The position numbers and the translations under genes were made by a program. 64,000 bases of DNA from Roseomonas sp. (GTDB taxonomy: Bacteria; Pseudomonadota; Alphaproteobacteria; Acetobacterales; Acetobacteraceae), in the NCBI GenBank assembly GCA_020249265.1, contig JADCGA010000003.1, forward strand, positions 1 through 64,000, in the 5' to 3' direction. This document shows positions 1 through 64,000 of this stretch, piece after piece; the stretch's first letter is position 1; each line of letters opens with the position of its first letter. The notes under the pieces are model-generated. The model made no database searches, had not been told where the DNA came from, and saw nothing but the letters and a program-made list of their open reading frames with translations.

Positions 1-212
1 ACTGCCGCGGGTCCTTGAGCGCAGAAAAATGATCGAGGAGCGATACAGAAGACATGGGGGAACCTCAGAGAATCGAGGTAGTCCATGAATCACCGTACGA
101 TGAACTTGGGAATCCCTGCTACTTTCAAGCGATTGCCCTGGGGATGGAACCAGCGAAATCGCGCCCCGCTTTTGCCGCTTTCAGAACCGCGCCCCGCCTG
201 TTACGGAATGCC
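1..212. other. Window edge, no confident gene
   Basis: An open frame on the plus strand runs from position 2 to a TGA at 86-88 and could be the 3' end of a gene that starts outside the window. It is rich in AGA, AGG and CGA arginine codons, unlike the neighbouring genes, and its residues suggest no family. Positions 54-212 remain open in frame with the following pseudouridine synthase, but the encoded stretch has no S4 or catalytic character, so I treat it as leader. Nothing else is recognised. Confidence 0.3.
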
Positions 213-1184
213 ATGCCTGTTTCTCTCCGCACCATCGCCCCGGCCGAGGCCGATATCCGGCTTGATCGCTGGTTTCATCGGCACTTCCCGAACCTCACTC
301 AGGGCGCGTTGCAAAAAATGCTGCGCACAGGGCAAGTCCGCCTGGATGGGGCGCGCGTCGAAGCGAATGCGCGGCTCAAGCCCGGCCAGCAATTGCGCAT
401 CCCACCCTTGCCCGAAGCCGCCGCCAAGCCGCTCAGCGCCCGCCCGGTGTCAGACCGGGATGCGGCCGCGCTTGAACGCATGGTGATCTACCGCGATGCC
501 TCGGTGATCGCGATAGACAAACCCCAGGGCCTGCCGGTGCAGGGCGGGCCGGGGATTACGCGGCATGTGGATGGCATGCTGGATGCGCTCCGCTTCGGCT
601 ATGAAGAACGACCGCGCCTGGTGCATCGGCTGGATAAGGACACATCCGGCGTTCTGATCCTGGGGCGCACTGCCGCGGCGGCTTCCCGTTTGGCAGCGGC
701 TTTTCGCGGGCGGGATGCGGAAAAAACCTATTGGGCCGTGGTGATTGGCCGCCCCCATCTGTTGGAAGGCCGCATTGACCTGCCCCTTGCCAAGCTTGGC
801 GGGCAGCGCGGCGAACGCGTGGCCGGGGTCGCGGATGGTGAGGGCACGCGCGCTGTCACGCTGTATCGCGTGGTGGATTCCGCGCAGCGTCAGGCGGCGA
901 TGCTGGAATTGCGCCCGCTGACGGGTCGCACGCATCAGCTTCGCGTGCATTGCGCCGAGGCGCTAAAATGCCCGATCATGGGCGATGGCAAATATGGCGG
1001 CCAGGCGGCGCATCTGGAAGGTTTCGGCAATACACTCCATCTGCATGCGCGGGCCTTGCGCCTGCCGCATCCGGAAGGTGGCACGCTGGAACTGGCCGCG
1101 CCGCTGCCGGCGCATATGAAGGATACCTTCGCCATGCTTGGCTTTGATCGTCCGAAGACCCCGCCATGTCGGCATCTGCGCTAA
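213..1184 (+). CDS. RluA-family 23S rRNA pseudouridine synthase (RluC-like)
   Basis: Predicted to isomerise specific uridines to pseudouridine in large-subunit rRNA. The 323-residue protein has an N-terminal S4 RNA-binding segment (about residues 12-65), then the RluA catalytic domain. The family motif HRLDKDTSG begins at residue 138 and places the catalytic aspartate at about residue 141. A second conserved block, LTGRTHQLRVH, lies near residues 240-250. I start at ATG 213 because the S4 domain begins directly after it; an in-frame ATG at 54 would add 53 residues without family character. The last 19 bases overlap the next gene, suggesting co-translation. The RluC versus RluD or other subfamily assignment is not secure from sequence reading alone. 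Confidence 0.88.
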   Translation: MPVSLRTIAPAEADIRLDRWFHRHFPNLTQGALQKMLRTGQVRLDGARVEANARLKPGQQLRIPPLPEAAAKPLSARPVSDRDAAALERMVIYRDASVIAIDKPQGLPVQGGPGITRHVDGMLDALRFGYEERPRLVHRLDKDTSGVLILGRTAAAASRLAAAFRGRDAEKTYWAVVIGRPHLLEGRIDLPLAKLGGQRGERVAGVADGEGTRAVTLYRVVDSAQRQAAMLELRPLTGRTHQLRVHCAEALKCPIMGDGKYGGQAAHLEGFGNTLHLHARALRLPHPEGGTLELAAPLPAHMKDTFAMLGFDRPKTPPCRHLR

Positions 1185-3454
1185 AGCCGGCGCGGCGCTG
1201 GCCGCGCTATCTGGCGGGCGCGTTTGCGCTGCTTTTCCTGCTGCTGATGGGTGGCATTTTGGCGCTGCGCGCCGCTTTGGAATCCGGCAGCTTCACACCG
1301 CGCATCAAGGCCGAGATTGAAAACGCCACCGGCTATCGCGCGACCATTGGCGGGCTTGGCCTGGCGCTTGGGCTGATCCCCAAGCTGGAATTGCGCGATG
1401 TAACACTCAGCACACCGGGCGGCGCCACACCGGGGCTAGAAGCGCCGCGCCTTGCCGCCACGATATCGCTTTTCTCCTTGCTCTCGGGCGGCATCGAAAT
1501 CCCGCATGTGGAAGCGGATGGGCTGAAGCTCAATCTGGACCCGGCGCTTTGGGCGCTGCCTGTCTCGGAAAGACCTGCCCGAGACGCCACTGCGGCACCA
1601 GCAGCGCCAAGGCGCACGGCCACCATGCCGCAGATCGGGCTGGTCAGCCTGCGCGATGCGCATGTGGTCCTGCCTGGCAGCAAGGGGCGGGATATTGAAA
1701 TCCCTTCGCTTTCCATCCGTGGCATAAGCGCGACCAGCGCAAGCGACCTGGCGGCGGAGTGGCTCTTCCGGGGCATCACCTTCACCCTTGCTGGGAAGGC
1801 CGGCCCGCTATTCGGCGCTGCCCCCGGCACGCTGCCCCCGCTGGGTGCCATCACCCTCAAGGCCGGCGCGGGTGATCTTGGCTGGCTGCTGCCGGGGCTT
1901 AGGCTTGACGGGCTGGAATTGATCGCGCCGCCGGATGGCGAGGCCAAGCTCTCCGGCGCGCTAACCCGCGCCGGAAGCACCGCCCGGCTTGAGGCAAATC
2001 TGGGCGAGGTTGGCAAGCTGCTTTATGGCTTCACCGGGCCATTGCCGATTGAAGCCCGGCTTACCTCAGCCGATGCCAGCATCACGCTGAAGGGCAGCGT
2101 GGCGCGCCCACTGGAATTGGCCGGCGGACAATTCGACCTGACGGCGGATGTGCCGGATGCGGCGGGGCTTTCCGGCTTTCCTACTCTGCCCCGCGGGCTG
2201 CGAGGGGCGGCGCGGCTTGAATGGCGCGATGCGCAGCACTTCAGCCTGCCGCGCTTCCAACTGACCAGCCCCGCGCTGGCGGCCACCGCCGCGCTTAATC
2301 TTACGCTGGTGGGGCGGCCCAATTTGACCGGGCGGATTGATGTCTCACGGCTTGATCTGGATGCGCTGAACCCTGCCACAGCCCCAGGCCCCGCGCCCGC
2401 CGCAGCTTCAGCCCCGGCAGCGGCAGCAGGCGATGGCCGGGTCATTCCAGATATCGCCTTGCCCGTCGGATGGCTGACGGCGCTGGATGCCGAATTGGCC
2501 TTGGCCGCCCGCGGCGTCACTTCCGCCGGTCTGCCGCCGATTGCGGTGCAAACGCAGCTCCGCCTCAGCAATGGTGCGCTGGCGCTCGCACCCTTCAACC
2601 TCACCCTTCCGGCGGGGCGGCTTGCCGGGCAGGTCAATGTGAATGCGGCGACGAACCCCGCGCGATACGCGCTTAGGCTGCGGTCCGAAGGTGCCGGGCT
2701 TGATCTGGCCGCGCTGAGTGGTTTGTTGGAAGGGCTTGGCTTGCGCGGCCAGGGGGAAGTTGCCGCTGATCTGCGCGGCGTCGGCGCCACCACCCGCGCC
2801 ATCGCCGCCAGCCTCATTGGCGAATTTGGTGTGGCCATGGTCAATGCCCGGCTGGAGCAGGGAAAGGCCATGGATGCGCTCAGCAGAGTGCTGACACTGC
2901 TTGCCCCGAACACGCAGAGGCTCGGCGCGATTGACCTGCGTTGCGTGGCATTGGCTTTCGGGGCGGAACAGGGCATGGCGCAAAGCCGTGCGCTGTTCAT
3001 GGACAGTGCCATTGGCCAGATCATAGGTCAGGCGAGCATTAATCTGCGGGATGAAAGCGTGAATGGGCGGCTGAATACGAATCTGCGCGTTTTTGGCCTT
3101 GGGTTGCGCGCGCCGGTCAATCTTGGCGGCACGCTGGCGGCGCCGCGCATCGGTGTGGCCTCAGGGGCGGCGATTGGCCAAACCGCGGCGGGCCTTTTGG
3201 CGGATACCTTGACCGGGCGGATTGCGACAGACCCGATCGGCAATCTGCTGGGCGGCAGTGACCGTAACGCGGCAGCGGATTGCGCCGAACCGCTGCGCCT
3301 TGCGCGGCTTGGCGCAGCGGGTGCGGTACCCGCGCCACGTGCAGCGCCAGAAGCGGGGCAGGAAGCCCCCTGGCCTTCTTTGCCAGCTTTGCCTTCACCG
3401 GTGCAGGATGTGCTGCGCGGCCTTGGCGGTATTCTGGGCGGCGGGCGGCGGTGA
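1166..3454 (+). CDS. AsmA family protein
   Basis: A 762-residue envelope protein of the AsmA/TamB-like superfamily, members of which are linked to lipid transport and outer-membrane assembly. It has one N-terminal membrane anchor (about residues 13-36) after a short basic cytoplasmic tail, then a long region of repeating beta-rich segments. The C-terminal AsmA-like block (about 500-690) contains the typical stretch on self-contained subdomains followed by a variable Pro/Ala-rich tail. The start overlaps the upstream pseudouridine synthase by 19 bases. It converges with the DUF3775 gene 16 bases downstream. The family assignment is good; the cargo is unknown. Confidence 0.85.
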   Translation: MSASALKPARRWPRYLAGAFALLFLLLMGGILALRAALESGSFTPRIKAEIENATGYRATIGGLGLALGLIPKLELRDVTLSTPGGATPGLEAPRLAATISLFSLLSGGIEIPHVEADGLKLNLDPALWALPVSERPARDATAAPAAPRRTATMPQIGLVSLRDAHVVLPGSKGRDIEIPSLSIRGISATSASDLAAEWLFRGITFTLAGKAGPLFGAAPGTLPPLGAITLKAGAGDLGWLLPGLRLDGLELIAPPDGEAKLSGALTRAGSTARLEANLGEVGKLLYGFTGPLPIEARLTSADASITLKGSVARPLELAGGQFDLTADVPDAAGLSGFPTLPRGLRGAARLEWRDAQHFSLPRFQLTSPALAATAALNLTLVGRPNLTGRIDVSRLDLDALNPATAPGPAPAAASAPAAAAGDGRVIPDIALPVGWLTALDAELALAARGVTSAGLPPIAVQTQLRLSNGALALAPFNLTLPAGRLAGQVNVNAATNPARYALRLRSEGAGLDLAALSGLLEGLGLRGQGEVAADLRGVGATTRAIAASLIGEFGVAMVNARLEQGKAMDALSRVLTLLAPNTQRLGAIDLRCVALAFGAEQGMAQSRALFMDSAIGQIIGQASINLRDESVNGRLNTNLRVFGLGLRAPVNLGGTLAAPRIGVASGAAIGQTAAGLLADTLTGRIATDPIGNLLGGSDRNAAADCAEPLRLARLGAAGAVPAPRAAPEAGQEAPWPSLPALPSPVQDVLRGLGGILGGGRR

Positions 3455-3470
3455 TATTGGCGGGCTCTGT

Positions 3471-3887
3471 TCAGCCCTCCACATCCTCCAGCGAAAGTCC
3501 CAGCGCTTCCAGCCCTTCTTCCAGCATATCGCCGAGCATTTCGATGCCGAGCAAATAGGTCGCCGGGTCGCGCATATTGCGTTCACGCGCCAGGTTGCGG
3601 GCTTCTTCCCAATCATCCGCCTCATAATCGCCGCGACCAATCCAGGCCAGCGCGATCAGCGATGCTTGTTCATCCTCATTCAATTCACTGATGAAGGCGC
3701 GCAAAGCATCCTCATCCATGTTTTCATCATCTTCAGCGTCGAGGCCTTCTTCATCCTCATCCGCGCGGGAAATTGCGCCGCTTTCTTCGCCTTCCTGGAC
3801 AGCGCGCGCCGCATCCACAATGGCGGCTACCGATTCCAGGCTGATGCCCAGATCGAATTCCTCATCCTCATCATCGCGTGCGGCCAT
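3471..3887 (-). CDS. DUF3775 domain protein, strongly acidic
   Basis: A 138-residue soluble protein. The C-terminal half contains a segment (about residues 65-100: acidic stretch, then DEQASLIALAWIGRGD, then a WEEA helix) that I recognise as DUF3775; the family has no established function. The N-terminal half is very rich in Asp and Glu, including runs such as DEDEEGLDAEDDE, which predicts a very low pI and partial disorder. ATG 3887 is chosen because AGGAGA lies about eight bases upstream; an in-frame ATG at 3923 lacks such a site. It is convergent with the asmA-like gene and codirectional with the WD40/CobW pair. Confidence 0.75.
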   Translation of the reverse strand: MAARDDEDEEFDLGISLESVAAIVDAARAVQEGEESGAISRADEDEEGLDAEDDENMDEDALRAFISELNEDEQASLIALAWIGRGDYEADDWEEARNLARERNMRDPATYLLGIEMLGDMLEEGLEALGLSLEDVEG

Positions 3888-3985
3888 GGCGCTTCTCCTG
3901 CCTGAATGGGCGCACTCAAGCACATGCGCACGGGGCTTTGCCAGCCCCGATCAGGTTGCAAATGCATGTCAATGAAGGGCGGTTT

Positions 3986-5011
3986 TCAGCGGCGCGAAAG
4001 GTCAACCAGCCCCGCGAAACCTGCTTCCGTGCCGAAGGCGAGATGCGTGCCGGAATCACTCCAGGCCAATGCGGAAACCGCGCCGCGACCGGGGGCGGCC
4101 ACGGGCACCACGCGCCCGCTGGCAACCTCGGCGATCAGCACCAGCCCGTCATCAAAGCCGGCGGCCACCACTTCCTGCTGCGGGTGGCAGGCCACGCGCG
4201 TACACAGCGCCTGATCCCCGCCGGCCAATTCGGTTGGCGCCTTGCCCATCGGGCCGCCGCCAAAAAACGGCCAAAGCACAATGCAATCCGCGCCAGATGT
4301 CGCAAGCCAGCGCCCCTTGGCGGTGAAGGCGATGGATTTCGTCTTGGCCGGATAGCCCGCCATGCGCATATGTTGGCCATCCGCCAGGCGCCAGCCATGC
4401 AAGGTGTTTTCCTGCATGGCGGTGACCACATGCGTGCCATCCGGGCTGATCTCAACACCGATATGGCTGCCCTTCCATTCAAGCGAACGCGGCTTGTCTT
4501 CCTTCGCGGCAACAAACCAGAGCGAAGCGCCATTGTAATGGCTGGCGGCGATGCGCTTGCCCTTGGCGTCAAAAGCAATGCCCGTGACCGATGTTGGATG
4601 CGCGAGTGATTTCAGCGCTGCCCCCGCGCCATCCAGCAAATGCACGGCCTTGCCCACAACGGCGGCGCGCAGCCCGCTTTCATGCGCGGCGACATGATCC
4701 ACCCAGCGGCTGCCATAGCGCGCCAATTCAACCAAAGCACCATCCGCGCCAAGGCGCATCAGCCGCCCATCATCGCCGCCGGAAATCACGCCATCCTTGC
4801 CATCGGCGCAAAGCGATAGCACCGCGCCCTGATGCGCTTCATGCTGCGCCCAGGCTTCTTGCGGTGTGGCAATCAGCGCGCGATGCAAAACGCCATCGGT
4901 GGTGCCGAAGATGCAGGTCTTGCCTTCATGGCCAAAAGCAAGCCCCGCGACCCAGGCGCCGAGGTTTTGCGAAACGCCCCGGCTATCCAGCAAATACTCC
5001 GTGCCGCTCAT
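3986..5011 (-). CDS. WD40 repeat protein coupled to CobW GTPase
   Basis: A 341-residue protein made of beta-propeller repeats. Repeated patterns such as [31 protein letters not shown] and [13 protein letters not shown] mark about six or seven blades; no signal peptide or other domain is seen, so it is probably a cytoplasmic scaffold. Its ATG overlaps the TGA of the upstream CobW-type gene by four bases (5008-5011), the standard arrangement for translational coupling. The pairing suggests that the propeller binds or regulates the metallochaperone GTPase, or an apoprotein client; that role is inference. No enzymatic residues are seen. Confidence 0.82.
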
Positions 5012-6039
5012 GCGCCGGGGGGGCTCCAGCGCGCGATTTCGGCATTGATCTTCGCCTCATCCTCGCCAGCCTGGCAGGCTTCAAAACCGCGCCGCAGCCA
5101 GGGGCGGTTCAAATCGCGCCCGATGAATACCAGTTTTGAGCGCCGCGGAACGCCTTCCTTCCAGGGGCCAATGAAATCGCCATCGGCAATCATATGCACC
5201 GCCTGGAAGGCGAAGCGGCGATCATCGCCCTCATAAGCCAGAATGCCTTTGGTGCGCAGCAAATCCTGCCCCTTGCTGGACAGAACCTGCGTGATCCAGG
5301 CGTTGAAACGCTCCGGATCGATCGGGCGATCCACTTCGAAGGAAACGCTGTTCACTTCAGAATCATGTTCGTGATCATCCTCGCCCGAAAGGAATTCCGG
5401 TTCGCGTTCCAGAATGCGTTCCAGGTTGAAGGCATCACGCCCGATCACGGCGCTGATCGGCACATCGGATTTCGTGGCGCGACGAATCTCAGCATAGGGG
5501 TTGATGGCGCGGATGCGCTTTTCCACTTCCGCCGCTTCCGCCTCGCTCACCAGATCCATCTTGTTCAGCACAATAATGTCGGCGAAGGCAATTTGTTCCT
5601 GCGCTTCGGTGGAATCTGCCAAGCGCGCCGGCAGATGCTTGGCATCCACCACGGTCACGATGGCATCCAACTTCGTCGCGCGCTTCACATCATCATCAAC
5701 GAAGAAGGTCTGTGCCACCGGAGCGGGGTCGGCCAAGCCCGTGGTTTCCACGATAATGCCATCAAACTTGTCGCGCCGCTTCATCAGCCCGGCCAGGATG
5801 CGGATCAAATCCCCGCGCACCGTGCAGCAGATGCAGCCATTGTTCATTTCGAACACTTCTTCATCGGCATCCACGACCAGGTCATTATCCACGCCCAATT
5901 CGCCGAATTCATTGATCACGACCGCGAATTTCTGGCCGTGATTTTCGGTGAGGATGCGGTTCAGCAGCGTGGTTTTGCCGGCACCAAGATAGCCGGTCAG
6001 CACGGTTACGGGCACGGGGGCGCGGGTGGTGTCGCTCAC
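5008..6039 (-). CDS. CobW/ZNG1-type GTP-dependent metallochaperone
   Basis: A 343-residue G3E GTPase of the CobW/COG0523 family, which deliver metals (often zinc or cobalt) to client enzymes using GTP. Walker [10 protein letters not shown] is at residues 16-24, the signature metal-binding CICC at 69-72, and the guanine-specificity NKMD at 159-162. A His/Asp/Glu-rich linker (EDDHEHDSE, about 220-228) precedes the CobW C-terminal domain. The start codon is GTG at 6039, with GGAG about nine bases upstream. It is the first gene of a two-gene unit with the WD40 protein. No cobalamin genes are near, so a zinc role is more likely than CobW proper. I could not recognise a convincing Zur operator upstream. 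Confidence 0.88.
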
Positions 6040-6084
6040 GTGGGTTTCTCCATCAGCAAGGTTTGAGACCTTATATGGGGCGAA

Positions 6085-6110
6085 GCCGGGCAGAGGTCAC
6101 CCCGCCCGGC
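6085..6110 (-). terminator. GC-rich hairpin between aminotransferase and cobW-like gene
   Basis: GCCGGGC at 6085-6091 pairs perfectly with GCCCGGC at 6104-6110 around a 12-base loop. There is no U tract on either strand, so it is at best a weak terminator for the aminotransferase or a structured leader of the CobW-type gene. Confidence 0.3.
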
Positions 6111-6119
6111 AGTGTTATC

Positions 6120-6172
6120 GTTTGGTCGCATTTTCCGAGTCGCCATGTTGGACCACATGGCTTGAAAATGCT
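6120..6172 (-). repeat. Dispersed palindromic repeat, copy A
   Basis: Read on the minus strand, this 53-bp segment matches 44 of 53 positions of the segment at 23695-23747. It begins AGCATTTTCAAGCC, ends GAAAATGCGACCAAAC and contains a hairpin with arms CCATGT and ACATGG (6143-6160). Two of the differences from the other copy are paired changes that preserve the stem. It lies just after the aminotransferase stop codon and inside the leader of the CobW-type gene. The overall pattern resembles small intergenic palindromic elements known in many alphaproteobacteria. Confidence 0.75.
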
Positions 6173-6176
6173 CCGC

Positions 6177-7508
6177 TCATGCGGCTTCCGCCGTAATCGC
6201 CTCAGCCAGGGTATTGATCAGCCGATCCACATGCGGCTTTTCGCAAATCAGCGGCGGCGACATGGCAATGATATCGGCCGTCACGCGGATCAGCACGCCA
6301 TCATCAAAGCAGCGGCGGAAGACATCCAGCGCGCGTTGCGTGGGCTTGCCCGGGCGCGGCGCCAATTCCACCGCGCCGATCAGGCCGACATCGCGAATGT
6401 CAATCACATTCGGCAAACCCTTCAGCGAATGCACCGCATCCTGCCAATAGGGTTCCAGCGCGCGGGCGCGGCCCGGCAAATCCTCGGCACGATGCAGTTC
6501 CAGCGTGGCAATCGCCGCCGCCGCCGCCAAGGGATGCCCGGAATAGGTATAGCCATGGAAGAATTCGATCCCGGCGCTCGTGCCGGTCACGATGGCATCA
6601 TAAATCTCATTCTTCACGGCAACCGCGCCCATGGGCACGGCTGCGTTCGTCAGCCCCTTGGCCATGGTCATGATATCGGGCACCACACTCAGACGCTCCG
6701 CGCCGAAATTGGCGCCAAGCCGGCCAAAACCCGTGATGACCTCATCAAAAATCAGCAGAATGCCGTGCTTGGTGCAGATATCGCGGAGCCGCTTGAGGTA
6801 GCCCACCGGCGGCACCAACACGCCGGTTGAACCCGCCACCGGTTCCACCATGACAGCGGCAATGGTCTCCGCACCATGCAAAGCCACCAGGTTTTCCAGC
6901 ACATCGGCCAATTCGGCGCCATGCGGCGGCTCGCCCCGGCAATAGGCGTTCTTGGCCGGCAGATGCGTATGCGGCAGATGGTCCACATAAGGCAGCAGCG
7001 CGCCGAATTGCTTGCGATTGGGGCCAATGCCACCCACAGACATGCCGCCAAAACCCACACCATGATAGCCGCGTTCGCGCCCGATCAAGCGCACGCGCGA
7101 AGATTCACCGCGCGCCTTGTGATAGGCGAGCGCGATTTTCAGCGCCGTATCGGCGCTTTCGCTGCCTGAATTGGTGAAGAACACCCGGTCCATGCCATCG
7201 GGCGTCATATCCGCCACGCGCGCGGCGGCTTCAAAGGCAATCGGGTGGCCAAGCTGGAAGGCGGGGGCGAAATCCATGATCGCCGCCTGCTTTTGGATCG
7301 CCTCCACAATCTCCCGCCGGCCATGCCCGGCATTGCAGCACCAAAGGCCGGAGGTGCCGTCCAGAATCTCCCGGCCCTCGGGCGTGTAGTAATGCATGCC
7401 CTCAGCGCGGGCGAGCATGCGCGGGCGGTCCTTGAAATACTTATTGTCGGAATAGGGCATCCAGAACGCGTCCAGATTATTCGGGCGCGGCACATTGATC
7501 TCATTCAT
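6177..7508 (-). CDS. Class III omega-amino acid:pyruvate aminotransferase
   Basis: A 443-residue PLP-dependent transaminase, most like beta-alanine/omega-amino acid:pyruvate aminotransferases that transfer a terminal amino group to pyruvate. The class III features are present: NSGSESADTALK (about 113-124) for phosphate binding, DEVITGFGR at 255-263, and the PLP-binding lysine in AKGLTN at residue 284. An SGHP segment lies near 320. The start has GGAGAAG upstream. It is followed by palindromic repeat copy A and preceded by an acyl-CoA synthetase gene in the same direction, but the 67-base gap leaves operon membership open. Precise amine substrate is not readable. Confidence 0.87.
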   Translation of the reverse strand: MNEINVPRPNNLDAFWMPYSDNKYFKDRPRMLARAEGMHYYTPEGREILDGTSGLWCCNAGHGRREIVEAIQKQAAIMDFAPAFQLGHPIAFEAAARVADMTPDGMDRVFFTNSGSESADTALKIALAYHKARGESSRVRLIGRERGYHGVGFGGMSVGGIGPNRKQFGALLPYVDHLPHTHLPAKNAYCRGEPPHGAELADVLENLVALHGAETIAAVMVEPVAGSTGVLVPPVGYLKRLRDICTKHGILLIFDEVITGFGRLGANFGAERLSVVPDIMTMAKGLTNAAVPMGAVAVKNEIYDAIVTGTSAGIEFFHGYTYSGHPLAAAAAIATLELHRAEDLPGRARALEPYWQDAVHSLKGLPNVIDIRDVGLIGAVELAPRPGKPTQRALDVFRRCFDDGVLIRVTADIIAMSPPLICEKPHVDRLINTLAEAITAEAA

Positions 7509-7575
7509 CGGGGCTTCTCCGGGATTTGAGCCGATACAAACACCCAGTTGCGCACGGGGGCAAGCGGGAGATTGG

Positions 7576-9267
7576 TCAGCCCTGCCTTAGTTCCGGGAAA
7601 TCCTCCTCCCGATACTCGCCCTCGGGCCTCACGCCAGCGGCGAAGCGCTTTTCCTCAAGCTGGCGCAGTTCCACGCGCCGGATCTTGCCGGAAATCGTCT
7701 TGGGCAGCTCATGGACTTCCAGGCGCCGCACGCGCTTGAAGGCGGAAAGCCGCCCGCGCAGATGCTGGAAGATGGACAGCATGGTGGATGGGCTCGCCAT
7801 CGCACCGGGCGCCAGCGCGATGAAGGCCTTGGGCACCGCCATGCGCATGGCATCCGGCGCGGGCACCACAGCGGCTTCCGCCACTGCCTCATGCTCTATC
7901 AGCACGCTTTCAAGTTCAAAGGGCGAAATCCGGTAGTCGGAGGCTTTGAAGACATCATCCGCCCGCCCGACATAGGTCAGGTAGCCATCCTGATCCCGAT
8001 TGGCGACATCGCCGGTGCGATAAAACGCCTCACCCGCTGGCAGGATGGCGCCATCATCGCCCTGATAGCCCATCATCAGCCCGGTCGGCGCGGGGTCGAG
8101 CGCAATGCAGACCTCCCCTTCCTCAGCCGGCTTGTCATCGGGGTCGAGCAGCACAATCCGGTAGCCAGGCAAGGGCTTGCCCATGGAGCCTTCCTTCAAC
8201 GCCATCCCCGGCGGATTGCCGATCTGCGCGGTGGTTTCCGTCTGGCCGAAGAAGTCGCGGATGGTGAGCCCCCAGGCTTCGCGCACCTGTTCGATGATTT
8301 CCGGGTTCAGCGGTTCCCCCGCACCTCCCACTTCGCGGAGCGCGGTCGGGAAGGATTTCATCTCTTCCTGCACAAACATCCGCCAAACCGTGGGCGGGGC
8401 GCAAAGGCTGGTGACGCCGTTCGCGGCAATCGCTTCCAGCATGCCGCGCGCATTGAAGCGTGGCTGATTGGCGATAAAGACCGTGGCCCCCGCATTCCAG
8501 GGCGCGAAAAGGCAGGACCAGGCATGCTTGGCCCAGCCAGGTGAGGAAATGTTCAAATGCACATCGCCGGGCCGCAAGCCCAGCACGAACATCGTGGAAA
8601 GATGCCCCACCGGATAGGATTGATGGCTATGCAGCACCAGCTTGGGCCACGCCGTGGTGCCTGAGGTGAAGTAAAGCAGCAGCGGATCGCGGGCCCGCGT
8701 TGGTCCATCGGGCGTGAAGCTCGCGGCGCCCTGGTGCAGCGTTTCATAGCCAACCCAGCCCGGCGGGGTAGCGCCAATGGCAATGCGCGTGACATCATCC
8801 TCAAGCCCCGCGAATTTCGGCGCCTCGGCGGCATTGGCAACCACAAAGCGCGCGCGGCCTCTGGTGAAACGGTCCTTCAAATCATCACCGGCCAACAGCA
8901 TGGTCGCGGGGATCACCACCGCGCCGAGTTTCATCGCCGCCAGCATCACTTCCCACAGCGGCACCACATTGCCGAGCATGAGCAGAATGCGATCCCCGCG
9001 CTTTACGCCCAGCGCGCGCAGCCCATTGGCCACACGGTTGGAGGCGGCGGAAAGCTCGGCAAAGCTTACCTCCGCCGCGCCATCGCCGATGATTTTCAGC
9101 GCCAATTGCTGGCCCTGCGCGCCTTTGGCCAATTCGGCATCGAACCAATCGAGTGCCCAGTTGAAATCACCAAGTTCCGGCCAGCGGAAATCGCGATAGG
9201 CAGTCGCGTAATCGCCGCGCTGCGCCAGCAGGAAATCCCGCGCGGCCTTGAAGGCGGAATGGCTCAT
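7576..9267 (-). CDS. AMP-dependent acyl/aryl-CoA synthetase
   Basis: A 563-residue member of the ANL superfamily, which activates a carboxylate with ATP through an acyl-adenylate and then forms the CoA thioester. Motifs in order: the P-loop-like YFTSGTTAWPKLVLHSHQ (the usual TSGTTGxPK with Ala-Trp in place of Gly-x), the FGQTETT block, GEAFYRTGDVANRDQDGY, and the C-terminal catalytic lysine in LPKTISGKIRR. The length and the N-terminal region resemble medium-chain or 2-aminobenzoate-type CoA ligases. The nearby aminotransferase runs in the same direction, which could fit degradation of an amino acid or aromatic amine, but this is inference. Confidence 0.85.
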   Translation of the reverse strand: MSHSAFKAARDFLLAQRGDYATAYRDFRWPELGDFNWALDWFDAELAKGAQGQQLALKIIGDGAAEVSFAELSAASNRVANGLRALGVKRGDRILLMLGNVVPLWEVMLAAMKLGAVVIPATMLLAGDDLKDRFTRGRARFVVANAAEAPKFAGLEDDVTRIAIGATPPGWVGYETLHQGAASFTPDGPTRARDPLLLYFTSGTTAWPKLVLHSHQSYPVGHLSTMFVLGLRPGDVHLNISSPGWAKHAWSCLFAPWNAGATVFIANQPRFNARGMLEAIAANGVTSLCAPPTVWRMFVQEEMKSFPTALREVGGAGEPLNPEIIEQVREAWGLTIRDFFGQTETTAQIGNPPGMALKEGSMGKPLPGYRIVLLDPDDKPAEEGEVCIALDPAPTGLMMGYQGDDGAILPAGEAFYRTGDVANRDQDGYLTYVGRADDVFKASDYRISPFELESVLIEHEAVAEAAVVPAPDAMRMAVPKAFIALAPGAMASPSTMLSIFQHLRGRLSAFKRVRRLEVHELPKTISGKIRRVELRQLEEKRFAAGVRPEGEYREEDFPELRQG

Positions 9268-9344
9268 GCGCTGATCCTCCCCAACCGCGCGGCTTGGCGC
9301 GGGGCGTTATTGTTTTCAGCGAAAGGCTAACCCGGTGTCCGGGG

Positions 9345-9445
9345 CATTTTCAAGCCGGGAGGCGCCATTTGATGGTTCGGGGTATGTGAGCAACTCTACG
9401 CGCAGGGCGTGTCCGGTGTACCAATTTGAACCGGGTCATTCGGAT
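9345..9445. repeat. Degenerate copy of the composite palindromic repeat
   Basis: TTTTCAAGCC at 9347-9356 and GCGTGTCCGGTG at 9408-9419 occur in the same order as in the brnT-interrupting element and with almost the same spacing (61 versus 60 bases). Between them, the stretches ATTTG, TCGG, ATG and CAA line up with the intact copies. The palindromic arms have decayed. The rest of the 352-base gap between 9268 and 9619 holds only a candidate promoter for the metalloprotease. Confidence 0.5.
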
Positions 9446-9564
9446 TGCGGCTGATCATCACGCTCGGGCTTTTATCGAAATGTATGACATATGCCATGCC
9501 CCGATGAGCCAATTTGGTCTCACACGCAGTGATAGCGGACACTCCAGCAAGCAACTGAATTCAT

Positions 9565-9594
9565 TTGACATTTTGAGAGGATTTACAAAATACT
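9565..9594 (+). promoter_or_regulatory. Candidate sigma-70 promoter for the RTX protease
   Basis: A perfect -35 hexamer TTGACA (9565-9570) is followed after 18 bases by AATACT (9589-9594, four of six to consensus). The ATG of the metalloprotease lies 26 bases further on. No strong ribosome-binding site is visible before that ATG. Confidence 0.4.
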
Positions 9595-9619
9595 TCACCA
9601 ACAATAGCATTGAGTCGCA

Positions 9620-11326
9620 ATGTCAGGCATTTATGGAACATTTGGTGCCGATACCCTAGCTGGCACTTCCGGCGCTGACCAAGTCTATGGCTTTGGCGGC
9701 GATGACAGTCTTTCCGGTGGGGTCGGCAACGATGCAATTTTTGGTGACACAGGCAACGATACGCTTGATGGCAGCGTAGGCGATGACTCCCTTTACGGTG
9801 GCGAAGGATATAGTCTATTGCTCGGCCAAACGGGCAATGACTATCTAAGTGTGTTTTATAATGCAGGAAATTCAACATTAGACGGTGGTGAAGGGGCTGA
9901 TTCACTCTATGGCGGGGACAGGAGTGACGACCGCTTTTTAGGCGGTGGTGGCGAGGATTACCTCGTCAGCTACGGGGGCAATGATACCTTCGATGGCGGT
10001 GCCGGCAGCGATACTCTTCGCGGCGGCAATGGCAACGACGTATATTATATCGATAATCTTTTCGGTAGCATCTTCGATTCCGGTGGCAATGACACCGCTT
10101 ATGTTTCAACAAGCTTTGTCACGCTGCCCTCCTCCATTGAGGACGTCGTTTATACGAATGGCGCGGTTCCCTTGCCTTATTGGATTGACGCGCTTTTGCC
10201 TAATTACGAAGGGGGGTATCCTCCCGCCATCCTGTTAGGCCCTTCAAGAACATTCGGATATGCCTTTCCAACAACTGCCCCCAGTTATCTCAGTTATACC
10301 TACACCAATGGTTTCACGGCATTCTCAAGCGTGCAGATCGGTCGCACTCAGGAGGAGTTGAGATATATGGAGAGTATCATTGACGTCCGTTTTGTGCAGA
10401 CCACTAATGCCGCGGCACCAAATGTTTTTTCTTTCGCCAGCAATACTCAATATGGGTCTGGCGGATATGCTTTTTATCCTTCAACTTCTTTTTATGGCAG
10501 CGATGTCTTCCTGAACAATGAAAACTACAACGCCACATTGAGCGATGGCACGTATGGCGCCCTTATCCTTATCCATGAGCTGGGTCACGCCCTCGGATTG
10601 AGGCATCCTTTTGATGAACCAGATGCATATGGCGGCATCGCAGACCCGCCATACCTTCAGGGGGCCGAGGATGATACGGCGTGGTCAGTAATGAGCTACA
10701 ATGATCACCCGGAGCAATATTACCTACGCTTTAGTCCACTGGATATCGCGGCGCTGCAATACCTCTATGGAGTAAGCGCCAATTCACGCTCCTCCAACGA
10801 TACCTATGCCGTTTCTTCGGCGACGGCGAATTTCATTTGGGACGGCAACGGAATTGACTCCATCAGCGCCAGCGGTCTTGGGCAGGGAGCCACCATTTAC
10901 CTGACGCCAGGTTATTGGGGTCATGTCGGACCAAGCAGAGCATCTACCATCACCTCCGCCGGGCAAATCACCGTCAATTTCGGAACCGTGATCGAGAATT
11001 TGACTGGGTCGGGGCATTCAGACTCGTTGTACGGAAATGCGTCCAACAACCAAATCCAGGGTGGTGGAGGCAGCGACCGTATCGAGGGCTGGGAAGGGGA
11101 CGACCGGATCGGGGGAGGCGATGGGAACGATACGCTGTCTGGGGGCACCTTTAATGCGCTTTCAGGAAATACCGGGGCTGATACGCTGGAGGGCGGCGCG
11201 GGCAATGACATGCTGGTGGCCGATGGCGGTGGCGACTTGATGCAAGGCGGTGCTGGTGACGATGTGATTCTGGTGGGTGGCACAGACCAGGCGGCTATCT
11301 TTGCCTTATTTGGTTTACCAGTATAG
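9620..11326 (+). CDS. Secreted RTX metalloprotease, M10/matrixin type
   Basis: A 568-residue protein predicted to be a calcium-dependent, zinc-dependent extracellular protease. It has glycine/aspartate nonapeptide RTX repeats (GGxGNDxLx type) at about residues 8-150 and again at about 475-560, with the catalytic domain between them. The zinc motif HELGHALGLRH starts at residue 319 and the Met-turn SVMSYND has its methionine at 358, as in serralysins. There is no Sec signal and no recognisable propeptide; RTX proteins normally leave by type I secretion through a C-terminal signal. No type I exporter genes are nearby. Base composition is visibly more AT-rich than in flanking genes, consistent with horizontal acquisition. 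RTX repeats before the protease domain are unusual, since serralysins carry them only after it. Confidence 0.85.
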   Translation: MSGIYGTFGADTLAGTSGADQVYGFGGDDSLSGGVGNDAIFGDTGNDTLDGSVGDDSLYGGEGYSLLLGQTGNDYLSVFYNAGNSTLDGGEGADSLYGGDRSDDRFLGGGGEDYLVSYGGNDTFDGGAGSDTLRGGNGNDVYYIDNLFGSIFDSGGNDTAYVSTSFVTLPSSIEDVVYTNGAVPLPYWIDALLPNYEGGYPPAILLGPSRTFGYAFPTTAPSYLSYTYTNGFTAFSSVQIGRTQEELRYMESIIDVRFVQTTNAAAPNVFSFASNTQYGSGGYAFYPSTSFYGSDVFLNNENYNATLSDGTYGALILIHELGHALGLRHPFDEPDAYGGIADPPYLQGAEDDTAWSVMSYNDHPEQYYLRFSPLDIAALQYLYGVSANSRSSNDTYAVSSATANFIWDGNGIDSISASGLGQGATIYLTPGYWGHVGPSRASTITSAGQITVNFGTVIENLTGSGHSDSLYGNASNNQIQGGGGSDRIEGWEGDDRIGGGDGNDTLSGGTFNALSGNTGADTLEGGAGNDMLVADGGGDLMQGGAGDDVILVGGTDQAAIFALFGLPV

Positions 11327-11405
11327 TTTAGCAGATCATTGATTTTCGTATACGATATTCTCCTGACAGTCACCGCATTCGAAGCAGGCTCAGAATTCCA
11401 AGCGC

Positions 11406-12377
11406 CTATTCCACCTTGATCCCTGTTGCCGCCACCACGCGCTGCCACTGCGGTACGTCGGATTCCAGCAAAGCCGCCAATTCAGTCGGGCCGGTCAGCA
11501 AGGGCGTGGTGCCAGCGGCGGCGAAGCGGGCGCGCACATCGGGCAGGTCTCGGATACTGCCGAGTGTTTCCGCCATGCGCGCGATGATGGCGGGCGGCGT
11601 CGCGCGCGGGGCGGCGATGGCATACCAATTCAGCGCGACATAGCCAGGTACGGTTTGATTGATGGCCGGCGTATCCGGCAGCGCTTCCAGGCGCCGCGGC
11701 CCCGCCACGCCCAAAAGCCGCGCCCGCCCGCCTTGCACATGCGGCAGGGTTTCCACCGTGCTTGCGAAAACCATGTCAATTTCGCCGGCGTAAAGCGCGG
11801 TCATGGCCGGGGCCGCACCGCGATAGGATACATGGGTCAAATCCAGATTGGCCGCGAGCGCGAACAAGGCCCCAGACAAATGATTGGAAGAACCAACCCC
11901 GCCGCTGCCAAAGGTCAGCCGCCCCGGCGCGGCGCGTGCCGCGTTCAATACATCCTGCACGCTTTGGTAGGGGGACGCCGCGCGCACCACCATGGCGGTT
12001 GGAATATCCGCGACCAGGCTCACGGGCGCCAAGGCGGTGCGCGGGTCCAGCCCTCTATTCGGGTAAAGCGCGGGGACGGAAGCAAGCGAGGCGCTGGTCA
12101 GCACAAAGGCCGTGCCATCGGGCGGTGACTGCACCACGGTATGAATGCCGATGCTGCCGCCAGCGCCGGGGCGGTTTTCGATAATGAAGGGCTGACCGAG
12201 TCTTTCCTTCAAATGCTCCGCCAAAAGCCGCCCCACCAGATCAATCGGCCCGCCCGCGCCAAAGGGAATGATGATCCGCACTGGCCGGTCCGGCCAGGCA
12301 GGCTGCGCCGTGGCGGGGGTAATGAAGGGCAAGGCAAGCGCGGAACCGAGCAGCACTCGGCGCGAGGCGATGTTCAT
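11406..12377 (-). CDS. Bug-family (TctC-like) periplasmic solute receptor
   Basis: A 323-residue extracytoplasmic receptor of the tripartite tricarboxylate transporter type, which captures small carboxylates in the periplasm. It has a cleavable signal ending near ATAQPAWP (about residue 25), then the family hallmarks WPDRPVRIIIPFGAGGPIDL and ENRPGAGGSIG. I start at ATG 12377, preceded by GGAGGAAG; upstream in-frame codons would add 40 residues before the signal peptide. No tctA/tctB membrane genes adjoin, as is common for these expanded receptor families. It is convergent with the metalloprotease. Confidence 0.88.
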   Translation of the reverse strand: MNIASRRVLLGSALALPFITPATAQPAWPDRPVRIIIPFGAGGPIDLVGRLLAEHLKERLGQPFIIENRPGAGGSIGIHTVVQSPPDGTAFVLTSASLASVPALYPNRGLDPRTALAPVSLVADIPTAMVVRAASPYQSVQDVLNAARAAPGRLTFGSGGVGSSNHLSGALFALAANLDLTHVSYRGAAPAMTALYAGEIDMVFASTVETLPHVQGGRARLLGVAGPRRLEALPDTPAINQTVPGYVALNWYAIAAPRATPPAIIARMAETLGSIRDLPDVRARFAAAGTTPLLTGPTELAALLESDVPQWQRVVAATGIKVE

Positions 12378-12436
12378 GGCGGTTCTTCCTCCGCCAGCAT
12401 TTAAGGCCGATATGCCTCTCCTGGAAACACGCAGGG

Positions 12437-13009
12437 CTAAGGCAAGCGTGCCAAATGCGGCGGGATCACCATGCCAAGGGAAAGCGGCACCGGCCAAACT
12501 TCCTCAACCGCCCGCAGCCGCCGAAAGCCTGCGGCCAAATAGCCAGGCAGCGCGCGGGGGTGATCCGCATTGCAAGTGTTCACCGTCAGGGCGGGCAGGC
12601 CGATCTGCCAGGCCGCATCCACCGCATGGCGCAAAAAAGCCGCCCCTAGGCCCGTGCCAATCGCCCAGGGCATTAGCCCGAAATAGGAGAGATTCGCCGT
12701 CTGCCCGGCGCGATGATCAAGCTCATAAAACCCTGCTGGTTCGCCATCGCGCATCAGCACATGCAGGCTGACCGAAGGATGTGCCAGCAGGCCGGCCAAT
12801 TCAGCATCTGAGGCAATACGGCGCATCCACCAAAGCCAAGGCGCACCAACCGTATCGTAAAGGTAGCGATAGAAGGGCACGGAACAATGCCGCACGCGTT
12901 CCACCCGCGCATCGCCAGGCAAGGCCGGCGCGGGGCTCGTGGGCGGCGCATCCATACGCAGGAAAGTCACCTGCACCTTCAAACGCAGGACGGGTTCGGC
13001 TTGCTCCAT
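12437..13009 (-). CDS. GNAT family N-acetyltransferase
   Basis: A 190-residue protein with a GNAT fold: the central segment reads AGFYELDHRAGQTANLSYFGLMPWAIGTGLGAAFLRHAVDAA (about 90-135), with the strand-4 acidic pattern and a degenerate acetyl-CoA pyrophosphate loop (IGTGLGAA), followed by LTVNTCNADHPRALPGYLAAGF, the typical strand-6/helix-4 region. It is likely cytoplasmic. The substrate is unknown. It is codirectional with the Bug receptor gene downstream (59-base gap) and sits beyond the terminator of the bc1 operon, so it probably has its own promoter. Confidence 0.8.
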   Translation of the reverse strand: MEQAEPVLRLKVQVTFLRMDAPPTSPAPALPGDARVERVRHCSVPFYRYLYDTVGAPWLWWMRRIASDAELAGLLAHPSVSLHVLMRDGEPAGFYELDHRAGQTANLSYFGLMPWAIGTGLGAAFLRHAVDAAWQIGLPALTVNTCNADHPRALPGYLAAGFRRLRAVEEVWPVPLSLGMVIPPHLARLP

Positions 13010-13075
13010 GAGCTAGCCACTAGCAAAGATCGCGCAACGATGGAAACAGCCATTGCGCGGAAGCCGCGCGGCCAT

Positions 13076-13106
13076 AAAAAAACACGCGCCCCGGACGGGA
13101 CGCGTG
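13076..13106 (-). terminator. Rho-independent terminator of the petABC operon
   Basis: CACGCGCCCC (13083-13092) pairs with GGGACGCGTG (13097-13106), ten pairs with one mismatch and a four-base loop. On the minus strand the stem is followed by seven U residues (13076-13082). It lies 27 bases after the cytochrome c1 stop codon. Confidence 0.85.
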
Positions 13107-13133
13107 CCTTTGCTCACAGCGCTTCAGAAGCGA

Positions 13134-13901
13134 TCAGTGCTCAACGTCAGCCCAGATCTTGCGCTTCACCGCATAGGTCAGCCCGGCAAGGATCGTCAGG
13201 AAGATAATGATCTTCACCCCCAAGGCGCGACGCTGTTCCAATTCCGGCTCAGCGGCCCATTGCAGGAAGGTGCTGACATCATGCGCCATCTGCTCAACCG
13301 TCGCCTTGGTGCCATCCGCAAATTCAACCTGATCGGGGTTGAGCACCGGACCCATGGCGATCTGATTGCCTGGGAAGTAGCGGTTGAAATGCATGCCATC
13401 CATCACGGTGACACCAGGGGGCGGATCTTCATAACCAGTCAGCAGCGCGAACAGATAATCCGCACCCCCAGCCCGCGCCTTGGTCATCACCGAAAGATCC
13501 GGCGGCAAGGCCCCGTTATTGGCAGCGCGCGCCGCTGCGTCATTCGGGAATGGGCTGCGGAAACGATCCGCCGGGCGGCCAGGGCGTTCGAACATCTGGC
13601 CCTCATCATTCGGGCCATCCTTGATTTCAAACTGGGAAGCAATCCCGGCGACCTGCGCTTCGGTCAGCCCCAATTCGCGGAGATTGCGATAGGAGAGCAT
13701 CCGCATGCCGTGGCAGGCCGCGCAGACTTCCTTGTAAACCTGGAAGCCGCGCTGCGCGCTCGCGCGATCATAAGTGCCGAAAATCCCGTCAAAGGAGAAT
13801 TTCCGATCCGGTATGGGGATGGCTTCCCCCGCCGCATGGGCAGGGGCAGCGGCGAATAGGCCAATAGCCAGGGCGAGGGCCTTGAAGGAAACACGCAACA
13901 T
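13134..13901 (-). CDS. petC: Cytochrome c1 of the bc1 complex
   Basis: A 255-residue membrane-anchored c-type cytochrome, the electron acceptor from the Rieske protein in complex III. A Sec signal peptide ends near AHAAGE (about residue 24). The heme-attachment motif CAACH is at 60-64, and a conserved FPGNQIAMGPVL segment near 180 supplies the likely axial methionine. A single C-terminal transmembrane helix (about 228-245) anchors it. It follows the cytochrome b stop by two bases, so the two are translationally linked. It is the last gene of the petABC operon and is followed by a clear terminator. Confidence 0.95.
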   Translation of the reverse strand: MLRVSFKALALAIGLFAAAPAHAAGEAIPIPDRKFSFDGIFGTYDRASAQRGFQVYKEVCAACHGMRMLSYRNLRELGLTEAQVAGIASQFEIKDGPNDEGQMFERPGRPADRFRSPFPNDAAARAANNGALPPDLSVMTKARAGGADYLFALLTGYEDPPPGVTVMDGMHFNRYFPGNQIAMGPVLNPDQVEFADGTKATVEQMAHDVSTFLQWAAEPELEQRRALGVKIIIFLTILAGLTYAVKRKIWADVEH

Positions 13902-13903
13902 GA

Positions 13904-15172
13904 TCAGGCCTTCTCCATCGGCTTGGCTGCCGCGCCCATGGGCAACGGCCCCCCACCCAGAACGGGGCGGGATATACTCTCAGGTAGCGGCAAGGGCCGC
14001 TCAAACTTCGCCAGCAGCGGCAGGATCACCAGGAAATAGGCGAAGTAATAGGCAGTTGCGATCTGCGCGATCAGCACATAGGTGCCTTCCGCCGGCTTCG
14101 CACCAACCCAGAGCAGCACAAGGAAATTGGCCGTCCAGAGCAGGAAGAACAAACGCGCCAGCGGGCGGAAGCGCATGGACCGCACCGGAGAACGATCGAG
14201 CCAAGGGAGCACGAACCAAATCAGGATCGAACCGAACATCAGCAGCACGCCGCCAAGCTTGTCCGGCACCGCGCGCAGGATCGCGTAATAGGGCAGGAAG
14301 TACCATTCCGGCACGATATGCGGCGGTGTCACCAGCGGATTGGCCGGGATATAGTTATCCGGATGGCCCAGGTAATTCGGCGCGAAGAAGACCAGCACGG
14401 CAAAGACGATGAAATACACCACCAAGCCCACGCTATCCTTCGCCGTGTAATACGGGTGGAAGGGCAGGGTATCCTGCGGTCCCTTCGGCTCAACACCAAG
14501 CGGGTTATTTGACCCCGTGATGTGCAGCGCGGCCACATGCAGGAAGACCACGCCCAGAATCACGAAGGGCAGCAGGTAGTGCAAGCTGAAGAAGCGGTTG
14601 AGGGTGGGATTGTCCACGCTGAAACCGCCCCACAGCAATTCAACGATGTAATTGCCCACCACCGGGAAGGCGCTGAACAAATTGGTGATGACGGTCGCAC
14701 CCCAGAAGGACATCTGGCCCCAAGGCAGCACATAGCCCATGAAGGCGGTTGCCATCATCAGCAGGAAGATCACCACCCCCAACATCCACAGCAATTCACG
14801 CGGTGCCTTGTAGGAACCGTAATACATGCCGCGGAAGATGTGGATATAAACCACAATGAAGAACATGCTGGCGCCGTTCATGTGAATGTAACGGATCAGC
14901 CAGCCGAAATTCACATCGCGCATGATGCGTTCGACACTGTCGAAGGCAAGGCCGGTATGCGCGGCGTAATGCATGGACAGGAAGATACCCGTCGCGATCA
15001 TGATCATCAGCGTGACCATGGCCAGCGCGCCGAAATTCCAGAAATAATTGAAATTCCGTGGCGTCGGGAAGGTTCCGTATTCCTTCTGCATCATGGTGAA
15101 CACCGGCAAGCGCTGATCTACCCAGCGCACCACCGGATTCTTGAATTCGCTTTTGTGCAACCCGATTGACAT
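13904..15172 (-). CDS. petB: Cytochrome b of the bc1 complex
   Basis: A 422-residue polytopic protein that carries the two b hemes and the quinol oxidation and reduction sites of complex III. About eight membrane helices are visible. Two of them carry the paired heme histidines (in SMHYAAHTG and [19 protein letters not shown], and later [10 protein letters not shown] and [11 protein letters not shown]). The Qo-site PEWY motif occurs as [10 protein letters not shown] near residue 290. It is fused in the usual alphaproteobacterial way (b6 plus subunit IV region). It lies 12 bases after the Rieske gene and two bases before petC. The start has TTGAGGAT upstream. Confidence 0.96.
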
Positions 15173-15184
15173 GTTTTTTTATCC

Positions 15185-15727
15185 TCAACCGATTCTGATC
15201 TTGGTGTCGGATGTGAAGGCGTATTGCGGAACGTCAAGGTTCCGGGGCGCCGGTCCTTTGCGAATTCTGCCGGATGTGTCGTAATGGCTGCCGTGGCAGG
15301 GGCAGAACCAGCCGCCGTAATCGCCGCGCGCATCGGTGGCCCTTTGGCCGGTGGGCACGCAACCCAAGTGGGTGCAGATGCCAATCAGCACCAGCCATTG
15401 CTCACGCTGGACGCGGGATTGGTCGGTCGCCGGGTCGGGCAGGGCATTCACCGCCACCGCGCGCGCTTCCTCAATTTCCTTGGGCGTGCGGCTGCGCACA
15501 AAAACCGGCTTGCCGCGCCACATCACGGTCACTGCCTGGCCTTCCGTGATCGGCGCCAGATCAACATCGGTGCTTGCCAGCGCCAGCGTATCCTTGGCTG
15601 GCTGCAAGGAAGCAATGAAGGGCCAGGCAATGGCGCCAACACCAACCGCAGCGAAAGCGCCGGTCACCAGCATCAGAAAGTCACGTCGGGGCGCCCCGTC
15701 GGTCGCCACGTGTCCGGTATCAGCCAT
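15185..15727 (-). CDS. petA: Rieske iron-sulfur subunit of the bc1 complex
   Basis: A 180-residue protein holding the 2Fe-2S cluster that takes electrons from ubiquinol. The N-terminus has a twin-arginine pattern ([12 protein letters not shown], residues 13-24) and a membrane helix (about 20-40), consistent with Tat export of an uncleaved anchor. The cluster ligand boxes are CTHLGC (118-123) and CPCHGS (142-147). ATG 15727 is preferred because AAGGGG lies nine bases upstream and it gives the usual length; an ATG nine bases earlier sits directly against that site. It is the first gene of petABC and is divergent from hemF. Confidence 0.94.
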
Positions 15728-15865
15728 CCTCAACATCCCCTTGCGGCGGGCGCCCCCTCTTGCCGAGGGCTCCGCTTCGCCGCACGATTTAGGTTCGCAC
15801 CCAAAAGGTGCAATGCTCATCATGAAACAGCGGTACCGAGAACCGGCCCCGCCAACAAACGGGGT

Positions 15866-15895
15866 CTTATAGAAGGACGGTTTGCAAGGTGTAAA
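15866..15895 (-). promoter_or_regulatory. Candidate promoter of petABC
   Basis: On the minus strand, TTTACA (15890-15895) and TATAAG (15866-15871) are separated by 18 bases. Transcription would begin near 15859, about 130 bases before the petA start. The region is shared with the divergent hemF gene, so a regulator binding here could act on both. Confidence 0.45.
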
Positions 15896-15926
15896 TGCGC
15901 CCCGGTGTAACATTTGGAAGTCTGAC

Positions 15927-16820
15927 ATGGAAAAAACCGCCGTCGGCCCTCAGGGCCATCCTTTTGTGGCCCCCGCCCGCGCCTGGTTTGAGGAATTGCG
16001 GGACCGGCTTTGCGCCGCCTTTGAAGCGATTGAGGATGATTTGGCCCAAGGCCCCCATACTGGCCTGCCGCCGGGGCGATTCGCCCGTACCGCCTGGGAA
16101 AGGCCGGAAGGCGGCGGGGGGGTCATGTCCGTCATGAAGGGACGGGTGTTTGAAAAGGTGGGGGTGAATGTCTCCACCGTCTTTGGCGAATTCTCCCCCG
16201 AATTCCGCAAGCAAATCCCGGGTGCCGAGGAAGACCCACGCTTTCTGGCGACAGGTGTGTCCCTGGTGGCACATATGCAAAGCCCGCGCGTGCCGGCGGC
16301 GCATATGAATACGCGCTTCATCGTGACCCGGAACGCCTGGTTCGGCGGTGGGGGGGATATCACGCCCATGAAGCCCGAAGCGCCTGAAGCCCAGGCGGAT
16401 GCGGCGGATTTCCATGCGGCCTTCAAGGGCGCCTGCGACAAGCATGACGAAACCTATTACCCGCGCTTCAAGAAATGGTGCGATGAGTATTTCTTTCTGC
16501 CTCATCGTGGCGAACCGCGCGGGCTTGGTGGGATTTTCTATGATTGGCTGGGTGATCGCACGCCGGGCAAGGGGATCGACGACGATTTCACCTTCACCCG
16601 CGATGTGGGTCTGGCCTTCCTGCAAGCCTATCCCGCCATTATCCGCAAACGCATGCATGAAGCCTGGACCGAGGCTGAGCGCGAACACCAACTGATCCGC
16701 CGCGGGCGCTATGTGGAATTCAACCTGCTGCATGACCGGGGCACGATTTTCGGGCTGAAAACTGGGGGGAATGTGGAGGCGATTTTGATGTCCATGCCGC
16801 CGGCGGTGAAGTGGCCTTAG
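15927..16820 (+). CDS. hemF: Oxygen-dependent coproporphyrinogen III oxidase
   Basis: A 297-residue cytosolic enzyme that decarboxylates two propionates of coproporphyrinogen III to vinyls using O2, a late step of heme synthesis. The family signature is clear: [19 protein letters not shown] followed by LGGIFYD, about residues 180-207, plus the substrate-loop segment GGGGDITPM near 143. ATG 15927 is chosen because GGAAG precedes it and it matches the family N-terminus; an earlier ATG at 15882 has no such support. It is divergent from petABC, a sensible pairing because cytochromes b and c1 need heme. It is convergent with the next gene, five bases away. Confidence 0.95.
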
Positions 16821-16825
16821 GGCGG

Positions 16826-18142
16826 TTACGCCATTCGCCGTCGCGGCAAGCACAGCAAAGCCGCCACCGGCAATAACCACATGATGCGCGCCCCATAGCG
16901 CGGATGGGGCGCGGAAAGACCGCCGCAGATCAGCGCATTGCCCAGCACCGCCGCCAGCACAAAAAGCGCCAAGGCCAAAGCCAGGCCCTGCCCGCGCCAG
17001 GCGCACCACAGCAGCAGCGGCAGCGCCAGCAGCACCACCAGCAGATGGAATGGATTGAGCGGCGTCAGCGAATCCTTCAGCACATTCTGCGCCTGCCGCG
17101 CTTGATCGAAAGCGGCCAATTCACGTGCTGGAAAACCCTGTTCGATACGCGGGCGCACCGCCGACGCGAAATGCGCATTGTCCAGCGTGTCGCCAATGCC
17201 GAAACTACCAAGCTGAAGCAGCATATTGCCCACCATGGCGCGGGCCACGCCAAGCGGTTCGGCGCGCAAGGTCTCAGCCACAATCCGCCCAGCTTCCGGC
17301 GCCAGCATCGCACCGCCCAGAAAGCGCGGGGCGCCCGCGACATCGCGGTTCACCGGGCTATCCGACGCCCATAAAAAATCATTGGCCGGCATGGGCAGCC
17401 GATCCGTAAAGGCGCAAAGATACCAGCCCGCATCAGGGCAGCGCACCTTCAGCACCGCCGCCGCCGGCCCATCTTCCTGCAAGCGCGCCAGCATGAAAAC
17501 CGAGCCATAGGGTGAAAGCGCAATACGCCCATGGCCAATGGCATTGGTGGCAAGCAGCGCCGCAACTGAAATCATCACCGGCAGCACCATCGCCAAAAGC
17601 CGCACCGGCATACGCCACAAGCGCAGCAGCAGCGCGACGCCACATAACCCAAGCGCCAGCGGCAAATGCGCCAGATGCGCCGCAATGCCGAGCGCCACCA
17701 GCGCCACCAGATTGGCAAGCTCAAGCCGCGTCAGCGCAGCACCACCAAAACCCAGCAGGAGCAACCCCAACACGACAATCGGCGCGAAAACATCAGGCAT
17801 CAGCAGCGCGGCGCTGAAGGGGGCCGCGGTTGCCAGTGCGGCAAAGGCGCAAAGCCCGATATGCCAAAGCGGCTTCGCATCGCCGCGCATCACACGCTGC
17901 GTCAGCCACAACAGATGGGACAGGATCAGGCCCTGCGCGATCACTGGCCCCCAAAGGCTGATGCGCCAATGAAAGGCATGCAGGAATGGCCCATAGATAA
18001 AAGGCTTGTCCCACAACATCAGCGGCCCGAGCGTTTGATGCAGAAAGCCGCCGCTATCGCTGAACAGCAGCGGGTAACCGTTGAAGAAGGCGGGCCAGAT
18101 CAACAATAAGGCCCCGGTCAATACCGCCGCGCCGACCCTCAC
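16826..18142 (-). CDS. Polytopic membrane protein, unknown (glycosyltransferase-like topology)
   Basis: A 438-residue hydrophobic protein with roughly ten predicted membrane helices and a short soluble segment at about 215-330. The early FFNGYPLLFSDSGGFL region contains acidic residues in the first periplasmic loop, where GT-C glycosyltransferases such as ArnT/PMT types keep their catalytic Asp. That resemblance is only topological, and I do not assign a function. The start is GTG, overlapping the moaE stop by four bases (GTGA), so it is translated with moaDE although no link to molybdopterin is evident. Confidence 0.7.
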   Translation of the reverse strand: MRVGAAVLTGALLLIWPAFFNGYPLLFSDSGGFLHQTLGPLMLWDKPFIYGPFLHAFHWRISLWGPVIAQGLILSHLLWLTQRVMRGDAKPLWHIGLCAFAALATAAPFSAALLMPDVFAPIVVLGLLLLGFGGAALTRLELANLVALVALGIAAHLAHLPLALGLCGVALLLRLWRMPVRLLAMVLPVMISVAALLATNAIGHGRIALSPYGSVFMLARLQEDGPAAAVLKVRCPDAGWYLCAFTDRLPMPANDFLWASDSPVNRDVAGAPRFLGGAMLAPEAGRIVAETLRAEPLGVARAMVGNMLLQLGSFGIGDTLDNAHFASAVRPRIEQGFPARELAAFDQARQAQNVLKDSLTPLNPFHLLVVLLALPLLLWCAWRGQGLALALALFVLAAVLGNALICGGLSAPHPRYGARIMWLLPVAALLCLPRRRMA

Positions 18143-18597
18143 CCCTGTTTCGCCGACCAGCGCGCAGCGGCGGCGTCATCCTCATCCTTTGCAGCCACCC
18201 AGCGCGCCGCGCCATCCGCAAATTCCTCGCGCTTCCAGAAGGGCGCCTTAGTCTTGAGCCAATCAATCAGAAAAGCGCAGGCTTCCAGCGCGGCGGCACG
18301 ATGCGCAGAAGCTGTCAGCACCAGCACAATCGGCTCTCCGGGCAATATCCGGCCCATGCGATGGATCACGGTGCAGCCAGTCAGCGGCCAGCGCGCCTCA
18401 GCCTCGGCGGCGATGCGGCCAAGGGCGCGTTCCGTCATGCCGGGATAATGTTCCAGCACCAGCGCGCTCAGGCCATCATCGCCACGGCAGACGCCCAAAA
18501 AGCTGGCCACACCACCAACATCAATCCGGCCCGCGGTCAGCGCCGCGCTTTCCGCCGCCATGTCAAACAGCGCTTCCTGCACCAGAATGCGCGCCAT
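18139..18597 (-). CDS. moaE: Molybdopterin synthase catalytic subunit
   Basis: A 152-residue protein that, with MoaD, converts cyclic pyranopterin monophosphate to molybdopterin. The family blocks are present: VGGVASFLGVCRG (about 27-39), LVLEHYPGMTERALGRIAAEAEARWP, and HRMGRILPGEPIVLVLTASAHRAAALEACAFLIDWLKTKAPFWKRE with the catalytic lysines KTKAPFWK near 115-122. It lies three bases after moaD and overlaps the following membrane-protein gene by four bases. Confidence 0.94.
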   Translation of the reverse strand: MARILVQEALFDMAAESAALTAGRIDVGGVASFLGVCRGDDGLSALVLEHYPGMTERALGRIAAEAEARWPLTGCTVIHRMGRILPGEPIVLVLTASAHRAAALEACAFLIDWLKTKAPFWKREEFADGAARWVAAKDEDDAAAARWSAKQG

Positions 18598-18600
18598 GGC

Positions 18601-18852
18601 TCAGCCCCCGGTCACGGGCGGGAAGAAGGCAATCTCATCGCCGGCGGCCACGGGATGATCCGGTGTGGCGAAATCCTGATTGACGGCAGCGCGCACCTGC
18701 TTGGCATCAGCGAAGGCCGCTGCATGGCCGGGGCTGCGGGTGGCGAGCCAATCGCGCAAGCCCGCGACATCGCGCACCTCGTCCGGTGGCGCCACGTCTT
18801 CTTCCGCCACGCCGATCTTCTGGCGCAGCCAAGCGAAATAAAGGACCCGCAT
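18601..18852 (-). CDS. moaD: Molybdopterin synthase sulfur carrier subunit
   Basis: An 83-residue ubiquitin-fold protein. Its C-terminus ends FFPPVTGG; the Gly-Gly tail is adenylated and thiocarboxylated (by MoeB-type enzymes) to deliver sulfur in molybdopterin synthesis. The N-terminal strand VLYFAWLRQKIG is typical. It is followed three bases later by moaE and preceded by a lipoprotein gene six bases upstream. No other mo-cofactor genes are in the window. Confidence 0.93.
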   Translation of the reverse strand: MRVLYFAWLRQKIGVAEEDVAPPDEVRDVAGLRDWLATRSPGHAAAFADAKQVRAAVNQDFATPDHPVAAGDEIAFFPPVTGG

Positions 18853-18858
18853 GGCGTT

Positions 18859-19428
18859 TCAGCGCGGTGTGGGCACCGAGGTGATGCGCCCGCCCGGCCC
18901 GATAATCGTGGTGGTGCCGCCATCACGCACTGCTATGCCGCCGCCCGCCGTGCCGGGCTGGTTGAAGACCTGCGTGCGGTCATTGCCGCCCGCCACAATA
19001 CCGGCTGGCTGGCCAGGCGTGGCGGGGATCACGCTGCCTTCAACCCGCGGGGGCGGCGCGGATGGCATGGCGGAAGGTATTGTGGCCGGCGGCGAGGGTG
19101 CCCGCGGCGGCACGGATGCCATGGGCGGTGGGGTGGAGCTGCTGGCGCGCGGCGTCACGCGCGGCGGTGGGGGCGGCGGGGGCAGGCGCAGCGCATCATC
19201 CGGTGTCATGGGCGCGGGCGGCGCGGCGGGCGCGCGCATCGCCGCATAATCAAGATTTTCCGTGCGCAACACTTCAGCGCTTGTGTCCCCGCTGGTCACG
19301 CGCCGAAGCGTCAGGCTATCCACGGAAGGGATGGCAGCATTGCGACTGGTATTCCAGCTTGGCTGCCAATTCGGCCCACAGCCCTGCAGCGCCAGCATTC
19401 CCCCAATCAGCAAAACAGAATGTCGCAT
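18859..19428 (-). CDS. Proline-rich lipoprotein, unknown
   Basis: A 189-residue predicted lipoprotein. The signal peptide has a lipobox LALQGC with the acylated cysteine at about residue 17. The middle (about 65-150) is extremely rich in Pro, Ala and Ser, including a run of eight prolines, and is probably disordered. The C-terminus is Gly-rich with a repeated GG-x-TTTIIGPGG pattern. I do not recognise a family. ATG 19428 is favoured because the lipoprotein signal begins right there and GGGGAAAG precedes it; an upstream in-frame start would disrupt the signal. It sits in the pgsA-moaD-moaE run. Confidence 0.65.
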   Translation of the reverse strand: MRHSVLLIGGMLALQGCGPNWQPSWNTSRNAAIPSVDSLTLRRVTSGDTSAEVLRTENLDYAAMRAPAAPPAPMTPDDALRLPPPPPPPRVTPRASSSTPPPMASVPPRAPSPPATIPSAMPSAPPPRVEGSVIPATPGQPAGIVAGGNDRTQVFNQPGTAGGGIAVRDGGTTTIIGPGGRITSVPTPR

Positions 19429-19478
19429 GGCTTTCCCCGCCTCTTTCTTGCTTAAGATGCGCTGCCCAGGGTTGAGAC

Positions 19479-20096
19479 TCAAGACTGCCCTGGCGGTTTC
19501 ACCGATTCATCGCGCCTGGAAGGCGTTTCCGCCTGCACGAGGCTCAGCCCCGCGCGCAAATAATCCCAGCCGGTAATCAGCGTCAGCACCGCCGCCGCCC
19601 AAAGCATGCCCTCGCCAATCAGCGAAACCGGCAAAAAACCAAGCCCGATCACCGGCGCGCCGCTATCGCCCGCGAGCAAAGTGCCAAGCGCGCCCATCTG
19701 AAACCCGGTCTTCCATTTCGCGAGTGGCGTCACCGGCAGGCCGATACGCAATTCGGCCAGGAATTCCCGCAGGCCCGAGACCAGGATTTCGCGCAGCATA
19801 ATGACAATGGCGGGAAACAGCCCTGCCTCGGAAAGCCGCCCATAGCCTGCCAGCAGCATCAGCGCCGCGCCAACCAAAAGCTTATCTGCAATCGGGTCCA
19901 GCATGCGGCCAAAGCCGGAAACGGCGCCGCGTTCGCGCGCGATCTTGCCATCGAAGTAATCCGTGATGGCGGCGAGCGAAAACACAATGCAGGCGGCCAT
20001 ATCCGCCTGCGGCGTATTGATCGAAGCCAGCACCACCAGCAGCGGTATGGCAGCGATGCGTGAAAGCGTCAGCAGATTTGGCAGGTCGGTCGGCAT
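19479..20096 (-). CDS. pgsA: CDP-diacylglycerol-glycerol-3-phosphate 3-phosphatidyltransferase
   Basis: A 205-residue inner-membrane enzyme that makes phosphatidylglycerophosphate from CDP-diacylglycerol, the committed step to phosphatidylglycerol and cardiolipin. The CDP-alcohol phosphotransferase motif is complete: it begins DYFDGKIAR at residue 46 and ends GRMLDPIADK at about 72, giving the D-x2-DG-x2-AR-x8-G-x3-D-x3-D pattern. Several membrane helices follow. ATG 20096 has AAGGGA upstream and matches the family N-terminus (TDLPNLLTLSR). It follows uvrC by 53 bases. The next enzyme of the pathway, a PgpA phosphatase, is encoded at 31985-32434. Confidence 0.93.
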   Translation of the reverse strand: MPTDLPNLLTLSRIAAIPLLVVLASINTPQADMAACIVFSLAAITDYFDGKIARERGAVSGFGRMLDPIADKLLVGAALMLLAGYGRLSEAGLFPAIVIMLREILVSGLREFLAELRIGLPVTPLAKWKTGFQMGALGTLLAGDSGAPVIGLGFLPVSLIGEGMLWAAAVLTLITGWDYLRAGLSLVQAETPSRRDESVKPPGQS

Positions 20097-20149
20097 TTCC
20101 CTTCCCTTAACCCGGAACGCAGCCTTTTGGCACCCTTGTGCAGCAATAT

Positions 20150-22036
20150 TCAGCCAAGCGCCGCATTCGGGTGGAAATGATCGTGAATCCGCCTGGCCAA
20201 GGCGGGCCCCACACCCGGGCATGCTTCCAAATCCGCCAGCCCCGCCTGCCGCACCCCGCGGGCCGAGCCGAAATGGTTCAGCAATTTGCGCTTCATCGCT
20301 GCCCCCACGCCCGGCACATCATCCAATTCAGACCGGGTCAGCGCCTTGGACCGCCCGGCGCGATGCGCCGAAATGGCGAAGCGATGCGCCTCATCCCGCA
20401 GGCGCTGCATATAGAACAGCACCGGGTCGCGCAGGGGTAGCTGGAAGGCTTCGCGACCCGCCATGTGGAACCATTCGCGCCCAGCATCGCGGTCCGGCCC
20501 CTTGGCCACCGCGACCAGCGGCAGATCATCCAGGCCAAGGCCCGCCATGATTTCCCGCGCGGCGGAAAGCTGGCCGGCGCCGCCATCTATCAGCACCAGA
20601 TCGGGCCAATCTTCGCCGGCGCGGGCGGGGTCTTCGCGGAGCGCCCGGCCAAAGCGGCGTTCAAACACTTCGCGCATCATGGCGAAATCATCATTGGTGG
20701 CGGCGGTCTTGATGGCGAATTTCCGGTAGCCCTGCTTCATGAAGCCGGCAGGCCCCGCCACCACCATAACGCCATAGGCATTGGCGCCCTGGATGTGGCT
20801 ATTGTCGTAAACCTCGATCCGATCCGGTGCGCCAGGCAGGCCGAAAAGACTTGCCGTGCCTTCCAGTAGCGCCGCCTGAGCCGTGCCTTCCGCCATGCGC
20901 CGTTCCAGGGCTTCCCGCGCATTGGTCGCGGCATGTTCCAAGGCTTCGTGTTTCTCACCGCGCTGGGGCCGGCGCAATTCCACGCGCCGCCCGGCCTTGA
21001 TGGCCAAGGCTTCCGCAATCAGCGCCGCTTCGGGGGGATCGTGGGAGAGCAGCAGCAAAGGCGGCGGGAGCAAATCCTCATAAAGCTGGCCGAGGAAGGC
21101 GCCCATCACCTCCTCAGCGCTTTGGTCCTGCTTGGCGTGGCTCAGGAAAAAGGCGCGGTTGCCGTTATTGCGCCCGCCGCGGAAGAAAAACACCTGCACG
21201 CAGCTTTGCCCCGCCGCCTGATGCAAAGCGATCACATCCGCATCGCCCATGCCATCCAGATTGACGCGATCCTTGCCCTGAATATGCGTGAGCCCCCGGA
21301 TACGGTCCCTAAGCGCGGCTGCGCGTTCAAATTGCAAATCAGCCGCCGCCGCTTCCATTTCTGTGGCAAGGCGCTTTTGGATGGAAGGTGTTTCGCCAGA
21401 CAGGAATTGCTTCGCTTCCGCCACCAGCGCGGCGTAATCGGCTTGCGAAATGCGGTCCACGCAGGGCGCGGCGCAGCGCTTGATTTGAAACAGCAGGCAA
21501 GGCCGCGTGCGGGTATCAAAAACCGTATCCCGGCAGGATCGCAGCAGGAACACGCGCTGAAGTGCATTGATGGTCTGGTTCACCGCCCAGACGGACGCAA
21601 AAGGCCCCCAATAGGATGCGCCCTTCCGTCTTTCCCCGCGATGCTTGGCGATTTGCGGGAAGGGGTGATCTTCCGTGATGACCAGCCAGGGATAGGATTT
21701 GTCATCCCGGAGCACGATGTTGAAACGCGGCCGGAAGCGCTTGATGAAATTGGCTTCCAAAAGCAGGGCCTCGGCCTCGGACGCGGTAGTCACCACTTCA
21801 AGCGACCGGGCTTCAAACACCATGCGCCTGAGGCGTTCCGGCAGGCGGCCAAGCTGGGTATAGGAAGCGACGCGCTTTCTGAGTGACCGCGCCTTGCCGA
21901 CGTAAAGCGCTTCTCCCTTCTCATCCAGCATGCGATAGACGCCGGGGGAGGTCGGCAGCGTGGGCAGGGCCGCTTCCAGCACCGCCAGACCCTGGAAGGA
22001 GGGGCTTTCCGGGGCGGGGGGCGGCGTTTCGGTCAT
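20150..22036 (-). CDS. uvrC: UvrABC excinuclease subunit C
   Basis: A 628-residue nuclease that makes both incisions in nucleotide excision repair. Domains in order: N-terminal GIY-YIG nuclease (GVY at 32-34, YVG at 45-47), a cysteine-containing linker ([13 protein letters not shown] near 170-182), a UVR helix (about 210-245) that contacts UvrB, an RNase H-like endonuclease domain with DGGAGQL near 490, and two helix-hairpin-helix motifs at the C-terminus (DDVPGVG and [11 protein letters not shown]). Length is normal. It is the first gene of the uvrC-pgsA-moaDE run. I see no LexA-type GTTC-N7-GTTC box directly upstream. Confidence 0.96.
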
Positions 22037-22321
22037 GGTTCTTGGCTTATGGCAAAAGGGGGACGAATTTGTCCACGAAACTTGTGGATAAACCTGTGGG
22101 AAGCCGCCAAGACAATTCGGTTAAAGCTATGTTACATAATGATTCTGAGCCATTGTCCAGTTCTGTAGCGGCCCGGCTGTAACAAATTAACTATCTGTTT
22201 TAGTTGGATTTTATCCTGAGTCGCAATCCCGCTTTGCCGTCAAGGGGGGATTTTCCGATCACCCGCAAAAAGCTTTTGGACGCGGTTTTTGGGCGGTGGA
22301 CAATCCGCAGCGCCGGTGATG
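22037..22321. other. AT-rich gap with DnaA-box-like sites
   Basis: A 285-base gap between uvrC and folB, clearly more AT-rich than its surroundings (especially 22110-22215). It contains one perfect DnaA box, TGTGGATAA at 22083-22091. TTGTCCACG at 22069-22077 is two mismatches away, and GGTGGACAA at 22295-22303 is its inverted near-copy. No gene is seen. It must at least hold the uvrC promoter on the minus strand. A replication-origin role is possible but unproven. Confidence 0.4.
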
Positions 22322-22714
22322 TCAAAATCGTGATCTTTCAATGACAACGCCGACGTTGATGCTACCGGGCATCGCGTCCGGCTTAGTCACCCCCACCCTC
22401 ACCTGCCGGATACGGGTGTCTTCCAGCAGGCTGATGGCGATGCGCTCGGCCAGGGTTTCCGCGAGCCGAACATGGGCGGAAGTGGCAATCCGCCGCGCGG
22501 TTTCGGCTGCCGCCGCATAGTCCACCACGCGGGAAAGCCGGTCCGGCCCTTCGGAAGCAGGCGCTTCAGGGTCTTCCACCGCCAGTTCCAGGTCCAGGAT
22601 CACGCGCTGCGGGCGGGTTTGTTCATGCGCATGAACGCCGAGCAAGGCCTGCACTTCCAGATGGCGTACGAAAACCAGCCGCAACCCCGCCGCGGCATCG
22701 GGGGCGAAGCTCAT
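22322..22714 (-). CDS. folB: Dihydroneopterin aldolase
   Basis: A 130-residue enzyme of the tunnelling-fold family that cleaves 7,8-dihydroneopterin to 6-hydroxymethyl-dihydropterin in folate synthesis. Features: VFVRHLEVQALLGVHAHEQ near the N-terminus, VVDYAAAAE in the middle, and LAETLAERIAISLL followed by VRVGVTKPDAMPG, which holds the conserved lysine. The ATG at 22714 overlaps the stop of the upstream short-chain dehydrogenase by four bases (ATGA), which fixes this start. No other folate genes are in view. Confidence 0.9.
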   Translation of the reverse strand: MSFAPDAAAGLRLVFVRHLEVQALLGVHAHEQTRPQRVILDLELAVEDPEAPASEGPDRLSRVVDYAAAAETARRIATSAHVRLAETLAERIAISLLEDTRIRQVRVGVTKPDAMPGSINVGVVIERSRF

Positions 22715-23481
22715 TCTAAAGGCTCCTGCCCGAAGGAGGGCGACCATTGCAAATGCTGCCCGCCATCAAGTGCGATCATCTGGCCGGTCATGGACGGCAG
22801 CGACAGGATCGCCATGAGGGCGCGGGCGACTTCCTCAGCGCTGGTGGGGCGCGAGAGTGGCGTTGAGGCCGCCTGCTTGTCGAAATGTTCCTGGGATTGG
22901 CGGGGGCTCGGCAAGGCGGGGCCGGGGCCGATGGCATTCACCCGAATGCGCGGGGCGAGGGCCAGTGCCAGGCTTTGCGTTAGCGCCCAAAGCCCCGCTT
23001 TGGAAACCGTATAGGAAACGAAATGTGGCGTGAGCGACCAGACACGCTGATCCAGCATATTCACCACCAAGCCCTGCGCCGCTTCCGGCAGCGCCTTGGC
23101 GAAACCCTGCGTCAGCACAAAGGGTGCGCGCAGATTGGGTTCAATGTGGCGATCCCAGGATTCCCGCGTCGCATCCTGCCATTCATCACGTTCGAAGGTG
23201 GAGGCGTTATTGACCAGCACACCGAGCGGGCCAAGCGCCTTGGTTGCGTGCGGGATCAGTCGCGCGACTTCCGCTTCCTGGCCGAGTTCCGCTTTCAACG
23301 TGATGGCGCGGCGGCCAAGGGCGCGGATATCGGCGGCCGTGGCCTCGGCGGCTTCGGCGCTGGCGGCATAATGGATGGCGACATCAAAGCCGGCTTCTGC
23401 AAGCGCGAGCGCCATGGCACGGCCAAGCCGCTTGCCGGCGCCCGTGACCAGCGCGGCGGCGGGGATGTTGGAGGGGATCAT
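22711..23481 (-). CDS. Pteridine-reductase-like SDR (FolM type)
   Basis: A 256-residue NAD(P)-dependent short-chain dehydrogenase. The nucleotide loop is TGAGKRLGRAMA; the Arg-Leu-Gly form, in place of the usual Gly-x-Gly, is typical of pteridine reductase and FolM dihydromonapterin reductases. The active-site YTVSK lies near residue 163, and the C-terminal TGQMIALDGGQHL is family-like. Coupling to folB by a four-base overlap supports a role in pterin or folate reduction. The start is uncertain: ATG 23481 lacks a clear ribosome site, whereas ATG 23532 has AAGG upstream and would add 17 residues. Confidence 0.83.
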   Translation of the reverse strand: MIPSNIPAAALVTGAGKRLGRAMALALAEAGFDVAIHYAASAEAAEATAADIRALGRRAITLKAELGQEAEVARLIPHATKALGPLGVLVNNASTFERDEWQDATRESWDRHIEPNLRAPFVLTQGFAKALPEAAQGLVVNMLDQRVWSLTPHFVSYTVSKAGLWALTQSLALALAPRIRVNAIGPGPALPSPRQSQEHFDKQAASTPLSRPTSAEEVARALMAILSLPSMTGQMIALDGGQHLQWSPSFGQEPLE

Positions 23482-23533
23482 GGGCGGGGTGATAGCCCGA
23501 AGGGCGGCGGCTGGTAAGGCTTGCAACGGCATA

Positions 23534-23562
23534 TTGCCTTGTAGAATTACTGTAGCTACATA
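23534..23562 (+). promoter_or_regulatory. brnT promoter with overlapping palindrome (likely BrnA operator)
   Basis: TTGCCT (23534-23539), 17 bases, TACATA (23557-23562). A perfect ten-base palindrome, TGTAGCTACA (23551-23560), overlaps the -10 element. BrnA-type antitoxins are known to repress their own operon by binding inverted repeats in the promoter. The -10 lies only six bases before the brnT ATG, so the native transcript may have been leaderless. Confidence 0.45.
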
Positions 23563-23568
23563 TATCCC

Positions 23569-23944
23569 ATGCGCATCACCTTTGACCCGTCCAAGCGCGC
23601 CAGAACACTGGCCGAACGGGGTTTGGATTTTGCCGATGCGGCGCTGATTTTCGCAGGGCTCCACGCCACGCTTGAAGTTCTGAGGAGAGATTGAAGCTTT
23701 TTCAAGCCAAATGGAATCATTTGGCGACTCGGAAAATGCGACCAAACAAGGCTTTAGTGCGTGTCCGGTGAACGCATGTGAACGGGACCCGCACTAATTT
23801 GAGAAGCGCTTTATCTCAGCCGGGTTTTTGGATGGCCGGCTGGTGGTTCTGGTTTGGACCCCGCGCGGCGCGGCCCGCCGCATCATTTCCATGAGGCACG
23901 CCCATGCCGAAGAAGAAACACGCTGGCGCCAATACCTGGGTTGA
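23569..23944 (+). pseudogene. brnT: brnT toxin gene interrupted by a palindromic repeat
   Basis: BrnT is a RelE-like ribonuclease toxin. The first part encodes 41 residues (MRITFDPSKRARTLAERG through LEVLRRD) and matches the BrnT N-terminus, then stops with TGA at 23692-23694. After about 109 bases of repeat, reading resumes at 23801 with EKRFISAGFLDGRLVVLVW and continues through TPRGAARRIISMRHAHAEEE to a TGA at 23942-23944, the typical BrnT C-terminus. The missing junction normally reads RRDYGExRFISAGF, so only a few bases were replaced. The 3' fragment overlaps the brnA start by 41 bases, the usual arrangement. The toxin must be inactive. Confidence 0.88.
23692..23800 (+). repeat. Composite palindromic repeat (copy B) inserted in brnT
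   Basis: The first half (23695-23747) is the 53-bp core shared with 6120-6172; its hairpin arms are CCAAAT and ATTTGG (23707-23724). The second half contains AGTGCGTGTCC (23756-23766) pairing with GGACCCGCACT (23785-23795), ten of eleven positions. The borders are inferred from where the BrnT reading frame breaks and resumes. TTGA occurs at both ends (23691-23694 and 23799-23802), but a true target duplication is not demonstrated. Confidence 0.8.
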
Positions 23945-24170
23945 TCCCGATGATGCGCCGCCGCTGACCGACGCATTCTTCGCCAAGGCGGAGGTCAAGG
24001 ATGGTGCGCGGCTTGTCCGTCGCGGTCGGCCGCCTCTGCCACAGGCCAAGCGCCAGGTGACGCTGCGCCTGGACCCGGACCTGCTGGATCGCCTGCGCGC
24101 CAGCGGCCCAGGCTGGCAAACACGCGTGAACAAGGCGCTGCGCGATTGGCTGAAGAAACAGGCGGCCTGA
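23904..24170 (+). CDS. brnA: BrnA family antitoxin (orphaned)
   Basis: An 88-residue protein of the BrnA type: an N-terminal toxin-interacting segment with NTWVDPDDAPPLTDAFFAKAE, a basic linker RRGRPPLPQAKRQ, and a C-terminal ribbon-helix-helix DNA-binding segment VTLRLDPDLLDRLRASGPGWQTRVNKALRDWL. It would neutralise BrnT and repress the operon. It is intact and in the normal overlapping position, but its toxin partner is broken by a repeat, so it is a solitary antitoxin here. It may still act as a DNA-binding repressor. Confidence 0.88.
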   Translation: MPKKKHAGANTWVDPDDAPPLTDAFFAKAEVKDGARLVRRGRPPLPQAKRQVTLRLDPDLLDRLRASGPGWQTRVNKALRDWLKKQAA

Positions 24171-24219
24171 TACGCCACGCGCGACAAGCGCTGCTTCTCC
24201 TGCTAACCCCCGGCGCATC

Positions 24220-25830
24220 ATGTCTGACACCACCATTCCCGCCGCCCGTATCGCCGAAGAAGCCGCCCGCAGGCGGAGCTTTGCCATCATCGCCCATCCG
24301 GATGCGGGCAAAACCACGCTCACGGAAAAACTGCTGCTCAAGGGCGGTGCCATTCAGCTTGCCGGCGCGGTGCGCGCCAAGGGCAATGCGCGGCGCACGC
24401 GATCTGACTGGATGAAGATTGAACAGGATCGCGGGATTTCGGTGGCGACCTCCGTCATGACTTTTGAACGTGATGGTGTGGTCTTCAACCTGCTGGACAC
24501 GCCAGGCCACGAGGATTTTTCGGAAGATACCTATCGCACCCTGACCGCGGTGGATGCCGCCGTGATGGTGCTGGATGCCGCCAAGGGGATCGAGAGCCAA
24601 ACACGCAAGCTGTTTGAAGTCTGTCGCATGCGCGACATTCCGATCATTACCTTCATCAACAAGATGGACCGCGAAGCGCGCGAACCTTTCGAATTGCTGG
24701 ATGAGATTCAGAATTTGCTCGCGCTTGATGCGACACCCGCCGCCTGGCCGGTGGGGCGCGCCGCTGATTTTGCCGGGGTTTATGATTTGGCGACTGATCG
24801 TTTCCTGCCGGTGGCTGAAGGCGCTGAACCGATCCAGCTTGAATCGCCGGAAGACCCGAAACTTGCCGCGCTGGTCGGTGATGAAAGGGCTTTGGCCCTT
24901 TCCGAGGAAGTGCTGCTGGCCCGCGCCGGCTATCCCGAATTCAATGCGGATCGCTTTCTGGAAGGGTCATTGACGCCGGTGTTTTTCGGCTCCGCGCTGC
25001 GTGATTTCGGCATTGCGCACTTGCTGGATGGGCTGGCGCGCCATGCGCCACCGCCGCGCGCGCGGCCGGCAGATCAGCGCCTGGTGACACCTGGTGAGGA
25101 AAAACTGACGGGCTTTGTCTTCAAAATTCAGGCGAATATGGACCCCAACCACCGCGACCGCGTGGCCTTTGTGCGGCTATGCAGCGGGCGCCTCACCAAG
25201 GGCATGCGGCTGCGCCAAAGCCGCACCGGCAAGCAAGTGCCGGTGAATGCGCCGCTGTTTTTCTTTGCGAAAGATCGGCAAGTGGCGGAAGAAGCCTGGC
25301 CTGGCGATGTGATCGGCATTGCCAATCACGGCACGCTGCGCATTGGCGATACGCTGACGGAGGGAGAGGCTTTGGATTTCCGCGGTGTGCCTTCCTTCGC
25401 GCCAGAAATCCTGCGCCATATCCGCCTGGATGATCCGATGCTGGCCAAGAAGCTGCGCACTGCGCTTGATCAATTGGCGGAAGAAGGCGTGGTGCAGTTG
25501 TTCCGCCCACGCGATGGCTCCCCGCCCGTTGTCGGCGTGGTGGGGCAATTGCAGTTGGATGTGCTGCAAAGCCGGCTGCGTGTGGAATATGGCGTGCCAG
25601 CAGGCTTTGATGCCACGCCCTGGGAACAGGTGCGTTGGATTGCCTCGACCGAAGCGGGCGCTTTGGAACGTTTCGCGGAAGCCAATCGGCGTGATGTCGC
25701 GGAAGACCACGATGGCGCGCTGGTGGCATTCTTCAGCAGCGATTGGCGCCGACGCCGCGCGGAAGAAGAATGGCCGATGCTGCGCTTTCACGCCGTGCGC
25801 GAACAGCATGGGGTGGGCGGGGGGAAGTAA
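24220..25830 (+). CDS. prfC: Peptide chain release factor 3
   Basis: A 536-residue translational GTPase that recycles RF1/RF2 from the ribosome after termination. G1 motif AHPDAGKTT begins near residue 25, followed by the switch-region segment WMKIEQDRGISV, G3 DTPGHEDFSEDTYR near 92 and G4 NKMDRE near 147. The beta-barrel and RF3-specific C-terminal domains follow (FRGVPSFAPE, VEYGVPAGFDATPWE). Length is normal. The start follows the brnA stop by 49 bases with only a weak ribosome-binding site. A strong terminator hairpin overlaps its stop codon. Confidence 0.95.
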   Translation: MSDTTIPAARIAEEAARRRSFAIIAHPDAGKTTLTEKLLLKGGAIQLAGAVRAKGNARRTRSDWMKIEQDRGISVATSVMTFERDGVVFNLLDTPGHEDFSEDTYRTLTAVDAAVMVLDAAKGIESQTRKLFEVCRMRDIPIITFINKMDREAREPFELLDEIQNLLALDATPAAWPVGRAADFAGVYDLATDRFLPVAEGAEPIQLESPEDPKLAALVGDERALALSEEVLLARAGYPEFNADRFLEGSLTPVFFGSALRDFGIAHLLDGLARHAPPPRARPADQRLVTPGEEKLTGFVFKIQANMDPNHRDRVAFVRLCSGRLTKGMRLRQSRTGKQVPVNAPLFFFAKDRQVAEEAWPGDVIGIANHGTLRIGDTLTEGEALDFRGVPSFAPEILRHIRLDDPMLAKKLRTALDQLAEEGVVQLFRPRDGSPPVVGVVGQLQLDVLQSRLRVEYGVPAGFDATPWEQVRWIASTEAGALERFAEANRRDVAEDHDGALVAFFSSDWRRRRAEEEWPMLRFHAVREQHGVGGGK

Positions 25831-25852
25831 CCCCCCGTCCCGTTTATTTTTT
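25815..25852 (+). terminator. Terminator of prfC
   Basis: A G-rich arm (25815-25824) and a C-rich arm (25831-25841) flank the loop AAGTAA, which contains the prfC stop codon. A GTTTATTTTTT tract follows. It separates prfC from the convergent NIPSNAP gene. Confidence 0.75.
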
Positions 25853-26177
25853 ACTTCACCGACGAGAATGACGTCGGCTGCAGGATTTCATTTGTCACTT
25901 TCGTCAGCAGCGGGCCATTCGCTTCGGTTTCCGCGCGCGCCTTGATCCAATCCGGATCGGCCTGGAACTTTGCCCATTTTTCTTCGCGTTCCGCCAGGGA
26001 TTTCCACGCCACCATATAGGTCAGGCTGTGGTTGGAATCGCCGATCAGCGTGGTCCAGAAACCTGCCTGGCGAATGCCGTGCTTGTCCCATAGCTTCAGC
26101 GTGATGGTGTCAAAACGCTTCATCAGGTCGGGCAGGCGCCCGGGCTGGCAGTGATAAATGCGAAGTTCATAGAGCAT
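25851..26177 (-). CDS. NIPSNAP family protein
   Basis: A 108-residue ferredoxin-like alpha/beta-barrel protein of the NIPSNAP family (dimeric small-domain proteins of unclear chemistry). Family hallmarks: MLYELRIYHCQPGRLPDLMKRF at the start, IGDSNHSLTYMVAWKSLAEREEKWAKFQADPDW in the middle. AGGAGAATAA precedes the start. It is the last gene of the six-gene minus-strand run that also encodes a Bug receptor, an MBL hydrolase, an ene-reductase, a dehydrogenase and a CMD protein. In such operons NIPSNAP members are suspected of helping catabolism; that is inference. Confidence 0.88.
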   Translation of the reverse strand: MLYELRIYHCQPGRLPDLMKRFDTITLKLWDKHGIRQAGFWTTLIGDSNHSLTYMVAWKSLAEREEKWAKFQADPDWIKARAETEANGPLLTKVTNEILQPTSFSSVK

Positions 26178-26199
26178 CGTTATTCTCCTGTGTTGAAGG

Positions 26200-27186
26200 T
26201 TAATCTAGTTTGGCGCCAGAGATCTCCACCAATTCGCGCCAGACACGATCCTGGCTACGCACGTAATCGGTGAAGCCTTCCGGCGTATCATCCGAAATGG
26301 CCGTGAAGCCAAGCGGAATGAGTTTTTCGCCATATTCGCGGTCTCGCGCCGCACCGATGGTGGCGCGGTGCAAAGCCTGGGCGATTGGCGCGGGCGTGCC
26401 GGCGGCGGCGGAAATACAATACCAGAATTCCATATCCATATCAGAACCAGGGATGAGTTCTGCCATGCCGCGCACATTCTCAAGCCCCGCGACCTGAGGC
26501 TGGCGCTTCTGGCTACCAACCGCTAGCGCACGCAGCCGCCCTTCCCGCACATGCGGCATCAGCGCGGGCATGCCATCAAAAATCATGTCCACATTCCCGG
26601 CGAGCAGATCATTCAAGCCGGGGGCGATGCCACGATAAGGCACATGCGAGACCTCGATCCCCGCGGATTGCATGAGCTTGGAAATGGTCAAATGGCTGAT
26701 GGTGCCGATGCCGGATGATGCGGCGCTGATCTGGCCTGGGCGGCGTTTCGCATCCGCCACGAATTCTTCGAATGTGCGCCAAGGGCGGTTCGCGTTCACC
26801 ACAAACAGCGTGGAACCGACAGACACGCGCGAGATATGCGTGAAATCCCGAATGCCATCGAAAGGCATGCCTTTGTGGTAGAGGTACTTATTGGCAAGCA
26901 AAATGGTGGCCCCGCCCAGGAAAAGGATATGACCATCCGGCGCGCTGCGCGCCACCACCTCACCGGCGATATTCCCGCCGGCGCCAGGGCGGTTATCAAT
27001 AATCACAGTCTGGCCAAGCAGCGGCCCCATACGTTCGGCGACAAGCCGCGCGGTGATATCGGCAGCCCCGGCGGGCGGGAAGGGCACTACCAAGCGCAAG
27101 GGCCGCGTTGGAAAACCCTGCGCCCGCGCAATCGCCGGCGCGGCAAGCCCCGCAATCAGTGCGGCGCGGCGGGTGAGATTTATCAT
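26200..27186 (-). CDS. Bug-family (TctC-like) periplasmic solute receptor
   Basis: A 328-residue receptor of the tripartite tricarboxylate transporter class. A short signal peptide (about residues 1-22, ending at ARAQG) is followed by FPTRPLRLVVPFPPAGAADI and DNRPGAGGNIAGEVVA, the two family hallmarks. GGGAGGT precedes the start. It lies 17 bases after the MBL-fold hydrolase gene, and 22 bases before the NIPSNAP gene. Its ligand is probably the substrate of the surrounding catabolic enzymes. No tctAB genes are present, so it must use a membrane component encoded elsewhere. Confidence 0.9.
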   Translation of the reverse strand: MINLTRRAALIAGLAAPAIARAQGFPTRPLRLVVPFPPAGAADITARLVAERMGPLLGQTVIIDNRPGAGGNIAGEVVARSAPDGHILFLGGATILLANKYLYHKGMPFDGIRDFTHISRVSVGSTLFVVNANRPWRTFEEFVADAKRRPGQISAASSGIGTISHLTISKLMQSAGIEVSHVPYRGIAPGLNDLLAGNVDMIFDGMPALMPHVREGRLRALAVGSQKRQPQVAGLENVRGMAELIPGSDMDMEFWYCISAAAGTPAPIAQALHRATIGAARDREYGEKLIPLGFTAISDDTPEGFTDYVRSQDRVWRELVEISGAKLD

Positions 27187-27203
27187 GCTAACCTCCCTTT
27201 TTT

Positions 27204-27998
27204 CTATTTTGATGGCTCGCGGTGCAGTTCCACCACAATGCCTTCCTGCCCAGCCATGGCTGGATAGCGGCGCATCACTTCCGGGTCGTGGCCCGGCACG
27301 ATGTGCTTCGGGCTGGGTGCGAGTGCGCGCAGCCTGTCAAAACCTTCCAGCATTTCACCAATATGAAATGCCGTGGTGAAGGGCCGGCCCGCTTCCATGT
27401 TTTCGTAGAAATGCGTGACATCTGAAGCGAGCACCACACGCCCGCGTGCGGTATTCACGCGCACACATTGCAGCCCCATGGAATGCCCACCGCAGGCATG
27501 CACCGTAATCCCTGGCGCCACTTCCGCATCGCCATTATGGAAGACGACACGTTCGGCGAAATTCATCCGCACCATACCGACTACGTCTTCAACTTCGAAG
27601 GAATGGCGGAGCTTCGGGTATTTCATGTAGCGCCCAGTCGCATAGTGCATTTCCGGTTCCTGCAAGTGGAACTTCGCCTTGGCGAATTTATGGAAACTGC
27701 CGACATGGTCATAATGCAGGTGGGAAATCACCACATCTTCAACCTTGTCAGGATCAACGCTCAGCAGCTTCAGGCTTTCAATCGGGCAGCGCAGGTAATT
27801 TCGCTTGCGCTTGGCCGCCACTTCCGCCGTGAAGCCGGTATCTATGATCACCGCGCGGTCCTCATTCACCGCAGCCCAAACGAAGTAATCCATGGGCATC
27901 GGCGCATCATGCGGGTCGCCGCCGATGAAATGTTCCGTGCGCTTGGCATCGCGCATGGCATAGCGCAGCGCATAGACGCGGTATTCGGGCTCAGTCAT
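27204..27998 (-). CDS. MBL-fold hydrolase, N-acyl-homoserine-lactonase-like
   Basis: A 264-residue metallo-beta-lactamase-fold enzyme. The dinuclear zinc motif HLHYDHVGS is at about residues 106-114, followed by conserved His and Asp residues (ACGGHSMG, VVLASDVTHFY, VPGHDP). This arrangement is that of the AHL-lactonase family, which opens lactone rings. In this operon a non-signalling lactone from catabolism is at least as likely a substrate as an AHL. I start at ATG 27998. An open frame continues upstream to 28100 but runs through the palindromic repeat and is not credible. Confidence 0.82.
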   Translation of the reverse strand: MTEPEYRVYALRYAMRDAKRTEHFIGGDPHDAPMPMDYFVWAAVNEDRAVIIDTGFTAEVAAKRKRNYLRCPIESLKLLSVDPDKVEDVVISHLHYDHVGSFHKFAKAKFHLQEPEMHYATGRYMKYPKLRHSFEVEDVVGMVRMNFAERVVFHNGDAEVAPGITVHACGGHSMGLQCVRVNTARGRVVLASDVTHFYENMEAGRPFTTAFHIGEMLEGFDRLRALAPSPKHIVPGHDPEVMRRYPAMAGQEGIVVELHREPSK

Positions 27999-28029
27999 GC
28001 CATATGCTCCTGCTTCACGGGCTGCATTC

Positions 28030-28105
28030 CTAGACCATGATCCGTTCTGCCGGATCATGGTCCGGTCTTGTTTGAGCGGCTGATTCACCGCTCCGGTCAT
28101 TCGAC
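28030..28105. repeat. Palindromic repeat at the 3' end of the ene-reductase gene (copy D)
   Basis: ACCATGATCCG (28034-28044) and CGGATCATGGT (28051-28061) form a perfect 11-bp stem around TTCTGC. GAGCGG (28074-28079) and CCGCTC (28088-28093) form a second stem. The double-palindrome layout resembles small intergenic elements of alphaproteobacteria. It contains the stop codon (28030-28032) of the ene-reductase gene. It is not identical in sequence to copies A and B. Confidence 0.7.
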
Positions 28106-30060
28106 CTACGCGGATCAGACGCTAGCGCTAGCCCAACCATCGAGGCATCACGCAATACGGAAAGAAAATCACCGGGCTGATTGGCATCGCCCACCACGGT
28201 AAAGGGAATGCCGCTGGCTTCCACCGCCGGTAGTGCATCCAAATTGGGCAAAGCGCCGATGGCAGCAATCACATGCGTCACGCCCGCAATCTCGCGCGCC
28301 GTGCCATCTTCGGTGAAATACAGCACATTGCCAGCCAACCGCGCATCGCGCACCTTGGTGTGGACGGTTGTGCCAACTTCGCGCAGCCTGATCATCAGAT
28401 CGGTGCGGTTATTGCGCGCCATGGCGGGTGCGATGGCGGGCAGGGCTTCAAGGATTGAGATACGGCAGCCGCGCTGCACAAGCACATCCGCCACTTCGAG
28501 CCCGACAATGCCACCACCAATCACCGCAACCTGCGCGCCATCTGGCACCAATACGGGATTCGCGATCACATCCCAAGCTTGCAGCGGCGCCGCCCCTGGC
28601 AGCATCAACGGGCGCGGCCTGGCGCCGGTGGCCACTACCACATGATCCGGCGCGAAAGCCCTGATGGCATCGGCGCTTGCCGTCACGCCATAACGCACCG
28701 GTACGCCCAACGCCTGCACCTGATCCCAACGCCAAGACCAGGCAGGGCGCACTTCTTCCTTATCCGGCGCCGCCACGGCCAAATGAATCTGCCCACCGGC
28801 ACGCGCGGATTTCTCCCAGATTTCCACCTGATGCCCGCGCGCTGCCGCCAGCCGCGCAACCTCTGCCCCCGCCAAGCCCGCCCCCAAAATCAAGACCCGC
28901 TGCTTCACAGGGGCCGGCGCAAATGGCCCATCAATGAATTCTGGCGCTTCCAATTCCGTGCCTAGCATGGGGTTCACCACGCAGGCGACATCGCGTTCCA
29001 GAGTCAGACGCTCAAAACACACATTGCAGGAAATGCAGCCACGAATGGCCACCTTGCTTTCACCAAAGGCCTTGCGCGGCCAATGCGCATCAGCCGTCAG
29101 CGCCCGGCCCAGCGAGACATAATCCGCCGCGCCGGAGGCCAAAACCGCTTCCGCATCTTCCGGTGACAAGATGCGCCCAGCGATAATGGTTGGGATGGAA
29201 ACTGCTTCCGTAATCGGCCTCGCATGGGGTTCCAAAGTGCGGCGCGGCATGGATGGTGGCTGAATGCAAAAGCGCGACAAAGCCGGGCTTTCATTCGTCC
29301 CGCCAGAAAGATCAAGCGCCGTAACCCCCGCCGCTTCCAATAGCTTCGCGAGTTCGACCATTTCCTCAACCGGGTAGCCATCATCGCAATATTCGGTGCA
29401 GGAAATCCGCACCCAAAGCGGGAAATCCGGCAGCGCATCCCGCAGCCGATGCACGGTTTCCAACAGCAAGCGCGCGCGGTTTTCGAGCGTCCCGCCGTAA
29501 CGGTCGGTGCGCTTATTGATGCGCTGCGTCAGGAATTGATGAAATAAATACCCATTGGCGGCGTGTAGCTCCACCGCATCATAACCCGCCTGCCACAGCC
29601 GCCTTGCCGCAGCGACAAAATCCGTCTGGATTTCGGTGATCTCCGCCTGTTCCAGCGGCCGCACCTCATCGCCCGTATTCGGATTGCGCCAGGGCGAAGG
29701 GCCGACGGGTTCCATATTCAGCACCATGCGCCGCAACAGCGCGCCCCGGTGATTGATCTGCCCCACCGTCACGCAATCATGCCGCTTGATCCCTTCCACC
29801 AGCCGCGCCAGGCCGGGGATGAAGCGATCATGATAAATCCAGAGCGAATTATTATGCGCGCGCCCACCGGCACTCACCGCCATCGCTTCCGTCACGATGG
29901 CGGCAACCCCACCCTTGGCGCGTTCTTCGTAATAGGCGCGGTCGCGTTCAGTTGAGAGCCCATCGCTGGTGCTGAAATTCGTACCCATCGGCGCCATGAT
30001 GAGCCGGTTTTTCATCCGGAGCGGACCAATCCGCCCCGGCTGTTGCATCAGCAAACTCAT
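28030..30060 (-). CDS. FMN/FAD/4Fe-4S ene-reductase (2,4-dienoyl-CoA reductase-like)
   Basis: A 676-residue NADH:flavin oxidoreductase of the FadH/old-yellow-enzyme type. The N-terminal TIM barrel (about 1-340) binds FMN and includes QINHRGALLRR, ELHAANGYLFHQFLTQ and NKRTDRYGG. A cluster region follows with CISCNVC and a further cysteine in VACVVNP (about 345-365) for 4Fe-4S. The C-terminal half holds two Rossmann nucleotide sites (RVLILGAGLAGAEVARLAA and VAVIGGGIVGLEVADVL). It probably reduces a conjugated double bond in a catabolic intermediate. The last 20 or so residues (from about RSGESAAQTR to the stop) are encoded by a palindromic repeat, so the native C-terminus has been replaced or extended. 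Confidence 0.88.
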   Translation of the reverse strand: MSLLMQQPGRIGPLRMKNRLIMAPMGTNFSTSDGLSTERDRAYYEERAKGGVAAIVTEAMAVSAGGRAHNNSLWIYHDRFIPGLARLVEGIKRHDCVTVGQINHRGALLRRMVLNMEPVGPSPWRNPNTGDEVRPLEQAEITEIQTDFVAAARRLWQAGYDAVELHAANGYLFHQFLTQRINKRTDRYGGTLENRARLLLETVHRLRDALPDFPLWVRISCTEYCDDGYPVEEMVELAKLLEAAGVTALDLSGGTNESPALSRFCIQPPSMPRRTLEPHARPITEAVSIPTIIAGRILSPEDAEAVLASGAADYVSLGRALTADAHWPRKAFGESKVAIRGCISCNVCFERLTLERDVACVVNPMLGTELEAPEFIDGPFAPAPVKQRVLILGAGLAGAEVARLAAARGHQVEIWEKSARAGGQIHLAVAAPDKEEVRPAWSWRWDQVQALGVPVRYGVTASADAIRAFAPDHVVVATGARPRPLMLPGAAPLQAWDVIANPVLVPDGAQVAVIGGGIVGLEVADVLVQRGCRISILEALPAIAPAMARNNRTDLMIRLREVGTTVHTKVRDARLAGNVLYFTEDGTAREIAGVTHVIAAIGALPNLDALPAVEASGIPFTVVGDANQPGDFLSVLRDASMVGLALASDPRRSNDRSGESAAQTRPDHDPAERIMV

Positions 30061-30066
30061 GGCGAA

Positions 30067-31002
30067 TTACTGCGCCTTATCCGCATCCAAAACCGCTTGC
30101 ACGGCTGCCGGATCGCAGTTGATCTGAACACCCGCGCGTTCCAATTGCAGCTTCATGGGCACGCGGCTGTCGAGGTTTTCCCAGCCGCGATTCAGCGCCT
30201 CATTCATTTCTTCCAACGCCAGATTGCAGAAGCGCATCGGCACATTCAATTCGCGGCCCATGGTCACCGCCAAGGTCACGTCCTTATGCGCCAGCTTCAG
30301 CGCGAAGGCGGGTGGATCATATTTATCTACCAGGAATTGATCCGTGATGCGGTCAAAAGTGCGCTTGCGCCCAAGTGCGCCCTGGCGCACGGCCTTCCAG
30401 AGATCAAGCGGGTCCATCCCCGCCTTTACGCCCATGGAAAACACTTCGGCTATGGCGGTTTGAATCGCATAGCCGGCCATGTTGTGCACAAGCTTCGCGA
30501 CAGTCGCAGTGCCGATCGGGCCGATATAGGCGGCCTGATCACCAAAGGCGTCCAGCACCTTTTTGTATTTATCGAAAACTTCCTTGTCGCCGCCGACCCA
30601 GATGGCCAACTTGCCGGTCTCCGCACCCTTCGGTCCGCCGCTGACGGGCGCGTCAAAACCATAAGCGCCCTTGGTCGCGAGTGCTTCCGCCATGCGTTTC
30701 ATCAGCGCCTGGGAATTGGTGGAAAGGTCGAAATAGGCCGCGCCTTTTTGCACGCCGGCCAGAATGCCTTCGGGGCCGAAAATCACTGGCTCCACTTCCT
30801 TGGGGCCAGGCAGGGAGGTGAAAATCACCTCACATTGTTCCGCCACTGCCTTGGGCGTTCCCGCCCAGGTCGCGCCGGCGGCCAGCCGATTGGCGCCGGC
30901 TTCGCGGCGGATGTCATGCACCACCAGTTGATAGCCGGCCTTTTGCAGATTGGCGGCCATGAAGGCGCCCATGGTGCCAAGGCCGATAAAACCGATTTTC
31001 AT
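30067..31002 (-). CDS. 3-hydroxyisobutyrate-dehydrogenase-family oxidoreductase
   Basis: A 311-residue NAD(P)-dependent beta-hydroxyacid dehydrogenase. The Rossmann loop GFIGLGTMGAFMAANL is at the N-terminus, the substrate-binding DAPVSGGPKGAE lies near 122-133, and the catalytic lysine is in GTATVAKLVHNM near 170. Family members oxidise 3-hydroxyisobutyrate, tartronate semialdehyde and related acids, so the substrate is not fixed. ATG 31002 matches the family start; an upstream in-frame ATG would add a non-family basic stretch. It is four bases after the CMD gene and six bases before the ene-reductase gene. Confidence 0.88.
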   Translation of the reverse strand: MKIGFIGLGTMGAFMAANLQKAGYQLVVHDIRREAGANRLAAGATWAGTPKAVAEQCEVIFTSLPGPKEVEPVIFGPEGILAGVQKGAAYFDLSTNSQALMKRMAEALATKGAYGFDAPVSGGPKGAETGKLAIWVGGDKEVFDKYKKVLDAFGDQAAYIGPIGTATVAKLVHNMAGYAIQTAIAEVFSMGVKAGMDPLDLWKAVRQGALGRKRTFDRITDQFLVDKYDPPAFALKLAHKDVTLAVTMGRELNVPMRFCNLALEEMNEALNRGWENLDSRVPMKLQLERAGVQINCDPAAVQAVLDADKAQ

Positions 31003-31006
31003 CGCT

Positions 31007-31345
31007 TCAGCCCTTCTTCGCCTGATCCTGCGCTTCAAATACATCAACGGCGACATGCGCTGCCGTCATGGCGGAAGGCCAGCCGGAATACATGGAAAGA
31101 TGCGTGATGATTTCTGAAATTTCCTCGCGCGAGAGCCCATTGGTCAGGCCGCGGGCGATATGGCTGTTCAATTGATCCTGCCAGCCCATTGCGACCAGCG
31201 CGGCGATCGTCACCATGGAACGATCACGCTTGGAAAGCTGAGGCCGTTCCCAGACATCGCCATAAACATATTGGTGGGTCATCTCCACCAGCTTGGGGAA
31301 ATCCGGATTGATCCGGTCGCGGCGCGCGGAAGGCGGGGCAGCCAT
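31007..31345 (-). CDS. Carboxymuconolactone decarboxylase family protein
   Basis: A 112-residue all-helical protein of the CMD/AhpD-like fold. The core reads LSKRDRSMVTIAALVAMG, then LNSHIARGLTNGLSREEISEIITHLSMYSGWPSAMTAA, which is the gamma-carboxymuconolactone decarboxylase pattern with no AhpD CxxC pair, so a redox role is unlikely. ATG 31345 has GAGGAG upstream. It is the first gene of the minus-strand catabolic operon, and the 141-base gap upstream is the likely promoter region. Confidence 0.85.
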   Translation of the reverse strand: MAAPPSARRDRINPDFPKLVEMTHQYVYGDVWERPQLSKRDRSMVTIAALVAMGWQDQLNSHIARGLTNGLSREEISEIITHLSMYSGWPSAMTAAHVAVDVFEAQDQAKKG

Positions 31346-31486
31346 GGGAAGTCTCCTCATGCGGTGTCAGCACAGCACCGGCAGAGGAATGGCTGAGCGT
31401 GCAACGCACCCAAGCCCTGACCTTCCCCCACTTCTTCTGTGTTGAGCGTATCCTGCGACCAGTCGCGCCGCGCCGCAAGCGGGCTT

Positions 31487-31981
31487 TCAGCCGCCCGTCA
31501 CACTGCGCCGCGCAAGGTCAAGCGCCGCCGCCACGGTGGCTTCACGCACCGCAGCGCGGTCACCTGGAAAGACATGGCGTTCCACCAGCGTTGACGCGCC
31601 GTCGCGTGCGCAGCCTATGAACACCAAACCCACCGGCTTGCCTGGTGTAGCACCACCTGGTCCCGCAATGCCGGTGCAGGAAAGGGCAAGTGAAACACCC
31701 GCACGCGCACGCGCCCCTTCCGCCATTGCGCGCGCCACTTCCGCGCTGACAGCGCCGTGCTGCGACAGGCTTTCTGGGCTTACGCCAACCATTTTCTGCT
31801 TTGCATCATTCGAATAGGTCACAAAGCCAGCCATGACGACGGAAGATGATCCCGCAATTGCGGTCAGTGCGGCGGCAATCAGCCCGCCGGTGCAGCTTTC
31901 CGCCGTTGCCAGCGTCATTCCCTTGGCATCCATCTGCGCAAGCAGGTTGCGCGCCTGATCAAGAGTGGCCTCAGGCAGCAT
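31487..31981 (-). CDS. pncC: CinA C-terminal family nicotinamide-nucleotide amidohydrolase
   Basis: A 164-residue stand-alone PncC/CinA-C domain that deamidates nicotinamide mononucleotide to nicotinate mononucleotide in NAD recycling. The conserved block LATAESCTGGLIAAALT carries the catalytic serine (residue 29 or so), and VSLALSCTGIAGPGGATPGKPVGLVFIG is the second hallmark. It lies three bases after pgpA and is the last gene of the radA-to-pncC run. Confidence 0.9.
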   Translation of the reverse strand: MLPEATLDQARNLLAQMDAKGMTLATAESCTGGLIAAALTAIAGSSSVVMAGFVTYSNDAKQKMVGVSPESLSQHGAVSAEVARAMAEGARARAGVSLALSCTGIAGPGGATPGKPVGLVFIGCARDGASTLVERHVFPGDRAAVREATVAAALDLARRSVTGG

Positions 31982-31984
31982 GGG

Positions 31985-32434
31985 TCAGATCACTCCCGGC
32001 AGAAAGGGGCGCGCCAGGATCAGCGCCAGGGCGGCCAGCGCACCCGCGACAATATCATCCAGCATGACACCAAAAGCCCCCTTTTGCTGATCCGCCCAGG
32101 AAATCGGCCAGGGTTTCAGGATATCGAAAATGCGAAACAGGCCGAAGGCAATCAGCACGCCCCAGATGCTTGCTCCCAGGCTCAAGCCCGCCAGGGCTAT
32201 CAGCATGCCTGCTGCCTCATCCACCACAATCCAGCCGGGGTCTTGATTGGGCGTGTCGCGGAGCACTTCACGCACGGCGTAAAAGCCGATCAGCGTCACC
32301 AGCAGTGCAAGCAGCACCGCAGCAAGCGGCCCGAGCAAGGCCACCGGCAAAACCACCAATGATCCCCAAGTGCCAGGCGCGGGGTTCAGCCGCCCAACGC
32401 CGCCCATCGTCGCAATCAACAAGGGCAGATTCAT
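31985..32434 (-). CDS. pgpA: Phosphatidylglycerophosphatase A
   Basis: A 149-residue inner-membrane phosphatase converting phosphatidylglycerophosphate to phosphatidylglycerol. Motifs: PAPGTWGSL near the N-terminus, WIVVDEAAGM in the middle, and FGVMLDDIVAGA near the C-terminus, with four hydrophobic helices. ATG 32434 starts MNLPLLIATMGG, which matches the family. It starts a few bases after the lytic transglycosylase stop, and the two are likely co-transcribed. It completes the pathway begun by PgsA (19479-20096). Confidence 0.92.
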   Translation of the reverse strand: MNLPLLIATMGGVGRLNPAPGTWGSLVVLPVALLGPLAAVLLALLVTLIGFYAVREVLRDTPNQDPGWIVVDEAAGMLIALAGLSLGASIWGVLIAFGLFRIFDILKPWPISWADQQKGAFGVMLDDIVAGALAALALILARPFLPGVI

Positions 32435-32438
32435 GCGC

Positions 32439-34532
32439 TTATTTCGCGCTGGCAAGCCAGCTTGCCATGGGGTGCGGCGCATTGGCCGGCGGGTTCTGGC
32501 GCGCGCGATAAATTACCGCGCCTTCAACAATGCGCTGCACGTAATTGCGCGTCTCGGTAAAGGGAATCATTTCCATCCAATCGAGCAAATCGCGTTCACC
32601 CCGCAGAGGATTGCCATAGGTGACAAGCCATTCATCCACGCGCCGCGGCCCGGCATTATAGGCTGCGGCTGCCATCACCAGCGACCCTTCGAAGCGCCCG
32701 AGCATTTCATCCAGATAGGCCGCGCCAAGCCTGATATTGGCCTGTGGGTCCGCCGTCAGCATTTCCGCGCGGAAATTCATGCCAAGCCGACGCGCGACAG
32801 TCTGGGCGGTGGAAGGCAGCAATTGCATGAGCCCGCGCGCATTGGCGCTGCTGACCGCTTCCGTATCGAAATTGCTTTCCTGCCGCGTGACCGAGAGAAT
32901 AAAGGCAGGTTCGGGTGACGTGACAGGCACACGGAAAGGTGTGGGCCAGCCTTCCGGCAGTAGCACATCGCCTTCAATGGCGGATCGCCGCGCCACCCAA
33001 ACGGCATGGTCGGGCCGGCCGATATGGTTGGCCAGCCGCACTGTCAGCAGCCTGTCCTGTGCATCGGATGATGTTGCCTGCAAGCGCATGAGAAATACGC
33101 GTGTGCGGCGCGTCTCACCAAGTTCCGCCAGCGTCGTCACCACGCGCGCCAATTCGCGCTGCGCGAATTCCTGGGCAAGTCTTTGATCAATCGGCGGCGT
33201 TTGAAGTGCGCGCAGGCGCTGATCAAGGGCCTCCTGGCTTTCACCCATGGTCAGCGCCGCAAGCTGGCCGTAAAAGGCAGTCGGCAATTGAGCCGCTGCC
33301 GTATAGCGTTCGCGCGCGGTGCCACTTGCCCCACGCGCCGCCAACGCCCTACCTTCCCAATATAGCGCGCGGGCGCGAGTGATCACCGAACGCGTGCCAA
33401 GCGCCATCGCCACAAAATGCCGCTGCGCCAGAACAGGATCATTCAAAAAGCGCAGCGCGATGAAACCCGCCAGGAATTCCGCTTCTTGCCGGCCATCGCT
33501 GCCCAGGGGCTGGCCGTGAAAGGCCGCGATGCGGTGCGCATCCTTCGCGTTGTTCAAGCGCAATAATTTGCGCGCGAGGATTTGCCGCTCCGCCCAGACC
33601 GAGCGCGCGATTTCGGGGTCCATGTTTGCCTGGAAGGGTTCCGCCACAATCCAGCTTGCCGCCGCATCGGCGTCCTGATCACGGCGGCGTAGCAGACGCG
33701 CCCTTTCATAAGCCCAGCCGAGGTCAAGCGGGCGCAGAAGAATCTGGGTCTCCTCTGGTGTCGCCGCCAAACGCATCCGGATTTGGCCGGAACCACGTGA
33801 CACGCCACTCATGCGTTCCAACGCGCGCTGGGCGCCTTCCATGTCGCGTGCGAAAAACAGTCGATCAAAACGTTGTTGATGATCATCCGCGGTCAGCAAT
33901 CGGCCAAATTGCGCCATGATCCTGGCTTCAGTCGCCGCATCGCCAGGTGCTTCCACCCAAACACGACGAAGCGCACGTCGAGCGCCTGCTTCACCATCAG
34001 CATCGGCGGCTGCCTCGGCATTCGGTTGCGCCGGCGTTACGCGCGTTTGGTTGGGCCCACGCCTGACCATATCCAACAAATTGGATGCTTGCGATTGACT
34101 GGGGGCGGCGGGAGCGCTGCGTGTCAGTGCCTCTGCATGGCGTAGCGCGCCTGAGAGCGTCCGTGCCGGAAAGGTATTGAAATGCGCTATTGCCAGCACA
34201 TCATCGGCTGGCCCACCAAAGGCGGCCTCGGCGCGACGCGCGATGGTATCCACCTGCGGCCAATCCGGATTTTCGCGCAAAAAGCCCACGAGTTCAGCCG
34301 CTGTGGCCGGCGCAGTGCGATGCGTAAGGCGCATCCACAGCACGATTTTGGGGACCGAGGGATCGGCAGCGGCCGCATAGGTTTCCGCCTCCGCCCAACG
34401 CGACCCATTGGCGGCGGCGAGGGCGGCCCTGCCGGCTGTGATGCGCGCAGCCTGAGGCGAAGCAGTTTGTGCAGCGGCCGCACCGGGCAGCAGCAGCGGA
34501 AGGCAGAGCAGGAACCGGCGTGGAAGCCTCAT
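32439..34532 (-). CDS. Soluble lytic murein transglycosylase (Slt-type)
   Basis: A 697-residue periplasmic enzyme that cleaves peptidoglycan glycan strands with formation of 1,6-anhydromuramic ends. A Sec signal peptide covers residues 1-22 (MRLPRRFLLCLPLLLPGAAAA). A long helical superhelix (about 25-510) is followed by the SLT catalytic domain: SVTRQESNFDTEAVS (catalytic Glu in RQESNF), ARGLMQLLPSTAQTVARRLG, and AAAAYNAGPRRVDEW. ATG 34532 is chosen because the signal peptide begins there. It lies seven bases after the SDR gene. Confidence 0.9.
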   Translation of the reverse strand: MRLPRRFLLCLPLLLPGAAAAQTASPQAARITAGRAALAAANGSRWAEAETYAAAADPSVPKIVLWMRLTHRTAPATAAELVGFLRENPDWPQVDTIARRAEAAFGGPADDVLAIAHFNTFPARTLSGALRHAEALTRSAPAAPSQSQASNLLDMVRRGPNQTRVTPAQPNAEAAADADGEAGARRALRRVWVEAPGDAATEARIMAQFGRLLTADDHQQRFDRLFFARDMEGAQRALERMSGVSRGSGQIRMRLAATPEETQILLRPLDLGWAYERARLLRRRDQDADAAASWIVAEPFQANMDPEIARSVWAERQILARKLLRLNNAKDAHRIAAFHGQPLGSDGRQEAEFLAGFIALRFLNDPVLAQRHFVAMALGTRSVITRARALYWEGRALAARGASGTARERYTAAAQLPTAFYGQLAALTMGESQEALDQRLRALQTPPIDQRLAQEFAQRELARVVTTLAELGETRRTRVFLMRLQATSSDAQDRLLTVRLANHIGRPDHAVWVARRSAIEGDVLLPEGWPTPFRVPVTSPEPAFILSVTRQESNFDTEAVSSANARGLMQLLPSTAQTVARRLGMNFRAEMLTADPQANIRLGAAYLDEMLGRFEGSLVMAAAAYNAGPRRVDEWLVTYGNPLRGERDLLDWMEMIPFTETRNYVQRIVEGAVIYRARQNPPANAPHPMASWLASAK

Positions 34533-34539
34533 GACACCA

Positions 34540-35259
34540 CTATCCCTCAAGCAATATGCGCGCGCCATGGCGCGTCTCACTGGGCAGACAAAGCGTCGCT
34601 ATGCCAGGCGCGACATCAGCAGGTTGCGGGATTGTGGAAGGGTCCTCGCCCGGCATGGCAGCGGCGCGCATTTTGGTGGCGACAATATCAGGATCAACAA
34701 GGTTCACGCGCAAGGGCGTGGCCTCCACCTCCTGCGCCCAAGTCATTACCAGATGCTCCATGCCCGCCTTGGATGCGCCATACATGCCCCAATAAGCGCG
34801 GGGCCGCAGCACCCGCCCGCTTGTGACAAACACCGCACGCCCCGCATCAGAAGCGCGCAAGGGCGGATCGCAACTGCGGATCAGGCGCCAGCTTGCGGTC
34901 AGGTTCACCGCCATCACTTCCGCCCAATCGCGCGGATCAATATGTGCAACCGGCGTCAGCTTGTTCAAAGCACCTGCATTATGCACCAGAATATCCAGCC
35001 GACCGAAGCGCTCCACGATGGAAGGGCCGATCATGTCTATGTCTTTTTCGGCCTTTTGCAGATTAAAGGGCAGCAGAGTCGCGGGCTTGCCGCCAGCGGC
35101 GCGGATCGCGTCATCCACTTCTTCAAGCCCGCCCTGGGTGCGCGCCACCAGCACGCATTGCGCGCCAAGCTTCGCCAATTCCAGCGCCAGCGCCGCGCCA
35201 ATACCGCGTGACGCACCGGTGATCAGCGCAACGCGTCCATCCAAATCCGCCATGCTCAT
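34540..35259 (-). CDS. Short-chain dehydrogenase/reductase
   Basis: A 239-residue cytosolic SDR with the classical TGASRGIGAALA cofactor loop, LVHNAGA (NAG) segment and YGASK active site near residue 160. A serine in FVTSGRVL precedes it by about a dozen residues. The substrate is unknown. Its ATG overlaps the purF stop by four bases (ATGA at 35256-35259), so it is embedded in the purF operon although no purine role is evident. The lytic transglycosylase follows seven bases after its stop. Confidence 0.87.
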   Translation of the reverse strand: MSMADLDGRVALITGASRGIGAALALELAKLGAQCVLVARTQGGLEEVDDAIRAAGGKPATLLPFNLQKAEKDIDMIGPSIVERFGRLDILVHNAGALNKLTPVAHIDPRDWAEVMAVNLTASWRLIRSCDPPLRASDAGRAVFVTSGRVLRPRAYWGMYGASKAGMEHLVMTWAQEVEATPLRVNLVDPDIVATKMRAAAMPGEDPSTIPQPADVAPGIATLCLPSETRHGARILLEG

Positions 35260-36716
35260 TGCCCCGCCGGTTGCAGCAGGGAAAGCTGCCGGTCTGAGTT
35301 ATCCGTCCAATCCGTCAGCGGAATCGCGTAATCGCCGGTGAAGCAGGCATCGCAGAAATGCGGCTTGGCGGCGTTACGCGCGGGCTGCCCCAAAGCGCGA
35401 TAAAGCCCATCCAGCGAAATAAAGGCCAGGCTATCAACGCCAATGATGCGCGCCATCTCCGCGATATCATGCTTGGCCGCCATCAGATGCGCGCGTTCCG
35501 GCGTATCAATGCCGAAATAGCAGGAATGCGTGGTCGGCGGGGAGGAGACGCGCATATGCACTTCCGTCGCCCCCGCCTGGCGCACCATTTCAACGATCTT
35601 GCGGCTGGTGGTGCCGCGCACGATGGAATCATCCACCAGCACCACACGCTTGCCCTGCAACATGGCGCGATTGGCGCTGTGCTTCAGCTTCACGCCCAGA
35701 TTGCGGATCTGATCCGTGGGTTCAATGAAGGTGCGCCCGACATAGTGATTGCGGATGATGCCAAGTTCAAACGGGATGCCGGCTTCTACCGCATAGCCCA
35801 TCGCCGCCGGCACGCCGGAATCCGGCACGGGCACAATCAAATCCGCTGCCACACCGCTTTCGCGCGCCAATTCTGCCCCGATGCGCTTGCGCGTTTCATA
35901 AACCGGCGTGCCTTCCATGACGCTGTCAGGCCGCGCGAAATAGATATACTCAAAAATGCAGAAGCGGCTTTCGATGCGGCTGAAGGGCTTGATGCTGCGC
36001 AGCCCGCTATCGTCAATCACCACCAACTCGCCCGCTTCGATGTCGCGCACAAATTCTGCGCCCACGATATCCAAAGCGCAGGTCTCAGACGCCAACACCA
36101 GCCCACCATTGGCCAGCCGCCCCAAGACAAGCGGGCGCACACCAAGAGGATCACGCGCCCCAATCAACGCGCCATTATGCAAAGCGACCAGCGAATAGGC
36201 GCCTTGCACCTGTTTCAGCGCATCAATCAGCCGATCAATCACGGTCGAATACAGGCTGATCGCGATGAGATGGATGAAAACTTCCGAATCTGTAGTGCTT
36301 TGGAACAGGCAGCCGCGCCGCACCAAGGCGCGCTTCAACGCAAAGGCATTGGTCAGATTACCATTATGCGCCACCGCAAAACCGCCAAATTCAAAATCCG
36401 CATAAAGTGGCTGCACATTGCGCAGCGCCGTTTCGCCCGTGGTCGCATAGCGGTTATGCCCCACCGCATGCGGCCCGCGCAGCGATGCAATAACCTTGGC
36501 TTCCCCGAAATTATCGCCAACCAGGCCAAGCCCCTTATGGGCGTGGAATAGCCCGGCCTCATCCAGTGTCACGATTCCCGCTGCTTCCTGGCCGCGATGC
36601 TGCAACGCATGCAGGCCAAGCGCGGTCAGTGCCGCCGCGTCGCCACCATTCCACACGCCGAAGACGCCGCATTCCTCATGCGGCTTGTCATCCTCGAATT
36701 CTGCGACACGCGGCAT
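35256..36716 (-). CDS. purF: Amidophosphoribosyltransferase
   Basis: A 486-residue enzyme that makes 5-phosphoribosylamine from PRPP and glutamine, the first committed step of purine synthesis. The class II glutaminase nucleophile is the cysteine in EECGVFG (residue 16), so a 15-residue propeptide must be removed, as in the Bacillus-type enzymes. ALQHRGQEAAG and RYATTG follow. The PRPP-binding loop is VVLVDDSIVRGTTS. CDACFTGDYAIP near the C-terminus contains cysteines like the 4Fe-4S ligands of that class. ATG 36716 has GAGG upstream; a TTG codon at 36728 is less likely. Confidence 0.95.
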   Translation of the reverse strand: MPRVAEFEDDKPHEECGVFGVWNGGDAAALTALGLHALQHRGQEAAGIVTLDEAGLFHAHKGLGLVGDNFGEAKVIASLRGPHAVGHNRYATTGETALRNVQPLYADFEFGGFAVAHNGNLTNAFALKRALVRRGCLFQSTTDSEVFIHLIAISLYSTVIDRLIDALKQVQGAYSLVALHNGALIGARDPLGVRPLVLGRLANGGLVLASETCALDIVGAEFVRDIEAGELVVIDDSGLRSIKPFSRIESRFCIFEYIYFARPDSVMEGTPVYETRKRIGAELARESGVAADLIVPVPDSGVPAAMGYAVEAGIPFELGIIRNHYVGRTFIEPTDQIRNLGVKLKHSANRAMLQGKRVVLVDDSIVRGTTSRKIVEMVRQAGATEVHMRVSSPPTTHSCYFGIDTPERAHLMAAKHDIAEMARIIGVDSLAFISLDGLYRALGQPARNAAKPHFCDACFTGDYAIPLTDWTDNSDRQLSLLQPAGQ

Positions 36717-36724
36717 GGGTAACC

Positions 36725-37282
36725 TCAATTCCGGCTGCGCGCGGGGGGGCGCAGCAATTCTTCAACCGTGGGCGAGCGTGGCAAGGGTGGTTCATTCAGG
36801 CGCGGGCGATATTCTTCCGGCATGACTTCCACCAGCATATGGGCACCCTGCGACAGAAGCGGAAGGGACCGCGCTTCCAGCACCGGTTCCGGCCAGCGAT
36901 CCCCCGGCAGCAACAAACCCGCGACGATATAGGCAACCACCAACAGAAAAGCGCCACGCGCCGCGCCGAAAAGCAGCCCCAGCACGCGGTCAATCCCGCC
37001 CAGCGCCGAATCCTGCACGCGATCGGCAACGGCATTGATCATCAACTTGAAGATGATCAGCGCGACAAGGAAAACCACCCCCGCGCCAATCGCTTCCGCA
37101 AGCCAGGGCGGCGTGAAATAGGGATCGAGAAAGGGCTGAACCTGCTTACGCGCCAGCAGGGCCACCACCGCCGCGCCAACCCACCCCGCCACGCCCAGCG
37201 CTTCGCGCACCAGGCCGTGGAAAAAGGCGAGAATAGCCGACAGGGCGATCACCCCCAGCAGAATGATATCAACCCAATTCAT
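36725..37282 (-). CDS. cvpA: CvpA family membrane protein
   Basis: A 185-residue inner-membrane protein with four helices within residues 1-125 (starting NWVDIILLGVIALSAILAF) and a Pro/Arg-rich cytoplasmic tail. CvpA proteins are linked to envelope homeostasis, and classically to colicin V production. The gene lies eight bases upstream of purF, the same order found in enterobacteria. It follows radA by 33 bases. Confidence 0.9.
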   Translation of the reverse strand: MNWVDIILLGVIALSAILAFFHGLVREALGVAGWVGAAVVALLARKQVQPFLDPYFTPPWLAEAIGAGVVFLVALIIFKLMINAVADRVQDSALGGIDRVLGLLFGAARGAFLLVVAYIVAGLLLPGDRWPEPVLEARSLPLLSQGAHMLVEVMPEEYRPRLNEPPLPRSPTVEELLRPPARSRN

Positions 37283-37315
37283 CGGTCGTCCCTATAGCCC
37301 TCGTGGACAGGCGCG

Positions 37316-38719
37316 TCACGTCTTGGCCTTTTTGGGCAGAGTCTTTTCCGCAAAGCGGGCCACCAGATCGGCCAAATGGCCGATTTCCGATAGACCCATG
37401 CCTTCCGGGGCCGCCGCTGTGCGGCCGCCACGCGCCACCCGGCGCGGCAGGCTGGCACCAGAAAATCCCAGCTTGGCCGCTTCCCGCAGGCGCAATTCGG
37501 CCTGGGATACCTGGCGCACCTCGCCCGAAAGCCCGACCTCGCCGAAATACACCGCACCTGAATCCGTGGGCTGGTCCGTCGCCGCCGAAATCAGCGCCGC
37601 CGCCACCGCCAAATCCGCCGCCGGTTCGGTGATGCGCAAGCCCCCGGCGATATTCAGATAAACGTCATTCTGGCCAAGGCTCATGCCGCAACGCGCCTCC
37701 AACACCGCCAGCAGCATGGAAAGCCGACCAGAATCCCAGCCCACCACCTGCCGGCGCGGCGACCCGCCCGAAGATGGCGACAGCAGCGCCTGGATTTCCA
37801 CCAGCACAGGCCGCGTGCCTTCAATGCCGGCAAAGACCGCGGAGCCCGAGACATTGCCGCGCCGTTCCGCCAAGAACAGCGCTGATGGATTGGCGACTTC
37901 CACCAATCCGCGATCGGTCATTTCGAAAACGCCAATCTCGTCCGTGGCGCCAAATCGGTTCTTCACCGCGCGCAGGATGCGGAATTGGTGGCCGCGATCG
38001 CCTTCGAAATAGAGCGTCGCATCCACCATATGTTCCAGCACGCGCGGCCCGGCCAAAGTGCCTTCCTTGGTGACATGCCCGACCAGCACCAGCGCAAAGC
38101 CGCGCGATTTCGCGAGCCGTATCAATTCCGCGGCGCAAGCACGCACCTGGGCTACCGTGCCTGGTGCCGAATCCAGCGCATCCAGCCAAACGGTCTGGAT
38201 GGAATCCATCACCACCAGCGCGGCATCTGTTTCCTGTTCCAGGCTGGCGCCGATATCGCGCAAAGCCGAGGCAGCGGCCAATTCCATGGGGCTATCGGAA
38301 AGCCCAAGGCGCGCGGCGCGTAGCCTGACCTGCTCCACCGCTTCTTCGCCGGAGATATACAGAACCCGCCGACCGCCAGAGGCCAAGCGCGCCGCCGCTT
38401 GCAGCAGGATGGTGGATTTGCCGATGCCGGGGTCGCCGCCCACCAGCACGGCGGAGGCCGGCACGAAACCCCCGCCCAAAACGCGGTCCAGTTCCGCAAT
38501 GCCGGTCACGATGCGCGGCGGGGGCGCGGAGTCGCCCTTCAGGCCGACAAATTCAACGCGGCGCCCGCCGGCGGTTTTGGCGGCAGGGCCGGGGCCGCGC
38601 GGGGCGTTGGTTTCCTCGATCAGCGTATTCCACTCGCCACAGGCATCGCAGCGCCCCTGCCATTTGGGGCTGACCGCCCCACAGGCTTGGCAAACGAAGC
38701 GGCTGCGATCCTTGGCCAT
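37316..38719 (-). CDS. radA: DNA repair protein RadA
   Basis: A 467-residue RecA-like ATPase that processes recombination intermediates. An N-terminal C4 zinc finger (CQACGAVSPKWQGRCDACG, residues 10-28) precedes the ATPase core: Walker A GGDPGIGKST near 93-102, Walker B ALVVMDSIQ, and the RadA-specific KNRFG motif near 255. The C-terminal Lon-like domain (about 290-460) contains NIAGGLRITEPAADLAVAAAL and GEVGLSGEVRQV. Length and architecture are complete. It heads the radA-cvpA-purF run. Confidence 0.96.
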   Translation of the reverse strand: MAKDRSRFVCQACGAVSPKWQGRCDACGEWNTLIEETNAPRGPGPAAKTAGGRRVEFVGLKGDSAPPPRIVTGIAELDRVLGGGFVPASAVLVGGDPGIGKSTILLQAAARLASGGRRVLYISGEEAVEQVRLRAARLGLSDSPMELAAASALRDIGASLEQETDAALVVMDSIQTVWLDALDSAPGTVAQVRACAAELIRLAKSRGFALVLVGHVTKEGTLAGPRVLEHMVDATLYFEGDRGHQFRILRAVKNRFGATDEIGVFEMTDRGLVEVANPSALFLAERRGNVSGSAVFAGIEGTRPVLVEIQALLSPSSGGSPRRQVVGWDSGRLSMLLAVLEARCGMSLGQNDVYLNIAGGLRITEPAADLAVAAALISAATDQPTDSGAVYFGEVGLSGEVRQVSQAELRLREAAKLGFSGASLPRRVARGGRTAAAPEGMGLSEIGHLADLVARFAEKTLPKKAKT

Positions 38720-38736
38720 TCAGGCGCGCACCCGGA

Positions 38737-39423
38737 TCAGATGATCTTGGTGCGGATATCGCCCACGCCCTCAACAAAGCCTTCCAGCACATCGCCGCGC
38801 ACCACGGCGGCGACCCCTTCCGGCGTGCCGGTCATGATCAAGTCTCCGGGGGCGAGTTCGACCAGTTCGGACAAATTGGCGATGACTTCGGGGACGGACC
38901 AGATCAGCTTGGACAGGTCAGATGTCTGCGTGACCTTGCCATTCACCTTGAGCTCAATCTTGCCCTTGGCCGGGTTCACGCCAGCGGCGGGCACCAGCAG
39001 GCCCATAGGGGCGGATTTGTCGAAGCCCTTGCCCATATCCCAGGGGCGACCTGTCTTCTTCGCCTCATTCTGGATATCGCGGCGGGTCATATCCAAGCCG
39101 GCGCAATAGCCCCAAACATGGGAAAGCGCGTCGGCCACCGCGATATTGCGCCCGCCACGCCCAATGGCGACCACCAATTCCATTTCATGATGGAGCGATT
39201 TGGTGACGGAAGGGTAGGGCGTATCCGCGCCATTGATCACCACGGAATCCGACGGTTTGGCGAAGTAGAAGGGCGGTTCGCGGGTTGGGTCGCTGCCCAT
39301 TTCGATGGCGTGCTCAGCGTAATTGCGCCCGACGCAGAAAATGCGGCGCACCGGGAAAAGCGCGTCACTGCCCTTGATCGGCAGCGCGGCGACAGGCGGG
39401 GGCGGGAAGACATAGGACACCAT
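38737..39423 (-). CDS. Fumarylacetoacetate hydrolase family protein
   Basis: A 228-residue FAH-fold enzyme. The short form with [27 protein letters not shown] and [12 protein letters not shown] carries the metal-binding Glu and Asp residues of the family, and [15 protein letters not shown] is the C-terminal hallmark. Members include acylpyruvases and 2-hydroxyhepta-diene-dioate isomerases that hydrolyse C-C bonds or tautomerise diketo acids. The exact substrate cannot be told. It is upstream of radA by 17 bases but has its own upstream gap with a terminator for the genes before it. Confidence 0.88.
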
Positions 39424-39741
39424 CCGAGCGACTCCTTCGGCTATTCCTTGCCGCTATACCCCCAGCCGAGGGCTGCCGGAAGGCGGGGCCAGGGCTTTGC
39501 GTGTCATGTGAGCGTGACGGCGCATCTGTCTGAGGTGGCGAGATTCCGCCCAAACAAAAACGCCCGGTCAGGGGGGTGACCGGGCGCTACTTTGTATTTT
39601 CCGATCGGAAAGGTCGGGCGAGCCGGCAGGGGGTGCCGGGATCGCGACCGCCGGCAAAGCCATGGCCGACAAGGATTTTGTAGAACATTTGGACGAAAAA
39701 GCAAAGCCCCAAAACGCAAATCGCCGTGTTAAGAAACCGCG
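39424..39741. other. Intergenic region with terminator
   Basis: A 318-base gap. It holds the minus-strand terminator described at 39553-39586, the leader of the FAH-family gene and, at 39600-39660, further GC-rich inverted sequences. Two open frames cross it (plus from 39662, minus to 39504) but neither has family resemblance nor a ribosome site, so I call no gene. Confidence 0.5.
39553..39586 (-). terminator. Rho-independent terminator after the amidotransferase gene
   Basis: CGCCCGGTCA (39561-39570) and TGACCGGGCG (39577-39586) form a perfect ten-base stem with a six-base loop. On the minus strand UUUUUGUUUG follows. It would end transcripts arriving from the gene at 39742-40539. Confidence 0.85.
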
Positions 39742-40539
39742 TCACTCCGCCGCGGCGGCGAGCCTTGCCCCGGCATGGGCGGCGGCGGCGCGGCCAAAGG
39801 CTTCGAAAATGGCGCGGCTATCGGCATCGCGCTCCCAGTCATATTCGGGGTGCCATTGCACGCCAATCGCGAAGCCGCGCGCGCCTTCAACGCGCACTGC
39901 TTCAATGGTGCCATCCGGTGCCCAGCCTTCCGCGACCAGGCGCGGCGCCAGGCGCTGCACCGCCTGATTATGCAGCGAATTCACCGCAAGCTGAGCCGCG
40001 CTTCGTGAAGCGGCGGTAAGGGTCGCGGCCAAGGCCCCAGCGCCGTCAATCCGCACCAGATGCGCCTTGCCGGTCCTCACCAGCGGGATTTTCTGATCCG
40101 ATGGGGTGGAATGATCCATCCGCCCCGGCAAATCCTGCACGCGTTGATCCAGGCTGCCGCCGAGCGCCACATTCAATTCCTGCATGCCGCGACAAATCGC
40201 GAGCAGGGGGATACCCGCCGCAATGGCGGCGCGGATCAGCGGCAGGGTGGTCGCGTCTCGGTCCTGGTCTTCCGGCGTGCCTTCGGCATGGGGTGGGCCA
40301 TCATAATGGCCAGGCCAGACATTGGACCGGCTGCCGGTCAGGATCAGGCCATTGATATGGGCAAGGTAATCCTGCGCCGCTTCTTCGCCCGCCGCCGGCA
40401 GCAGCACCGGGGTGCCGCCCACCGGGCCGCGCACCACGCGCACATAGCTGTCAGACGCCGCGTGGTTGGGCGTACCGAAGATGCCGAAAGGCTTGATGCA
40501 ACAGGAAATGCCAATCAGAGGTCTCATGGGATGATACAT
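39742..40539 (-). CDS. Class I glutamine amidotransferase-like peptidase C26 (PuuD-like)
   Basis: A 265-residue hydrolase of the gamma-glutamyl-gamma-aminobutyrate hydrolase type, which frees glutamate from gamma-glutamylated amines. The nucleophile is the cysteine in LAICRGMQELNVALGG (near residue 119), and the His-Glu pair lies in GVQWHPEYD near 230. No other puu genes are nearby, so the substrate is uncertain. The start could be ATG 40539 (weak GCGGAA upstream) or ATG 40527, which matches the usual MRPLIGIS start. A terminator follows downstream. Confidence 0.88.
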   Translation of the reverse strand: MYHPMRPLIGISCCIKPFGIFGTPNHAASDSYVRVVRGPVGGTPVLLPAAGEEAAQDYLAHINGLILTGSRSNVWPGHYDGPPHAEGTPEDQDRDATTLPLIRAAIAAGIPLLAICRGMQELNVALGGSLDQRVQDLPGRMDHSTPSDQKIPLVRTGKAHLVRIDGAGALAATLTAASRSAAQLAVNSLHNQAVQRLAPRLVAEGWAPDGTIEAVRVEGARGFAIGVQWHPEYDWERDADSRAIFEAFGRAAAAHAGARLAAAAE

Positions 40540-40610
40540 TTCCGCGACACCATGGCGGGATCAAGGCGATTCGGTTGATTTCGGCGGTTTTTTTGCGTCG
40601 TTCATGGGTT

Positions 40611-40904
40611 TCACGGAGAATACCCATCAACCAGCACCACCTGGCTTTCGGTGCTTTCAATCCGCAGCTTCAATAGCGGCGCATATTCCGGGCTGAAATA
40701 GAAGGCGCGGGCAGCATACAGGCTGGCGAATTCCAGCACCACCATGCGGCTAAAACCATCGGCATTCTCAAGCTTTTCCATCGTGCCACCACGCACAACA
40801 TAGCGCCCGCCATATTGCGCGATCACCGCCGGGACCCCGGCGCGATAACGTTCAAAACCTTCGGGGTCAGTCACTTTGAGGTTTGCGATCAAATAGCCGG
40901 GCAT
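40611..40904 (-). CDS. DUF1330 domain protein
   Basis: A 97-residue ferredoxin-like-fold protein. GYLIANLKVTDPEGFERYRAGVPAVI and YGGRYVVRGG, followed by the FASLYAARAFYFSPEYAPLLKLR segment, are the DUF1330 pattern. The family has no established reaction, although it is structurally related to small dimeric alpha/beta-barrel enzymes. It lies 11 bases after the GST stop, so the two are probably co-transcribed with gshB. Confidence 0.9.
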   Translation of the reverse strand: MPGYLIANLKVTDPEGFERYRAGVPAVIAQYGGRYVVRGGTMEKLENADGFSRMVVLEFASLYAARAFYFSPEYAPLLKLRIESTESQVVLVDGYSP

Positions 40905-40915
40905 GGTGTTCTCCT

Positions 40916-41548
40916 TCAGGTCAATGGCGGCGCCAGCCAGCGTTGAAAGCCGGGCCTTTCGCCAAGTTTGGCATACCAGCGCGCCAGGGTGGGAAATTCC
41001 GGCATGCCCGGCAAGCGCACTTCAGGGCCAAACCAGCGTCGGGCGTAACAGCCGAGCACGATGTCGGCGATGGTCATGGTTGGGCCATCCAGAAACGGGC
41101 CGCCATGCTTGCTGATCCAATGGTCAAGAATGGCCCAGCATTCGCCGGCTGCCTGTGCAGCCGCTTCAATCTGCGCCATATCGCGTTTTTCGGGCGGCGT
41201 GCGCACCAAGCCCCAGAACAGGTTGCGCTCCGCGGGGCCGAGTGTCGAAAGCTGCCAATCCATCCAGCGATCCGCCGAAGCGCGTGCTGCCGGATCAGCC
41301 GGGTAAAGCGGGCTTTGGTATTTCATCCCCAGATACCGCAACACGCTATTCGATTCCCACAGGATGAAATCGCCGTCTTCCAGGGTTGGCACGCGGCCAT
41401 TCGGGTTCATGGCGCGGTAATCCGCATCATTCACCCGGCCATGTTCCATGCCGGCATCCACGCGATCATAAGCCTGCCCGAGTTCATCGAGCATCCACAG
41501 CACCTTCTTCACATTGATCGAATTGGTGCGGCCCCAAAGTTTCAGCAT
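40916..41548 (-). CDS. Glutathione S-transferase
   Basis: A 210-residue GST. The N-terminal thioredoxin-like domain begins MLKLWGRTNSINVKKVLWML with a candidate catalytic Ser/Asn in TNSIN, and has the cis-proline and glutathione contact in GRVPTLED and WESNSVLRYL. The helical C-terminal domain follows. It begins one base after the glutathione synthase stop (TGA-A-ATG), so enzyme and cofactor supply are coupled. Substrate is unknown. Confidence 0.92.
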   Translation of the reverse strand: MLKLWGRTNSINVKKVLWMLDELGQAYDRVDAGMEHGRVNDADYRAMNPNGRVPTLEDGDFILWESNSVLRYLGMKYQSPLYPADPAARASADRWMDWQLSTLGPAERNLFWGLVRTPPEKRDMAQIEAAAQAAGECWAILDHWISKHGGPFLDGPTMTIADIVLGCYARRWFGPEVRLPGMPEFPTLARWYAKLGERPGFQRWLAPPLT

Positions 41549-41549
41549 T

Positions 41550-42500
41550 TCAGCGCCTTTTCGCTTCAATGGCGTCCCAGATGGCGCGTTCCAAATACAC
41601 ACCATCAAAGCGCGCCAATTCCTGCAAGCCGGTCGGGCTGGTGACGTTGATTTCGGTCAGGTAGCCGCCAATCACGTCAATGCCGACAAAGATCATCCCG
41701 CGCGCCTTCAATTCGGGCCCGATCCGCGCGCAGATTTCCCGCTCTCGCTCGGTCAGCTTGGTGGGTTCGGGCCGGCCGCCGACATGCATATTTGACCGCG
41801 CCTCGCCTGCCGCCGGCACGCGATTGATGCCGCCCATGGCAACGCCATCCACCAGGATGATGCGCTTATCACCTTCACGCACCGCGGGCAGGTATTGCTG
41901 GATCATCAGCGGTTCGCGGGAGCGTTCCGTGAAAAGCTCCACCAGCGCATTCATGTTGGGATCATCGGGGCGGAGGTGAAACACGCCGGCGCCGCCATTG
42001 CCGAAAAGTGGCTTGATGATGATGTCGCCATGTTCCGCCCGGAAGGCCGCGATGCGGCGGCGGTCCGCCGTGACCAGTGTGGTCGGCATCAAATCCGGAA
42101 AATGCGTGACGAACAGCTTTTCCGGCGCATTGCGGACCTGGGCGGGGTCATTCACCACCAGCGTCTTGGGGTGGATATGTTCCAGGATATGGGTGGCCGT
42201 GATGTAGCCCATGTCAAAGGGTGGGTCTTGGCGCATCAGCACCACATCGGCATCGCGGCCAAGGTCCAGTTCCACCTCTGCCCCGAAGGTGTAGTGGTTG
42301 CCATATTCGCGCCTGAGGGTGATGGGCCGCGCCCAGGCGGTCACGCGCCCGCCACGCAGCGCCAAATCCCGGACATGGTAATGCCAGAGCTTGTGGCCGC
42401 GCGCCTCGGCTTCCAGCATCAGGGCGAAGGTTGAATCGCCATCAATATTGATGGTCTCAATAGGGTCCATCTGGACCGCGACGCGGAGGGAAGTGGTCAT
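41550..42500 (-). CDS. gshB: Glutathione synthetase
   Basis: A 316-residue ATP-grasp ligase joining gamma-glutamylcysteine and glycine. Family features: [23 protein letters not shown] at the N-terminus, [27 protein letters not shown] (ATP-grasp lysine and glycine-rich loop), and [23 protein letters not shown] with metal-binding Asp, Glu and Asn. Length is normal. It is first in a gshB-GST-DUF1330 unit. Confidence 0.95.
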
Positions 42501-42623
42501 GGCGTGTGCCCCATGGGTTGGCTTTCAAGGGGTCTTGAAGCCGAGAAAGCGGCGCCGCACCAGCCCAGCCCCCCAGCCCCTAAGCGGCACGGTTTACGAA
42601 AGCGGTTGCCATGGCCGTTAATC

Positions 42624-42643
42624 CTTGCCTAACCTACGGCAAG
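42624..42643. promoter_or_regulatory. Inverted repeat upstream of ABC importer operon
   Basis: CTTGCC (42624-42629) and GGCAAG (42638-42643) form a perfect inverted repeat with an eight-base centre, about 60 bases before the solute-binding-protein start. Its position fits an operator for a substrate-responsive regulator, but no regulator gene is nearby and the operator role is a guess. Confidence 0.3.
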
Positions 42644-42705
42644 CCTTGGCCGGAACGCGGTCTGGGAAGAGGCAAACAACGAATAAATCAAGGAGGATCC
42701 TAATT

Positions 42706-44061
42706 ATGGCAGATATCAAACGGCGTACGCTTTTGCGCTCTGGCGCCGGGGTGGCGGCAGCGGGTGTGCTTTCAGCCCCCATGGTCCATGCCCAAGGCAC
42801 CGGCGGCACGCTCCGCTGCGGCTTCTGGGACCATTGGGTGCCCAATGGCAATGTGGTGATGCGGCAGCTTTGCGCCGAATGGGGCCAGGCCAATCGCGTT
42901 GATGTGCAGATGGATACCGTCACATCCAACGGCAACCAGATTCTGTTGACCATCAACGCCCAGGCGCAATCGCGCACCGGCTATGATCTGATGTCCTTCC
43001 CCGCCTGGGAACCGAGCAACCACCAGCGCATGCTTGAGCCGGTGGATGATGTCATGCGCAACCTGACCCAGAAATACGGCACGGTGACGCCGGCGGCGGA
43101 ATATCTGGGCAAGCCCGCCGGCACTTGGGTGGCCATCCCTGCCGTGGCTGGCACGCAGTTGAAGCCTTCCTGCGTGCGCTTTGACCTTTTGCAGCAGCAT
43201 GCCGGCATTGATATTCGTGCCATGTGGCCGGCCAGGAATGAGCGTGGCCCGGGCGCTGATCAATGGAATTGGGAAACCTTTGCACGCGCCGCCGAAGCCT
43301 GCCAAAGGGCCGGCGTCCCCTTTGGCCTGCCCATGGGCAGCTTTACCGATGCGGTGGATTGGGTGGGGGCGCTTTTTGAATCTTATGGCGCCTTCATGAT
43401 GGATGCACGCGGCACGATCACGGTGCGCAACAATCCCAAGCTGCGTGCAGCGGTGGAAATGTGCGCCCGGATCAGCCGCTTCCTGCCCAATGATGTTTGG
43501 GCCTGGGATGATGGCGGCAATAACCGCGCGCTGATTTCCGGCCGTTCGGCGCTGATCTTCAACCCGCCTTCAGCCTGGGCGGTGGCGAAGCGCGATGCGC
43601 CGCAAGTGGCCGAAAACTGCTGGACCGTGCCGATGCCCGCCGGGCCGGAAGGGCGCTTCGCCGCCTATCTGCCCTATTTCTGGGGTATCTGGAATTTCAG
43701 CCGCAGCAAGGGCGCGGCCAAGGCCTTCCTGGAATGGCTGTCTGATCGTCCGCAGGCGGAACGCCAGACCAATGGGTCCGCTGGCTATGACATCCCGCCC
43801 TTCGCCAGCATGTCGGACTTCAAGGTTTGGGAAACCGAAGGCCCGCCGGTGGGTTCGGTCTATAACTACCCGGTGCGCGCGCACCACAACGCGAAGACCT
43901 CCATCGCCATGGCGCCCGCGCCAGCGGCCATGGCGGTGCAGATGTATAACCAGGGCCTGAATACCAAGCTGGTTGCACGCATTGTGCAGGGTGGTGAGAC
44001 GGTGGATCAGGCGCTGACCTGGGTGGAGCGCGAGCTCAATACCATCCGCCGCGGCGGCTAA
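42706..44061 (+). CDS. ABC transporter extracellular solute-binding protein (family 1)
   Basis: A 451-residue periplasmic binding protein of the sugar/polyol class. The N-terminus (KRRTLLRSGAGVAAAGVLSA) has adjacent arginines and a hydrophobic stretch ending at VHAQG, suggesting Tat export. The mature part has the family-1 segments YDLMSFPAWEPSNHQRMLEPVDD and FWGIWNFSRSKGAAKAFLEWL. ATG 42706 has a textbook AGGAGG upstream. It leads an operon of two permeases, an ATPase, an SDR and an Ldh2-family dehydrogenase. A hairpin follows it, consistent with higher expression than the permeases. The ligand is unknown; a sugar acid or polyol fits the dehydrogenases. Confidence 0.9.
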   Translation: MADIKRRTLLRSGAGVAAAGVLSAPMVHAQGTGGTLRCGFWDHWVPNGNVVMRQLCAEWGQANRVDVQMDTVTSNGNQILLTINAQAQSRTGYDLMSFPAWEPSNHQRMLEPVDDVMRNLTQKYGTVTPAAEYLGKPAGTWVAIPAVAGTQLKPSCVRFDLLQQHAGIDIRAMWPARNERGPGADQWNWETFARAAEACQRAGVPFGLPMGSFTDAVDWVGALFESYGAFMMDARGTITVRNNPKLRAAVEMCARISRFLPNDVWAWDDGGNNRALISGRSALIFNPPSAWAVAKRDAPQVAENCWTVPMPAGPEGRFAAYLPYFWGIWNFSRSKGAAKAFLEWLSDRPQAERQTNGSAGYDIPPFASMSDFKVWETEGPPVGSVYNYPVRAHHNAKTSIAMAPAPAAMAVQMYNQGLNTKLVARIVQGGETVDQALTWVERELNTIRRGG

Positions 44062-44069
44062 CCGCGCAT

Positions 44070-44099
44070 GACGGGCGGCGCTGCGCCGCCCGTCTTTCA
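44070..44099 (+). terminator. Intra-operon hairpin after the binding-protein gene
   Basis: GACGGGCGGC (44070-44079) and GCCGCCCGTC (44085-44094) form a perfect ten-base stem, followed by TTTCATTTC. It lies between the binding-protein stop and the first permease start. Partial termination or 3'-end stabilisation here is the usual way such operons make more binding protein than permease. Confidence 0.55.
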
Positions 44100-44119
44100 T
44101 TTCAGGAAAGGTTCAGACC

Positions 44120-45082
44120 ATGGCCGCTGACGCCAGCACGGCGCCAATTATGCCTTCTGCGCCCGGTTCGGGGCGTGCTTCCAGCCTGCAACGCTTGGCG
44201 CGGCGGCGTTCGACCATTGCCGTGCTGATGACCATGCCCTTGCTTGTGGTGCTGATCGGCCTGGTCGCCTATCCTGCCGGCTACGGGATTTACCTTTCCA
44301 CGCTCAATCGCCGCATGACCGGCTTTATGGAAGGCGAATGGCTGCCCACCGGTCTCGGCAATTTCGAGATTTTGTTTGAAAGCGAGACCTTCTGGGCCGT
44401 TGCCTGGCAATCCTGCATCTTCGCCATTACGGCGGTGATCCTGAAGGCGTTGGTCGGGTTTTGGCTGGCGCATATGCTGCACCACATCCCAAGCAAGGGG
44501 CAGCGGAAATGGCGCGGCATGTTGCTGGTGCCCTGGGTTATTCCGCCGGCGCTTTCCACGCTTGGCTGGTGGTGGATGTTTGATCCGGCCTATTCTTCCA
44601 TCAATTGGCTTTTCCAGGTTGTTGGCATTCCAGCCGTTCCCTGGCTTGGCGAGAAATGGTGGGCGCGGCTTTCCATCATCATCGTCAATGTCTGGTATGG
44701 TGCGCCGTTCTTCATGATTATGTATCTGGCGGCACTCAAATCCGTGCCGGAACAGCTTTATGAGGCCGCGGCGATTGATGGCGCCACAAGCTGGCAGCGC
44801 CTGCGCTATGTGACGCTACCGATGATGGCGAATATCATTTCGATTACCGTGCTGTTCAGCCTGATCGTCACCTTCGCCAATTACGATATTGTGCGCGTGC
44901 TGACGAATGGCGGACCGCGGGATTTGACGCATGTATTCGCGTCCTACGCATTCCAGGTCGGGATTCTTTCCGGCAATATCCCACGCGGTGCCGCGGTAAG
45001 CCTGTTCATGTTCCCAATCCTTGCCATTTGCGCCTTCTTCGTGCTGCGTGGCGTCACCCGTCGCAATAAGGAGCAGATGTAA
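44120..45082 (+). CDS. Sugar-type ABC transporter permease (MalF-like)
   Basis: A 320-residue inner-membrane permease with six helices. The cytoplasmic EAA loop that contacts the ATPase reads EQLYEAAAIDGATSWQRLRYVTLPMM, near residues 213-238. AGGAAAGG precedes the start. Its stop overlaps the start of the second permease by one base. It forms the channel with the gene product that follows. Confidence 0.92.
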   Translation: MAADASTAPIMPSAPGSGRASSLQRLARRRSTIAVLMTMPLLVVLIGLVAYPAGYGIYLSTLNRRMTGFMEGEWLPTGLGNFEILFESETFWAVAWQSCIFAITAVILKALVGFWLAHMLHHIPSKGQRKWRGMLLVPWVIPPALSTLGWWWMFDPAYSSINWLFQVVGIPAVPWLGEKWWARLSIIIVNVWYGAPFFMIMYLAALKSVPEQLYEAAAIDGATSWQRLRYVTLPMMANIISITVLFSLIVTFANYDIVRVLTNGGPRDLTHVFASYAFQVGILSGNIPRGAAVSLFMFPILAICAFFVLRGVTRRNKEQM

Positions 45083-45981
45083 TGTCCGCGACCGTGGCAA
45101 CCAATCGCGATATGCCGAGCCTTTATGGCACGGCGGGATCGCTCCGTTCAGAACGGCGCTGGGCGCTGATCTGGGCGTATATTTCGCTGATTTTTTCGGC
45201 GATTATTCTGCTGACGCCGCCGGTCTATATGCTGATCACCAGCCTTAAGACCAGCGCTGAAATTGCCGATCAAAGGGGCAATCCCTGGATTGTCCGCAAT
45301 CCCACGCTGGATAATTACTGGGAGCTGATCACCAATTCACTGTTTCAGGGCTTCTTCATCAATAGCGTGGTCGTGACCGTGGTGGTTGTGGCGCTGACGA
45401 TGGTGATTTCGATCCTGGCGGCCTTCGCGCTGGCGCGGATGCGCTTCTGGGGCAGCCAGGTTTTGGCCACCGGTGTGTTCCTGACCTATCTGGTGCCGGA
45501 TACGCTGCTGTTCATTCCGCTCTATCAGATTGTGGGTGGGCTTGGCTTGCTCAATTCCATCTGGGGGCTGGTGTTGGTCTATCCGACCCTGACCGTGCCC
45601 TTCTGTACCTGGATCATGATTGGCTATTTCGCCTCCATCCCGAAGGAATTGGATGAGGCAGCGCTGATTGATGGTGCCACCTGGCCGCAAATGCTGATGA
45701 AGATTTTTATTCCCGTGGCGCTGCCTGGCATTATAGCGGCGACGATCTTCGCCTTCACGGTTTCCTGGGCAGCTTTTGTCTATCCAACGGCCTTCATCAC
45801 AACACCGGATCAGATGCCGCTCACTATCGGCGTTGTCTCGCAGCTGGTGCGCGGGGATGTCTTCGTTTGGGGGCAGATCACGGCGGGCGCCCTGCTGGCC
45901 GCGCTGCCACCGGTGATCGTCTACGCCTTTCTCATGGATTACTATATCGCTGGCCTGACCGCCGGCGCGACCAAGGGTTGA
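45082..45981 (+). CDS. Sugar-type ABC transporter permease (MalG-like)
   Basis: A 299-residue permease with six helices and an EAA loop PKELDEAALIDGATWPQMLMKI near 190-211. AAGGAG lies before the start, inside the upstream gene. It pairs with the MalF-like subunit. The ATPase gene begins seven bases downstream. Confidence 0.92.
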   Translation: MSATVATNRDMPSLYGTAGSLRSERRWALIWAYISLIFSAIILLTPPVYMLITSLKTSAEIADQRGNPWIVRNPTLDNYWELITNSLFQGFFINSVVVTVVVVALTMVISILAAFALARMRFWGSQVLATGVFLTYLVPDTLLFIPLYQIVGGLGLLNSIWGLVLVYPTLTVPFCTWIMIGYFASIPKELDEAALIDGATWPQMLMKIFIPVALPGIIAATIFAFTVSWAAFVYPTAFITTPDQMPLTIGVVSQLVRGDVFVWGQITAGALLAALPPVIVYAFLMDYYIAGLTAGATKG

Positions 45982-45987
45982 TCGAAC

Positions 45988-47088
45988 ATGGCTCAGGTAT
46001 CGCTTCGCAAAATCGTCAAGGCCTATGAAGGCGGCGTCCAAGCCGTAAAAGGCATTGACCTTGAAATCAACGATCATGAATTCGTTGTGCTGGTCGGGCC
46101 TTCGGGCTGCGGCAAATCCACCACGCTCCGCATGATTGCGGGGTTGGAGGAAATCACCTCGGGCGATATCGCCATTGGCGGCACGGTGGTGAATGACATC
46201 CCACCGCGCGACCGTGACATTGCCATGGTGTTCCAGAATTACGCGCTTTATCCGCATATGAGCGTCTATGATAATATGGCCTTCGGCCTGATGCTCAGGA
46301 AATTCCCGAAGGCGGAAATTGATCGGCGTGTGACCGAAGCTGCGCGCATTCTGGACATCACGCCGCTGCTGGACCGCAAGCCCAAGGCGCTTTCCGGTGG
46401 TCAGCGTCAGCGTGTTGCGATGGGGCGCGCCATTGTGCGCGACCCCAAAGTGTTCCTATTCGATGAGCCGCTTTCCAATTTGGATGCTAAGCTGCGCGTC
46501 CAGATGCGCACCGAAATCAAGAAAGTGCATCAGACGGTGAATACCACCACTGTCTATGTGACGCATGATCAGGTGGAAGCCATGACGCTCGCGGATCGAG
46601 TCGTGGTGATGAATCACGGCATCATCGAACAAGTTGGGCCGCCGCAGGAATTGTATCACCATCCGGCGACGAAATTCGTGGCGGGCTTCATCGGCAGCCC
46701 AGCGATGAATTTCATTCCCGCCAGGCTGGAACAGACTTCTGGCGCGCTGCGCCTGCATTTGCCGCAGGATATTGTGCTGGATGTGCCGGCGGTACGCACC
46801 GCACGCTATCAGGCGCATGCGGGCAAGGATGTGTTGTTTGGCATCCGCCCCGAACACCTGACGGATGACAAGCCCACGGATAAATCCAACACCGCGCCTG
46901 TCACGCTGAAGCCCGAAGTGATCGAGCCCATGGGCATGGAAACGCTGGTGCATTTCAAGCTGAATGGTACGGATGTTTCAGCCCGGCTTGATCCGGCCAC
47001 ACCGGCGGCGGTCGGCGCGCCGCTGTCACTGATTGCGCATATGGATCAGATGCATCTGATTGATCCCACCTCTGATAAGGTACTGTGA
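45988..47088 (+). CDS. ABC transporter ATPase (UgpC/MalK-like)
   Basis: A 366-residue ATP-binding subunit. Walker [10 protein letters not shown] is at residues 37-45, the Q-loop in VFQNYALYP near 81-89, signature LSGGQ at 135-139, Walker B FLFDEP at 156-161, and the switch histidine in YVTHDQ near 192. A C-terminal OB-fold (TOBE) domain follows from about residue 240 ([21 protein letters not shown]). The MalK-like architecture confirms a CUT1-type importer. The stop overlaps the next gene. Confidence 0.94.
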
Positions 47089-47846
47089 TGAAACGTCTTG
47101 AAGGTAAAACCGCCTGGGTCACCGGCGCAGGTAGCGGCATTGGCCGCGCGATTGCCATTTCATTTGCCGCAGAAGGGGCGAAGGTTGCACTGACCGGGCG
47201 CCGTATCGCGCCGCTCGAGGAAACCGCGAAGATGATCGGCGGCGGAGCGGTGATTGTGCCCGCTGATTTGACCGATGAAAAACAGGTTGCCGCTGCACTC
47301 GCCAAGGTGGAAAGCTCCATCGGCGGGCCGGATATTCTGGTGAACAATGCCGGCGTCAATCTGCCGAAGCGCTATCTGCACCAGCTAACGCCTGAGGCCA
47401 TTCGCAGCCTGGTGGATGGCAATCTGACTGCGCCCTTCTTCACCTCGGTCGCGGTGCTGCCGGGCATGAGGAAGCGTGGCGGCGGGCATATCATCCAAAT
47501 CGCCTCCATGGCGGGGAAGAATATCTCCTTCCTTTCTGGCCCTGGTTATACGGCGGCGAAGCATGGTTTTGTGGCGCTTTCGCAAAGCATCAATCAGGAA
47601 AACGGCATCCACAACATTCGTTCCTGCTGCATCTGCCCGGGCGAAGTGGCGACCGATATTCTGAAGAACCGGCCGGAACCCGTGCCGCAGGAAGATATTG
47701 AACGGTTGTTGCAGCCGGAAGATCTGGCTGCCATGGCGCTGTTCGTTGCCACCATGCCGGCGCGGGCGAACATCACCGAAATGCTGGTGACGCCGACCTA
47801 TATGCGCCTGCTGGCGCCACAGGCGAAAAAGATCGCCGCCATGTAA
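47088..47846 (+). CDS. Short-chain dehydrogenase/reductase of the ABC operon
   Basis: A 252-residue SDR with TGAGSGIGRAIA cofactor loop, LVNNAGV segment and YTAAK active site (near residue 153) in place of the common YxASK. The C-terminus (MLVTPTYMRLLAPQ) resembles SDRs in sugar-acid operons. ATG 47088 overlaps the ATPase stop by one base; a GTG at 47085 is also possible. It likely oxidises the imported compound, with the Ldh2-type dehydrogenase acting on the same or the next intermediate; this order is inference. Confidence 0.87.
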   Translation: MKRLEGKTAWVTGAGSGIGRAIAISFAAEGAKVALTGRRIAPLEETAKMIGGGAVIVPADLTDEKQVAAALAKVESSIGGPDILVNNAGVNLPKRYLHQLTPEAIRSLVDGNLTAPFFTSVAVLPGMRKRGGGHIIQIASMAGKNISFLSGPGYTAAKHGFVALSQSINQENGIHNIRSCCICPGEVATDILKNRPEPVPQEDIERLLQPEDLAAMALFVATMPARANITEMLVTPTYMRLLAPQAKKIAAM

Positions 47847-47904
47847 TCGCGCCGCGCCGGCCTTTGCTGTCGGCGTGCCTTTCCTTTCTTCTGGAGTTCC
47901 TTTC

Positions 47905-48993
47905 ATGGGCAGCACCCCTCCCGTCATGGTCAATGCCGAGGCGCTTGATGCGCTGGTCGCCAATGTGTTTCAGGCTGCCGGCTGTGATGGCCCGGAATCC
48001 CGCCGCATCAGCAGCCATCTGGTGGATGCGAATCTTGCAGGGCATGACAGCCATGGCGTGGTGCGTGTGCCGCGCTATGTGGAATGGCTTGAAGCTGGCT
48101 ATGTGCTGAAGGGTCAGACCGCCGATGTGGTAACCGATGGCGGCGCCTTTGCCGTGATTGATGGAAAATGGGGTTTTGGGCAAACTGTGGCGCCCCAAGC
48201 CGTGGATTTTGGCATTAAGCGCGCGGTGGACAATGGCGTTTGCATTACGGCTCTCCGCAATGCGGGGCATATCGGCCGCGTTGGCGCCTATGCCGAACAG
48301 GCGATGGAACAGGGGCTGATTTCGATCCATTTCGTCAATGTCGCGGGCTCCATCCTGGTGGCGCCTTTTGGCGGGGTGGAACGGCGCTTTTCGACCAATC
48401 CGGTATCCATCGGCGTGCCTCTACCGGGGCGGCCCATTCTGCTGGATTTCGCGACATCGCTTGTAGCGGAAGGCAAGGTGCTGGTGGCATCATCCGGCGG
48501 TAAGGCGCTGCCGGAAGGCGCGCTGATTGAAGCGGATGGCCGGCTTTCGACCGATCCCCATACGCTTTATGGTCCTTATGATACGCTGGGTCCGCGTGAT
48601 GTCTCGAAAGGCACGGGTGCCATTCGTGCCTTTGGCGAACATAAGGGTTCGGGCCTGGCCTTCATGTGCGAAATGCTAGCCGGCTGCCTGACCGCGGGCG
48701 GCACCAGCGGCCCGGTTTCTGAGCGCTCGCGCATCGCGAACGGCATGCTCTCCATTTTCATCTCACCCAAGCATTTCGGTACCCAGGCGGAATTCGAGCG
48801 CATGGGGCTGATTTATGCGGATTGGGTTACGCAAACCCGCCCTGCTGACCCCGCCGCGCCGGTATTGCTACCGGGCGAACCGGAAGCGACGCGCCGCGCG
48901 GAACGCCTTGCTGATGGCGTGCCGCTGCCGCTAGATACCTGGGCGAATATTCTTGGCACCGCAAAGCGGCTTGGGGTGAATAGCGCGATCTGA
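47905..48993 (+). CDS. Malate/L-lactate dehydrogenase (Ldh2) family oxidoreductase
   Basis: A 362-residue NAD(P)-dependent 2-hydroxyacid dehydrogenase of the type II malate/lactate, ureidoglycolate and 2,3-diketogulonate group. The catalytic HDSHGVVRVPRY segment is near residue 48, with RNAGHIGRVGAYAEQA near 120 and FGEHKGSGLAFMCEMLAG near 245. ATG 47905 has GGAG nine bases upstream. It closes the ABC operon and is convergent with recQ 19 bases away. In this context it probably oxidises a sugar-derived hydroxyacid. Confidence 0.9.
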   Translation: MGSTPPVMVNAEALDALVANVFQAAGCDGPESRRISSHLVDANLAGHDSHGVVRVPRYVEWLEAGYVLKGQTADVVTDGGAFAVIDGKWGFGQTVAPQAVDFGIKRAVDNGVCITALRNAGHIGRVGAYAEQAMEQGLISIHFVNVAGSILVAPFGGVERRFSTNPVSIGVPLPGRPILLDFATSLVAEGKVLVASSGGKALPEGALIEADGRLSTDPHTLYGPYDTLGPRDVSKGTGAIRAFGEHKGSGLAFMCEMLAGCLTAGGTSGPVSERSRIANGMLSIFISPKHFGTQAEFERMGLIYADWVTQTRPADPAAPVLLPGEPEATRRAERLADGVPLPLDTWANILGTAKRLGVNSAI

Positions 48994-49011
48994 ACGGGGG
49001 CGCGCCCTGCT

Positions 49012-50826
49012 TCAGGTGCCCGCTTCCCCAATGATGCGCAAGATATCAGCGCCATAGCGTTCCACGCGCGAACGCCCCATCCCCGGCACTTCCAGTAATT
49101 CTTCCGTGTTGGATGGCCGCCGCGCGGCAAGGCCCGCCAAGGTGCGATCATCCGCCACCACATAAGCCGGCACAGCTTGCGCCTGGGCAATGCCGCGGCG
49201 CCAGGCGCGCAGCGCTTCAAACACCGGGTCATCGGAACCAATGCCCGCCACATCCGGCCCCTTGCGCACCGGGGCCGCTTTCTTGCCGGCCTGCACCACA
49301 TCCTCGCGCAGCATCACCACATCCTCACCGCGCAGAATGGGGCGCGCGGCTTCGGTGGCCACAAGCTCTCCGTGGTTTTCTACCGCCACATCCAAAGCGC
49401 CGCGGCCCACCAATTGCCGCGCCACGCCGCGCCAGGCGGTATCGGGCAGATCCTTCCCCACGCCGAAAGTGGGCAGCTTGTCATGGGAAAATTGCGCTAC
49501 CTTATCGGTCAGCCGCCCGCGCAGCACATCCACCACATGCATCACGCCAAAGCGCTGGCCAGTGCGCAGCACAGCGGAAATCATCTTCTGCGCGGCGATT
49601 GTGCCATCGAAAAGCCGAGGCGGGCGCAGGCAAATATCGCAATGCCCGCAGGCTTCGCGCTCCGGTTCTTCGCCAAAGCAGCGGAGCAGCAGCGCACGAC
49701 GACACGTGGCGGCTTCCGCAATGCCCACCATGGCTTCAAGCCGCGTGCGTTCCACGCGCTTTTGTTCGTCATTCGCTGGGCTTTCGGCGATGCGATGGCG
49801 GGCCAGCGCAATATCCCCCGCGCCATAAAGCAATAAGGCGCGCGCCGGCAGCCCATCTCGCCCCGCGCGACCGATTTCCTGATACCAGCTTTCAGGTGAG
49901 CGCGGCAGATCGAGATGCGCCACCCAGCGCAGATCAGGCCGATCTATGCCCATGCCGAAGGCGATGGTCGCGGTCATCACCATCTCCTCACCGCGCGAAA
50001 AACGCCGATGCGCTTCACGCTTGGCACTGGCTTCCATGCCGGCGTGAAAGGAAATGGCTTCAGTGCCATCATCACGCAGCCAGGCGGCGGTGCTTTCGGT
50101 CTTCGCACGGCTGCCGCAATAGATAATGCCGGTGCCGCCAGCTTCACGGATCAAGGCGCGGATTTGGCCGCGTTCATTCTCACGCGGCGCGGCTTCGATC
50201 AGGATATTGGGCCGGTCGAAGGAAGCGCGAAACACCGGCGCTTCCTGCAAGCCCAATTGCAGGCGGATATCTTCCACTGTGCGCGGGTCAGCCGTGGCCG
50301 TCAGTGCCACGCGCGGCACATGCGGAAAGCGCGCGCCCAATATGCCAAGGCCGCGATATTCGGGCCGGAAATGATGCCCCCATTGGCTGACGCAATGCGC
50401 CTCATCCACCGCGAAAAGCGCGATATCCAAGCCTTCAAGCCGCGCCTGCATCGTCTCCAGCGTTAGCCGCTCGGGTGAGACATAAAGCAGCTTCAGCGTC
50501 CCATTGTGCAAATCGCGCAGCACGCCGCGCGCTTCATCCGGCGGCAGTTCCGAATGCAAAGCGCTTGCGGCGACACCCTGTTGGCGGAGCGCGGCCACCT
50601 GGTCTTCCATCAAAGCAATCAGCGGAGAGACAACAATCCCAATCCCAGGGCGACAAAGTGCGGGCACCTGGAAACACAGGCTTTTGCCGCCGCCGGTCGG
50701 CATCAGGACCAGCCCTGAGCCACCAGCCGCGACATGGCGGATCACTTCTTCCTGCCGGCCACGAAAGGCGCTGTAGCCAAAGACGCGCCGCAGCGTTTCG
50801 CGCGGGGCGTCATGCATGGCGTTCAT
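49012..50826 (-). CDS. recQ: ATP-dependent DNA helicase RecQ
   Basis: A 604-residue 3'-5' helicase for recombination and fork repair. Motif I MPTGGGKS (near 42-49), motif [10 protein letters not shown] (DEAH, near 140), and aromatic-rich [10 protein letters not shown] follow; the second lobe has GRAGRDG. A zinc-binding region carries [10 protein letters not shown] and CGHCDIC (about 375-400). RQC and a C-terminal HRDC domain (about 525-600, ending [16 protein letters not shown]) complete the normal architecture. Two nearby ATGs (50826 and 50817) are possible starts. Confidence 0.95.
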
Positions 50827-51265
50827 GCGGGCGCGGCATTCAGATGGCGGCGGCGCGTCACAAAGGGCTCCGATTCGCGGTTTCCTTTAGGTCGCCCGCC
50901 CGGGGCGCCGCGTCAATTGTCTGGAAGCTGCGGTGGCAGCGGGGCAGGTGCGAAGCGCGCGCAAAAAACTACCGTGATCCAGCAGGCTGGACCACGGTAG
51001 AGTGCAGGACTTGGCGCCAAGTAGCAGTTGCGGCGCCGATGGGAGAGACTTAGTCGCTTAGAAAACTGGCGACAGACATGAGTGTAGCCGCGAAAGATTG
51101 CTGTTCGGTTTCGATGGTGGCGATTTCTCGTGATTTGGCGGCGGGGCAATACCCGAAAAACCCCTTGAAAGATTGCGGGGGCGAAATTCTTTGGATAGGC
51201 TTGTTACAGGATAGGGCGCGAAAGGTCTTTGGGATTATCGGCCCTGCTTTTGAGGGGAAGGTTCT
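50827..51265. other. Intergenic region upstream of recQ and the 51266 lipoprotein
   Basis: A 439-base gap between divergent genes. It holds the recQ leader, the hairpin-terminated stretch listed as a possible small RNA, and (51060-51250) a region of lower GC preceding the lipoprotein with GAGGGGAAGG just before its start. Several open frames cross it, but none has family character. Confidence 0.5.
50963..51080 (-). ncRNA. Possible small RNA with intrinsic terminator
   Basis: On the minus strand a strong hairpin, arms 50969-50982 and 50987-51000 with one G-U pair, is followed by six U residues (50963-50968). There is no minus-strand gene for 3 kb upstream that would need this terminator. A second hairpin (GGCGCC arms in 51013-51037) lies just before it. 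Together they look like a short independent transcript. The 5' end and promoter are not recognisable, so 51080 is only a guess. Confidence 0.3.
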
Positions 51266-52267
51266 ATGCGTCGCATTGGTTCGATTTTCGCCACGCTTGG
51301 GCTTTTGTTGGTGACGGCTTGCGCGCCCAAGCCGGAGCTGATGTCTGCCGAGCAGATTGCACGGCCGCATGTTGTTTCGATTATCGCAACTGATACGAAG
51401 GTGATACTCGATCCGGGCCGACCTGCTTCTAATGTTAGTGCAGGGCCAATGGTTGGTGCGCCTTTAGCGGCGGTGGCTGTGGGCGCCTTGATTGCCGGCG
51501 CGGCACAGGGCGCTGAGACGGCGCGTGCCAATGCGCGGCGCAGTCGTGCAGAGGCTTTGCGGGATCAGCTCGGCCCCACCGAAGAGGTTGGCGCAGACCT
51601 TCAGAGGCAATTCCGCGATGCTCTGGCTGCCGAGATTGCGCGGGGAATACGAATGCCGATACAGCGGATCGAAAGTCGCCCCGTGTCATGGAGTATGGCC
51701 CCGAAAGATGAGATTCAACTCAACATGCGTTTGGAGAGTTTGTTGACGCAGGATGCCAGGTCCATAACCTTACAACTCTGGGTTTCCCAATTGGCTTGGA
51801 AGCCAGGCGATCAACGGCCAACCTGGTTGAACAGTTACGATTTTGTTGCATTCTCGCCACCGATCCAAGCGGCATCTGAAGAAGAAGCGTTAGCGTTGTG
51901 GAAGGAAAACAACTACGCCCGCCTTCGGCAGGCCACACGCGCTTTGATACCGGAAATCATGATCTTACTTCGCATGGCTCTTTTTGATGTTGCTTCCACG
52001 GATTTGAGCAATGCGCCATCAGTTAGCACCAAAATGCCCGGCTTTTCGCTCGTTTCGCATGGCCGAACAGCAATCCTTTATCGCGAAGCACCTGGAAGGT
52101 CACAAACCAATTTTCAACCGGGTGTCTCGGGTCCTTTAGTGCGGCGAACCCCAGAACGGGGCTACTTGGCTATTCATAACTTTGCCGTCGACCCGCTAAG
52201 ACCCGGCGACATAGATTATATGAGGCCCGGCTGGGCTTGGGTCAGCGTTCCCGCTGGCTCGCTCTAA
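51266..52267 (+). CDS. Lipoprotein of unknown function
   Basis: A 333-residue predicted lipoprotein: signal with lipobox LVTAC, acylated cysteine at residue 19. Residues 58-85 form a hydrophobic glycine-zipper-like stretch (GPMVGAPLAAVAVGALIAGAA), which could insert in a membrane. Next is a charged helical region (about 85-130) and a beta-rich C-terminal part. I recognise no family. GAGGGGAAGG before ATG 51266 supports the start. Base composition is more AT-rich than neighbours, which hints at separate origin. A GC hairpin follows the stop. Confidence 0.7.
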   Translation: MRRIGSIFATLGLLLVTACAPKPELMSAEQIARPHVVSIIATDTKVILDPGRPASNVSAGPMVGAPLAAVAVGALIAGAAQGAETARANARRSRAEALRDQLGPTEEVGADLQRQFRDALAAEIARGIRMPIQRIESRPVSWSMAPKDEIQLNMRLESLLTQDARSITLQLWVSQLAWKPGDQRPTWLNSYDFVAFSPPIQAASEEEALALWKENNYARLRQATRALIPEIMILLRMALFDVASTDLSNAPSVSTKMPGFSLVSHGRTAILYREAPGRSQTNFQPGVSGPLVRRTPERGYLAIHNFAVDPLRPGDIDYMRPGWAWVSVPAGSL

Positions 52268-52281
52268 CGCTGCCCTACCAC

Positions 52282-52308
52282 CCTGGGCGGGCCTGAAACC
52301 CGCCCAGG
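52282..52308 (+). terminator. GC-rich hairpin after the lipoprotein gene
   Basis: CCTGGGCGGG (52282-52291) pairs perfectly with CCCGCCCAGG (52299-52308) around a seven-base loop, 15 bases after the stop codon. It lacks a U tract, so termination may be inefficient or factor-assisted. Confidence 0.5.
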
Positions 52309-52374
52309 CGCCGTGAACTCCCCGCACCGCTGCGCCGATTTCCCGCGCGCCCATTCTCGGCTAACAAACGCCCC

Positions 52375-53574
52375 ATGTCCTCCCCCGCCCCCCGTTTGCC
52401 GCTTACCGGCCTCAAGCTCGTGGAGCTTGGCCATTACATCGCCGCGCCTTTCGCCACGCGCCTGCTGGCCGATCTCGGTGCTGAGGTGATCAAGGTCGAA
52501 CCCCCGGGCGGGGACCCGGTGCGCGGTTGGGGCAGCAATATCAATGGCAATGCCGTTTGGTTCAGCGTGCATGGGCGCAATAAACTCAGCGTCACGCTTG
52601 ATCTGAAAAAGCCGGAGGATCGCGCGAAGCTGATCGCGCTGCTCCGCCGCGCCGATGGGCTGATTGAGAATTTCCGCGCGGGCTATCTGGAACGCGTGGG
52701 GCTTGGGCCGGATGTGCTGCATCAGGAAAACCCGCGCCTCGTGATCGGGCGGATTTCCGGCTATGGGCAAGACGGTCCCTATAAGGACAAGCCGGCTTTT
52801 GGCGCGATTGGGGAAGCGATGGGGGGCTTGAGGCACCTCACGGGCCATCCGGGTGAGCAGGGGCTGCCGCCGCCGCGCTGCGGGGTTTCCATTAGCGATG
52901 ACCTGGCCGGGATTTACTGCGCGCTTGCTGTGGTTTCCGCCTGCTGGGCGGTGAAGGGCGACCCCAATGCCAAGGGCCGCGTGGTGGATGTGGATCTGGT
53001 GAGCAGCGTATTCTCCCTCATGGAAGGGATGCTGCCGGAATATGGGCTTTTCGGCTGGGTGAGGCAGCCGCAGGGCGCGGCCATCAAGACCGCAGCGCCG
53101 ACCAATACCTACCCCTGCGCCGATGGCAAATGGCTGTGCGTTGCCGGCAATTCGGATTTGATCTTCCGTCGCCTGATGGCCGCTATCGGCCAGCCGGAAT
53201 TGGCGGATGCGCCGCGCTTCGCCACCAATGGGCTGCGCTGCGACAATGTGGCGGAGTTGGATGCCGCGATTGCCGCCTGGACCCGCACCAAGCCGGCTGC
53301 GGAGGCCGAGGCCATTCTGGAAGCGGCCGAAGTACCCTGTTCGCGGCTTTACGACATGGCCGATTGCGCCAATGACCCGCATTTCCGCGAACGCGGCTGG
53401 GTGATGGAAGTGGCGGACCCCCTGCTGGGCCAGGTGCTGCACCCAGCGGCACCCTTCCGCTTTGATGGCGTGGCGCCGCAGGAGATCGTGCGCTGGCCAG
53501 GCCCGGCGGCGGGGGCGCATAATGATCACGTCTTCAAGGAACTTCTGGCCGAAGCGAAGGAGAAGCAGGCATGA
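52375..53574 (+). CDS. CaiB/BaiF-type (family III) CoA-transferase
   Basis: A 399-residue CoA-transferase that moves CoA between organic acids through an aspartyl-CoA thioester. Family hallmarks are LTGLKLVELGHYIAAPFATRLLADLGAEVIKVEPPGGDP at the N-terminus and NPRLVIGRISGYGQDGP, followed by KPAFGAIGEAMGG, where a catalytic aspartate would be expected in the usual DPAF. Here that position reads KPAF, so the nucleophile should be checked. The stop overlaps the next gene by four bases. The lyase partner suggests a 3-hydroxy-3-methylacyl-CoA substrate. Confidence 0.88.
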   Translation: MSSPAPRLPLTGLKLVELGHYIAAPFATRLLADLGAEVIKVEPPGGDPVRGWGSNINGNAVWFSVHGRNKLSVTLDLKKPEDRAKLIALLRRADGLIENFRAGYLERVGLGPDVLHQENPRLVIGRISGYGQDGPYKDKPAFGAIGEAMGGLRHLTGHPGEQGLPPPRCGVSISDDLAGIYCALAVVSACWAVKGDPNAKGRVVDVDLVSSVFSLMEGMLPEYGLFGWVRQPQGAAIKTAAPTNTYPCADGKWLCVAGNSDLIFRRLMAAIGQPELADAPRFATNGLRCDNVAELDAAIAAWTRTKPAAEAEAILEAAEVPCSRLYDMADCANDPHFRERGWVMEVADPLLGQVLHPAAPFRFDGVAPQEIVRWPGPAAGAHNDHVFKELLAEAKEKQA

Positions 53575-54473
53575 CCGGCAAGGTGACCATCAGCGAAGTC
53601 GCCCCGCGTGACGGGATTCAATCCATCACCGGCGATTTCGTCCCGACCGAGGTGAAAATCGCGCTGATCCAGGCGCTGTATGATGCCGGGCTCAGGCGGA
53701 TGGAAATCGGTTCCTTCGTGTCGCCCAAGGCCATTCCGCAAATGGCGGATACGGCGGCGGTGCTGGCCTTCGCGAAAACCCTGCCGGGGCTGGAAAGCAC
53801 CGTGCTGGTGCCGAACCGGCGCGGGTTTGACGCGGCGATTGCCGGCGGCGCGGAACGGCTTGGCTTTTTCATGTCGGCCACCGCCGGCCACAACAAGGCC
53901 AATCTGAACCGCACGCGGGAAGAAAGCTTCGCCGAATTGGCATCTCTGGTGCGAGATACGCCAAAGGGCACGCTGATCCGCTTCAACCTTTCCTGCGTGT
54001 TCCACTGCCCCTTTGATGGCGTGGTGGAAGATGCGGAAGCGCTTGATTGGGTGGAACGCATTGTGGCGCTGAACCCCGATATGGAGATCGCGTTGGCCGA
54101 TACCACTGGCAATGCCAGCCCCGATCAGGTCCGCCGCGTGTTTGAAAAAGCCCATGCCGCTTGGGGGCATCGCTTTGCCTTCCATGGCCATGACACTTAC
54201 GGCATGGGGGTGGCCAATGTGGCGGCAGCTTATGAAGCGGGTTGCCGCGTGATTGACAGCGCCGCGGGCGGCATTGGCGGCTGCCCCTTCGCGCCAGGTG
54301 CGACCGGCAATGTGGCGACGGAAGATGTGGTTTGGATGTTCCGCCGCATGGGGGTGGAAACCGGTGTCGCGTGGAACAGCCTGCTGGTCGCAGCCGATAT
54401 GGCGGCTTCCATCAAGGGCGCCATCCCGGGCGGGCGGATGCGCGGCGTGCGCGCGGCGCGGCTTGCGGCGTGA
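53571..54473 (+). CDS. Hydroxymethylglutaryl-CoA lyase family enzyme
   Basis: A 300-residue DRE-TIM lyase cleaving 3-hydroxy-3-methylglutaryl-CoA or a close relative to acetyl-CoA and a keto acid. The metal and catalytic motifs are PRDGIQS near residue 14 and FHGHDTYGMGVANV near 204-217, and the signature GGCPFAPGATGNVATED (near 240-256) with its active-site cysteine is almost canonical. Overlap with the upstream CoA-transferase suggests a two-step activation-and-cleavage pathway, as in citramalate or HMG catabolism. The physiological substrate is not established. Confidence 0.9.
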   Translation: MTGKVTISEVAPRDGIQSITGDFVPTEVKIALIQALYDAGLRRMEIGSFVSPKAIPQMADTAAVLAFAKTLPGLESTVLVPNRRGFDAAIAGGAERLGFFMSATAGHNKANLNRTREESFAELASLVRDTPKGTLIRFNLSCVFHCPFDGVVEDAEALDWVERIVALNPDMEIALADTTGNASPDQVRRVFEKAHAAWGHRFAFHGHDTYGMGVANVAAAYEAGCRVIDSAAGGIGGCPFAPGATGNVATEDVVWMFRRMGVETGVAWNSLLVAADMAASIKGAIPGGRMRGVRAARLAA

Positions 54474-54587
54474 TCGGCTGGCCGCGTCGCACCATGGCGC
54501 GGCCTGAATCCTTCCATTTTTCGGACGTTTTTGCCGGTCATAAGCACGCCGCCTGATGTTTGAAGTCAGGCGTGGTGGAGTTGGCGC

Positions 54588-54737
54588 ATGTCCGATAGCG
54601 AAATGGCCCGCAAATTGGCCGAGCTTGACCGGCTATTGAACGACCCGGAAACCCGCATGGATGCCGGGCGCGTTTGGGCCTTGGCCCAGGAACTGAAAGC
54701 GCCCGTCGCCAGGACAATCGCCTTAAGCCAGGGATGA
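54588..54737 (+). CDS. Small conserved-looking protein, 49 residues
   Basis: Encodes MSDSEMARKLAELDRLL onward to a TGA at 54735-54737. GGTGGAG lies about eight bases before the ATG, and codon use matches that of the neighbouring genes. The protein is predicted to form one or two helices (KLAELDRLLNDPE and RVWALAQELK). I do not know a function; short proteins of this kind beginning with a KLAELxRLLNDP helix seem familiar from related genomes, but I cannot name a family. Confidence 0.55.
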   Translation: MSDSEMARKLAELDRLLNDPETRMDAGRVWALAQELKAPVARTIALSQG

Positions 54738-55062
54738 AGCGCGCATTGTCAGTCATGCAACAAGCGCGGCATGTCTTTCGCCGCCGCAATCCAATCCCTC
54801 ACACGCAGAGTAAGGGTGTCTGACGCAGAAGCTTCCTCCCGACATTGGTTTTCGCCAGCGGATCAAATGGGCAACAGCTTGGGCGTGCAGCGTGTTACCC
54901 ATGACCGCGCCTATGCCTGCCATGGTTTCGATCTTATGCTTCATCTTCTGCTTCTCCTGGATTTGACAAAGGCAGGAGGATGTTATGGAGGGTTTCAGTA
55001 TTGGTAGGCCGTTTCGATAAGATATTTGAATACGCATTCACGCCAATGCATTGTGAAAAGCC
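54738..55062. other. Intergenic region, no confident gene
   Basis: A 325-base gap of lower GC. A minus-strand frame from ATG 54944 to 54753 (63 residues, GGAGAAG upstream) contains several cysteines and histidines but no recognisable family; I leave it uncalled. The plus strand at 55000-55060 probably contains the promoter of the ribbon-helix-helix gene. Confidence 0.4.
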
Positions 55063-55293
55063 ATGCCGCGTCACTTGACGAAGCGTTCCTTTCGACTTGC
55101 CGGCCATGCGACTTCGGTCGCCTTGGAAGGAGCCTTCTGGGCGGAATTGGAAGCGCTTGCTCAACGGCAGGGCCGAAGCCTGGCTGCGCTGGTGGCTGAG
55201 GTGGATGAGGCACGTGCCGATCACGGCCTGCCTTTGGCCAGCGCGCTTCGCCTTGCGGCGCTGGAACATGCTCGCGGGCGGCATGGTGCATGA
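55063..55293 (+). CDS. Ribbon-helix-helix domain protein (RHH_4 type)
   Basis: A 76-residue small DNA-binding protein. KRSFRLAGHATSVALEGAFWAELEALAQRQGRSLAALVAEVDEAR has the pattern of the RHH_4 family: a short beta strand followed by two helices, with LASALRLAALEHARG after it. Such proteins are predicted transcription regulators. It lies 149 bases upstream of the peptide ABC operon, so it might regulate it, but this is only positional inference. No toxin partner is adjacent. Confidence 0.82.
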   Translation: MPRHLTKRSFRLAGHATSVALEGAFWAELEALAQRQGRSLAALVAEVDEARADHGLPLASALRLAALEHARGRHGA

Positions 55294-55442
55294 TGGGCCG
55301 CTTCTTCGGGCCAGGAAGGAAACAGCGCTACCCTTCATGGTAGTCCCCCTCATGCCGCACCCTGCGGCCATGTCTTGCTTTGATTGACAAAAGCCTTGAC
55401 AGAATGCGACGTTGAACAACAAGAACCGTCGGAGTTGTCGTC

Positions 55443-57053
55443 ATGAATGTCCAAGTATCGAAGCGCGCCCTTTTCACCGTCGGCGCTGCTGGCATCATGG
55501 CGGCAGCCTTGCCCGGTGCGCGCCAGGCAGCCGCGCAGCAAACGCCACGCAATGCCCTGGTGATTGCCGCGCAGATTGATGATCTTGTCGCGCTTGATCC
55601 GCATCATTCCTTCGAAGTCACCGGCAGCGATCTGCTGAAGAACGTTTATGACCAGCTTTTCATCATTGATGATTCCAAACCCAGCGCCGAATTGCTGCCA
55701 GGGCTTGCGGAAAGCTTCACGATTTCCGCTGATGGCAAAACCTTCACCTTCCGCATTCGCCAAGGGGTGCGCTTTCATTCCGGCAATGCGCTAACGGCTG
55801 AGGATGTGGCGTTTTCGCTGCGCCGACCGCTACAGATCAATCGCACGCCGGCTTTCATGTATCGCTCGGTCGGGCTGACCGCGGATAACGTTGAACAGAC
55901 TGTGCGGCAGACCGGCGATTTTGAAGTGCAGGTCACCTTCAATGAAGCCTATGCGCCGACGCTCATTCAAAACCTGTTCACGGCGACGATTGCTTCCGTG
56001 CTGGACAGCAAGCTTGTGCTGCAAAATGCCGGCGAGGATCGCGGCAATACCTGGCTCAATCGCAATTCAGCGGGCTCCGGCGCGTTTCGCCTGACGCGGT
56101 ATCAGCCCAATGAAAGCTATACGCTTGACCGTAATGATGCCTGGTGGCGTGGCCGGGCCAATATGCAGCGCGTGATTGTGCGCCACGTGCCGGAAGCCGC
56201 AACCCAGCGCCTGCTGCTGGAACGCGGCGATGTTGATGTGGCGCGCAATCTGACACCCACGGATATCGCCGCGCTGCGTGGCCGACCTGGCATTACCATT
56301 CAGGAATTTCCGCGCGGGACCATCCAGTATTTCAGCGCGAATTTGGGGGACCCGATCCTATCCAATCCGCGCGTGATTGAAGCGCTGAAGCATCTGGTGG
56401 ATTATGACGCGATTGCGAATAACCTGCTGCCGGGTCAGGTGTTCCCGCATCAATCCTTCATCCCGCGCGCCATCCTGGGTGAGGTGAATGAACGCCCTTG
56501 GCGCTTTGACCCGACGCGTGCGCGCGCCTTGCTTGCCGAAGCGGGGCACCCCAATGGCATTCGCCTGACCATGGATACGGCGAATACCTTCCCATCGCTT
56601 GATGTTGCGCAAGCCTTGCAGGCAAGCTTCGCCCGTGGCGGCGTGACACTTGAAGTGCTGCCCGCCACAGGCGCGCAGGTGCTGGCCAAATTCCGTGCGC
56701 GCAACCATCAGCTTTTCATCGGCATTTGGGGGCTTGGCTATCCCGATCCGCACTACAATGCCGATAGCTTCGCGCATAACCCGCCCGGGGCGAATAATCC
56801 GGGCAAGCTCACCTGGCGCAACAATTGGAATATCCCGGAACTCACCGCGCGGACTGAAGCCGCGATGCGAGAGCGCGATCAGAATGCGCGCGCCGCGATC
56901 TATCGGCAGATCCAGGCGGAATTCATGGGTACCTCCCCCTTCGCGGTATTCGCGCAGCAGCAGGTGCAAGTCGCCGTGCGCAGCAACCTGACCGGCTATG
57001 CCGCAAGCTCGCCCGGGCTTTCGGCAATTCTTTGGCGTGCGACCAAGGGATAA
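55443..57053 (+). CDS. ABC transporter substrate-binding protein (SBP family 5, peptide/opine type)
   Basis: A 536-residue periplasmic receptor of the DppA/OppA class. A signal peptide (about 1-31, ending RQAAAQQTP) has KR ahead of the hydrophobic core. Family-5 hallmarks follow: LLPGLAESFTISADGKTFTFRIRQGVRFHSGNALTAEDV near 75-115 and later VIEALKHLVDYDAIA. It is the first gene of a complete five-gene importer. GGAG precedes the ATG. The ligand may be a peptide, opine or other oligomer; it cannot be read from sequence. Confidence 0.92.
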   Translation: MNVQVSKRALFTVGAAGIMAAALPGARQAAAQQTPRNALVIAAQIDDLVALDPHHSFEVTGSDLLKNVYDQLFIIDDSKPSAELLPGLAESFTISADGKTFTFRIRQGVRFHSGNALTAEDVAFSLRRPLQINRTPAFMYRSVGLTADNVEQTVRQTGDFEVQVTFNEAYAPTLIQNLFTATIASVLDSKLVLQNAGEDRGNTWLNRNSAGSGAFRLTRYQPNESYTLDRNDAWWRGRANMQRVIVRHVPEAATQRLLLERGDVDVARNLTPTDIAALRGRPGITIQEFPRGTIQYFSANLGDPILSNPRVIEALKHLVDYDAIANNLLPGQVFPHQSFIPRAILGEVNERPWRFDPTRARALLAEAGHPNGIRLTMDTANTFPSLDVAQALQASFARGGVTLEVLPATGAQVLAKFRARNHQLFIGIWGLGYPDPHYNADSFAHNPPGANNPGKLTWRNNWNIPELTARTEAAMRERDQNARAAIYRQIQAEFMGTSPFAVFAQQQVQVAVRSNLTGYAASSPGLSAILWRATKG

Positions 57054-57054
57054 G

Positions 57055-58074
57055 GTGAAGGCCAGTATTGCCCTGCGCCAAAGCTCCGGCTTCCTGTTTC
57101 AGGTTGCGCTGACGCTGCTTGGATTGCTGGCGGTCACTTTCTTCATCGGGCGCGTGGTGCCGATTGATCCTGTGCTTGCCGTGGTTGGCGATCAGGCGCC
57201 GCGCGATGTCTATGAAGCGGTGAAGCGAGAGCTTGGGCTCGACCAACCCCTTTGGTGGCAGTTCTGGGTCTATGTCCAGAAAATGGCTGTGGGCGATTTC
57301 GGCCAATCCCTGGTGACCAATCGTCCGGTGATTGAAGACATCAAGCGCGTTTTCCCGGCGACATTGGAACTTGCCACCTTTGCCACCATCATCGGTGTTG
57401 CACTTGGCGTGCCCATGGGCATTGCGGGCGCCGTTTGGCAGGATCGCTGGCCGGATCAATTGGTACGCGTTGTCGGGCTTGTTGGCTATTCCGTGCCGAT
57501 CTTCTGGCTTGGCATTATTGGCTTGCTGGTTTTCTACGGCATTCTCGGTTGGGTGCAGGGACCTGGAAGGCTTGGCGTATTCTTTGAAGACATGGTGCCT
57601 GTCGTCACCGGCGTGATCCTGATTGATTCGGCGATTGCGCAGGAGTGGGAGGTCTTCTGGAACGCCTTCGGTCATGTGGTGCTGCCTTCGGCGGTGCTGG
57701 GTTATTTCTCCATAGCCTATATCGCACGCATGACACGCAGCTGCATGCTGGAACAGCTCAATCAGGAATACATCGTCACGGCGCGCGCGAAGGGCGTTTC
57801 CGAGGCACGCATTATCTGGGTGCATGCCTTGCGCAATGTCTCGGTCCCGCTGGTGACCGTGATTGCGCTTTCTTATGCGCGGCTGCTGGAAGGGGCGGTG
57901 CTGACCGAAACCGTCTTTGCCTGGCCCGGGCTTGGCCGCTACCTGACAACGGCGCTACTGGCCGCCGATATGAATGCGGTGCTGGGGGCGACAATTGTTG
58001 TGGGGCTGATTTTCGTCGGTATCAATCTTTTGTCTGATCTGCTGTATCGCTTGCTGGACCCGCGCGCGAAATGA
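57055..58074 (+). CDS. ABC transporter permease (DppB-like)
   Basis: A 339-residue permease with six helices. The N-terminal helix and periplasmic domain (RVVPIDPVLAVVGDQAPRD) are typical of DppB proteins, and the EAA loop reads QEYIVTARAKGVSEARIIWVHALRN near 235-260. GTG 57055 is chosen, with AAGGGA upstream and one base after the previous stop; ATG 56998 would overlap the binding-protein gene by 56 bases. It pairs with the DppC-like subunit. Confidence 0.9.
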   Translation: MKASIALRQSSGFLFQVALTLLGLLAVTFFIGRVVPIDPVLAVVGDQAPRDVYEAVKRELGLDQPLWWQFWVYVQKMAVGDFGQSLVTNRPVIEDIKRVFPATLELATFATIIGVALGVPMGIAGAVWQDRWPDQLVRVVGLVGYSVPIFWLGIIGLLVFYGILGWVQGPGRLGVFFEDMVPVVTGVILIDSAIAQEWEVFWNAFGHVVLPSAVLGYFSIAYIARMTRSCMLEQLNQEYIVTARAKGVSEARIIWVHALRNVSVPLVTVIALSYARLLEGAVLTETVFAWPGLGRYLTTALLAADMNAVLGATIVVGLIFVGINLLSDLLYRLLDPRAK

Positions 58075-58988
58075 GCGATCGCGCCGAACAGGGCTGGCGC
58101 GCCCGGCTGCTTTCTGAAACGCCGCGCTCCCGCCGCGAAGCGAAGCTTGGTCAGGCTTATCGCGGATGGCTGCAATTCCGGCAGAACCGCCTGGCGCTGC
58201 TCGGGCTTGCCATTGTGCTCACGCTGATCCTGGTGGCGGTGCTGGCACCCTGGATTGCGCCACATCACCCGCATGAACAAAATCTGGCGCAAAGATTACT
58301 GCCGCCGGGCAGCGGCTCACATCTGCTGGGCACGGATGAATTCGGGCGCGATATCCTCTCACGCATCATCTATGGCGCGCGCGTCACCCTTTACATTGTG
58401 GTGCTGGTCGCGCTGATTGCCGCGCCGATCGGGCTGATTGTCGGCACCGCCGCCGGCTATCTGGGTGGCTGGGTAGATGCCGCGCTGATGCGCATCACGG
58501 ATGTGTTTCTTTCCTTTCCAAGCCTTATTCTGGCGCTGGCCTTTGTCGCGGCTTTGGGGCCGGGTATTGAAAACGCGGTCATTGCCATCGCGCTGACGTC
58601 ATGGCCGCCCTATGCGCGCATCGCGCGGGCCGAGACGATGACCATCCGCAATAGTGACTTCATCGCGGTGGCGCGTATTCAGGGCGCGGGAACCGGACGC
58701 ATCCTGTTCCGCCATGTCATGCCGCTTTGCGTATCCTCACTGACCGTGCGCGTGACGCTTGATATGGCGGGCATTATCCTGACGGCAGCCGGGCTTGGCT
58801 TTCTGGGGCTCGGCGCGCAACCCCCCATGGCGGAATGGGGGGCCATGGTTTCTTCCGGGCGGCGCTATATTCTCGATCAATGGTGGGTTGCGACCATTCC
58901 GGGGCTTGCGATTTTCGTCGTGAGTCTGGCGTTCAATCTTTTGGGCGATGGGCTGCGCGATGTGCTCGATCCAAGGCAGAAGAAATGA
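58071..58988 (+). CDS. ABC transporter permease (DppC-like)
   Basis: A 305-residue permease with six helices and a DppC-type N-terminal cytoplasmic segment (KLGQAYRGWLQFRQNRLALLG). HLLGTDEFGRDILSRIIYGARV near 80-101 is the family hallmark. The EAA loop is SDFIAVARIQGAGTGRILFRHV. Its ATG overlaps the DppB-like stop by four bases, and its stop overlaps the ATPase start by four bases. Confidence 0.93.
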   Translation: MSDRAEQGWRARLLSETPRSRREAKLGQAYRGWLQFRQNRLALLGLAIVLTLILVAVLAPWIAPHHPHEQNLAQRLLPPGSGSHLLGTDEFGRDILSRIIYGARVTLYIVVLVALIAAPIGLIVGTAAGYLGGWVDAALMRITDVFLSFPSLILALAFVAALGPGIENAVIAIALTSWPPYARIARAETMTIRNSDFIAVARIQGAGTGRILFRHVMPLCVSSLTVRVTLDMAGIILTAAGLGFLGLGAQPPMAEWGAMVSSGRRYILDQWWVATIPGLAIFVVSLAFNLLGDGLRDVLDPRQKK

Positions 58989-59827
58989 AGCCGCTGCTTG
59001 AAGTGGAGGATTTGCGGATCAGCTTCGCCACGCCAACCGGGCGGTCTGAAGCCGTGCGCGGCGTATCCTTCAGCCTTGGGCGCGAAAGACTCGGGATTGT
59101 CGGTGAATCCGGTTCCGGCAAGTCACTCACCGGGCGCGCCATCATGCGCCTGCTGCCGCCGGCTGCGCGGATGGAAGCAAACAGGCTCAGTTTTGATGGG
59201 ATTGATTTGCTGGCCGCCTCGGCGCGCCAATTGCGAGGCATTCGTGGTGCCCGCATATCACTCGTGCTGCAGGATCCGAAATACTCGCTCAATCCTGTCA
59301 TGACAGTTGGGCAGCAGATCGCAGAAGCCGCGCGTATTCATGGCCGGCTTTCCGCGCGTGATGCGCGGCGCAAGGCGCTGGAAATGCTTGAAGCGGTGCG
59401 CATCCGTGATCCTGAACGCGTGATGCGGCTTTACCCGCATGAGGTTTCAGGCGGTATGGGGCAACGCATCATGATTGCGATGATGCTGGTGCCGGAACCC
59501 GATTTGCTGATAGCCGATGAACCGACCAGCGCCCTTGATGTCACGGTACAGATGCAGGTTCTGGCCATCCTGGATGATCTTGTGGCCAAGCGCGGCATGG
59601 GGCTGATTTTCATCAGCCATGATCTTGATCTGGTCGGCAGTTTTTGTGATCGCGTTCTGATCATGTATGCCGGCCGTATCATGGAAGAACGCGCCGCGCG
59701 TGATCTTGCGGGCGCCACCCATCCCTATACGCAGGGCCTGCTGCGCAGCTTGCCGCGCATTGCCGATGACCGCGCGGAATTGCCGACCCTGTCGCGCGAT
59801 CCGGCCTGGCTGGATGCTGGGCGGTGA
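58985..59827 (+). CDS. ABC transporter ATPase (DppD/OppD-like)
   Basis: A 280-residue ATPase. Walker A GESGSGKSLTG (near 39-49), Q-loop in VLQDPKYSLNP, signature VSGGMGQRIMIAMM (near 158), Walker B LLIADEPTSALDV, and H-loop FISHDLDLV. It is shorter than most OppD proteins; it ends at RDPAWLDAGR and lacks the cysteine-containing C-terminal tail usual for 4Fe-4S-bearing members. The start at 58985 overlaps the permease stop by four bases. Confidence 0.92.
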   Translation: MKPLLEVEDLRISFATPTGRSEAVRGVSFSLGRERLGIVGESGSGKSLTGRAIMRLLPPAARMEANRLSFDGIDLLAASARQLRGIRGARISLVLQDPKYSLNPVMTVGQQIAEAARIHGRLSARDARRKALEMLEAVRIRDPERVMRLYPHEVSGGMGQRIMIAMMLVPEPDLLIADEPTSALDVTVQMQVLAILDDLVAKRGMGLIFISHDLDLVGSFCDRVLIMYAGRIMEERAARDLAGATHPYTQGLLRSLPRIADDRAELPTLSRDPAWLDAGR

Positions 59828-60597
59828 TTACAGTGCGCGATCTGGTGGTAAGCTTCGGACAGGGCCGCGATGCGGTGCATGCGGTACGCGGCATTTCCTT
59901 TGCCGTGGCGGAAGGCGAAAGCTTTGGCCTGGTGGGCGAAAGCGGCAGCGGCAAATCCACGGTGCTGCGTGCCTTGGCGGGGCTTAATCGGAACTGGACT
60001 GGTAGTGCGAGCATCAATGGCCTTGATGTGGCCGCACGCGATGCGCGCCTGCCGCGCCTGGCGCAAATGGTGTTTCAGGACCCTTACGCATCGCTCCACC
60101 CGCGCCACACGGTTGATCGCACCCTGTCGGAGCCACTGGAAATCCATGGCATGGGCGATATTGCCGCGCGCGTTGAAAAGGCTTTGGCCGATGTCGGGCT
60201 TGGGGCGAATTTTCGCTTCCGCTATCCCAATCAGCTTTCCGGCGGGCAGCGCCAGCGCGTTGCCATTGCACGCGCGTTGATGCTGGAACCGAAGGTGCTG
60301 CTGCTGGATGAACCGACCAGCGCGCTTGATGTGAGCGTGCAGGCGGAAATCCTGAATTTGTTGCGCGGGCTGCGCACCGCGCAGCGCCTGACCATCATTC
60401 TGGTCAGCCATAATCTGGCGGTTATCGCGCATATGTGCGACCGGCTGGCGGTGATGAATCGTGGCCTGATCGTGGAGGAAATGGATATCGCAACCCTTCG
60501 CCGCGAAGACCCGAAGCAGGCCTATACGCGCCAGCTTTTGCTGGCCTCCAAGGGCTATGACCGGGAAGCCGCGGCGCGGCTGGTGACCTATGATTGA
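59824..60597 (+). CDS. ABC transporter ATPase (DppF/OppF-like)
   Basis: A 257-residue ATPase partnering the DppD-like subunit. Walker A GESGSGKST (near 38-46), Q-loop VFQDPYASLHPRHTV, signature [15 protein letters not shown] (near 138), Walker B VLLLDEPTSALDVSV, and H-loop LVSHNLAVI. The GTG start at 59824 overlaps the previous stop by four bases. It is the last gene of the importer. The short C-terminus lacks much of the usual oligopeptide-binding tail. Confidence 0.92.
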   Translation: MITVRDLVVSFGQGRDAVHAVRGISFAVAEGESFGLVGESGSGKSTVLRALAGLNRNWTGSASINGLDVAARDARLPRLAQMVFQDPYASLHPRHTVDRTLSEPLEIHGMGDIAARVEKALADVGLGANFRFRYPNQLSGGQRQRVAIARALMLEPKVLLLDEPTSALDVSVQAEILNLLRGLRTAQRLTIILVSHNLAVIAHMCDRLAVMNRGLIVEEMDIATLRREDPKQAYTRQLLLASKGYDREAAARLVTYD

Positions 60598-60743
60598 TCG
60601 GCCCGGGCACAGAAGGATTGCCCGCGCGCCCTGGGCCAGCGCGGCTGGCCGGCGCCGCAAGCGCGGAAAAGAGCGCCCGGGGACTGTGCGAATGGCGCCT
60701 GCGGGCCTAGCCTTCAAGGCATGGCAGGCAGAGGCTGCGAATC

Positions 60744-62756
60744 GTGTTGATGATCCTCGCCCTTGCTTTGGCGGTGCTGGCGATCCTTTCGCTGGCAGCG
60801 CCCTTGCTGGCGCGGGCGATGCTTGGCGTAGGGCTGCTTTACGCGGGCTCGGCCTTGGCTTCTTTGGTATTCGCGCTGGGCGGAATTTTCGGGCTGCTGG
60901 CAGCGCCCACGGAGCTTACCTTGCCCTTCGGCCCGCCCTGGGGCGCGATGCGGCTCGCGCTTGATCCGCTTTCCGCCTGGTTCCTGCTGATCCTCGGGCT
61001 TTGTGGTGTGGCCGCGTCGGCCTTCGCCTTCGGCCATGTGAAGGGGCCAGAGGCAGCGCGGCGGCTGGTGCCCTATCCGCTGTTTCTCGCCGGCATGGCG
61101 CTGACCCTGCTTGCCGCCGATGGCTTTACGCTGGTGCTCGGCTTTGAACTCATGTCCTTCGCGTCATGGGTGCTGGTCGCGCATGAACATGAACAGGCGG
61201 AAAATCGCCGTGCCGCGCGGCTATATCTGGGCTTCGCGGCCCTGGGCGGCGCGGCGCTGATCCTGTGTTTTGGCTTGCTCGCGGCGGGCGCTTCGGCGGG
61301 GGCGGGTTTCGCGGCCTTGCGCGCCGCGCCACCCGATGGGCTGCGTGCTTTGGCGATCTTGCTGCTGGTGGTGGTTGGCGCCGGGTCCAAGGCCGGGCTG
61401 GTGCCTTTGCATGTCTGGCTGCCCTTGGCGCATCCCGCCGCACCCAGCCATGTGAGTGCGCTGATGTCAGCCGCCATGACCAAGGTGGCGCTATATGTGT
61501 TGGCGCGGGTGATCTTTGACTTGGCCGGCCCGGCGCAGCCGCTGTTTTGGGGGGCGGTGCTGATGGCGCTGGGGCTGGCCTCGGCCATCATGGGTGCTTT
61601 GCGCGCGGCGTTGGAGGAAGACACCAAAACGCTTCTCGCCTGTTCCACCATAGAGAATGTCGGGCTGATCACGGTGGGGCTTGGCTTGGCCTTGGCGTTT
61701 CGCGCGGCGGATTTGGGCGCGCTGGCGGCTGTGGCGGCGGGTGCGGCGCTGCTGCATGCGCTGAACCACGCCATGTTCAAGACGCTGCTGTTTCTGGGCG
61801 CGGGTGAGGTGCTGCACGGCGCGGCATCGCGGCGCATGGATCGGCTGGGCGGCCTGATCCATGCCATGCCCTGGACTGCCGGCCTGGTGCTGCTGGGTGC
61901 CGCTGCTGCCGCTGCGCTACCACCGCTTTCGGGCTTTGCCTCAGAATGGTTGCTGTTGCAGGCGCTGATTGCCGCCTGGCGCGTCGGGGATTTGGCCTTT
62001 CAGATTGGCGCGGCAGCGGCCACTGCCTTGGCGGCTTTGGCAGTAGCTCTTTCTGCCGCGGCGATGCTGCGCCTTTACGGAATGGTTTTTCTGGGCAGGC
62101 CACGCAGCCCACGTGCCGCAGGTGCGACCGAGCTTTCCGGCATGGCGCGCAGCGCGCTGATCCTGCCCGCCATGCTGACCGTGATCTTTGGCCTGACGCC
62201 GGGCTTTTTGCTGGAACTTGCCGCACCGGCGCTGCGGCTATTGACCGGGGCGGGCGCGGGGCTTTCCGCTTTGGGTGGCGTGACAGTGACGGTTTCCGAA
62301 GGTGGCGCGGGTTATGCCCCGCTGATCGTCTTTGTCCTTTTGCTGCTGCTGGGCAGCGGCCTTGTCTGGTTCGCGCGGCGGCAGGCGCCAGGCATGGCGC
62401 GCGGCCCCGCCTGGGATTGCGGTTTCATTGCACCGCCGCATCATCTGCCTTTTGGCGATCCCGCCACGCAAGTTTCCGCCGCCGGCATGGCGCAGCCATT
62501 GCGGCGCATGCTGGGCAAGACTCTGCTTGCAGCAAGGGAGAAAGTGGAAATGCCGCCCCCGGGCAATACCGCGCCAGCGCGCTTGCAGGCAGGGTTTCAT
62601 GATCCTGTGCTGGCGCTGATTTCCGGGCCATTGCCACGCGGGCGCGAAAGGCTGGCGGCGCTTGCGGAACGCTTGCGTGATTTCTCGCTCAGGCAATGTC
62701 TCGGGCTTGGGTTTACGGTGCTGCTCGCGCTCATGGCGCTGCTGATTTGGCTGTAA
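60744..62756 (+). CDS. Hydrogenase-4 subunit B / NuoL-MrpA-like antiporter subunit (orphan)
   Basis: A 670-residue polytopic protein with about 15 helices of the proton-translocating NuoL/N/HyfB family. Conserved segments are LVLGFELMSFASW (with the key Glu), VVVGAGSKAGLVPLHVWLPLAHPAAPSHVSALMSAAMTKVALY (with the channel lysines), LLACSTIENVG and LLHALNHAMFKTLLFLGAGEV. The C-terminal tail with GPAWDCGF resembles HyfB of group 4 hydrogenase-like complexes. Partners (hyfC, E, F, G, I) are absent: a transposase remnant begins within 50 bases of its stop. The start is GTG 60744 (AGAGG nine bases upstream), with ATG 60750 as an alternative. Function alone is doubtful. Confidence 0.82.
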   Translation: MLMILALALAVLAILSLAAPLLARAMLGVGLLYAGSALASLVFALGGIFGLLAAPTELTLPFGPPWGAMRLALDPLSAWFLLILGLCGVAASAFAFGHVKGPEAARRLVPYPLFLAGMALTLLAADGFTLVLGFELMSFASWVLVAHEHEQAENRRAARLYLGFAALGGAALILCFGLLAAGASAGAGFAALRAAPPDGLRALAILLLVVVGAGSKAGLVPLHVWLPLAHPAAPSHVSALMSAAMTKVALYVLARVIFDLAGPAQPLFWGAVLMALGLASAIMGALRAALEEDTKTLLACSTIENVGLITVGLGLALAFRAADLGALAAVAAGAALLHALNHAMFKTLLFLGAGEVLHGAASRRMDRLGGLIHAMPWTAGLVLLGAAAAAALPPLSGFASEWLLLQALIAAWRVGDLAFQIGAAAATALAALAVALSAAAMLRLYGMVFLGRPRSPRAAGATELSGMARSALILPAMLTVIFGLTPGFLLELAAPALRLLTGAGAGLSALGGVTVTVSEGGAGYAPLIVFVLLLLLGSGLVWFARRQAPGMARGPAWDCGFIAPPHHLPFGDPATQVSAAGMAQPLRRMLGKTLLAAREKVEMPPPGNTAPARLQAGFHDPVLALISGPLPRGRERLAALAERLRDFSLRQCLGLGFTVLLALMALLIWL

Positions 62757-62774
62757 AGGACATGAGCAAGAAGC

Positions 62775-63120
62775 GCATGATCGCGCAGTAGTAGAAGTTT
62801 GAAGCGAGAGTCACGGCTTTGCCGGATCAGGCGCAAGCCGCTGATGCGCTGGAATGGGCGGCGTTCGGCGATTGATGGGCGGACCACGCGCCATCGCGGG
62901 CTGCCCGAGGTGGGCTGGCATTTCACCCTTGCCATGGCGGCTTACAATTTGCCTCGCCTGCCGAAGCTGCTGGTGGCGGCAGCATGACGCCCGGAATCCG
63001 TCCCAAGCGTATCGGCAGGGCCAAAAAATTCACTGAAAATGCTTGGGCTCAGCCGAAAGCAGCCTTGAAAACATGCGCGAGTTCAAAAAACGCAATGCTC
63101 AAGGATAGCTTCTCAGCAGC
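62775..63120 (+). mobile_element. Remnant of an IS5/IS1182-type insertion sequence
   Basis: The frame ending at 62987 encodes TTRHRGLPEVGWHFTLAM followed by AAYNLPRLPKLLVAAA, which is the conserved C-terminus of DDE transposases of the IS5/IS1182 kind (HRG..-W-FT-A-AAYNL-RL-KLL). The N-terminal two-thirds, including the catalytic DDE residues, is missing and the reading frame before 62880 is degenerate. The sequence TTCTCAGCAGCC near 63110-63118 resembles the terminal repeat often found after such genes. No left end is seen. The element is dead. Confidence 0.75.
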
Positions 63121-63123
63121 CGG

Positions 63124-63933
63124 CTAAACCATCGAAAACGCCACATCGCGCGTCGCTGCCAGCGCCTCATAAGCCGCGCGCACCGGCAGCGCGCCATGCA
63201 CGCGTTCCAGCCGCCTCAGCGTAAAATGCCCGCGCGCGACGCTGCGGAAATGTTCCAGAAACGCCAGGTTGATCGCGGCCCCTGCCGCGGCACCAATCAG
63301 CGGCGCTGCCTGGGCGGAAAGCTTCAGCCCCACGGGTCCCACAAAGCGCGCCGCGATGGCGGCAATAAAGCCCGGCAGCACGGTTGCGCCGATGCTGCCC
63401 TTAAGTGCCTCGGCCAAGGCGATGCGCAGCGCGAAATAGCCGGATTCAGCCGCATCATCAGCGCGCCCGCGCCCGCCTAACGCAAAAATCTTCAGGCATT
63501 CGGCGGCGATTTCCGGGCGCGACAAATCCTCGCCCTCCTCAGCCGCGATGGCGGCGATTTGGCGCAACAAAACAGTCGTGGAAACTGGCAATTCCACCAG
63601 CGTGCCAGCTAGGCCAAAGGCGCCGCCGGCGGCGCCGGTTGCCGCAGCCAGCCCGCGATGCAGCCAGGATGACGGCAAAATTGAGGGTGTGGCCGCCGGC
63701 GATGACCGCAAAGCTGCCGCCATCGCCGTTGTCAGCGCTGTTCGCACCGCGCCTTGAAGCCCGCCTTGCAGCGGGCCAGGCAGGCGCGCGGTCAGGGCCT
63801 CAATCGGTGTCCCCACCGTCGCCGAAAGCCGCGCGGCGAGGGAGGGGTTTTCCAACGCGTCAAACGCCGCGCGCAATTCCGCCTCTGCCCGGCCTGATAG
63901 CGGCGGCGGCGTGGTGCTGACCGTGAGACTCAT
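63124..63933 (-). CDS. EcsC family protein
   Basis: A 269-residue protein of the EcsC family, linked in Bacillus to secretion but of unknown mechanism. TGAAGGAFGLAGTLVELPVSTTVLLRQIAAIA followed by AAEEGEDL (about 93-135) and AESGYFALR, together with long hydrophobic Gly/Ala-rich segments (GSIGATVLPGFIAAIAARF, AAPLIGAAAGAAINLAFL), is the family pattern. It may associate with membranes. It follows hslU closely, so its transcription probably depends on the hslU promoter. It is convergent with hyfB across the IS remnant. Confidence 0.85.
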   Translation of the reverse strand: MSLTVSTTPPPLSGRAEAELRAAFDALENPSLAARLSATVGTPIEALTARLPGPLQGGLQGAVRTALTTAMAAALRSSPAATPSILPSSWLHRGLAAATGAAGGAFGLAGTLVELPVSTTVLLRQIAAIAAEEGEDLSRPEIAAECLKIFALGGRGRADDAAESGYFALRIALAEALKGSIGATVLPGFIAAIAARFVGPVGLKLSAQAAPLIGAAAGAAINLAFLEHFRSVARGHFTLRRLERVHGALPVRAAYEALAATRDVAFSMV

Positions 63934-63935
63934 CG

Positions 63936-64000
63936 CTACAGGATATAGCGCGAAAGATCGGCGCTGGCTGCCAAGGGCGCCACGCGGTCGCGCACCATGG
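63936..64000 (-). CDS. hslU: HslU C-terminus (partial, continues beyond the window)
   Basis: The last 21 codons visible end DLSRYIL before a TAG at 63936-63938, preceded by VRDRVAPLAASA. The DLSR(Y/F)IL tail is the conserved C-terminus of HslU, the ATPase of the HslUV protease, which docks into HslV. The rest of the gene lies outside. It is two bases upstream of the EcsC gene start. Because only the tail is seen, the identification rests on a short but characteristic motif. Confidence 0.75.
   Translation of the reverse strand, partial: MVRDRVAPLAASADLSRYIL

What the first reader, a model, noticed from the sequence alone, without database searches (positions are those of the whole stretch)
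23569..24170. Toxin gene brnT split by a small palindromic element, antitoxin brnA intact
Sequence shows a BrnT N-terminal 41 codons, about 109 bases of palindromic repeat, then the BrnT C-terminal frame, followed by complete brnA. It gives a natural example of a toxin inactivated by a non-coding element while the antitoxin and its probable operator survive, so BrnA may have become a free regulator. The insertion removed only a few codons, so the event looks precise.
Basis: partly seen in the sequence, partly recalled or inferred. Interest (0 to 1): 0.7.

Follow-up and report, generated by a model that had tools for sequence, protein, structure and literature searches.

The report
Toxin gene broken by repeat element
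In a bacterium related to Roseomonas, a common 103-base hairpin repeat has landed inside the toxin gene of a toxin-antitoxin pair and broken it while the antitoxin gene stayed whole, an ordinary kind of gene loss that has also happened by other routes in two related species.

Summary
Window 23569-24170 carries a brnTA pair (PF04365, PF14384). brnT is split by one copy of a dispersed palindromic element; brnA is complete. The brnT-to-brnA start distance is 335 bases here and 232 in all six relatives without an indel in brnT: a net gain of 103, the size of a clean insertion of the same element elsewhere. No codons were lost on balance. None of those six has the insert; in two more relatives the site itself is deleted. 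The element has 44 places in this genome, itself included, 25-39 matches in each of 19 of 35 congeners, end-to-end matches in 10 other of 142 alphaproteobacterial genomes and covarying stem-loops. It resembles the 103-base Bru-RS1 repeat of Brucella in size and build; homology is unproven. Three of 9 brnTA genomes have a broken brnT and an intact brnA, none with another BrnT. That BrnA became a free regulator is not supported: its putative operator occurs once in the genome, and selection cannot be told from recency. Ordinary pseudogenisation; the element is the more interesting part.

The parts
23551..23560 (.). Perfect palindrome TGTAGCTACA just upstream of brnT; putative BrnA operator overlapping a putative -10 element
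   Evidence: Exact in 8 of 9 brnTA loci, one mismatch in G030; only exact copy in the own genome. Operator role is inferred.
23569..23694 (+). brnT N-terminal piece, 41 codons, closed by a stop at the left junction
   Evidence: ORF; PF04365 positions 1-28, E 5.3e-4
23695..23797 (.). 103-base two-hairpin palindromic element (model match spans 23691-23797), inserted in brnT
   Evidence: 44 places in own genome, itself included; 23 of 35 congeners; net +103; covariation of the family; cmsearch 119 bits, but this copy is a member of the model's own alignment
23798..23944 (+). brnT C-terminal piece in another frame; overlaps the start of brnA
   Evidence: PF04365 positions 40-77, E 2.2e-10 (queried as 23801-23944)
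23904..24170 (+). brnA antitoxin, 88 aa, intact, ribbon-helix-helix type C-terminal part (motif recalled)
   Evidence: PF14384, E 1.4e-23; intact in 9 of 9 brnTA loci

Best explanation
brnT of this species is a pseudogene, broken by insertion of one copy of a dispersed, palindromic, non-autonomous 103-base element. The insert adds 103 bases (not a multiple of three); the N-terminal frame closes at the left junction and the rest of BrnT lies in another frame. brnA keeps its frame, a possible ribosome-binding site inside the brnT remnant and the upstream palindrome, so it is probably still transcribed from the old promoter through the remnant (inferred). BrnA is then an orphan antitoxin with no known partner left in this genome. 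It most likely persists because the loss is recent and unopposed: antitoxin loss is harmful while the toxin works, toxin loss is free (established knowledge, recalled). Shown: the anatomy, the element family, the precise length, absence of the insert in six relatives, absence of another BrnT match. Inferred: loss of toxin activity, continued expression of brnA, recency.
For: Pfam matches of the separate pieces. Uninterrupted brnT at the same place in six relatives. Net +103, and the same element as a clean 103-base insertion at another site, with contiguous empty sites in G019 and G031. Dispersed family: 44 places in the own genome, 23 of 35 congeners. No other BrnT match in G000. The same outcome by other routes: deletions in brnT of G028 and G022 with brnA intact.
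Against: No expression or toxicity data. Recency rests on few changes and is not clear-cut: the G000 brnT remnants carry 3 synonymous and 2 non-synonymous singletons in codons 1-40 and 1 and 0 in the C-piece. No near-identical source copy was found: the best other copy in the own genome is 88% and the best listed in the genus 93% (only part of the candidates were scored), which is odd for a very recent jump. The N- and C-parts look mosaic, so recombination may have moved the allele.
Confidence: 0.88

Rival explanations
1. BrnA has been kept by selection after toxin loss as a stand-alone DNA-binding regulator or as a guard against incoming BrnT toxins (anti-addiction).
For: Three of 9 brnTA genomes have a broken brnT but an intact brnA and the exact upstream palindrome; none of the three has another BrnT match. 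Between the two deletion genomes brnA shows Sd 11.0 and Nd 2.0, ratio 0.06.
Against: The exact palindrome occurs once in the genome. G022 and G028 have few terminal changes in brnA (4 syn and 2 nonsyn; 3 and 0) and the date of the deletions on those branches is unknown. Seven congeners lack the pair at this locus and have no BrnA match at all, so BrnA is dispensable in the clade.
Confidence: 0.12
2. The inserted element acts on the brnA transcript (stability, termination or translation) and was kept for that.
For: The element folds well (-38.8 kcal/mol, z -4.2) and the stem-loops of its family covary; it is weakly similar to a Brucella sRNA family.
Against: The family is dispersed at unrelated sites. 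The simple terminator scan found 2 sites in 23400-24250 (1.3 expected), neither at the element. Covariation speaks for the family, not for a role at this place.
Confidence: 0.08
3. A functional BrnT is still made by recoding or RNA processing.
For: None found; both pieces remain similar to BrnT.
Against: A stop at the left junction, a stop at the right end of the element in the C-terminal frame, and a frame change; the element has no intron features that I know of (recalled, not tested); none of the six relatives that keep the site shares the two-part gene.
Confidence: 0.02
4. Assembly artefact of a draft genome at a repeat.
For: Draft assembly in 72 contigs with many element copies.
Against: The copy is only 88% identical to the nearest own copy found, short enough for single reads to span, and both flanks are the two parts of the same gene in conserved order. 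No reads were available.
Confidence: 0.02

Closest known systems
BrnT/BrnA type II toxin-antitoxin system (PF04365/PF14384)
   Same: Toxin before antitoxin, overlapping genes, palindrome upstream, both families matched
   Different: The toxin gene is interrupted; not a working pair here
Bru-RS1/Bru-RS2 palindromic repeats of Brucella (Halling and Bricker 1994, seen only as a citation)
   Same: 103-105 bases, palindromic, dispersed, 35-40 described copies (table in PMC2267715, passages; 103 bp for Bru-RS1 in PMC3163539, passages)
   Different: Sequences not compared; only sub-threshold matches to the Brucella sRNA family BASRCI27, whose relation to Bru-RS is my guess
Rickettsia palindromic elements
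   Same: Small palindromic elements of alphaproteobacteria found inside genes (PMC10969869, passages)
   Different: Those are reported to make in-frame fusions; here the frame is broken. No sequence relation tested
REP/BIME elements moved by RAYT transposases (features recalled)
   Same: Dispersed imperfect palindromes, mosaic arrangement of modules, no target duplication
   Different: No Y1_Tnp match in 34 of 35 congeners, own genome included
Orphan antitoxins of Klebsiella and E. coli
   Same: Antitoxin genes without a paired toxin are common (PMC7192599 and PMC10790755, passages)
   Different: There surveyed in bulk; here the inactivating event is visible

Membership tests
BrnT toxin | Complete PF04365 domain in one frame | tested here: not met
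   Two partial matches in different frames, positions 1-28 and 40-77 of 77
BrnA antitoxin | Complete PF14384 domain downstream of brnT | tested here: met
   Positions 1-68 of 68, 83.5 bits against a cut-off of 26.1
BrnA antitoxin | Binds its own operator and neutralises BrnT | not testable with these tools
   Only the conserved upstream palindrome was seen
Bru-RS repeats | Length 103-105 bases, palindromic, dispersed | tested here: met
   Net 103 bases, hairpins, 44 places
Bru-RS repeats | Sequence homology with the Brucella copies | tested here: inconclusive
   Only BASRCI27, 20.6-30.5 bits against a gathering score of 59.8; matched in 5 of 6 genus loci and 0 of 10 loci from other genera; no Bru-RS sequence compared
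REP element with RAYT | Y1 transposase (PF01797) in the genome | tested here: not met
   0 matches in G000; 1 of 35 genomes; 5 of 14 control genomes positive
MITE of a DDE insertion sequence | Target site duplication | tested here: not met
   None at L089 site A, none seen at brnT; the two L090 sites have altered junctions and are less clear
MITE of a DDE insertion sequence | Parent insertion sequence with the same ends | not tested

The most novel reading that the evidence does not exclude
The element belongs to an alphaproteobacteria-wide family of structure-conserved 103-107 base elements that still moves, inserts without target duplication, and has no Y1 partner (IS200/REP type) and no consistent IS110 or IS91 partner in the genomes that carry it, so its mobility depends on an undescribed machinery.
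Probability: 0.3. Interest if true: 0.55.

Novelty: new member of a known kind. Interest (0 to 1): 0.3.

Why it matters
It shows a visible inactivating event behind an orphan antitoxin and, with the two deletion alleles, repeated toxin loss with antitoxin retention in one small clade: a natural series in which to test whether orphan antitoxins are kept for a reason. The element family offers filled and empty sites for working out how such small palindromic repeats move without a recognised transposase.

Tried and rejected
Looking for a transposase partner: Y1_Tnp in 1 of 35 congeners, IS91-type Y2_Tnp in 1 of 35 (0 of its 14 control genomes had a hit, so sensitivity was not shown), IS110 in 13 of 35, 7 of the 19 element-rich genomes and 6 of the other 16: no association. 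Looking for a BrnA regulon by the exact palindrome: one place only. The sigma-70 scan found no promoter at its threshold (0 found, 0.2 expected). The Rfam link to BASRCI27 stays under the gathering score in all tries, and none of 10 loci from other genera matched it. The prfC gene tree (2 of 13 inner branches well supported) is too weakly resolved to count losses of the pair. In one search the brnT starts of G028 and G022 were mislocated, so their N-part counts there are void; redone. The second element in L089 gave no comparable empty site. A literature search joining orphan antitoxin, toxin gene and pseudogene gave 0 papers. The BrnTA structure paper is not held, so statements on BrnT biochemistry are recalled. 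Gene context of all element copies was not tested for lack of annotation.

Full report
WHERE. The window lies in an unnamed 3.96 Mb draft genome in 72 contigs (G000:C23). Of 9 named loci found by BrnA, five (87-92% identical) are MAGs deposited as Roseomonas sp., one (95%) is an uncultured Rhodospirillales, one (94%) an Alphaproteobacteria bacterium, and two (49% and 40%) are distant.

OBSERVATION. ORFs at 23569-23694 (41 codons) and 23904-24170 (88 codons) are present. The first and the later frame 23801-23944 match the start (positions 1-28, E 5.3e-4) and the rest (positions 40-77, E 2.2e-10) of PF04365 BrnT; 23904-24170 matches all of PF14384 BrnA (E 1.4e-23). Downstream lies prfC (PF16658 RF3_C), upstream an SDR-like gene on the other strand (name recalled from its sequence; its Pfam query failed).

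RELATIVES. Of 35 genomes of the genus, own included, 11 have a BrnA match: 9 (own included) at 88-100% identity and two distant at 44-45%. A search by prfC let me read the SDR-prfC junction in 16 genomes: brnTA in 9, absent in 7 (G031, G023, G026, G018, G024, G020, G017), and those 7 have no BrnA match anywhere. The other 19 genomes were not resolved at this junction: 16 carry a prfC only 75-77% identical (the stretch before it was printed for one, G012), and G003, G004 and G005 have it cut by contig ends or no good match. In the 9 brnTA loci: brnT is uninterrupted in G025, G030, G027, G019 and G021; uninterrupted but with ACG where the others have the ATG start in G032; carries internal deletions in G028 and G022; carries the element in G000. 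In G028 and G022 the deletion takes in the insertion site, so whether they ever had the element cannot be told. brnA is intact in 9 of 9. So three different lesions broke brnT and none broke brnA in these genomes.

INSERTION. The brnT-to-brnA start distance is 335 in the window and 232 in all six relatives without an indel: a net gain of 103 bases. A few bases at the junction differ from the relatives, without net loss. At another site of the family (L089, element about 1091-1193) G032 shares the filled site and eight of nine searched genomes are empty; G019 and G031 are contiguous across a gap of exactly 103 query bases, and from the match coordinates the net difference is 103 in six of the eight and 102 in two (G021, G022). 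No target duplication is visible there. At two sites in L090 the junctions are less clean and some bases are replaced.

ELEMENT FAMILY. 44 places in the own genome, itself included, with only 40 of 160 candidates scored, so a lower bound. With a profile these split into 28 full-length and 16 left-half copies, counting places once (my tally of its 46 rows, two of which repeat a place). Adjacent left halves occur (L105, L109, L113), so the family is modular. In the genus 23 of 35 genomes match: 19 with 25-39 matches each (25 candidates scored per genome, so lower bounds), 4 with one each. Of 76 profile rows over own and congener loci, 51 distinct full-length copies plus the window copy were aligned; the rest were partial, cut or repeated. 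The consensus has a left stem-loop (two helices) and a right one; 95.2% of cells pair, 19 of 31 pairs have changes on both sides, 91 such cells against 24.4 in shuffles, with 0 of 500 shuffles as high and sharp loss when slid. The structure was derived from this same alignment and the copies are related, so these controls are generous. The covariance model finds end-to-end matches in 10 other genomes of 142 drawn from the class, up to 18 in one; 131 had none under stricter filters. Two of the aligned matches from other genera end in CTAGAGC/GCTCTAG. Partial matches occur on 20 Agrobacterium and 1 Novosphingobium plasmid records, none over 80% of the element, 59% in the 15 rows shown. The Rfam family BASRCI27 of Brucella matches over its full model, but at 20.6-30.5 bits against a cut-off of 59.8; it matched 5 of 6 loci of the genus and none of the 10 from other genera. 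Covariation of palindromic DNA can come from selection on RNA or on a DNA hairpin; the data do not say which.

MOBILITY. Filled sites differ between species (brnT; L089 site A; both L090 sites), so the family has moved within the clade. No consistent partner was seen: Y1_Tnp in 1 of 35 genomes, own none; Y2_Tnp in 1 of 35, with a control that never rings; IS110 in 13 of 35, own included, with no association.

ORPHAN BRNA. G000 has only its broken BrnT; G022 and G028 have no BrnT match. brnA ratios of dN to dS lie between 0.03 and 0.24 over all 36 pairs, but these mix lineages with and without a complete brnT. Singletons in brnA codons 15-88 are 0 synonymous and 1 non-synonymous in G000, 3 and 0 in G028, 4 and 2 in G022: too few to show selection after toxin loss. 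In the brnT remnant of G000 there are 3 and 2 in codons 1-40 and 1 and 0 in the C-piece. The palindrome TGTAGCTACA is kept in all three broken loci but its exact form occurs once in the genome, so no regulon is seen. A promoter with TTGCCT, 17 bases, TACATA overlapping the palindrome can be read by eye; the scan did not score it.

MECHANISM. Most likely a neutral loss: the insertion ended BrnT, BrnA stays because nothing has yet removed it. The order toxin first, antitoxin later is what the biology of type II pairs predicts (established knowledge, recalled). Orphan antitoxins are common in Klebsiella and E. coli (PMC7192599, PMC10790755; passages).

LITERATURE. Bru-RS: passages of PMC2267715 and PMC3163539. 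BASRCI27: one table row in PMC9751625. Small palindromic elements inside genes and gene inactivation by MITEs: passages of PMC10969869. Of the papers in the listings, I opened only those cited here and PMC2873474 (passages).

VERDICT. Observation confirmed; pseudogene by repeat insertion; ordinary in kind. The free-regulator idea remains possible but unsupported. The element family deserves more attention than the toxin.

Noticed in passing
window 6085-6176 (-): A second copy of the element's left module with a different right hairpin (63 bits), directly beside the stop of a 443-aa ORF (6177-7508 -), in the gap to the ORF 5008-6039 (-).
   Followed up: partly
window 9339-9448 (+): A diverged element match (29 bits) between ORFs 7576-9267 (-) and 9620-11326 (+).
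   Followed up: partly
window 23569-23903: brnT looks mosaic: the N-part is closest to G030/G032 (10-11 of 111 differences, 20 to G025), the C-part closest to G025 (2 of 103, 6-8 to G032/G030); recombination near the insertion is possible.
   Followed up: partly
G032 brnTA locus (L011): The otherwise uninterrupted brnT has ACG where the others have the ATG start.
   Followed up: no
G024:C53:5408-5641 (L152): A BrnT gene at another locus in a congener that lacks the pair at the SDR-prfC site and has no BrnA match.
   Followed up: no
L089 element at 1091-1193 and G032 (L121): The element copy shared at this site looks identical by eye between two species whose aligned stretch is 89% identical, which could mean constraint or recent exchange.
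   Followed up: no
G020 SDR-prfC junction (L043): A different extra stretch of about 120 bases sits between SDR and prfC.
   Followed up: no
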